NCBI GenBank assembly: GCA_017857175.1
Contig: JAFMDS010000020.1
Location: forward strand, 1 to 32,935
DNA: 32,935 nt
Direction: 5' to 3'
Source: Candidatus Nanopelagicales bacterium
GTDB lineage: Bacteria; Actinomycetota; Actinomycetes; S36-B12
Positions 1 through 32,935 of this stretch are shown piece after piece. The translations under genes and the position numbers were made by a program. Each line of letters starts with the position of its first letter. Within the stretch, counting starts at the first letter, position 1. Under the pieces are notes generated by a model. The model saw only the letters and a program-made list of their open reading frames with translations, had not been told where the DNA came from and did no database searches.

Positions 1-984
1 GCAAGTTCGAGCGTGCCAGTGGTGAAGGCTCCCATGAACAGCGATGCTTATGGCGATGCGATTGTTCCCGTGGCTAGAAACGGAACGATTGCCATTGCAA
101 CGATTGCAGGTGCCACGGACATAATCGTGGATGTGCTGGGTTATTACCCGGAAGGTGGTGAGGCGGAAAACAATGCTGAAGTCGTGAGCGACACGATCAT
201 TGCACCCATGACCGAATTCGAACCGCTCGCTCAACCTGCGCCAGCACCCGAAGTGCCGGCGGCACCCGCTGCACCAGAACCTGTTCTCGATGAGGGTGAA
301 TTCATTGGCATTGGCGCTGAGACTGGCTATGAGTCCGCAGCTCAAGGTGCTGTGCAACCAGGTGAAAACCGAACTGTTGCGCTCAACGGCTTACCGGTGA
401 ATGCGACCACTGCTCTAGTGACCGTGACAACGAGTGAGGCTACCAAGAAGGGCAAGCTACGAATTGGTCTTATCGGTGAGAAAGTCAATGCGGCCACACT
501 CAAAGTGCGCAAAGCAAAAACCCGAACCTCAATCTTGGTTGTTCCAGTTGCAGGTGGCGCTGTGCAGATCGCGGCATCGAAGAAACCCTCGTTGCAGGTA
601 AAAGTTGAAGTATTGGGGTATCGGACAGGGGCTGAAGCGCTCTCCGCAAAAGGAATGCGAGCGGCGCGTCTGATTAAAACAAAAATGAATGGCACTGAAG
701 TCAAGGTGGTTAAGGCCACAGGTGTGGGCGATGTGCCTAAGAAGAAAAAGAAAGTGGCCGCAGTAATTCTTCGAGTCACCGCACGTGGCAAAGGAACTGA
801 TGGCCGTCTAGCGGCCTATGCGGTTGGTGGCGTAGATCGCGGCTCTCGCTCCGTCACGATCCCGGCCAAGGGGAAAGCGACTTCGATCGTTGTTGCCGAG
901 GTGGGAGATGAGGGCCTGGTCGCTCTGGGTTCCAATGTTCCAACTAAGGCCATAATTCAGGTCATTGGGTATATCCGCAGGTAG
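1..984 (+). CDS. C-terminal part of a secreted/surface protein with VLGY-type repeats (5' truncated)
   Basis: The frame is open from base 1, so the gene begins outside the window; the visible part ends at the TAG at 982-984. Three beta-rich repeat ends are visible: VDVLGYYPEGG near the left edge, VKVEVLGYRTG in the middle and IIQVIGYIRR at the very C-terminus. Phrases such as GLPVNATTALVTVTTS precede the second end. This resembles the repeated 'VxxVTA...VDVxGYF' modules found at the C-termini of many actinobacterial secreted hydrolases and wall proteins, which is inferred from motif resemblance only. A Pro/Ala/Glu-rich linker separates repeats 1 and 2. The last two repeats are lysine-rich (including a run of five Lys), in contrast to the acidic linker. 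Any catalytic domain would lie upstream. The function is unknown, probably extracellular. Confidence 0.6.
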   Translation, partial: ASSSVPVVKAPMNSDAYGDAIVPVARNGTIAIATIAGATDIIVDVLGYYPEGGEAENNAEVVSDTIIAPMTEFEPLAQPAPAPEVPAAPAAPEPVLDEGEFIGIGAETGYESAAQGAVQPGENRTVALNGLPVNATTALVTVTTSEATKKGKLRIGLIGEKVNAATLKVRKAKTRTSILVVPVAGGAVQIAASKKPSLQVKVEVLGYRTGAEALSAKGMRAARLIKTKMNGTEVKVVKATGVGDVPKKKKKVAAVILRVTARGKGTDGRLAAYAVGGVDRGSRSVTIPAKGKATSIVVAEVGDEGLVALGSNVPTKAIIQVIGYIRR

Positions 985-997
985 GTGCGCTCACGCC

Positions 998-1003
998 TAG
1001 ACT
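998..1003 (+). promoter_or_regulatory. -10 element for leaderless pcrA transcript
   Basis: TAGACT lies exactly 6 nt before the GTG start of pcrA at 1010, and no Shine-Dalgarno sequence is usefully spaced. This arrangement puts the transcription start at or next to the start codon. The same spacing recurs at five other genes in this window. No clear -35 is seen, which is common for actinobacterial -10-driven promoters. Confidence 0.55.
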
Positions 1004-1009
1004 GTTGAG

Positions 1010-3262
1010 GTGTTTAACGAGCCAACTGACCTGCTCTCATCAGAATCGAGCAGTGAACTTGTTGCCGATCTCAACCCTGCCCAACGAATGGCAGTTGAGC
1101 ACCGCGGTTCGCCATTACTCATTGTTGCGGGCGCAGGTTCGGGCAAGACTCGGGTTCTCACTCGGCGGATCGCGCATCTACTAGCCACGGGCTCGGCTCA
1201 CCCAGGGGAGATTCTGGCCATCACGTTTACCAATAAAGCCGCAGCTGAAATGCGTGAACGCGTTGTTGAACTAGTGGGTCCGGCGGCTCGATCCATGTGG
1301 GTGTCCACTTTTCACAGTGCATGCGTTCGAATATTGCGCGCTGAGGCACATCGACTGGGCATCAAGAGCAACTTCACCATCTACGACACATCTGACTCAC
1401 TTCGACTGATCACTTTAATCCTGCGCGACCTCAATATCGACTCGAAAACGCACCGTCCGAGAGCAATGCTCACTCGAATTTCATCGGCAAAAAATGAATT
1501 GATGGATCATGAGACCTTCGCGGCACAGGCAGAGAGTGAAATCGATAAAATTGTGGCCGAGATTTACCGCGATTACCAAAATCGACTGACCCTTGCTAAC
1601 GCTTTCGATTTTGATGACCTCATTGGCTCAACCGTTGCCCTCCTGCAACTGTTCCCTGAGGTGGCCAACCATTATCGCCGTCGGTTCCGACACATCATGG
1701 TGGATGAATATCAAGATACCAACCATGCGCAGTACACACTCATCAAAGAATTAGTGGGCACAGGTGCCGATGGCATCGCACCAGGGGAGTTATGCGTTGT
1801 CGGTGACGCTGATCAGTCAATCTACGCTTTCCGTGGGGCGACCATTCGAAATATTGAAGAATTCGAGCGTGATTACCCAAATGCAAAAACAATTTTGTTG
1901 GAGCAGAACTATCGCTCAACACAAACAATTTTGACAGCTGCAAATGCGGTCATTGCAAAAAATAATTCGCGCAGGGCTAAAAACCTCTGGACCGATGCGG
2001 GCGATGGGGACTTAATCGTTGCCTACGTTGGCGATGATGAGCACGATGAAGCCGCATTCATCGCCCGTGAAATTGACAGGCTGGCTGATTCAGGCACCTC
2101 GCGCGCAGGTGACACTGCTGTTTTTTATCGAACGAATGCGCAATCTCGCGCTGTTGAAGAAGTTTTCATTCGCACTGGAATGCCATACAAAGTCGTTGGT
2201 GGTGTCCGCTTTTATGAGCGCAAGGAAGTTAAAGATGTTCTCGCTTACTTGCGAGCTATTGTTAACCCAGCGGATGAAGTCTCACTACGGCGAATCTTGA
2301 ATACCCCAAAACGAGGTATCGGTGAGAGGGCCGAGGCAATGGTGGGTGCCTTCGCTGACCGTGAACGCATTTCATTTTTCGATGCTCTTGTTCGTGCGGA
2401 TCAAGCACCGGGAATAGCAACTCGATCGGTGACGGCCATTGCGAAGTTCGTCGACTTGCTCAGTGAACTTCGAACTCTTCATGAGGCTGGCTCGAAGCCA
2501 GCCGTCATGATTCAAGCAGTCGTAGAGCACAGTGGGCTCCTTGCTGAATTGCGGGCATCTATTGACTTGCAAGATGAAGGCCGCATTGAAAACCTCGCTG
2601 AGTTGGAATCCGTTGCGGCTGCTTACAGTGTTGATAACCCTGAGGGGACCTTGAGCGAGTTTTTAGAGCAGGTGTCACTTGTCGCGGATGCTGATGAAAT
2701 CCCCGATGGTGAAGATCACGGCGGTGTTGTCACGCTCATGACATTGCACACCGCCAAAGGGCTCGAGTTTCCCACGGTCTTTCTCACTGGAATGGAGGAG
2801 GGGATCTTCCCGCACGCCCGGTCATTCTCTGATTCCAAGGAGTTGGAAGAGGAACGCCGCTTGGCCTACGTGGGCATTACGCGTGCACGCGAACGGCTTT
2901 ATGTCACGCGGTCTCTAGTGCGTTCTGCCTGGGGGAGTCCGGCCTATAACCCCGAAAGTAGATTCTTGGGTGAGATCCCTGAAACGGCCATACGTTGGGA
3001 GCGAGAAGCGCCGAATAATTCCATGTTTAGTGGTTCGTCTACGAGCAGTTTTGATACAGGGGTTCGTCGGGGTGGCAAGTCTGTGGGAACCTCGATAACC
3101 ATTTCATTGAAACCAGGTGATCGAGTCACCCATGAAAAGTTCGGGCTCGGTACTGTCGTGGAAACGGGTGGCAGCGGCGATCGTGCAGATGCATCGATTG
3201 ACTTTGGCTCGGCAGGTATCAAAAGACTTCTGCTGCGTTATGCGCCTGTTGAAAAACTCTAG
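1010..3262 (+). CDS. pcrA: ATP-dependent DNA helicase UvrD/PcrA (superfamily 1A)
   Basis: A 750-residue 3'-5' DNA helicase that unwinds DNA in nucleotide-excision and mismatch-type repair and displaces proteins such as RecA from DNA. The helicase motifs appear in order: Q-motif region LNPAQRMAVEH, Walker A GAGSGKTRVL (about residues 41-50), motif II DEYQDTNHAQ, motif III GDADQSIYAFRGA, motif V TLHTAKGLEFP and motif VI EERRLAYVGITRARERL. The C-terminus carries the small Tudor-like domain (GDRVTHEKFGLGTVVE) known in PcrA/UvrD to contact RNA polymerase. Length and domain order are typical. The GTG start is chosen because it follows a TAGACT hexamer by 6 nt. The gene converges on the malic enzyme gene, with only 6 bp between the stop codons. 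Confidence 0.95.
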   Translation: MFNEPTDLLSSESSSELVADLNPAQRMAVEHRGSPLLIVAGAGSGKTRVLTRRIAHLLATGSAHPGEILAITFTNKAAAEMRERVVELVGPAARSMWVSTFHSACVRILRAEAHRLGIKSNFTIYDTSDSLRLITLILRDLNIDSKTHRPRAMLTRISSAKNELMDHETFAAQAESEIDKIVAEIYRDYQNRLTLANAFDFDDLIGSTVALLQLFPEVANHYRRRFRHIMVDEYQDTNHAQYTLIKELVGTGADGIAPGELCVVGDADQSIYAFRGATIRNIEEFERDYPNAKTILLEQNYRSTQTILTAANAVIAKNNSRRAKNLWTDAGDGDLIVAYVGDDEHDEAAFIAREIDRLADSGTSRAGDTAVFYRTNAQSRAVEEVFIRTGMPYKVVGGVRFYERKEVKDVLAYLRAIVNPADEVSLRRILNTPKRGIGERAEAMVGAFADRERISFFDALVRADQAPGIATRSVTAIAKFVDLLSELRTLHEAGSKPAVMIQAVVEHSGLLAELRASIDLQDEGRIENLAELESVAAAYSVDNPEGTLSEFLEQVSLVADADEIPDGEDHGGVVTLMTLHTAKGLEFPTVFLTGMEEGIFPHARSFSDSKELEEERRLAYVGITRARERLYVTRSLVRSAWGSPAYNPESRFLGEIPETAIRWEREAPNNSMFSGSSTSSFDTGVRRGGKSVGTSITISLKPGDRVTHEKFGLGTVVETGGSGDRADASIDFGSAGIKRLLLRYAPVEKL

Positions 3263-3268
3263 GAGTTC

Positions 3269-4645
3269 CTACTCGGAGGCGTGAATAACTGCCGCGGCAA
3301 CCGCAGGTGCAACCGATGGGTCAAACACACTTGGCACGATATACACGGGTGAGAGTGCTTCCTCGGAAACGCACTGAGCAATCGCTTCAGCAGATGCGAT
3401 CAAGACTTTCTCGGTGATCTTGATGGCCCCACTGTCGAGTAATCCCCTAAAAATGCCGGGAAATGCCAGAACGTTATTGATCTGATTGGGGTAGTCACTG
3501 CGGCCCGTTGCAACGACCTTGGCAAATTTGGCAGCCTCGATCGGATTGATTTCGGGATCAGGATTGGCCAGCGCGAACACAATCGAGTCCATGGCCATGG
3601 TGGAAACATCCTGCGCTGTGATCAGGTTCGGCTGTGACACGCCAATAAAGACATCGGCCCCCACCAGAGCCTCTTGCAAGGTGCCAGCAAAGTCATTGGG
3701 ATTCGTCCGTTGCGCCAAATCCATGCGGGCTGGATCCAAATTCGTTCGCGCAGAGTGGACAGCACCCTTGGAGTCAAAAAGCGTGATGTCTTTGACGCCA
3801 GCGACTAGCAAGAGATCTGCAACCGCTGCCCCGGCGGCACCTGCTCCAGACATGACGATGGTGAGATTGGCAAGTTCTTTGTTGACTAATTTGGCCGCAT
3901 TGATTAGTGCAGCCAGCACGACAACTGCGGTGCCGTGTTGATCGTCGTGGAAAACGGGAATGTTAAGGCGTTTGCGCAGTTCGCGTTCCACTTCAAAACA
4001 GCGAGGAGCAGAAATGTCTTCGAGATTGATGCCGCCAAACCCGGGTGCGATGATCTCGACGGTTCGAATGATTTCATCGACGTCCTGAGTGTCGAGGCAG
4101 ATTGGCCAAGCATCGACGTTGGCAAACTTTTTGAATAGTGCCGCCTTACCCTCCATGACGGGCATTGATGCTTCGGGTCCAATGTTTCCTAGTCCAAGAA
4201 CCGCTGAGCCGTCCGTGACAACTGCGACGGTGTTGCGCTTGATCGTGAGATTTCGAGCATCTTCGGGGTTCTCCGCTATGGCAGAGCAGACGCGGGCAAC
4301 GCCGGGTGTGTAGGCGCGTGCGAGATCCGTGCGGTTGCGCAGCGGAACCTTGAGCCCAACTTCAATTTTTCCACCGAGATGTATGAGAAATACAGAGTCA
4401 CTAATTTTATTGACGGTGCAGCCCTCAATCGTATTGAGAGAATCACGGATCTCTTCCGCATGCTCAGGGTCCCGCGCCAAGGCACTCAGGTCCAAAACGG
4501 TGACCTCGTGACCGGAGTCGGTGACATCCAGCCCCGTGATGACCGCGCCCGCTTTGGTGACCGTGGTCACAATGGCACCGGAGGCGTGAACTTCGGGAGT
4601 TACGTGCATGCGAATAACAATTGAGTAAGCAGATCCATGAGCCAT
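3269..4645 (-). CDS. NAD(P)-dependent malic enzyme with N-terminal ACT domain
   Basis: A 458-residue cytosolic enzyme that decarboxylates malate oxidatively to pyruvate and CO2. Residues about 7-95 form an ACT-like domain, probably a regulatory amino-acid-sensing module as in other ACT-fused malic enzymes. The malic N-domain follows, with the catalytic tyrosine in YTPGVARV (Tyr112) and lysine in [12 protein letters not shown] (Lys167). Metal-binding acids lie in [15 protein letters not shown] and [10 protein letters not shown]. The NAD(P)-binding domain begins with a glycine-rich loop ([14 protein letters not shown], about residue 267). Coenzyme preference cannot be told from sequence. The ATG is preferred because TAAAGT lies 6 nt upstream. 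The gene is divergent from the B12-binding protein gene. Whether the cell uses it as ME for anaplerosis or NADPH supply is inference. Confidence 0.93.
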
Positions 4646-4651
4646 GGCACG

Positions 4652-4657
4652 ACTTTA
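4652..4657 (-). promoter_or_regulatory. -10 element for leaderless malic-enzyme transcript
   Basis: On the minus strand TAAAGT is followed by six bases and then the ATG at 4645. There is no Shine-Dalgarno sequence, so a leaderless mRNA is likely. It shares the 85-bp intergenic space with the divergent promoter of the B12-binding gene. Confidence 0.5.
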
Positions 4658-4718
4658 GAGGCAGGGCCTTGCGGCGGTACAATCGACCAACTGAGTTAAT
4701 CCTTAAAGTCGCATGGGC

Positions 4719-4724
4719 TACCCT
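4719..4724 (+). promoter_or_regulatory. -10 element for leaderless B12-binding protein transcript
   Basis: TACCCT is followed by six bases and the ATG at 4731. A weak -35-like TTAATC sits 17 bp upstream at 4696-4701. This hexamer supports 4731 rather than the in-frame ATG at 4713 as the start, because 4713 lies upstream of the promoter element. Confidence 0.5.
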
Positions 4725-4730
4725 GTAGAT

Positions 4731-5147
4731 ATGGCAGATAAGACTCGCCCCATCAGAATTGTTATTGCGAAACCAGGTCTCGATGGTCACGATCGCGGAG
4801 CCAAGGTTATTGCTCGAGCTTTGCGCGATGCTGGCTTCGAAGTTATCTACACGGGGCTACATCAAACACCAGCTGCAATTGTTCAAGCAGCTGTCCAAGA
4901 AGACGCTGATGTCATTGGTATTTCTATTCTTTCCGGAGCTCACTTGACTCTGTTCCCTGAGCTAATGAGTCAATTGGCCCAGGCCGATGCATCAGACATT
5001 GTGGTCTTTGGCGGAGGAATCATTCCGGAGTCCGACATTGAAGAGTTAAAGGCGATTGGTGTTGCAGAGATATTCACACCGGGCACGCCAACCTCCGATG
5101 TCGTGGACTGGGTGCACAACAATGTTGGGGTCCATTCAACTTCCTGA
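4731..5147 (+). CDS. Stand-alone cobalamin-binding subunit of an acyl-CoA mutase (methylmalonyl-/isobutyryl-CoA mutase small chain type)
   Basis: A 138-residue protein consisting only of the B12-binding fold that forms the C-terminus of methylmalonyl-CoA mutase. The base-off/His-on signature DxHxxG is present as DGHDRG (His20, the lower axial cobalt ligand), followed by the SxL motif (ISILSG) and the GGG motif (VFGGGIIP). Separate small chains of this size are known as IcmB of isobutyryl-CoA mutase and as small subunits of split methylmalonyl-CoA mutases; sequence alone does not separate these. The catalytic large subunit is not in this window. The position just upstream of sucCD fits a role in feeding methylmalonyl-CoA carbon into succinyl-CoA. 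Start chosen from the -10 spacing; the ATG 18 nt upstream is in frame but less likely. Confidence 0.88.
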
Positions 5148-5201
5148 CTGGATGGGTTGTAAATCACATTCAGGCCAGTGTTGCCTCGAACGCTGAAAGA
5201 C

Positions 5202-5207
5202 TAGACT
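5202..5207 (+). promoter_or_regulatory. Putative -10 element of the sucCD promoter
   Basis: TAGACT lies 36 nt upstream of the sucC GTG, with a weak -35-like TTGCCT 15 bp upstream. In contrast to the leaderless genes, sucC has a good Shine-Dalgarno AAGGAG (5233-5238) 5 nt before the start, so a short leader of about 30 nt is expected. Confidence 0.4.
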
Positions 5208-5243
5208 CGGGTCTCACCTGTTTAGTGAACTCAAGGAGTAAGC

Positions 5244-6419
5244 GTGGATCTGTACGAATACCAAGCCAAGCAACTATTCGGCAAACACCAACTCCCCATC
5301 ACCTCGGGTGATGTGTGCGAGACCGTTGACCAAGCGGTCGCAATGGCGGAGTCCATTGGCGGCCCCGTTGTGGTCAAAGCGCAAGTCAAGACCGGTGGGC
5401 GTGGCAAGGCCGGCGGCGTAAAGCTGGCGAAGAATTCCGAGGAAACCCGCGAGGTTGCCACCGCAATCCTAGGCATGGACATCAAGGGTCACACGGTCCA
5501 CAAAGTCCTAGTCGCTGATGCAGCTGACATCGCCGAGGAATATTACGTCTCATTCCTTCTCGATCGCGCCAATCGTTGTTTCTTGGCCATGGCGAGCGTC
5601 GAGGGTGGCGTTGAAATCGAAGAGGTCGCAGTAAACAACCCTGACGCACTCGCGAAAATCAGGGTCGATGCACTTGAGGGTGTCGGCCCGGAAAAAGCTC
5701 GCGAAATCGTCGAAGCAGCAAAGTTCCCTGAGGCCATCAGGTCTCAGGTGGCCGACATCTTGGTCACGCTGTGGGAAATTACGGTCCGCGAGGATGCCAC
5801 TCTCGTTGAAGTTAACCCACTCGTGTTAACGCCAACAGGTGAGGTACTCGCCCTTGACGGCAAGGTCACGATCGATGACAATGCTGCATTCCGTCAACCA
5901 GGGCATGCAGATTTTGCTGATTCAGCGATTGATCCCATTGAGGCCCGTGCCAAGTCTTTGCATCTGAATTACGTCAAATTGGATGGCGACGTTGGAATCG
6001 TGGGCAATGGCGCGGGACTTGTCATGAGCACACTTGATGTTGTGGCCTATGCGGGTGAGGAGTTTGGAGGCATCAAGCCGGCCAACTTCCTTGATATTGG
6101 TGGTGGAGCTTCGGCTGAAGTGATGGCCAATGGTCTGGACATTGTGTTGAACGATCCAGATGTACAAGCAGTGTTCGTCAATATCTTTGGTGGCATCACC
6201 GCATGTGATGCTGTCGCTAACGGAATTTTGCAGGCAATTGAACAGCTGGGTGATTCGGTGACCAAGCCGATTGTCTGCCGCATTGATGGCAACAATGCAC
6301 CGGAGGGCCGCAAAATTCTTCAGGACTCGAACCACGAACTCATTGAACTTGTTGACACCATGGATGCCGCGGCACGCAGAGTTGCAGAACTGGCTGCTGC
6401 CCGTAAAGGAGCGAAATAA
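5244..6419 (+). CDS. sucC: Succinyl-CoA synthetase (ADP/GDP-forming), beta subunit
   Basis: A 391-residue beta chain of succinate-CoA ligase, the TCA-cycle enzyme that interconverts succinyl-CoA and succinate with nucleotide phosphorylation. The N-terminus [18 protein letters not shown] opens the ATP-grasp domain. [20 protein letters not shown] carries nucleotide/metal-binding residues. The C-terminal CoA-ligase domain contains [12 protein letters not shown] and [10 protein letters not shown]. Full length for the family. A GTG start follows AAGGAG by 5 nt. It is cotranscribed with sucD, whose ATG begins 2 nt after this stop. Confidence 0.96.
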
Positions 6420-6421
6420 TA

Positions 6422-7288
6422 ATGTCTATCTGGCTGAACTCAGACAGCAAGATCCTCGTCCAAGGAATGACTGGTTCCGAGGGTACAAAGCACACCCGCC
6501 GCATGGTGGCGAGCGGAGCCAAAGTCGTTGCAGGTGTGACTCCGGGCAAAGCTGGCCAAGAAGTTGACGGCATTCCCGTTTACAACAACGTGGCGGATGC
6601 CATGGCTGCGACCGGAGCAAATGTTTCTGTTGTTTTTGTTCCACCAAAATTCGCCAAAGCAGCTGTTGAAGAAGCCGTCGATGCCAAGATTCCGCTGTGT
6701 GTTGTGATCACCGAGGGAATCCCGGTTCATGACACGGCGCAATTCTTTCAATATGCAGTGAACGCTGGCACCACTCGGATTATCGGGCCAAACTGTCCTG
6801 GAATTATTAGTCCAGGACAATCCAATGCAGGAATTATTCCTGCTGACATCACCCAGCCGGGGCGCATTGGGCTGGTGTCAAAGTCAGGCACGCTGACCTA
6901 TCAAATGATGTACGAATTGCGTGACTTCGGCTTTTCCACCTGCGTCGGCATTGGTGGCGATCCAATCATTGGGACAACGCATATCGATGCACTTGAAGCA
7001 TTCCAGAATGACCCTGACACCGATGCCATCGTGATGATCGGAGAAATCGGTGGTGATGCTGAGGAACGTGCTGCAGCGTTCATCAAAGAGCATGTGACAA
7101 AGCCCGTTGTCGGTTACGTTGCCGGTTTCACTGCACCTGAAGGCAAGACAATGGGTCACGCTGGAGCGATCGTTTCAGGTTCGTCGGGCACTGCTGCTGC
7201 AAAGCAGGAGGCTCTGGAGGCGGCTGGTGTGAAAGTGGGACGCACACCGAGTGCGACCGCTGCACTCATGCGTGAAATTCTTTCGTAG
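6422..7288 (+). CDS. sucD: Succinyl-CoA synthetase, alpha subunit
   Basis: A 288-residue alpha chain that carries the phosphohistidine intermediate. The Rossmann CoA-binding domain starts with [28 protein letters not shown] and [13 protein letters not shown] are standard. The active-site histidine is His246 in [19 protein letters not shown] near the end of sucC serves as its ribosome-binding site. The stop codon TAG (7286-7288) is immediately followed by an ATG that starts a chain of tiny coupled reading frames leading into the TauE/SafE gene. Confidence 0.97.
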
Positions 7289-7322
7289 ATGATCAAGCTC
7301 AGATGATCAAGCTCAGATGATC
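7287..7322 (+). repeat. 14-bp tandem repeat linking sucD to the TauE/SafE gene
   Basis: Two perfect copies of AGATGATCAAGCTC (7287-7300, 7301-7314) and the first 8 bases of a third (7315-7322). Each copy contains an ATG. The first two ATGs (7289, 7303) each open a five-codon frame (MIKLR) whose TGA overlaps the next ATG as ATGA. The third ATG (7317) is the start of the permease. With the sucD stop directly before the first ATG, this gives stop/start contacts at 7286-7291, 7303-7306 and 7317-7320. Confidence 0.9.
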
Positions 7323-8078
7323 TCTGAGTGGAGCACGCTCTCCATTGCGATCATTGCAGCGGCAATTTTCTTGTATGGCATGTCGAAAACAGCCATGCCT
7401 GTTGCAGGTGTTGTTGCTGGTCCAGTCCTAGCGGCCGTTCTCACTCCAGGTGTGGCATCTGCATTTGCCATCCCACTTCTGCTCGTAGGTGACATTTACG
7501 CCCTCGCCCTATACCGATCTCACGTGAATTGGCCACTCATTCTCCGCCTCATTCCAGGCGTACTCGCGGGCCTGTTACTGACGGCGTTCCTTTTCACAAT
7601 CCTTTCGCCTGCAACCCTGAGTCGCATGCTTGGGGTTCTGATATTGATTTCGGTACTGCTTGAAGTGGTCAGAATGCGCCAGAACAGCGACTCAGAAAAA
7701 GCGGAAGACAATTCTCGAGTACGCGTGGTTAAAGCAGGATTCTTTGGTGTACTTGCGGGCATGACATCCATGGCGGCTAATGCAGGTGGGACTGCCATGA
7801 GTCTCTACCTGATAAACATGCGGGTTTCCACGATCACGTTCATGGGAACCTCGGCATGGTTCTTCCTATTTGTAAACCTAACAAAAGTTCCGTTGCTCAT
7901 CAATCTTGATCTTCTCACTACCCAAACCTTGCTCTCAGGGGCTTGGTTCGTCCCTGTCGTGATTGCCGGCGCAGCGGTTGGGTCGGTGATATTTCGCCAT
8001 TTGCCCAAGATTTGGTTTTACCGGATCGCTCTGGTGCTCAGCTCCTTGGCGGCCCTTTGGTTGCTCATTCACGGATAG
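7317..8078 (+). CDS. TauE/SafE-family membrane permease (sulfite/sulfonate-type anion exporter)
   Basis: A 253-residue polytopic membrane protein with about eight hydrophobic segments. The two halves carry the family hallmarks: an N-terminal YGMSKTAMPVAGVVAGPVLA and an internal repeat GFFGVLAGMTSMAANAGGTAM. The family is linked to export or import of sulfite, sulfoacetate or other organic anions; the substrate here is unknown. There is no Shine-Dalgarno sequence at the start, so translation probably relies on reinitiation from sucD through the 14-bp repeat. Placement behind sucCD would allow a role in carboxylate or sulfonate traffic, but that is speculation. Confidence 0.88.
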   Translation: MISEWSTLSIAIIAAAIFLYGMSKTAMPVAGVVAGPVLAAVLTPGVASAFAIPLLLVGDIYALALYRSHVNWPLILRLIPGVLAGLLLTAFLFTILSPATLSRMLGVLILISVLLEVVRMRQNSDSEKAEDNSRVRVVKAGFFGVLAGMTSMAANAGGTAMSLYLINMRVSTITFMGTSAWFFLFVNLTKVPLLINLDLLTTQTLLSGAWFVPVVIAGAAVGSVIFRHLPKIWFYRIALVLSSLAALWLLIHG

Positions 8079-8123
8079 CTCGTTTTACCGAGTGGTGAAA
8101 ACCGGATTGGGCCACCTTTTCGT

Positions 8124-8129
8124 TAGATT
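8124..8129 (+). promoter_or_regulatory. -10 element for leaderless transcript of the perM-purNH operon
   Basis: TAGATT is followed by six bases and the GTG at 8136. No Shine-Dalgarno sequence is present in between. This probably starts the operon that runs through purH. Confidence 0.55.
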
Positions 8130-8135
8130 GGGTCA

Positions 8136-9554
8136 GTGAGTGATCTGCACAATTCTGAGCAAGCGGAGAATGGTGATTCATCCGTGATTACTGCCTCGAG
8201 TGCTGATGACGGTCACCAGAGCTTGGCCACTGAAACTGGTTCCAAGAAAGGCATAAAGCGCGGGGTGCACGCCGTTCGCGAGATTTCCCAGAGATCACTG
8301 TTGATATCTATTTTCTGGGGAATCACCTACAGCTTGAGGGCCCTTTTGCTCACGATTGGAATCACCGTCTTGGTCATGGCTCCAGTCATAATGAGTGATG
8401 GTGGCCAAGTCACAGGAAAATCATTTGCGCAGACAACCCTGTGGTCCTGGCTAGTTCTCAATGGAGTTTCACCGAAATTGGGGGCCGCTGTTTTCACGCT
8501 CGTGCCGTGGGGACTCGTGATGATTCCATGGCTTGTTTTATTGGGATCAGGAAGATCCTTGGGGCGAAGAATCGTGCTTGCTCGGGTTGGTCGAAGTGGG
8601 TCAATAACAGTTGCTGTACTGACGGGCGGTGTGCTGCTCGTAGTGATCTACACCGCATTTGGAACATTGGTAGCCATGTCAACCACGTCAGTGGAAGTGT
8701 CCTTTGAACCGATTCGTGCACTCTTGGTCATGCTTCTGGTCAGTCTTTCTGCAGTAGCCGTAGGAGTCCTCGCAGCTTTGCCAGAGAACCCATTTCACAT
8801 GCTTCCAAATCTCGTTAGAGAAATTGTTATTCGAGGAGTCGCGGCACTGCTCACGCTGGCGGGAATCGCCGCCCTGTTAGTTGCGGTTCAACTGGTCGGC
8901 AACTTTGCTGAGGTGCTCAAGTTGGCCAATGGACTTAATCCAGGACTCAGTGGCTTTCTCGCGATCCTGCTGCTTAGTTTGGGGTACTTACCCGTCTTGG
9001 TTGTTTGGGCAATGTCATACATGCTGGGTGCAGGTTTTGTAATCGGCCCCGAATCTGTAATTTCCCCGTTCATTCCATCAACCGCCCCAACCCAGTTACC
9101 TCCGCTACCCATTTTGGCGGCACTTCCATCAAATTCGAGCGGATTGTCGTGGCTACTGCCGGCCATAGTCGTTGCAGTGGGAGCTCTTGTTGGAACAGGA
9201 ATTGCTCGGCGCAAGGTCGCCGAACCAGTGTTGATTCGTATGGTCATTGCATTGGGCGCCGCCCTTGTCGCGGCATTGTGCGTCTTTTTGCTCGTAGTGA
9301 TTTCAAGTGGGAACTTGGGTGATGTTCGACTCGTGGGAATCGGTCCTGACGCTACATTGGCAGCGACACTTACATGGATCTTGTTGATACTCGGAGCGGC
9401 ACCTGTCTCCGCCCTTCCTCGTAGACTCTTCGAGCAAAAACGGCCCACCGTGCGGGTTGTGTCGCAACCATTGCAGGACCAGGCTCCGGAAAAATCTGAT
9501 GCGGCATGGGCGGTCGATGAACTGGAAAGACCAGAGGGCAGCGAGAAACTATGA
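8136..9554 (+). CDS. DUF6350 integral membrane protein (PerM/Rv0955-like)
   Basis: A 472-residue membrane protein with a hydrophilic N-terminus of about 60 residues, roughly ten or more hydrophobic segments and a polar C-terminal tail. I assign it to the DUF6350 group chiefly from topology plus gene order: between sucCD and purNH lies the same kind of protein as mycobacterial Rv0955 (PerM), which is implicated in cell division and persistence. No catalytic motif is visible. The GTG start at 8136 follows TAGATT by 6 nt. The last four bases overlap the next gene (ATGA). Function here is unproven. Confidence 0.7.
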   Translation: MSDLHNSEQAENGDSSVITASSADDGHQSLATETGSKKGIKRGVHAVREISQRSLLISIFWGITYSLRALLLTIGITVLVMAPVIMSDGGQVTGKSFAQTTLWSWLVLNGVSPKLGAAVFTLVPWGLVMIPWLVLLGSGRSLGRRIVLARVGRSGSITVAVLTGGVLLVVIYTAFGTLVAMSTTSVEVSFEPIRALLVMLLVSLSAVAVGVLAALPENPFHMLPNLVREIVIRGVAALLTLAGIAALLVAVQLVGNFAEVLKLANGLNPGLSGFLAILLLSLGYLPVLVVWAMSYMLGAGFVIGPESVISPFIPSTAPTQLPPLPILAALPSNSSGLSWLLPAIVVAVGALVGTGIARRKVAEPVLIRMVIALGAALVAALCVFLLVVISSGNLGDVRLVGIGPDATLAATLTWILLILGAAPVSALPRRLFEQKRPTVRVVSQPLQDQAPEKSDAAWAVDELERPEGSEKL

Positions 9555-10285
9555 AGCCATTTCGCGTAAGCACGGCCATAAACTGGGCTCGGGAGAGTTA
9601 CCAAAGAAATATTTTGGCCTTTATCGCACTCGCCGCTATCGTCACGATTCTGCAGTTTGGGCAGCAGCTTGCTACAGATCCCATTGCAGAATCATTCGAT
9701 TTGTGCCTCAATGCTGGAGGTCTGGCCTCGAACAGTTCAATTCTTGACGCACAGGCCATGGAAACTTGTGTCGCACAGCAACTCCCAACCTTGGTACTGA
9801 GCATGCTTGTGGTGCTGGTCTTTGTTCTCGCATCCTTTCTAGCAACAGCGGGAGTAATCCGAGGTGCATTGCACGTCTCTATGGGTGCAAGTATCGGATT
9901 TGCTGACACATTTCTGGGCAAATATTTCATGCAATTCTTATTCACAATTGTCATCATCATGATCGCTTTCACTGCTGGACTTTTCCTGCTGGTCGTCCCA
10001 GCATTCATCGCCCTTCTTCTCTTTCAATTTGCACCATTCTTTGCCCTCGATCGCGGATACGGTCCATTCTTGGCATTGAAATCGAGTGTGGGATTAGTTC
10101 GAAAGAACTGGTCCCTAAGCATTTTGGTGTTACTCGTCAGCGGTGTTGCATACTTAATTTCTGGGCTTTTTTGGGGAATCCCAACGATTGTCGCGCTTCC
10201 CATCGCGGCCCTCGTGACCACGTATGCCTATCAAAAACTCACGGGACACCCCGTGACCAATGACCCGGCCGAAAGGCTGGAATGA
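9551..10285 (+). CDS. Multi-pass membrane protein of unknown function
   Basis: A 244-residue protein with about five or six hydrophobic segments, beginning with MKPFRVSTAINWARESYQRN and an amphipathic N-terminus. I do not recognise a specific family. The layout (a short charged N-terminus, then helices separated by loops such as LDRGYGPFLALKSSVGLVRKNW) recalls DUF975/glycerophosphodiesterase-membrane-domain-like proteins, but this is weak. It overlaps the PerM-like gene and purN by four bases at each end (ATGA), so it is translated with them. Two cysteines lie in the first extracytoplasmic loop (LCLNAGG and METCVAQ) and could form a disulfide. Confidence 0.65.
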   Translation: MKPFRVSTAINWARESYQRNILAFIALAAIVTILQFGQQLATDPIAESFDLCLNAGGLASNSSILDAQAMETCVAQQLPTLVLSMLVVLVFVLASFLATAGVIRGALHVSMGASIGFADTFLGKYFMQFLFTIVIIMIAFTAGLFLLVVPAFIALLLFQFAPFFALDRGYGPFLALKSSVGLVRKNWSLSILVLLVSGVAYLISGLFWGIPTIVALPIAALVTTYAYQKLTGHPVTNDPAERLE

Positions 10286-10872
10286 AGAAAATCGTAGTAA
10301 TGGCCTCTGGTTCTGGCACTCTTTTTCGATCGCTTCTTGAGTCCGACATCGGGTCTCAGATTGTCGGGCTCGTAACCGATGTACCAGGGTGTGGCGCGAT
10401 TGACATCGCGGTCGACCACCGAGTTCCTGTGGTGACAGTGCCATTTCATGATTACGAATCGCGCAGCGACTGGGGAGTAGCCCTTAGAAAGAAAATGCTT
10501 GAACTAGATCCGAACTACATTGTGACCGCAGGCTTTATGCGCGTGCTGGACGCCGATTTCGTTGACACTTTCCCGAACCGGATTATTAATTCACACCCAG
10601 CTTTGCTCCCACATTTTCCTGGTGCCCATGCTGTTCGCGATGCGTTGGCTGCGGGTGCGACGGTGACAGGCACAACTGTTCACCTGATCGATCACGGTGT
10701 CGACACGGGTCCGATCTTGGCACAGGAATCAGTGGTTATCGAGCCCGGTGTCACTGAGGCAGATCTCCATGAACAAATCAAACAGATTGAGCGAGCTTTG
10801 TTACCCGCTACAGTTTCCCGAGTGATCAATTCCGATTTTTCAAAAGGTAGCGGAGAGGCACAATTTTCATGA
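10282..10872 (+). CDS. purN: Phosphoribosylglycinamide formyltransferase (GAR transformylase)
   Basis: A 196-residue enzyme that transfers the formyl group of 10-formyl-THF to GAR, the third step of purine synthesis. The phosphate-binding N-terminal loop is [13 protein letters not shown]. The catalytic triad is visible as Asn103 and His105 in INSHPALLP and Asp141 in DHGVDTGPI. The loop differs slightly from the usual SGxGSNL pattern (SGSGTLF). The ATG overlaps the stop of the preceding membrane protein, and the stop overlaps purH (both ATGA). Confidence 0.95.
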
Positions 10873-12422
10873 CCATGCGTGGAATTTCCCGAACGCTCAT
10901 TTCGGTATATGACAAGAGTGGTGTTCAGGAGTTGGCCAAGGCCCTACATGACGCGGGTGTCGAGATTGTTTCGACCGGTTCCACCGCTCAGGTTATTGAG
11001 GCCTGTGGAGTCCCCGTCACTCCGGTGAGTTCAGTTACTGGATTCCCCGAGTGTCTCGATGGCCGCGTCAAGACATTGCATCCCGGTATCCATGCGGGCC
11101 TCCTCGCGGACTCCAGAAACGCCGACCACGTGTCCCAGTTGCAGGAACTGGGGATCGCAGCTTTTGATCTTGTGGTTGTGAACCTTTACCCATTTAACGA
11201 GACTGTCGCAAGTGGTGCGCCGGTTGATGAATGCATTGAACAAATTGATATTGGCGGTCCGGCAATGATCAGAGCTGCAGCAAAGAACTTTGCCAGTGTT
11301 GCAGTGGTAGTGAGCCCGCATTCCTACCCAGAAATTGTGAGTGCACTTGCTTCAGGCGGCACTTCGCTGGAAATGCGTGCACAGCTGGCTGGTCGTGCTT
11401 TTTCACACACAGCAACCTATGACACTTCTGTGGCGAATTGGTTTGCTTCTACGGTCAACTCTGAAGGACAAAAATTCCCCACCTGGCAGGGTTTTACGTA
11501 TTCACTCAACGACCACCTGAGATACGGGGAAAATCCTCATCAAGGTGCTGCGGTGTATCGAGATCTCACCCACGAGCCCGGAATTGCCAGCGCGGAGCTA
11601 CTTCACGGAAAACCTATGAGTTACAACAACTATGTTGATGCGGATGCCGCGCGTCGGGCAGCCTATGACTTTCTCGAACCTGCGGTTGCGATTATCAAAC
11701 ACGCAAATCCTTGTGGAGTCGCCGTGGGTATTGATATCGAAGAAGCGTATTTGAAGGCACATGCAACCGACCCAATGTCCGCGTTTGGGGGAGTTGTGGC
11801 CAGCAACCGGGCGGTATCGGGCGAGATGGCGCGGGAATTGGCTCCAGTATTCACTGAAGTAGTAATTGCTCCAGACTTCGATGACGAAGCCCTTGTCATT
11901 CTTCGAGAGAAAAAGAATCTACGAATTCTTCGAGTCCCAGGGCCGCACCCGGGTATGCACAGGGAATCACGTTCCATTTCAGGTGGACTTTTGGTGCAAA
12001 CCCGCGATGCCATTGATGCGGAAGGCGATGCCACTAGCTCATGGAAACTGGTGTCAGGCGCGCCTGCAGATGCCGCAACAATGCGAGATCTGGAGTTCGC
12101 TTGGCGTGCATGCAGGTCCGTGAAGTCCAATGCAATTCTGTTAGCCAAAAATCAGGCTGCTGTGGGTGTGGGCATGGGCCAGGTTAATCGCGTTGATTCT
12201 GCTCGTTTGGCTGTGGAACGTGCTGGTGAGCGCGTTGCGGGGAGTGTTGCCGCCTCCGATGCATTTTTTCCCTTTGCTGACGGCCTCCAGATCTTGATTG
12301 ATGCGGGTGTCATGGCCGTTGTCCAGCCTGGCGGGTCAGTTCGAGATGATGAAGTCATTGCAGCTGCTGAAGCTGCAGGCATGACAATGTACTTCACTAA
12401 CACGCGGCATTTCTTCCATTAG
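10869..12422 (+). CDS. purH: Bifunctional AICAR transformylase / IMP cyclohydrolase
   Basis: A 517-residue enzyme for the last two steps of IMP synthesis. The N-terminal MGS-like cyclohydrolase domain shows [35 protein letters not shown] and [15 protein letters not shown]. The C-terminal AICAR-transformylase domain shows [38 protein letters not shown], the KSNAI stretch and [12 protein letters not shown]. It ends with the usual [11 protein letters not shown]. Full length. The start may be ATG 10869 (ATGA overlap with purN) or ATG 10875, two codons later. Confidence 0.97.
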
Positions 12423-12426
12423 TCTC

Positions 12427-13407
12427 ATGCAAGCTCGCTATGCACTCGTGCCCTCGCTGGCGGCAGTTGTCGTTGGTTCGCTGACGGCGATTCAATCTCG
12501 AGCCAATGGCTCTCTGTCTGATCTGTTGAATAACGGACTTCAGGCGGCCACGATCTCGTTCAGTGTTGGTCTGATTCTCTCCAGCATTCTTGTAGTCATC
12601 AGTTCAAGCCGCAGGAGTGGCGTCGGTCGGTTTTTTCGTGCTGTCCGGTGCGGTGAACTGAAGTCGTGGATGATCATTGGTGGCTTCTTCGGTGCGTTCT
12701 TCGTGTTCTCTCAGAGTGTGTCCGTGCCGGTCACAGGTGTTGCATTGTTCGCTGTGGCACTCGTATCAGGCCAAAGCGCATCTGCACTCATCGTGGACAA
12801 GTTCGGTCTAGGCCCACATGGAAAGCAGTCTGTTACGGGACTTCGCGTCGTTTCAGCGTTCGTGGGTGTGAGCGCAGTTGTTGTGGCCGTTTCAGGCAGA
12901 CTCGGATCTGCTGATGTGCCCATCGTTCCAGTCACGATCAGTTTTCTCGCAGGGGTTGGGGTCTCAGTTCAGCAAGCAATTAATGGTCGAGTTACAGCTG
13001 CTACATTTGAGCCGCTAGTAGCGGCATGGTGGAATTTTGTGGTTGGGGCTTTCACACTCGCGGTTTTACTTTCGGTTTATGTTGCATTGGGATATGGGCA
13101 GGTTTCTTCCCTACCCTCAAGTCCTCTTTGGGTCTATCTTGGGGGAGTTGTCGGGGTTGTGTTTATCGCAACAGCCTCATGGGTTGTGGGCAAAGTTGGA
13201 GTATTGCGGCTTAGTTTGTTAGCCATAGCAGGTCAGCTCTTGGGATCCCTCATTCTTGACATCGCCGTGGCCCACACGATTGACATACCACTCATTGGCG
13301 GCGTTTTACTCGCGTTTGCCGCAGTCATTATCAATGCAAGTGCGCGAAAAACGCCTAAGTCTGAATTGACTTCATCATCGCCGCCGGATACCGCAGTCCG
13401 CTCGTGA
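12427..13407 (+). CDS. DMT-superfamily transporter, fused-pair YdcZ (DUF606) type
   Basis: A 326-residue membrane protein with about ten hydrophobic helices built from two homologous halves. The first half begins with PSLAAVVVGSLTAIQSRANGSLSDLL, and the second has the matching SVQQAINGRVTAATFEPLVAAWWNF. This NG-x-L motif following a helix is typical of the YdcZ/DUF606 family, whose members are often single-domain pairs of about 140 residues; here both are in one chain. Substrate unknown. It starts 4 nt after the purH stop, so it is probably in that operon. Its last 53 bp overlap the 3' end of the convergent aldo/keto reductase gene. Confidence 0.85.
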   Translation: MQARYALVPSLAAVVVGSLTAIQSRANGSLSDLLNNGLQAATISFSVGLILSSILVVISSSRRSGVGRFFRAVRCGELKSWMIIGGFFGAFFVFSQSVSVPVTGVALFAVALVSGQSASALIVDKFGLGPHGKQSVTGLRVVSAFVGVSAVVVAVSGRLGSADVPIVPVTISFLAGVGVSVQQAINGRVTAATFEPLVAAWWNFVVGAFTLAVLLSVYVALGYGQVSSLPSSPLWVYLGGVVGVVFIATASWVVGKVGVLRLSLLAIAGQLLGSLILDIAVAHTIDIPLIGGVLLAFAAVIINASARKTPKSELTSSSPPDTAVRS

Positions 13408-14347
13408 CACCAGCATGGATTGACTCGCTGAGCATTGTGACATCAGATTCGCTCAATTCGATGTTAGCGGCTGCGCAGTTTTCTTCAAGGTGATGCACTT
13501 TCCTGGCGCCAGGGATTGGGACCACATTGTTACCCTGAGCGAGTAACCAAGCGATGGCAACCTGTGCCAGTGTGGCATTAACCCGCCCTGCAATTACTTG
13601 CAAAGAGTTAAGAATCTGCTGGTTCGCCTGAATTGCGTCGTCCTGAAAACGAGGCCATTGCTTGCGTCCATCATCGCTGGCGATCTGATCATTGCTTGTG
13701 ATCGCTCCGGTGAGGAATCCGCGCCCAAGCGGCGAATAGGGTACAAATCCAATACCGAGTTCGCGGGTCGCGGCAAGGATCCCGTTCACTTCAACATCGC
13801 GCGTCCAAAGGGACCATTCGGTTTGTAATGCCGTAACAGGGTGTACGGCGTGCGCGCGCCGGATACTTTCAACGGATGCTTCGCTCAGTCCTAGGAAGCG
13901 CACCTTTCCTTCTTCGACTAACTCAGCAAGTGCCCCCCAAGTTTCTTCGATCGGAACATTGGGATCAATGCGATGTTGGTAGTAAAGGTCTATGGTCTCA
14001 ATGCCTAGTCTGCGCAGGCTTTCGTCACAAGCTTGCTTGACATATTCGGGAGACCCATTAACTCCGCGGGTGCCATCGTCAAAAAATTGTTGACCAAACT
14101 TGCTTGCGAGCACCACTTTATCCCGATATTTCTGAACAAATGGTGCGAGCAATTCTTCATTCGTGTAGGGGCCATAGGAGTCTGAGGTGTCCCAAAAGGT
14201 CGCTCCCAGGTCAATGGAACGATCAAGTGTTGCGCGAATTTGTTCAGGATCTGCCGCACCGTATGCATAGGTCATACCCATGCACCCGAGTCCAATTTCG
14301 CTGACCGTTAGCGCCGCCGTACCTGAACCAATGGTTCTGCTTTTCAC
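13355..14347 (-). CDS. Aldo/keto reductase
   Basis: A 330-residue TIM-barrel NADPH-dependent oxidoreductase that reduces carbonyl groups of sugars or small aldehydes/ketones. The catalytic tetrad is complete: Asp53 and Tyr58 in DTSDSYGPY, Lys83 in VVLASKFG and His125 in YYQHRIDPN. The C-terminal cofactor site VVPIPGARKVHHLEEN is also present. The N-terminus (IGSGTAALTVSEIGLGCMGM) places it near YajO/AKR11-AKR13-like enzymes. The GTG start overlaps the LacI gene stop (GTGA), so it is the last gene of the LacI/MFS operon. The in vivo substrate is unknown. Confidence 0.92.
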   Translation of the reverse strand: MKSRTIGSGTAALTVSEIGLGCMGMTYAYGAADPEQIRATLDRSIDLGATFWDTSDSYGPYTNEELLAPFVQKYRDKVVLASKFGQQFFDDGTRGVNGSPEYVKQACDESLRRLGIETIDLYYQHRIDPNVPIEETWGALAELVEEGKVRFLGLSEASVESIRRAHAVHPVTALQTEWSLWTRDVEVNGILAATRELGIGFVPYSPLGRGFLTGAITSNDQIASDDGRKQWPRFQDDAIQANQQILNSLQVIAGRVNATLAQVAIAWLLAQGNNVVPIPGARKVHHLEENCAAANIELSESDVTMLSESIHAGVTSGLRYPAAMMKSIQT

Positions 14348-15369
14348 TGTAATCTCTCGACTCTCGGGTGTGTGGTTGAACTTCGAACAATGAGTTCGGG
14401 GGTGAGTCTTACTTGTTTGACGGAGGTGGAACCTTCCTCGACGAGCATGCTGAGAAGCAATCGTGCCGCCTCAGATCCAATGTCGTCTTGTGGAATGCGC
14501 ACGCATGTGAGCGGTGGATCGACAATATCCATGAATGGCATATCGTTATAGCCCACGACACTGACGTCGCGAGGACAACGGCGTTTCATGCCTTTGATTG
14601 CCGCAATGCTTCCCAAGGCGAGTTGGTCATTGGCCGCAACGATCGCCGTGATGGCTGGATCAGACTTTATTAATCGGGTGGCGCATTCATTTGCTGCCTC
14701 GATGCTCCATGAGGTCACGGCCGAAATTCGCTTAGCCGTCACTAGCCCGTGATCTTTCATGCTGCGTGTGAAGGCCTGTGAGCGTTCATGTCCCGTTGAA
14801 GACCACGTCGGACCTGCAATGTGCGCGATTTCCCGATGCCCAAGTCCATAGAGGTGTTCAACTGCAAGACGGATGCCGTGCTGTTCGTCAACGGCCACAG
14901 AAGGCAGTTGCACGCTTTCTGAAACGCGGTTAATGAGCACGATTGGAAATTTCTCACTCAGTTGGGCGAGGAGTGGGTGATCGCGTCGGGCTGTTGCGAG
15001 TATGAACCCGTCCACTCGACGTGCACTCAATGAGGCGACAAGGTGGCTTTCGACGTCAGGGTCGTTGTCGGTGTTTACCAAGAGTGGTGTGTATCCGGCA
15101 CGTCCCAGTGTGTCTTGTATGCCGCGCACCATCCCCGGGAACAGCGGGTTGTTCAGATCAGGTATCACGACGCCGATCGTGTGGGAGCGAGAGGTTCGAA
15201 GCCCGGCTGCCATGGGGTTGGGCAGGTAGTTCATTGCGGCAGCTGCTTTTTTAACTTTGGCGACAGTTGTGGGGTTGACCAGATGCGCCGTCCGTGGATT
15301 GAGAGCACGGGAAACCGTGGCAGGGTGGATGCCCACCTTCTTGGCAATATCTTTTAGTGTTGCTGACAC
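14344..15369 (-). CDS. LacI/GalR-family transcriptional regulator
   Basis: A 341-residue DNA-binding regulator. The N-terminal helix-turn-helix is ATLKDIAKKVGIHPATVSRA, with the hinge LPNPMAAGLRTSRS. The ligand-binding domain starts at TIGVVIPDLNNPLFPGMVRG and resembles periplasmic sugar-binding proteins. It probably represses its own operon in the absence of a small-molecule inducer. It lies between the MFS transporter (17 bp upstream) and the aldo/keto reductase (4-bp overlap). A TAGGCT hexamer 6 nt before the GTG could give it an additional leaderless transcript. Confidence 0.94.
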   Translation of the reverse strand: MSATLKDIAKKVGIHPATVSRALNPRTAHLVNPTTVAKVKKAAAAMNYLPNPMAAGLRTSRSHTIGVVIPDLNNPLFPGMVRGIQDTLGRAGYTPLLVNTDNDPDVESHLVASLSARRVDGFILATARRDHPLLAQLSEKFPIVLINRVSESVQLPSVAVDEQHGIRLAVEHLYGLGHREIAHIAGPTWSSTGHERSQAFTRSMKDHGLVTAKRISAVTSWSIEAANECATRLIKSDPAITAIVAANDQLALGSIAAIKGMKRRCPRDVSVVGYNDMPFMDIVDPPLTCVRIPQDDIGSEAARLLLSMLVEEGSTSVKQVRLTPELIVRSSTTHPRVERLQ

Positions 15370-15375
15370 ACGGGT

Positions 15376-15381
15376 AGCCTA
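15376..15381 (-). promoter_or_regulatory. Possible -10 element for leaderless lacI-type transcript
   Basis: On the minus strand TAGGCT is followed by six bases and the GTG at 15369, the same geometry as at five other genes here. The gene is also reachable from the upstream MFS gene, so this would be an internal promoter. Confidence 0.4.
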
Positions 15382-15386
15382 GGCGA

Positions 15387-16556
15387 TCACGTTGCAGTGC
15401 GGTGTGAATAGTGCCTTTGCGCGGCGACAGAAACCACCGTCAGAGCAACCATGGTGAGCGTAGCGAAGCCGAAAAGTGTGACGGTTCCACTGAATTCGAG
15501 TAGATGGCTGGCTACATAAGCACCGGCGCCATTTCCCAGGAACATTGAGCCGGCAAAAAGCGAGACCGCCATCGCGCGCGCCTTGTCTGACAGGGAGGTC
15601 GCCCATGTTTGCAAGGTTGTGTGCATCAGCACCCAAGCGATCCCTTGGAAACAGACGCTGATGAAGACTGTCCAGGCATTCACTGAGACAGCCAAGATTG
15701 CAAACCCGATGATTGATGCACTTCCACCATAGAACAGGAAGCGATGTGGGTGTACGTGCTGAGCCCTCTTGCGAACAACCTGGGACGTGACCAGGACCGA
15801 GAGGCCGTAGCCACCTGTCACTAAACCAGCAATGATGGCCGAACTTCCGGTTGTCTCGAGTGCGGCTGGGACTAGCGCAAAGACCCCGAGGAGTATGGCT
15901 GCCTCAAAGAACACCAGTCCAAAGAGCAGCCAAGACCAACCGTTTGAGAGTACAACCTGAAATGAACGCAGTACGGGGAGTCGATGAATACCTGGCTTGG
16001 GATTAGGCATTCCCTTGACGTACACCGCCATGACAAAGCAGACGACTGAAGTGCCGATAAAGAAGGCTTGCCACCCAATGGTTGCAATACCGATGCCGCC
16101 TAGGACGGTGCCAAATGTGAGCCCCATGGCTACACCGATCTGCAGGTGGGCTATGGCAGGTTGTCGTTTCCGAGGTTCGCTGATTGTGTCACCGATGAAA
16201 ATAACGGCGGTGGGAAACACTCCTGCCATCATGGCCCCGGCCAAAGCCCGGAATGCGATGAAGGGCCCTATGTCCATGGGAATAACACTTACGAGGTCCA
16301 AGACACCCGCAAGAACGAGGGAAAGTCGAAGTGTTGCGGTTCTGCCTAATCGATCAGAGATGATTCCCCACACTGGTTGCGCTAGGCCATATGCCAATAA
16401 ATAGGCGCTCATGGAGAGTGTGATGGTGGCGAGGTTGACGTCGAAGTCTTGCCCCATTCCCAGGAGCATGGGTGCGACTACTGAGCGCTGAAAAGTAGCA
16501 ATAAATACGGCATAGGGTAAAAACCCTAAGGTGCGCTCAATAGTCCAATTAGGCAC
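15387..16556 (-). CDS. Major facilitator superfamily transporter
   Basis: A membrane transporter of about 389 residues with 12 predicted helices. The MFS loop 2-3 signature is present (GIISDRLGRTATLR) after SMSAYLLAYGLAQPVW, and a second-half counterpart lies around VVRKRAQHVHPHR. It probably works as a proton-coupled importer or exporter of a small organic molecule. The frame can be extended upstream to a GTG at 16601, but that would run 53 bp into the preceding gene. The GTG at 16556 (protein start VPNWTIERTLGF) gives an 8-bp overlap and a normal short cytoplasmic N-terminus, so I prefer it. No Shine-Dalgarno sequence; translation is likely coupled. Confidence 0.87.
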   Translation of the reverse strand: MPNWTIERTLGFLPYAVFIATFQRSVVAPMLLGMGQDFDVNLATITLSMSAYLLAYGLAQPVWGIISDRLGRTATLRLSLVLAGVLDLVSVIPMDIGPFIAFRALAGAMMAGVFPTAVIFIGDTISEPRKRQPAIAHLQIGVAMGLTFGTVLGGIGIATIGWQAFFIGTSVVCFVMAVYVKGMPNPKPGIHRLPVLRSFQVVLSNGWSWLLFGLVFFEAAILLGVFALVPAALETTGSSAIIAGLVTGGYGLSVLVTSQVVRKRAQHVHPHRFLFYGGSASIIGFAILAVSVNAWTVFISVCFQGIAWVLMHTTLQTWATSLSDKARAMAVSLFAGSMFLGNGAGAYVASHLLEFSGTVTLFGFATLTMVALTVVSVAAQRHYSHRTAT

Positions 16557-17433
16557 GGGAAACCAGATTTTGCAAGTCTTGATCGTTTGGGGTGTAGGCA
16601 CCTGCAGCGCTGCGAATCTCCCTCAATGTCTCCAGATCAGACAAGTGCACTGTGTCGCCTTCGATCAGACCGAAGACGGGTGATTGCAAAATGTCTACGT
16701 ATTGAGGGGTGGCTAGCGCCGGGCTGGCCTCGCTCAGTACCGCGCTGACTTCCTCTGCGGACATGGCGAGAAGCGCCTTGGTGGTTTCTGTCCACATGGC
16801 AACGAGTCGTTCAACGGCAGGGGTGATGGCATCGCTGCGAGCCGCGAGAACGGTTCCCAGGTAATCGGGATAGAGATCGGCCGAGGTTGCCCAAGCATGG
16901 AGTCCTGATTCCTTTGCCAACACTGCGGACTCGGCATTAAGAATGCTCCCCGCAACCTGACCATCGAGAATCATTTGAGCTCTCTTAGGTGTCGCTCCGA
17001 TCTCGGTGAAGGATATTTTCTCGATATCGGCACCGACGTGATCAATCAATCTGAACAATAAAAATGCAAAACCCGATTTCAGAACATCCACGCCAAGTGT
17101 TGAATCTTGAATAAGCGCAACACTATTTACCTCTGGGCGCGTGAAGAAAGTGAGCCCGAGGCCGTGGTCTATTGGGCGTAGTAGTGTGATAGGAATCTGC
17201 GTGCTCAAAGGGTTCTTGTCGGTTGTTGCGTAGAGCATTACGTTATCGGGACTTGTGATCGCGATATCGATGTCACCGGCGTCGAGCGACTTGAATTGAC
17301 CGGGGGAGGAGACAACTTTCTCGGTGCTCCAGGTGATTCCAAATTCCGCGTCAAGTCCTAATTTTTGGGCGGCCGCCAGCACGGGTGATTCGCTGAATTG
17401 ACCTATTCGAAGGTGGTCCGTTACCTGAGACAT
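16549..17433 (-). CDS. NMT1/SsuA-like (type 2 periplasmic-binding fold) protein without signal peptide
   Basis: A 294-residue protein of the periplasmic-binding type 2 fold used by taurine/sulfonate/nitrate/thiamine-precursor binding proteins. Visible features are LRIGQFSESPVLAAAQKLGLDAEF, a typical first strand and helix, then DAGDIDIAITSPDNVMLY and LGVDVLKSGFAFLLFRLI. The start at 17433 is supported by GAAGGG 6 nt upstream. Longer in-frame starts reach 17496 but add no hydrophobic signal sequence. A cytoplasmic location is therefore likely, unlike ABC binding proteins. No ABC permease or ATPase is adjacent; the partner gene is an MFS transporter. It could be a cytosolic sensor, a scavenging protein or an enzyme on this fold (as yeast Thi5 is). 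Confidence 0.75.
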   Translation of the reverse strand: MSQVTDHLRIGQFSESPVLAAAQKLGLDAEFGITWSTEKVVSSPGQFKSLDAGDIDIAITSPDNVMLYATTDKNPLSTQIPITLLRPIDHGLGLTFFTRPEVNSVALIQDSTLGVDVLKSGFAFLLFRLIDHVGADIEKISFTEIGATPKRAQMILDGQVAGSILNAESAVLAKESGLHAWATSADLYPDYLGTVLAARSDAITPAVERLVAMWTETTKALLAMSAEEVSAVLSEASPALATPQYVDILQSPVFGLIEGDTVHLSDLETLREIRSAAGAYTPNDQDLQNLVSRA

Positions 17434-17480
17434 GAGCATCCCTTCACTGCAATCGTGAGCCATGTGGTTTCCGATTTTGA

Positions 17481-17493
17481 GCGCACCGTGCGC
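17481..17493. promoter_or_regulatory. Palindromic operator candidate for the LacI-type regulator
   Basis: GCGCA-CCG-TGCGC is a perfect 5-3-5 inverted repeat. It lies about 7-19 nt downstream of the start site expected from the minus-strand TAGGGT hexamer at 17506-17511. That is a classical position for a repressor site, and the operon below encodes a LacI-family protein. The assignment is inferred from position and symmetry. Confidence 0.35.
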
Positions 17494-17505
17494 CAACAGG
17501 ATCGC

Positions 17506-17511
17506 ACCCTA
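17506..17511 (-). promoter_or_regulatory. Putative -10 element of the binding-protein/MFS/lacI/AKR operon
   Basis: TAGGGT on the minus strand, about 72 nt upstream of the translation start at 17433. No convincing -35 is seen at 16-18 bp. It faces away from the livJ-type promoter in the same divergent region. Confidence 0.3.
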
Positions 17512-17552
17512 CTCCCTCGTAGGAATCATTTTGGAAACAAATTGGGCAAAGT

Positions 17553-17583
17553 CATTGACAAATGATTCAGGAAGAGACATTCT
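17553..17583 (+). promoter_or_regulatory. Promoter of the Liv-type ABC operon with overlapping inverted repeat
   Basis: A perfect -35 TTGACA (17555-17560) with a weak -10 CATTCT (17578-17583) at 17-bp spacing. The -35 is embedded in TCATT-GACA-AATGA (17553-17566), a 5-bp inverted repeat that could be a regulator site. The predicted start lies about 30 nt before the livJ-type ATG. Confidence 0.45.
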
Positions 17584-17621
17584 CCCGTTATGCAATCGAT
17601 TGCGATACCAGGAGGTCACGC

Positions 17622-18911
17622 ATGAAACACGGAAAATTAGGTGCACGAGGACGCATTGGCGCGCTCGTTGCATCACTCGCAGTAGTAAGTCTGGTTGCCA
17701 GCGCTTGCAGCTCAAGCGATGGCGGCTCGGATGCAGCTACGGGAACTGAATCGGCTGCGGAAACGACCGCAGAAGAATCAGCAGCAAGTGAAGATCCGAT
17801 CCGTATCGGTATCTCACTGCCGCTGACCGGTGATTTCTCGCAGCCTGGTGGAGAGGCCCAGAAGGGTTACAACGCATGGGCAGCTGTTACCAATGCAAAT
17901 GGTGGTCTTCTCGGCCGCCAAGTTGAGCTTGTTGTCCTCGACGACGCAAGTAGCCAAGAGCAGGTTGTGACTGACTACAACCGACTCATCAACGAGGAGA
18001 AGGTTGATCTTCTTCTTGGAACATTCTCATCATTGTTGAACTACCCAGCTTCGGCCGTGGCAGAGAACAATGAAATGGTCCTCATCGCCCCTGCGGGTGG
18101 ATCGCCCAAGATTTTTGAGCAGAACTTCAAGTACTACTTCTTTGCTCAGCAGGCAACTGCACCTAATCAGGCGAACCCATTTGTAGCGACCATCGCTGCA
18201 CTCCCAGACGATCAGAAGCCCAAGACGGCTGCATATGCCATTCAGGATGACCCTTTTGCCGCACCGGTAATTGAGTCAATGCAGGCTCAGCTTGAGGCAA
18301 TGGGTGTTGAGACCGTCTACTCGGAGATGTACCCACCAGAGACAACGAACTTCCAGCCTCTCGCCAGCGCAATTGCTGCCGCTAAGCCAGATCTCGTTGC
18401 TCAGGGTGCCGTGTTCGAAGACGGTGTTAACTTGGTCAAGAGCATGATTCAGGTTGGCTTCTCGCCAAACATCTTGTTCCAGACATCTGCTCCAAGTAAC
18501 GGTGCTCAGTTCACCGATGCAATTGGTACAGGTAACCAAGACGGCATCTTCTACGCAGTGTCATGGAGTGAAAAGGCTCCAACACCAGGCAACGCTGAAT
18601 TCCTTGCAGAATACGAAGCCCAAAATGGACCCGGTATTCCCGCTGAGGATGCAGCAGATGCGTATGCAGCAGCTGAAGTACTTGCCGCTGCTGTTACAGC
18701 AACAGGTGGTTTGGATAACCCAACCATCATGGAATGGTTGCACGCTAACCCAGTAACAACGATCCTTGGTGAATTGTCATGGGATGAGATTGGACGCCCA
18801 CAGGGTGAGTTCCTTCTCGCTCAATGGCAAGGAGACACGGTGAACATCGTTGCTCCTGCAATTGCAGCAACGACTGATTCGATCACCATGCCAAAACCGG
18901 CCTGGAAGTAA
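17622..18911 (+). CDS. Branched-chain-amino-acid-type ABC transporter substrate-binding lipoprotein
   Basis: A 429-residue lipoprotein of the LivJ/type 1 periplasmic-binding fold. A signal peptide with lipobox LVASAC (Cys29) is followed by a Ser/Ala/Glu-rich spacer. The binding domain starts at IRIGISLPLTGDFSQPGGEAQKGYNAW, with GLLGRQVELVVLDDASSQEQV and LLLGTFSSLLNYPASAVAE. ATG 17622 is chosen over the longer frame from 17562 because AGGAGG lies directly upstream and the signal peptide starts there. The family also binds amides, urea, short peptides and aromatic acids, so the ligand is open. First gene of the liv-type operon. Confidence 0.92.
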   Translation: MKHGKLGARGRIGALVASLAVVSLVASACSSSDGGSDAATGTESAAETTAEESAASEDPIRIGISLPLTGDFSQPGGEAQKGYNAWAAVTNANGGLLGRQVELVVLDDASSQEQVVTDYNRLINEEKVDLLLGTFSSLLNYPASAVAENNEMVLIAPAGGSPKIFEQNFKYYFFAQQATAPNQANPFVATIAALPDDQKPKTAAYAIQDDPFAAPVIESMQAQLEAMGVETVYSEMYPPETTNFQPLASAIAAAKPDLVAQGAVFEDGVNLVKSMIQVGFSPNILFQTSAPSNGAQFTDAIGTGNQDGIFYAVSWSEKAPTPGNAEFLAEYEAQNGPGIPAEDAADAYAAAEVLAAAVTATGGLDNPTIMEWLHANPVTTILGELSWDEIGRPQGEFLLAQWQGDTVNIVAPAIAATTDSITMPKPAWK

Positions 18912-18940
18912 CTGGCACTGCAGTAACCAAAAATTAAGTC

Positions 18941-18985
18941 TGAGTGGTGGGTGGCCCGTCCCCCCGTAAGGTCACCCACCACTCA
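18941..18985 (+). terminator. Strong intercistronic hairpin after the binding-protein gene
   Basis: A perfect 13-bp stem (18941-18953 with 18973-18985; left arm TGAGTGGTGGGTG), extendable by three inner pairs. No T-run follows it on the plus strand. On the minus strand it is followed by a T-rich stretch. It probably acts as a partial terminator or 3' stabiliser that keeps binding-protein mRNA more abundant than the permease mRNA. The 234-bp gap 18912-19145 otherwise holds only the 14-bp repeats and the livH-type ribosome-binding site. Confidence 0.65.
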
Positions 18986-19046
18986 CCCCCACCAGCTCTA
19001 AGCAGTGAACTTCATTCAAACTTTTTATCCGTACAAGTTCAAATCA

Positions 19047-19102
19047 ACGATTTCAAGCTCAAGATTTCAACTAAACGATTTCAACTAAACGATTTCATAT
19101 CA
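19047..19102 (+). repeat. Four 14-bp tandem units upstream of the permease gene
   Basis: Consecutive 14-mers: ACGATTTCAAGCTC, AAGATTTCAACTAA, ACGATTTCAACTAA and ACGATTTCATATCA, all sharing GATTTCA at the same phase. They sit between the hairpin and the Shine-Dalgarno GAGGAGGA (19132-19139). They might be a slippage product, a protein-binding array or an mRNA spacer. Confidence 0.8.
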
Positions 19103-19145
19103 GCGATACCGATCGCGACGCTAAATTCCCCGAGGAGGACTCACC

Positions 19146-20018
19146 GTGCAGATAGTGCAGGTACTTGCCTACGGAATCTTGTTAGGGGGGATTTATGCAC
19201 TCTTGGCTTCCGGGGTGACTCTCATTTTTGGAGTCCTTGACGTTGTTAACGTTGCGCAGGGAGCATTCCTAGTTTTTAGTGCGCTCTTCACTTGGCAGAT
19301 CTGGGACATGTTCGGAATCGAACCACTCCTGTTGATCCCAGTAATGGGCGCAATGATGGGGCTCATTGGCTGGGCCATCTACCGAGGCATGTTGATTCGA
19401 GTTGCGCCCCAAGGGCCTGGCATGACGGTGCTCCTGATGTTTGGCGTTGCTCTCACCATGGAGGGAATCCTCAACCTTGGCTTTGGTAACAAGTTCAAGT
19501 CAGTCACGCCAGCTTATTTCACGCAGTCCCTCAATATCGGGGAGATCGTTCTCCCGTATCCACAATTAATTTCGGGCGTTCTCGCAATTGTTGTTCTTGG
19601 TGCGATCTACGCTTATCTGCGCTTCTCGTGGGCGGGACGTGCGCTGCGTGCCTCGTCTCAAAATCGTGATGGTGCAGCACTCGTTGGCATCTCGCACAAA
19701 AAAGCAGCTGGATTTGCATTCGCAATAGGAGCTGCCACTGCTGGTGTTGGTGGTGTGCTCCTTGCGATCATGTATCCGATTTTCCCCGCAACCCACTATG
19801 AATGGATCGCGCGGCTACTGGGCGTAGTTGTACTTGGTGGTTTTGGAAGCATCCCGGGCGCAATAATTGCGGCCCTGCTCCTGGGCACCATGGAGTCTTT
19901 CGCGGCCACATTTGTTCCGCAGTGGGCTCCACTGTTCTTCTACGGAACGATTTTGCTCATCTTGGTGTTTCGCCCTCAGGGAATCATGGGTTCTAAGACT
20001 CGAGAGGACGTGGCGTGA
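19146..20018 (+). CDS. Liv-type ABC transporter permease (LivH-like)
   Basis: A 290-residue inner-membrane permease with about eight helices. The N-terminus LAYGILLGGIYALLASGVTLIFGV is the LivH hallmark, followed by DVVNVAQGAFLVFSALFTW. The C-terminal coupling region GVVVLGGFGSIPGAIIAALLLG is also typical. The GTG start is preceded by GAGGAGGA at about 7 nt. It pairs with the LivM half of the next gene to form the translocation channel. The stop overlaps the next start. Confidence 0.93.
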   Translation: MQIVQVLAYGILLGGIYALLASGVTLIFGVLDVVNVAQGAFLVFSALFTWQIWDMFGIEPLLLIPVMGAMMGLIGWAIYRGMLIRVAPQGPGMTVLLMFGVALTMEGILNLGFGNKFKSVTPAYFTQSLNIGEIVLPYPQLISGVLAIVVLGAIYAYLRFSWAGRALRASSQNRDGAALVGISHKKAAGFAFAIGAATAGVGGVLLAIMYPIFPATHYEWIARLLGVVVLGGFGSIPGAIIAALLLGTMESFAATFVPQWAPLFFYGTILLILVFRPQGIMGSKTREDVA

Positions 20019-21832
20019 TGCACAAATTGAGAGAACCGCGCGTTTTTGTACCGCTGCTCCTGCTATTGGTACTGGCGCTCTTCCCCATCTTGCTGCCTGA
20101 TAGCACCTACGAGGAGTCTGTCCTCATTGCCTGCTTCCTCCTAGCCATCATGGCCTCGGGCTGGAACCTCATTTCAGGTCTTGCAGGCTATGTATCCCTC
20201 GGACACAGCGTGTATCTCGGTATCGGTATGTACACCGGAGCCATTCTTTCCAAAGCCTGGGGCATCGAACCGATGTACCTCATGCCATTGGGCGGAGTCT
20301 TCGCGGCGCTTGTGGCGATCGGGGTCGGAGCAATTGTGCTGCGCTCCCGCAGCCATGCTTTCGTGATCATCACGATCGCAGTCCTGTGGTCCGTGCAGTT
20401 GCTCGCACAGGTTGCAAAACCCATTACAGGTGGCGCTGACGGAATCGTCGTTCCACCACCAGCATGGGCAAAGGAACTTGGAAATATTCCTTACTACTAC
20501 ATGTTTTTTGCCGTGCTCTTACTGACCATTCTGTTGGCCTGGTTCGTTATGAACTCTCGCCTCGGTGCTGGTTTGGTTGCTATTCGTAATGATGAAGGTA
20601 AAGCGGCTTCGATCGGTATCAACACAACGCTCTACAAAATCACCGCGTATGCGTTGAGTGCTATCCCTTTCGGAGTGGCTGGCGCACTTTATGGCCAATA
20701 CCTGTCATTTGTTAACCCAATTGGAGCCTTCGGCATTCTCACGAGCGTCATCTTGGTACTTGCCGCACTGGTTGGTGGTCGAGGAACTCTATGGGGTCCT
20801 GTCATCGGTGGGTTCATCATCGCTCTTGCCAATGAATTTGCCACAGTAAGTGCTGGTGGCGTCAGCGCCCGTGTTTTGATCATGGGAATTGTTTTGATCC
20901 TGGTTGTCATGTTCTTGCCTGCAGGTTTGTTGCCCACAATCTCGGCAGCTATCAAGCGCCGCAGAGAAAAAGGCGACACGGTTAAGTTCATTGATCAAAC
21001 AGCGATTGCGAACTCTCGTACCGAGGTGGATACCTCGGCCATTTCGACTCGCATGAGCACGACATCAAAGGTAGAGAATATTCTCGAAGTCCGAGATGTT
21101 GTGAAAACATTTGGTGGCGTGCGCGCAGTGGATGGAGTTTCACTCACAGTTGAGCGAGGCACGATCACGGGACTTATTGGGCCTAATGGCTCAGGCAAAA
21201 CAACGTTGTTCAACTGCATGACGGGAACGTTTACGCCAACGAGTGGCACAGTGTTGCTCGATGGGGAGAACATCACCAAAGATCGAGTGTGGACACGTGC
21301 GCATGAAGGTCTTGGGCGAACATTCCAAATTACTCGATTGTTCAAGTCAATGACCGTGTTGGACAACCTCGTTGCTCCTCTGGAGAAAACTTCAGCTAAG
21401 CAAATGGTTGCCGGTCGATATTCGGGTGAGGAAGTGGACCGCGCTCGCGAGATCCTCGACTTCATGGGTCTGTCGCAATTTGAAAAACAGAATGCGGCTG
21501 CACTGAGCTTTGGTCAGCAGAAACTTGTTGAACTCGCACAGGTGCTCATGTTGCGACCAAGCATCATTTTGCTCGATGAGCCCGCAAGCGGTATCAACCC
21601 GACGTTGATTGAGAAGCTGGCCAATGTCATCAGGCGACTCAATGAAGCTGGAACAACAGTTCTCATTGTTGAACACAACATCCCGCTGGTGTTGAGTCTT
21701 TGCAGCAAAGTCCATGTCCTCGCTGCAGGCCAGGTTCTCACTTCCGGAACCCCTGAAGAAATTCGGAACGACCCCCTTGTTATTGAGGCATACCTCGGTC
21801 CTGATCACCTGTTGGAGGCTCCCAGTGTCTGA
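20018..21832 (+). CDS. Fused Liv-type permease and ATPase (LivM-LivG fusion)
   Basis: A single chain of 604 residues. Residues 1 to about 315 form a LivM-like permease (SGWNLISGLAGYVSLGHSVYLGIG; GGRGTLWGPVIGGFIIAL). After a polar linker of about 35 residues comes a complete LivG-like ABC ATPase: Walker A GPNGSGKTTLF (about residues 388-398), signature LSFGQQKLVELAQ, Walker B IILLDEPASGINP and H-loop VEHNIP. An ATG at 21053 lies at the junction but has no ribosome-binding site, so I read this as a true fusion. The start is ATG 20018 (one-base overlap with the previous TGA) or GTG 20015. Such fusions are known but less usual than separate genes. Confidence 0.92.
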   Translation: MHKLREPRVFVPLLLLLVLALFPILLPDSTYEESVLIACFLLAIMASGWNLISGLAGYVSLGHSVYLGIGMYTGAILSKAWGIEPMYLMPLGGVFAALVAIGVGAIVLRSRSHAFVIITIAVLWSVQLLAQVAKPITGGADGIVVPPPAWAKELGNIPYYYMFFAVLLLTILLAWFVMNSRLGAGLVAIRNDEGKAASIGINTTLYKITAYALSAIPFGVAGALYGQYLSFVNPIGAFGILTSVILVLAALVGGRGTLWGPVIGGFIIALANEFATVSAGGVSARVLIMGIVLILVVMFLPAGLLPTISAAIKRRREKGDTVKFIDQTAIANSRTEVDTSAISTRMSTTSKVENILEVRDVVKTFGGVRAVDGVSLTVERGTITGLIGPNGSGKTTLFNCMTGTFTPTSGTVLLDGENITKDRVWTRAHEGLGRTFQITRLFKSMTVLDNLVAPLEKTSAKQMVAGRYSGEEVDRAREILDFMGLSQFEKQNAAALSFGQQKLVELAQVLMLRPSIILLDEPASGINPTLIEKLANVIRRLNEAGTTVLIVEHNIPLVLSLCSKVHVLAAGQVLTSGTPEEIRNDPLVIEAYLGPDHLLEAPSV

Positions 21833-22559
21833 GTCAACTGTTCTCACAATGGACAAAGTCGAAGCCGGATACGGCGGCGGCTTGGTGCTCCAAGGTTTAT
21901 CGCTCGAATTGACCAAGGGAACCATTACCTGCATTGTTGGTCCCAATGGTGCAGGCAAGAGCACTGTCCTTCGAGTCATCAGTGGTTTGCTCAAGCCATC
22001 AAGTGGCACGGTGACCTTGGGCTCTGAGGCCATTGGTGGCAAGGCTCCCGCAGATATTTTGCGCATGGGTGTTGCGCAGGTTCCTCAGAGTGGTGCACTT
22101 TTCCCTGACATGAGCGTTCACGAGAACGTCTTGTTGGGTGGCTATCCAATTCGTAGAGAACGTGCGCTCCTGAAATCGCGCATCGCGATGGTTGAAGAAA
22201 TGATGCCAATTGTTAAAGAGCGTGCCCATGACAAAGCAGGAAACCTGTCTGGTGGGCAACGACGCATGGTGGAAATTAGTCGAGCTTTGATTCTTGATCC
22301 TTCTCTCGTATTGATGGACGAGCCATCCTTGGGCCTGGACCCAAAGTCAGTGGCCAAAGTCGCTGCAGTAATTCGCAATATGGCCAGCGAGGGTCGCACG
22401 GTTTTGCTCGTTGAGCAGAATGTTCGGCTCGGCATGAACCTCGCGACCCATGGTGTCGTCATGGAACAAGGAACTGTGCGACTAACAGGAGACTCTGCAG
22501 GTATCGCTGACAATCCTGAGGTTGCATCCATGTATCTGGGCAAGGCGATCGGGAAGTAA
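21825..22559 (+). CDS. Liv-type ABC transporter ATPase (LivF-like)
   Basis: A 244-residue ATPase, the second nucleotide-binding subunit of the importer. Walker A GPNGAGKST (about residue 39), signature LSGGQRRMVEISRAL (about 140), Walker B LVLMDEPSLGLDP (about 161) and a Q in VEQNVRLG in the H-loop position, as in LivF. I place the start at GTG 21825 (VSESTVLTMDKVEAGYGG), which follows TTGGAGG by 6 nt and overlaps the previous stop by 8 bp. A longer frame starting at 21714 lies wholly inside the upstream gene. End of the liv-type operon; a convergent gene ends 26 bp downstream. Confidence 0.93.
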   Translation: MSESTVLTMDKVEAGYGGGLVLQGLSLELTKGTITCIVGPNGAGKSTVLRVISGLLKPSSGTVTLGSEAIGGKAPADILRMGVAQVPQSGALFPDMSVHENVLLGGYPIRRERALLKSRIAMVEEMMPIVKERAHDKAGNLSGGQRRMVEISRALILDPSLVLMDEPSLGLDPKSVAKVAAVIRNMASEGRTVLLVEQNVRLGMNLATHGVVMEQGTVRLTGDSAGIADNPEVASMYLGKAIGK

Positions 22560-22585
22560 CAATGAACCGGCCTAACTCAACGATG

Positions 22586-23701
22586 TTAAACGGTGATAAG
22601 TCCAGTCGGCAAGGTGTGCATGTCAGCTATGCCGGTACTAGTAACAACGACGAGTTCACCAGTTTGCACGCCGGCCGAGTGGTCAATAAGCGTCACATTG
22701 GGTTGAATGACCAGCGCCATGCCCGCACTCAAATCCATGTTGGGGGAGTGGCGCGGTGTTCTCGAGCTGGACGTTCCAACGGGCTCAAGGTAACCCATGC
22801 CAAAGCCATGGAACAGGTCATCCGTCGTTGTAAATCCGCTGTTTTCAATCGTCTGGGAAATCAAAATGAGCTCTTGAGTATTTACTCCAGGCGCAATGGC
22901 GGACTTGATGTCTGCTTTGACCAGTTCGGCAACAGCAATGAGAGATGGATAGGGATCAATGGGTTCTCCCAGCGAAACAGTTCTCAAGATTTGACCCGGG
23001 TACTCGGGTGCGATTGCGGCACTGAGTTCAAAAGTAACAACAGAACCCTTGCTCAAAACTCGGCCCTCAGGGAATTGGCTGGGAACATCGCGGTCCGGGT
23101 TATGCATATCGGTGACGCAGATGTAGCAGATGTAGTCACGCCCGCCAGCTCGTGTGTAAGCGTCCTTGGCCGCAGCCAACAGGTCCCAGTCTCTGGTTCC
23201 GGGCACGCAGGCATCAATCAAGGCTTGCGCGGCAATGTCGCTGACCGAGCCTCCAAGTTGCAAAGCAGCGATCTCCTCATTGGACTTGATCATTCGAAGG
23301 CCTGCATGTTCCTTGTCCATCGGAATGAGAGCAATTCCGTTGGTATCAGCGTGTTTCCTCACTCGAGGGTCAACAGGTCCAAGTGTGGCGACGCGGGAAC
23401 TCCTACCCGAGAAAAGATCTTGAATCCAGTCACCGTGCAACTCATGGATTGCACAATCACGCAAAATTCTCCGGGCGTAGGGCACGTGATTGGGAAACTG
23501 AATCCACAGATGAGTGTCATTACGATCGATGGCACACACGGCTGCGCGTGTGACAGACCATCCGGTCAAGTATGTGACGGCGACTCCACTTCGGTTTTCT
23601 CCGAAGGCGATGACACTGTCACACCCAAGCTCGGCTGCCAGTGCCAAAGTTTGAATCTTTCGATTGGAATATTCGGTGTCGGAAAATTCAAAGGTCAGCA
23701 T
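22586..23701 (-). CDS. M24 (pita-bread fold) protein, creatinase-like, metal ligands lost
   Basis: A 371-residue protein with a creatinase-type N-terminal domain (residues 1 to about 140) and an M24 C-terminal domain. The M24 landmarks are recognisable but most metal ligands are replaced. By alignment to the usual motifs, the first Asp is Glu225 (VVTFELSA), the second Asp is Gln237 (GQILRT), the first Glu is Gln333 (VIQPN) and the last Glu is Gly348 (GVQTGEL). His298 in FHGFGMGYLEP is kept. Creatinase and related amidino/amide hydrolases on this fold work without metal and use such a His. A C-N hydrolase of that kind is therefore more likely than a metallo-aminopeptidase, but the substrate is unknown. 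The start follows a GATACT hexamer by 6 nt. Confidence 0.82.
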   Translation of the reverse strand: MLTFEFSDTEYSNRKIQTLALAAELGCDSVIAFGENRSGVAVTYLTGWSVTRAAVCAIDRNDTHLWIQFPNHVPYARRILRDCAIHELHGDWIQDLFSGRSSRVATLGPVDPRVRKHADTNGIALIPMDKEHAGLRMIKSNEEIAALQLGGSVSDIAAQALIDACVPGTRDWDLLAAAKDAYTRAGGRDYICYICVTDMHNPDRDVPSQFPEGRVLSKGSVVTFELSAAIAPEYPGQILRTVSLGEPIDPYPSLIAVAELVKADIKSAIAPGVNTQELILISQTIENSGFTTTDDLFHGFGMGYLEPVGTSSSRTPRHSPNMDLSAGMALVIQPNVTLIDHSAGVQTGELVVVTSTGIADMHTLPTGLITV

Positions 23702-23707
23702 GGCTTA

Positions 23708-23713
23708 AGTATC
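23708..23713 (-). promoter_or_regulatory. -10-like element for leaderless M24-protein transcript
   Basis: On the minus strand GATACT is followed by six bases and the ATG at 23701. The first base departs from TAnnnT, but the conserved A2 and T6 are kept. It lies in the 35-bp divergent gap with the hydrolase gene. Confidence 0.35.
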
Positions 23714-23736
23714 CAGATGGAAAGGCAGCTCTGCGC

Positions 23737-24819
23737 ATGAATTCGTCAACAAGTGATCAACGCGACACTTTGGTCCAAGAAGCCACGGCTCATTGGGCTC
23801 CGCGGTTCACCACCAATGGTGTTGCCGTCTCCGACTTCAATTCCATTACTGCAGCAGTAATGAATTGGAGTGATTGGGCGGATGCTTGGGCCGAGGCCGG
23901 AGCTAAACAGGAAGCACTTGGACGCGAAGCTTTGGCAGAAGGAAGACTTCGCTCCGCTGGCAATCACCTTTCGACTGCAGCGGTTTATTACCACTTTGGA
24001 AAATTCGTATTTGTCGATTACCCGGATAAAATGCGCGAAGTACACGCGCGCGCGGTGGACTCACTCAATGAGGCTTTGCCTTATCTCTCCCCCGCAGGGG
24101 AGCGCGTGCTGATCCCTTTTGAAGGGACATCGCTACCCGCAATCTTGAGAAAACCGCAGGGAGTTGATCAACCACCAATCGTCATAATGATCAGTGGGCT
24201 TGATTCGACCAAAGAAGAATTGCGCAGCACCGAACAACTTTTCTTGGAGCGCGGAATGGCAACACTTGCAGTCGATGGTCCAGGCCAAGGTGAAAGTGAG
24301 TATGAACTCCCCATCCGCGGAGATTGGGAAGTCGTGGGAACCGCCATCGTTGACTGGATCGAGTCCCGTGACGACATTGATGCAGACCGAATTGGTGTAT
24401 GGGGGGTCTCTCTCGGTGGCTACTATGCACCGCGCATGGTGAGCGGCGAGCATCGAATCAAAGCATGCGCCGCACTCGCTGGTCCATACGACTGGCAAGA
24501 AGTGTGGGATCAGCTGCCGGAATTGACTCGCCGTACTTTTACCGCGCGATCGCACTTGAGCACTCAAGAGGAAGCGCGGGTTTACGCAAAGAACTTGTCA
24601 CTTGAAGGGCGCACCCAAGACATTGAATGCCCCCTTCTCATTATTTTCGGTGCCAAGGATCGTCTTATTCCCAAGGAAGGGGCCGAGCGATTAGCACAGG
24701 AAACAGGGGCAACGCTGCTGATGCTGCCTGATGGAAATCACGGATGCATGAATGTTGCCGCAAAGCACCGCAATAAGACAGCTGATTGGCTTGCTACACA
24801 TCTCCACGCAACTAACTAA
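23737..24819 (+). CDS. Alpha/beta hydrolase, 2,6-dihydroxypseudooxynicotine hydrolase/FrsA-like
   Basis: A 360-residue hydrolase with an N-terminal helical cap (about residues 40-125) and a C-terminal alpha/beta core. The triad is visible: Ser225 in GVSLGG, Asp308 in FGAKDRLIP and His335 in PDGNHGC. The GLDSTKEE stretch (about 154-161) is characteristic of the DHPON-hydrolase/FrsA group, in which the Glu takes part in C-C or ester bond cleavage. AVDGPGQGESE is also typical. The start at 23737 is preferred over an in-frame ATG at 23641, which would extend into the M24 gene; GGAAAGG lies 11 nt upstream. Its neighbours (M24 protein, beta-hydroxyacid dehydrogenase) suggest a small-molecule breakdown pathway. 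Confidence 0.87.
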   Translation: MNSSTSDQRDTLVQEATAHWAPRFTTNGVAVSDFNSITAAVMNWSDWADAWAEAGAKQEALGREALAEGRLRSAGNHLSTAAVYYHFGKFVFVDYPDKMREVHARAVDSLNEALPYLSPAGERVLIPFEGTSLPAILRKPQGVDQPPIVIMISGLDSTKEELRSTEQLFLERGMATLAVDGPGQGESEYELPIRGDWEVVGTAIVDWIESRDDIDADRIGVWGVSLGGYYAPRMVSGEHRIKACAALAGPYDWQEVWDQLPELTRRTFTARSHLSTQEEARVYAKNLSLEGRTQDIECPLLIIFGAKDRLIPKEGAERLAQETGATLLMLPDGNHGCMNVAAKHRNKTADWLATHLHATN

Positions 24820-24873
24820 TAAATACGCACAAGCAAGATAACTCACACGGATGAATTACGAAGGGGTATGAAA

Positions 24874-25809
24874 ATGGCTACGCAAGAAAATCCGACAGTT
24901 GGCTGGATCGGTCTAGGAAACATGGGGGCACCGCTGGCTACTCGCTTGGTTGATGAGGGCTACTCAACCGCGGTCTGGAATCGCACAGCTTCAAAAGCTG
25001 ATCCCCTTGCTGCCAAAGGTGCGACTGTCGTCGGAGCAATACGCGAACTGGGATCCCAGACAGTTGTGTTCAGCATGGTGAGCACATCAGCTGACCTAGA
25101 GCAAGTGATGCTTGATCCTGAACTTGGATTGTTAACGGGTGATACCTTGCCGGAGATCGTGGTGGATTGTTCGACGGTCAGTGTAGAGACCAGCAAAAAG
25201 GTCCGTGAGTTTGCTGAAAGTAAGGGAGTGCGCTTCTTTGCTGCTCCAGTGAGCGGTAATGGCAAAGTTGTAGCTGCAGGAAAACTAAGTGTGGTGTGCA
25301 GTGGCGACGAAGAAACCTTTGGCATCGTTCGACCCTTGATTGAATCATTTGGTCGTTCAGTCACCTACGTTGGTGACGGTGAGGCGGCTCGCCTAGTGAA
25401 GATTTACCACAATCTCCTGCTGGGTATTTACACGCAGGCTCTTGCGGAGATCCTCGTTCTGGGTGAAAAAAGTGGTGTTAAGCGGGAAGCCGTTATGGAG
25501 TTCATTAATAACAGCGTGATGGGCTCGATCTTCAGTCAATACAAAACGCCCGCCCTGGTCAATCTTGACTTCCACCCCACCTTCACTCCTGTACTGCTCC
25601 GCAAGGATTTTGATCTGGGATTGACCGAGGCACGCAAGCATGAAGTTCCAATGCCCATAACCAATCTGACCCGTGACATTGTGGAAAGTTCAATTGGTCA
25701 TGGCTTTGCCAAAGACGATTTCGCGACCATGTTGCTCATTGCAGCGGCGAATGCAGGAGTCGAACTAAAGAGTGAACAGGCTGATGTCACCGATGGTTTG
25801 GATCTCTAA
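24874..25809 (+). CDS. Beta-hydroxyacid dehydrogenase (3-hydroxyisobutyrate dehydrogenase family)
   Basis: A 311-residue NAD(P)-dependent dehydrogenase that oxidises 3-hydroxyisobutyrate, tartronate semialdehyde-type or related beta-hydroxyacids. The Rossmann motif GLGNMG (13-18) is followed by the substrate loop APVSGNG (Ser127) and the catalytic lysine in VKIYHNLL (Lys176, with Asn180). LLRKDFDLGL is the conserved C-terminal KD motif. The usual SGG in the substrate loop is SGN here. ATG 24874 is favoured over 24868 because AAGGGG then has 7 nt spacing. The stop overlaps the OsmC gene by one base (TAATG). Confidence 0.9.
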   Translation: MATQENPTVGWIGLGNMGAPLATRLVDEGYSTAVWNRTASKADPLAAKGATVVGAIRELGSQTVVFSMVSTSADLEQVMLDPELGLLTGDTLPEIVVDCSTVSVETSKKVREFAESKGVRFFAAPVSGNGKVVAAGKLSVVCSGDEETFGIVRPLIESFGRSVTYVGDGEAARLVKIYHNLLLGIYTQALAEILVLGEKSGVKREAVMEFINNSVMGSIFSQYKTPALVNLDFHPTFTPVLLRKDFDLGLTEARKHEVPMPITNLTRDIVESSIGHGFAKDDFATMLLIAAANAGVELKSEQADVTDGLDL

Positions 25810-26288
25810 TGAGTGTGGTCGAGCCAACAGGTGAATTCATCCGTCGACGACAGGTGAGCGCGACCACCACTAATTCCACGATGCGGACGGTGCTCGATTA
25901 CGCGGAATCAGGTGTTCAGGTCACCGATGAGCCAGTTGCCGCGGGTGGAGGGGGTTCTGGCCCCACACCACTTCAATCAGTTCTTGGAGCCCTGTGTGGG
26001 TGCGAGGCAGTCACATTTCGCCGTACGGCAACAGAGTACGAATTCGAGTACGACCGCATCGAGTTCGAAGGTGCGGCCACGATCGACATCCGTGGGCGCA
26101 GTGGTGATCGCGCAGTTCGACCGCACTTCCAAACGGTCAAGTTACAAGCGCGGGTTTTCACTGCTCAGTCGCAGGAGGAATTAAATGAACTCGTCGAAGA
26201 GGTCGAGGCGCGCTGCCCCGTCATGAATCTTATGAAGGATGCGGGTGTAAAGCTCGACGTGCGATGGGAAGTATTTCCTGAACACTGA
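25809..26288 (+). CDS. OsmC/Ohr-family protein
   Basis: A 159-residue OsmC-fold protein. The first cysteine region is GALCGCEAVTF (Cys63, Cys65) and the second is EARCPVMNL (Cys136). This two-cysteine arrangement is that of thiol-dependent peroxidases for organic hydroperoxides. The GGGGSGPTPLQSVLGAL stretch before the first Cys is the family signature. Coupled to the dehydrogenase gene by TAATG, it may protect against a reactive intermediate of the pathway or simply respond to oxidative stress. Cys65 is the likelier peroxidatic residue by spacing; this is not certain. Confidence 0.88.
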   Translation: MSVVEPTGEFIRRRQVSATTTNSTMRTVLDYAESGVQVTDEPVAAGGGGSGPTPLQSVLGALCGCEAVTFRRTATEYEFEYDRIEFEGAATIDIRGRSGDRAVRPHFQTVKLQARVFTAQSQEELNELVEEVEARCPVMNLMKDAGVKLDVRWEVFPEH

Positions 26289-26321
26289 GGCATGGGTTCA
26301 CAGCCGCGTTGAAATTTCAAG

Positions 26322-26349
26322 TTGACAGAAGCCTCATCGCATGTAGGTT
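26322..26349 (+). promoter_or_regulatory. Promoter of the Dpp/Opp-type operon
   Basis: A perfect -35 TTGACA (26322-26327), 16-bp spacer and -10 TAGGTT (26344-26349). This is the clearest two-part promoter in the window. The start is expected near 26356, giving a leader of about 67 nt before the dppB-type ATG. Confidence 0.65.
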
Positions 26350-26384
26350 ACGTGGATCGCTGAATAGTTGGTAGCTCGTGATAG

Positions 26385-26400
26385 CAAACGATTTTGTTTG
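26385..26400. promoter_or_regulatory. Inverted repeat in the leader of the Dpp/Opp-type operon
   Basis: CAAAC-GATTTT-GTTTG, a 5-bp inverted repeat with a 6-nt centre, about 30-45 nt downstream of the predicted transcription start. It could be a repressor site; an RNA stem this short would be weak. Confidence 0.3.
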
Positions 26401-26422
26401 AATATGACGAATTGAGGGCACG

Positions 26423-27436
26423 ATGCAGGTTCGACAGTACCTGATTAGGCGGCTAGCTTTGTTGCCGCTGATCATGCTCGGTGTGAGCATCATCGTGTTC
26501 ACCTTGACTCGATTTACCGGATCTCCCGTTGGCATTTACGCGACACCAGACATGACGCCCGATGAGCTGGCTGCACTAGAAGAGCGCTATCGACTTGATG
26601 AGCCAATACCGGTTCAGTACGCCTATTGGCTTTGGGGCCTTTTGAGGGGGGACCTCGGTTGGTCAGGTGTCTCTGTGGCTCCCGTCACCGACGTCATCGG
26701 TCTCAAGCTCGCGGCAACTTTGGAGCTAGCCTTGTTTGCGGCCCTGGTGGCCATCGTCGGCGGGATTGCATTGGGCACCATCGCGGGAGTGCGTCGCAAC
26801 AAGGCGCCGGATCATGCTGCGCGCTTCTTCTCCATTTTGGGTGCAAGTACCCCGACCTTCTGGTTCGGACTGCTCTTGCTTATTCCGTTCTACCTGTGGC
26901 TTGATTGGTTCCCCATTGGTAGGTCGACACCAGAAATCTTTGACACCATTGCGCACCCCACGGGGCTCTATACCGTCGACTCAGTGGTGAGCCTGAATCC
27001 CACGGCGATGTGGGATTCCATCCGACACATAATTCTTCCGGCGGTGGTACTCGGGTTTGGAGCAATGGCGATCATCGTTCGCATGATGCGGTCGTCAATG
27101 GTGGAGACAATGTCCGAGGAATATGTCGATGCTGCACGCGCCAAAGGTTTACCCGAGAAGCTGGTCATCAAGCGACATGCGCGCCGCAATGCTCTGGTTC
27201 CCACAGCCACCGTAATTGGTTTGAGTTTTGGTTTTCTCCTTCAAGGAGCTGTGGCTGTGGAGTTGATCTTTCGATGGCCGGGCCTGGGTCAATGGGTAAC
27301 GAGTGCAATCCTGTCGGGGGATCAAGCAACGATTATGGCCTATGTCCTGATTACCAGCTTGATCTTCATGCTCATCAATCTCACAGTTGACATTGCCTAT
27401 GCTTATCTTGACCGACGGGTGGTGCTCGGTTCATGA
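26423..27436 (+). CDS. Dipeptide/oligopeptide ABC transporter permease (DppB-like)
   Basis: A 337-residue membrane subunit with six helices. The N-terminus YLIRRLALLPLIMLGVSIIVF and GSPVGIY are typical of DppB/OppB. The large extracytoplasmic loop lies after helix 1 (MTPDELAALEERYRLDEPIPVQYAYW). The coupling helix EEYVDAARAKGLPEKLVIKRHARRNALVP contacts the ATPases. The start follows GAGGG at 4 nt. It overlaps the next gene by four bases (ATGA). Confidence 0.94.
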   Translation: MQVRQYLIRRLALLPLIMLGVSIIVFTLTRFTGSPVGIYATPDMTPDELAALEERYRLDEPIPVQYAYWLWGLLRGDLGWSGVSVAPVTDVIGLKLAATLELALFAALVAIVGGIALGTIAGVRRNKAPDHAARFFSILGASTPTFWFGLLLLIPFYLWLDWFPIGRSTPEIFDTIAHPTGLYTVDSVVSLNPTAMWDSIRHIILPAVVLGFGAMAIIVRMMRSSMVETMSEEYVDAARAKGLPEKLVIKRHARRNALVPTATVIGLSFGFLLQGAVAVELIFRWPGLGQWVTSAILSGDQATIMAYVLITSLIFMLINLTVDIAYAYLDRRVVLGS

Positions 27437-28377
27437 CAATGACATCAGAGAACGTGACTATTTCATCAGAATCCCAGCATCCCAGGAAGTTGCGTAGCCG
27501 CGCATCATCTGTTCGCTGGGCTCGTCGCCGCGAAGTCATGCGTGAAGTCCTGCGCAACCCGTTGACGGTGATCGGTGTTGTGATCATTACCCTTTTCCTC
27601 CTCATGGCGGCGATGGCTCCGCTCTTGACAGAGGCCAATCAGCCGGATCCCTATCAAAGCCCTCGAGACTGGGCAAACATTGACGCGGCGCCAGGGGTTG
27701 AGGGTCACGTGTTGGGCACAGATTCGACAGGCGGAGACGTCCTGTACGGGATCATCTGGGGGTCTCGACTCTCGCTGCAACTGTCCTTGACCGTGGTGAT
27801 CTCCACCCTGATCATCGGAACGTTTGTCGGAAGTGTTGCCGCAATGCGAGGTGGCCGCATTGACAACTTCCTTATGCGGGTAGTGGATGTATTCCTAGCA
27901 ATTCCTGAACTTATCTTCGCTCTTGCGATCGCAGCAATCTTGGGACCATCATTTCGCAACATCATTTTGGCCCTCGCTGTTGTGTTCTGGGTCAAATACG
28001 CTCGAATTATCAGAGGCGAAATCATTCGGGTAAAGCAAACCGATTACGTGGCTGCGGCGCGGGTCGTTGGGGATTCGACGTGGAATGTTTATCGTAAAGA
28101 TGTCCTCCCCAATGCAGTGACGCCGCTTGTCGTCCAAGCCACTTTGGACATGGGCAATGTGGTGCTCATTGGAGCCGCTTTGAGTTACATCGGCTTGGCT
28201 CAAGCCGGACTCACTGAATGGGGCGCAATGGTTAGCGCTGGGCAATCCGGAATTCTTGCGGGTCAATGGTGGGTGTCCACATTTGCTGGCGTAGCCATTT
28301 TGCTGTGGGCACTTGCATTTAATCTCGTTGGTGACGGATTGCGCGATGCCCTAGATCCCAAGACCGAAGGGCGGTGA
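27433..28377 (+). CDS. Dipeptide/oligopeptide ABC transporter permease (DppC-like)
   Basis: A 314-residue partner permease. A cytoplasmic N-terminus of about 45 residues precedes the first helix (NPLTVIGVVIITLFLLMAAMAP), followed by the DppC hallmark HVLGTDSTGGDVLYGIIWGSR. The coupling loop TDYVAAARVVGDSTWNVYRKDVLPN is present. The C-terminus NLVGDGLRDALDPK is standard. It starts by ATGA overlap with the DppB-like gene and ends by GTGA overlap with the next one. Confidence 0.95.
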   Translation: MTMTSENVTISSESQHPRKLRSRASSVRWARRREVMREVLRNPLTVIGVVIITLFLLMAAMAPLLTEANQPDPYQSPRDWANIDAAPGVEGHVLGTDSTGGDVLYGIIWGSRLSLQLSLTVVISTLIIGTFVGSVAAMRGGRIDNFLMRVVDVFLAIPELIFALAIAAILGPSFRNIILALAVVFWVKYARIIRGEIIRVKQTDYVAAARVVGDSTWNVYRKDVLPNAVTPLVVQATLDMGNVVLIGAALSYIGLAQAGLTEWGAMVSAGQSGILAGQWWVSTFAGVAILLWALAFNLVGDGLRDALDPKTEGR

Positions 28378-29609
28378 GCAATGTGAGTGCGAGCGATGTG
28401 AATAACAGCGAAGACTGGTTGCTGCGCGTGGATGACCTGAGTGTGCATTTCCACACTCCTCGGGGGGTGGTTCAAGCTGTCGATCACGTTTCATTTGAGG
28501 TGAGGCCCGGTGAAACTCTCGCCCTTGTTGGTGAAACAGGCTGCGGAAAGAGTGTGACCGCTCGGTCGATCATGAAACTAGTTCCAGAACCACCAGGGGA
28601 TTACGCCTCGGGAAAAGTCATGTTGCGCAACCCTGCCACGGGCGCAGTTATTGACATGCTCGCTGCTCCGATGGATCAAGTTCGCGCAACGCGTGGGGAT
28701 CGTATTGCCATGATTTTTCAGGATCCAGGAAAGGCATTGAATCCATCTTTGACTATCGGCCGTCAATTGGCTGAAGTCTTTGGTGAACATCGTGCTCAGA
28801 TGTTGCTTACCAACGCAGGGATCGATCCTGCCAAGGCGCCGTTGGGATCCAAGTCGGTGGCGAGCCAAAGAGCAGGAGTGATTCGACGTTCGTTTTTCAA
28901 TCTGACTCACCGAGGACAGTCGCGCGCACTGCAAGCAGCAGTTGATGCCTCTGTAATCGATGCCCTCTCCGATACCGGAATTCCAAATCCCCGAAAAGTG
29001 ATGTCGAGTTACCCACATGAGCTTTCAGGTGGAATGAAGCAGCGCGTGATGATTGCACAGGCTTTAGCGTGTGATCCCGATCTTCTCATCGCTGACGAAC
29101 CCACGACCGCTCTCGATGTCACCATTCAGGCACGGATCTTGGATTTGATCAACGATATGCAGCAACGGCGTGGAACGGCAATCCTGTACATCACACACGA
29201 CCTGTCACTGGTTCGACAATTTGCAGACCGTTTGGCTGTGATGTACGCGGGACGTTTGGTGGAGAGCGGTCCTGCACTTGAAGTGCTCAGATCCCCCCAG
29301 CATCCTTACACCCAAGGGCTGCTTGCGGCGATCCCTCGTGCCGGTACGCCGCGCGGTCAATTGGCGGCCATCGCTGGTTCCGTACCTCAGCTCATTGACC
29401 CGCCACCGCAGTGTCACTTCAGCTCACGATGTTCGTTCAGTGCGCAAGCCTGCACAAATCATGTGCCGGGACTCATTCCCCTGCCCGTTGCTCGTGAAGT
29501 CGCCTGCCTTCGATTCACGGATGCTGTAAGTTTGGGCGTTAATCAAGAGCAAATGCCCAGTCACGTGGACCTCATTGAAGTCGAATCAGCGGAGGCGGTG
29601 TCCTCATGA
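28374..29609 (+). CDS. Dipeptide/oligopeptide ABC transporter ATPase (DppD-like, enlarged)
   Basis: A 411-residue ATPase; typical family members are about 330. Walker A GETGCGKS (53-60), Q-loop FQDP (115-118), signature LSGGMKQRV (217-225), Walker [13 protein letters not shown] (237-248) and H-loop ITHDLS are intact. About 45 extra residues lie between Q-loop and signature (roughly 140-187, basic and Ala/Ser-rich). The C-terminal oligopeptide-transporter domain carries the Cys cluster [14 protein letters not shown] and a further tail of about 50 residues. The GTG start overlaps the DppC-like gene; the in-frame GTG at 28383 is an alternative. Confidence 0.92.
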
Positions 29610-30991
29610 GTATTACTGAACAGCAACTAGGTAATGGTCAGCCCGCCACCACATCCAAGAGTGACGTGATGACTTTGCGCGATGTAACGGTGCACTATCC
29701 CGTAAAAGAAGGTGTACTCCAGCGAGTGACAGGAGCCGTTAGGGCCGTAGATGGTGTCGATCTATCCATTCCTCGCGGTCAGACGTTAGGGCTGGTGGGT
29801 GAATCTGGGTGCGGCAAGACCACCCTTGGCCGAGTGATTGCCGGACTCGTTCCAGCAACGGGTGGAGATATTTGGTTTGACCTCGATGAAACAGCAAAAG
29901 CCCAAATGGAACGTCTGCGTTCGGTTCCCGAGAAGTCCATGTCGGCAGAGGATAAGACAATCTGGTCACACTTGGAGGCAAACCACCGCCTCGGTTCCAT
30001 GACACGAGAGCGGCAGCGCGTATACCGTCGAAACTGTCAGTTCGTTTTCCAAGATGCTTTCGCCTCTCTAAACCCACGGCAGCTTGTGCGAGACATTGTT
30101 GGGCGTCCACTGCGCGTGTATCACGAAGCGTCCGGTGAAGATTTAGACCTCAAGGTGATAAACCTGTTGGAGCGGGTAGGTCTCGGACCTCAGCATCTAC
30201 TTCGCTACCCGCATCAATTCTCCGGCGGGCAACGACAGCGCATATCTATTGCACGCGCGCTCGCTTTAAATCCCGAGTTTGTGGTACTCGATGAGCCAAC
30301 AAGTGCACTCGACGTATCTGTGCAGGCGCAAATATTGAATTTGCTTGTTGAATTACAGGAGGACCTTGGACTCACCTACCTGTTCATCACACACGATCTC
30401 GGTGTTGTGCAACACATGTCGGACTATCTGGCAGTGATGTACCTGGGGCGAATCGCTGAAATAGGACCAACCGCAGAGGTGTTCCATGACCCACTGCATC
30501 CGTACACGAAAGTTCTGCGTGACTCAAATCCCTCGCTGGAAGGTGATGAACTCGATCACTCGGCGCACCTGCGCTTAACGGGAACGGTGCCCAATCCAAT
30601 TGACCCACCTCAAGGGTGTCGATTGCATCCCCGGTGCCCAGTTTCTACGTCGGAGTGCGGCTGGCAGGTCGATGACATGTTCCTGAGTCTTGAGACGAGC
30701 ACGCCGGCATCCTTTGAGGCAATTTCACGCGTTGAACGATCCAGTCCCTTCGCTGCACAATTGGTTATGGACGATGACGTTGCTGCGCTAGAACTCTTTA
30801 CAGAGATCCAAAACTCTCGGTCACCCTTCGGTGGTGCCGTGGAAAACATCGAGTTGGACGGGGCGAACGTCTCCATCCGACTGCGGGAGGTGGAGGAGAT
30901 CCCTCTCATCCCGGTTGCACCAGGTCGGATGAGTTCCTGTCTGCTGGCAGGTCGCCCGGATGGTATCAGGCCTCCAGCCGAATCCCGTTAG
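29606..30991 (+). CDS. Dipeptide/oligopeptide ABC transporter ATPase (DppF-like, enlarged)
   Basis: A 461-residue ATPase, longer than the usual 330 or so. Walker A GESGCGKTT (65-73), Q-loop FQDAFASLNPR (from 148), signature FSGGQRQRISIARAL (205-219), Walker B FVVLDEPTSALD (225-236) and H-loop ITHDLG are intact. A charged helical insert of about 45 residues (92-140, DETAKAQMERLRS to TRERQRVYRRN) lies between Walker A and Q-loop. The C-terminal GCRLHPRCP motif is followed by an unusual tail of about 100 residues. The ATG overlaps the DppD-like stop (ATGA). Confidence 0.92.
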   Translation: MSITEQQLGNGQPATTSKSDVMTLRDVTVHYPVKEGVLQRVTGAVRAVDGVDLSIPRGQTLGLVGESGCGKTTLGRVIAGLVPATGGDIWFDLDETAKAQMERLRSVPEKSMSAEDKTIWSHLEANHRLGSMTRERQRVYRRNCQFVFQDAFASLNPRQLVRDIVGRPLRVYHEASGEDLDLKVINLLERVGLGPQHLLRYPHQFSGGQRQRISIARALALNPEFVVLDEPTSALDVSVQAQILNLLVELQEDLGLTYLFITHDLGVVQHMSDYLAVMYLGRIAEIGPTAEVFHDPLHPYTKVLRDSNPSLEGDELDHSAHLRLTGTVPNPIDPPQGCRLHPRCPVSTSECGWQVDDMFLSLETSTPASFEAISRVERSSPFAAQLVMDDDVAALELFTEIQNSRSPFGGAVENIELDGANVSIRLREVEEIPLIPVAPGRMSSCLLAGRPDGIRPPAESR

Positions 30992-30996
30992 TCATG

Positions 30997-31079
30997 AGTT
31001 CGAGGAAGAAAGGTACGTCCATGTCGATGTCAAATTCGAGGTCGGTAAAAAGTTCAAGGAAGGAAGGTACGTCCATGTC
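30997..31079 (+). repeat. Duplicated ribosome-binding-site/start module before the dppA-type gene
   Basis: Two 29-bp near-identical copies (30997-31025 and 31051-31079) at 54-bp spacing, differing at only two positions. Each holds a purine-rich Shine-Dalgarno stretch (AGGAAGAAAGG or AAGGAAGGAAGG) followed 7 nt later by ATG (31021 and 31075). Because 54 is a multiple of three, the copies stay in frame (SSRKKGTSMS / SSRKEGTSMS). Confidence 0.88.
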
Positions 31080-32811
31080 AGTATCTCTCAACGGTGTTCA
31101 ACACCGGTCGCGCAGTCGAGGAAGGTCCGCATTTGCGGCCGTCGTAGGCGCAGCGGCACTGGCACTGGTACTCAGTGCGTGCGGTGGTTCCGAAGGAAGT
31201 GGTGATGCGACTGATGCGGGTGCCTCCGATTCCTCAGGTGGCGCGGTTGAAGTTATTAACGCTAATGTCATCGTGCATCATCAAAATGGTGAACCAAACA
31301 GTCTTGACCCCGCTCGCGCCGAACAGGGCGAAAAAGGTGAAGCTTTTATTGACAATATTTATGAGCGACTTCTCGATGTCGGTCCGGATAGCCCCGATCT
31401 GATCCCTTCCCTCGCAACGGAGGTTCCTACCCAAGAGAATGGTCTCGTGAGTGCAGACCGACTCACTTACACTTTCCCCATTCGCCAGGATGTGACCTTC
31501 CATGACGGCACTCCGTTCACCGCCAACGACGTCGTCTACTCGTGGGAACGCGTCATGACGATGAATCTGCCGGAAGGCCAAGCCGCGGCTCTGGTGGACT
31601 CGGTAGCCTCGATGCGGGCTGTGGACGATTTCACCTTCGAGGTCACCCTCAATGAGCCTGACGCGTCATTCCTCTACTCCGTTGTTCTCAACCCGGTGGC
31701 GTCAATCGTCAGCCCAACCGCGGTTGAGGCGAACGGCGGCATTGTCGCGGACACTCCGAGTGAGTGGATGGATACCAACATGGTGGGCACAGGACCCTAC
31801 GTATTTGATAGCTGGAAACGTGGGGAGTCACTGTTGATGACCGTCAACCCGAATTACTGGGGCACCAAGGCAAATGCTGATGTGCGCTGGGACATCACTC
31901 CAGAAGAGAGCTCTCGCGTGCTTGCTCTGCAGGCGGGGGATGCCGACATCATTGACATCTCGCCATCAAACGTGAGCGATGTTGAAGGGGTTGAAGGCGT
32001 AACTATCTATGAAAACGGACTCTTGTTGGAACCCATTCACCTGGGATTCAACATGCGCTCGGATTCACTTCCATCAGGAGACACCATCCCGAGTGATTTC
32101 TTCGCAGATAAGAAGATCCGTCAAGCATTTAGCTATGCATTCGATTACGACACGTATATCAACTCGTTCCTCGATGGCTATGGTGCTCGTTACACCTCAT
32201 ACATCCCACAAGGTGTATTCGGTTATGACGAGACTGCTCCTGTATACAACTACGATCCCGCAAAGGCTGCAGAGTTGCTCCAGCAAACTGAGTACTGGGA
32301 CAAGGGATTCACGGTCTCAATTCTTGTGCAGGCAGGGGAGCCCGAGTTTGAAGGCGTTGCGCTCTTGATGAAGGACGGTATTGAGAAACTGAATCCGAAT
32401 TTCCGAGTCAACGTGGTTAACCAGGCCGAGACCCAGTTCGATGAGAACTTGGGAGCAGACCCCGTTCCCTATGCACTCTGGGTGAAGAACGCTGATCCCG
32501 GCGCGGACCCACACCAGTTCTTTGACCCCCTGCAGCATCCTGATGGGGACTGGGGTTCCAAGCACGGTATGCGGGACGCTTATGAAGATCCCGATCGAAT
32601 CGCTGAACTGATTGACTCGGGTAAGGCGACTATCAACCCTGAAGAGCGCAAGGCGATCTACGCGGAGTTGCAAAGACTCCTCCAGGAGGATCCCATGTGG
32701 GTGTACGCGGCACAGGAAGGCTTGGCCTACCCCTACCGTTCGTGGCTCAATGGGTTCGTGGTGAATCCGCTGTGGCGCGGACCGCACTACGAGTACTACT
32801 CCAAGGGCTAG
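31075..32811 (+). CDS. Dipeptide/oligopeptide-type ABC transporter substrate-binding lipoprotein
   Basis: A 578-residue lipoprotein of the SBP_bac_5 (DppA/OppA) family that captures a peptide or similar solute outside the membrane. From ATG 31075 there is a basic N-region, a hydrophobic core and the lipobox LVLSAC (Cys36). The mature part shows NSLDPARAEQGEKGEAFIDNIYERL, a signature-like VTFHDGTPFTANDVVYSWERV and GTGPYVFDSWKRGESL. ATG 31075 is chosen because AAGGAAGG precedes it at 7 nt and the signal peptide fits; in-frame ATGs at 31021 and 30994 would add a polar repeat in front of the signal. Last gene of the operon, unusual because binding proteins often come first. Confidence 0.9.
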   Translation: MSVSLNGVQHRSRSRGRSAFAAVVGAAALALVLSACGGSEGSGDATDAGASDSSGGAVEVINANVIVHHQNGEPNSLDPARAEQGEKGEAFIDNIYERLLDVGPDSPDLIPSLATEVPTQENGLVSADRLTYTFPIRQDVTFHDGTPFTANDVVYSWERVMTMNLPEGQAAALVDSVASMRAVDDFTFEVTLNEPDASFLYSVVLNPVASIVSPTAVEANGGIVADTPSEWMDTNMVGTGPYVFDSWKRGESLLMTVNPNYWGTKANADVRWDITPEESSRVLALQAGDADIIDISPSNVSDVEGVEGVTIYENGLLLEPIHLGFNMRSDSLPSGDTIPSDFFADKKIRQAFSYAFDYDTYINSFLDGYGARYTSYIPQGVFGYDETAPVYNYDPAKAAELLQQTEYWDKGFTVSILVQAGEPEFEGVALLMKDGIEKLNPNFRVNVVNQAETQFDENLGADPVPYALWVKNADPGADPHQFFDPLQHPDGDWGSKHGMRDAYEDPDRIAELIDSGKATINPEERKAIYAELQRLLQEDPMWVYAAQEGLAYPYRSWLNGFVVNPLWRGPHYEYYSKG

Positions 32812-32828
32812 ACCGCAAGAACAATCAA

Positions 32829-32860
32829 GAAGGGGCGAGACCTGCGCGTCTCGCCCCTTC
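32829..32860. terminator. Hairpin terminator at the end of the Dpp/Opp-type operon
   Basis: A perfect 13-bp GC-rich stem (left arm GAAGGGGCGAGAC, 32829-32841; right arm 32848-32860) with a 6-nt loop, starting 18 nt after the dppA-type stop. On the plus strand only ATTT follows. On the minus strand a T-rich tail (TTGATTGTTCTT) follows, so it may serve a convergent gene as well or better. Confidence 0.75.
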
Positions 32861-32906
32861 ACCATTTGAGCGACAACTTAACAATCCAATCTCCCAATCT
32901 AACGTC

Positions 32907-32935
32907 CTAATCCTCGGTGGCGCTGTCACTCGATT
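32907..32935 (-). CDS. Possible C-terminal end of a convergent gene (truncated by window edge)
   Basis: On the minus strand the frame entering from the right edge reads SSDSATED followed by TAG (32907-32909). The acidic Ser/Asp/Glu tail resembles a protein C-terminus, and the bidirectional hairpin at 32829-32860 would terminate it. Only nine codons are visible, so this is tentative. Confidence 0.3.

Follow-up and report, generated by a model that had tools for sequence, protein, structure and literature searches.

The window, by which we mean the whole stretch of 32,935 nucleotides analysed, comes from an uncultured actinobacterium and encodes on its forward strand a family-5 solute-binding lipoprotein (31,075-32,811; its longest frame opens at 30,994), whose SBP_bac_5 domain (PF00496; E 4.4e-75) scores 253.5 bits where the cut-off is 32.4. 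Its upstream neighbours, on the same strand, are those of an Opp/Dpp-type transporter, with two permease genes that each carry a BPD_transp_1 domain (26,423-27,436 and 27,433-28,377) and two ATPase genes that each carry ABC_tran and oligo_HPY domains; the first ATPase gene (28,374-29,609) completes the 26,423-29,609 portion of the operon, and the second (29,606-30,991) ends with a stop codon at 30,989-30,991, directly ahead of the region considered here. The sequence-only reading that drew attention to this locus had placed the binding protein last in its operon, which is true both in the window and in its closest relative, L009, a Candidatus Nanopelagicales genome from the same family as the window's. 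The operon is itself preceded by genes resembling OsmC and 3-hydroxyisobutyrate dehydrogenase, and from the dehydrogenase through to the binding protein the gene order appears to be shared with L009, the products of which were read by eye from their translations. Counted from the ATG at 31,075, a putative lipoprotein signal peptide extends through the codon of Cys36 (31,075-31,182) and contains the lipobox LSAC, both signal peptide and lipobox being called by pattern match alone.

Between the ATPase stop and the signal peptide lies a 29-nt direct repeat, whose two forward-strand copies (30,997-31,025 and 31,051-31,079) are spaced 54 nt apart and identical at 27 of 29 positions. Allowing up to three mismatches, the 29-nt pattern matches twice in the window and not once in 100 dinucleotide shuffles, so the repeat is beyond chance. 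The same search across the whole draft genome returned these two places only (and none for a reversed control pattern), and a pattern confined to two sites rules out a repeat family. It had been proposed that a 54-bp unit is duplicated here in tandem and in frame. The two modules do share one open frame, but beyond the 29 nt the two proposed units agree at only 6 of their other 25 positions; what is repeated is thus 29 nt, a duplicated 54-bp unit is ruled out, and the spacer between the copies (31,026-31,050) does not recur after the second one. Tandem Repeats Finder, run at a minimum score of 40, called no array at 30,997-31,079. The first reading thus placed a real repeat correctly but overstated its size, and the repeat is ordinary in kind.

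Each copy contains a Shine-Dalgarno (SD) sequence and a start codon. The frame from 30,994 to 32,811 runs uninterrupted for 605 codons, with in-frame ATGs at 30,994, 31,021, 31,027 and 31,075, in agreement with the earlier description of two SD-plus-ATG modules (starts at 31,021 and 31,075) and an additional in-frame ATG at 30,994. We found no 16S gene in the window's own draft genome (83 contigs), and therefore took the anti-SD tail from L043, a genome of the same family, in which 2 of 39 genomes gave a 16S match. With this tail, the SD-to-anti-SD duplex energies are -0.9 kcal/mol at 30,994, -8.1 at 31,021 in the left copy and -11.5 at 31,075 in the right copy, compared with a median of -2.4, a 5% quantile of -7.3 and a 1% quantile of -9.5 kcal/mol at 2000 random window sites. 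The sequence accordingly contains two SD-led in-frame starts, and the right site is among the strongest SDs of the window starts tested. The ATG at 31,027 shares the left SD with that at 31,021. The ATG at 30,994-30,996, 2 nt after the upstream stop, is not an SD start, given an energy of only -0.9 kcal/mol, and is unlikely to be the main start; beginning there would place the lipobox cysteine at position 63, as counted on the sequence. A long start would, as the sequence-only reading stated, put a polar extension before the signal peptide, amounting to 18 residues (MSMSNSRSVKSSRKEGTS) from the left in-frame ATG (31,021-31,023) and 27 from 30,994.

RNA folding at the start sites gave nothing beyond shuffles in the three window stretches (z 0.90, 0.65 and 0.23), and in four relatives' stretches z was -1.03, -2.65, -1.01 and -1.17, the L010 value alone being notable. 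The n-region of the signal peptide holds a short perfect palindrome, CGGTGTTCAACACCG (31,092-31,106), and the aligned place in L009 reads GTGATCATCAC, a paired change; the window stretch with this palindrome folds no better than shuffles.

Is the doubled module found in relatives? Protein searches returned one match, the window's own genome, in both the 12 genomes of the genus (E 1e-60) and 394 genomes of the class (E 1e-100), and four matches, the own genome included, in 166 genomes of the order; a scan of named genomes yielded 10 loci, including records from Microcella, Aquiluna and Gulosibacter. Starts were compared across 11 homologous rows (L009-L017, L019 and L020) that represent nine distinct loci, with L019 and L012, and likewise L020 and L013, looking identical in the compared stretches; L003 is the same locus as L009 and L006 the same as L015, and we left out L018 (47% identical) along with L002, L004 and L005, which matched weakly (30-37%). 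A comparable repeat occurs in none of the 11 rows: over a region reaching from 110 nt ahead of the start to 120 nt past it, the top-scoring internal direct repeat reaches 6-8 in these rows and 21 in the window. This absence rules out a conserved regulatory element, and retention of both modules, as expected of a conserved dual start, is seen at none of the nine distinct loci. The earlier reading had itself named absence from other isolates as evidence against its interpretation, and at the level of the related species compared the duplication is indeed absent.

The position of the start can be traced through the same comparison. The lipobox cysteine stands at position 31-36 in 11 of 11 rows, with homologue starts hand-picked from SD position and lipobox in a way that biases toward such agreement; in the nearest relative it is Cys36, a position that the window reproduces from ATG 31,075 alone. 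The distance from ATPase stop to start, measured in 10 of the 11 rows (for L011 the search detected no ATPase stop within 200 nt), is 17 nt in one, 28 nt in one, 29 nt in four and 36 nt in four. In the window, ATG 31,075 lies 83 nt (29 + 54) past the stop; the nearest relative, 88% identical, has a gap of 29 nt, which differs from the window's by the 54-nt spacing of the repeat, an exactness that is partly luck, as the alignment to this relative contains a small gap. The single initiation site of the nearest relative aligns with both the first copy (score 33) and the second (score 45), and in each case 0 of 300 shuffles scored as high. The relatives compared have no repeat, their gaps fall well short of the window's, and only 31,075 yields Cys36; by this comparison the gene inherited its start at 31,075, and this lineage acquired the left module in the interval after the ATPase stop.

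The repeat could also be an artefact of assembly or binning in a draft, metagenome-type assembly. This genome is in 83 contigs and yielded no 16S gene, and the lipoprotein gene ends 124 nt short of the contig end. A doubled k-mer repeat, however, does not usually look like this pair, which has 2 mismatches in 29 positions and dissimilar sequence between its copies. The two differences make an assembly error unlikely, and the artefact reading as a whole appears highly improbable to us.

We consider it quite probable that a lineage-specific micro-duplication added an initiation module to this gene, leaving the mature lipoprotein the same and probably having a small effect on yield. A short duplication would have copied the SD, the spacer and the ATGTC of the binding-protein gene's initiation region, and the copy would have been inserted in frame between the ATPase stop and the original start. 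Against a simple tandem duplication stands the dissimilarity of the part between the copies (6/25), which demands a later change in the spacer. A duplication somewhat longer than 29 nt, with a spacer that has since changed, would fit the alignments to the nearest relative; the end of the spacer resembles what follows the start codon in that relative, with a score reached by 4 of 500 shuffles. The ATG at 31,075, in the right module, would then serve as the principal start, with some initiation also at 31,021 in the left module, giving a precursor with 18 extra polar residues. Lipoproteins are matured by signal peptidase II, which cuts before the lipobox cysteine. Both precursors would be cut at one and the same cysteine, provided that the longer n-region is still exported, and this common cleavage would produce identical mature lipoproteins and so allow the duplication to be tolerated. 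The duplication would thus probably be either close to neutral or mildly boosting.

Might the longer precursor have a function of its own? The long form, with its 18 or 27 extra polar residues, could be targeted or processed differently, in the manner of dual-start holins, and a frame open throughout with two SD-led in-frame starts would permit this; pairs of N-terminal proteoforms are also known in bacteria (PMC11005335). The relatives, however, are without the extension, which consists mostly of repeat sequence and would be removed by lipobox cleavage, and we see very little likelihood that two functional precursors are at work.

A further possibility is that the module was selected for what it adds to expression. 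The sequence-only reading suggested that the duplication raises initiation, and such a translational booster would work through a left module coupled to the ATPase stop and a right module that recruits free ribosomes, the two together raising the yield of a binding protein that is required in excess despite its last place in the operon. The left ATG is 29 nt past the ATPase stop, which is about the ancestral distance and equal to that in four of the 10 rows for which the gap was obtained; the SDs are strong at both modules, and the repeat is in frame, so that initiation at the left is not wasted. There is also a laboratory precedent, in that a 38-bp duplication ahead of argB was reported among the mutations raising ArgB in evolved E. 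coli (PMC6941894). Yet relatives keep the same gene order without the repeat, the right SD is already strong on its own, and ribosomes started at the left would traverse the right site and might hinder it. With the repeat in 0 of 11 homologous rows, and the right site alone among the strongest SDs of the window starts tested, the suggestion that the duplication serves to raise initiation is not supported, and a selected booster seems improbable. Similarly doubtful is a two-module initiation device under selection, in which a stop-coupled and a free module would yield two precursors that become the same mature lipoprotein once the signal peptide is removed. If it were true, an initiation region could be duplicated in frame wherever a gene encodes a signal peptide that is later cleaved off, and the mature product would bear no cost.

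The significance of the locus, on the favoured reading of a micro-duplication, lies mainly in start-site annotation: the gene should begin at 31,075, not at 30,994 where the longest frame opens. If both starts work, it would be a natural example of an initiation region that can be doubled with the mature protein unchanged, because the signal peptide is cleaved off.

Short repeats at gene junctions also occur outside this operon, in line with a micro-duplication. In a simple scan that relied on a crude gene caller and covered 352,278 bases (the window and 25 further stretches, about 18% of its own genome), 14 near-tandem repeats were listed, 10 of them marked as junction or intergenic, a count that takes in two within open frames at contig ends (L035 and L048) and one inside a gene end (L039). 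Two elsewhere are close to starts. One, at window positions 7,287-7,322, is a 14-bp unit in 2.6 copies across the junction of a sucD-like gene and a TauE/SafE gene; it holds ATG three times (7,289, 7,303 and 7,317), without an SD, and the corresponding junction in the same-genus genome G009 (L023) is, by eye, shorter and free of the repeat. The other, at 7,736-7,779 of L040 (contig C30 of the own genome), is a 14-bp tandem repeat that lies immediately ahead of a start and runs into the end of the gene before it, on the minus strand. In the window, the gap before the gene starting at 19,146, by eye a branched-chain permease, also contains an array of about four copies of a 14-bp unit (19,038-19,107). 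The operon itself (26,423-32,811) is patchily distributed: none of the other 11 genomes searched in the genus has it, and it occurs in a single genome from a different genus within the family, where the binding protein is found twice, as well as in Microbacteriaceae-type records; this patchy spread suggests horizontal transfer.

Several known systems resemble parts of this arrangement. Phage holins with a 'dual start motif' produce two proteins that both persist and act differently. The likeness to the present locus is that two in-frame starts give products differing at the N terminus, whereas here the differing part would be removable by signal peptidase II and is absent in relatives. The argB case from evolved E. 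coli, a 38-bp duplication upstream of a gene that is reported to be without a canonical SD, with the effect explained by RNA folding (PMC6941894), is comparable as described there in being short, beginning near a start codon within an operon and altering the translation initiation region; it was selected in the laboratory, whereas the present case, with its two in-frame SD-plus-ATG modules, is known from sequence alone. In Beggiatoaceae, direct repeats of TAACTGA are reported before start codons across the genome, forming a family of heptamers most of which occupy sites lacking an SD (PMC4679880). Those repeats, as characterized in that report, likewise overlap the ribosome-binding region, whereas the locus described here has a single 29-nt pair that contains both SD and ATG.
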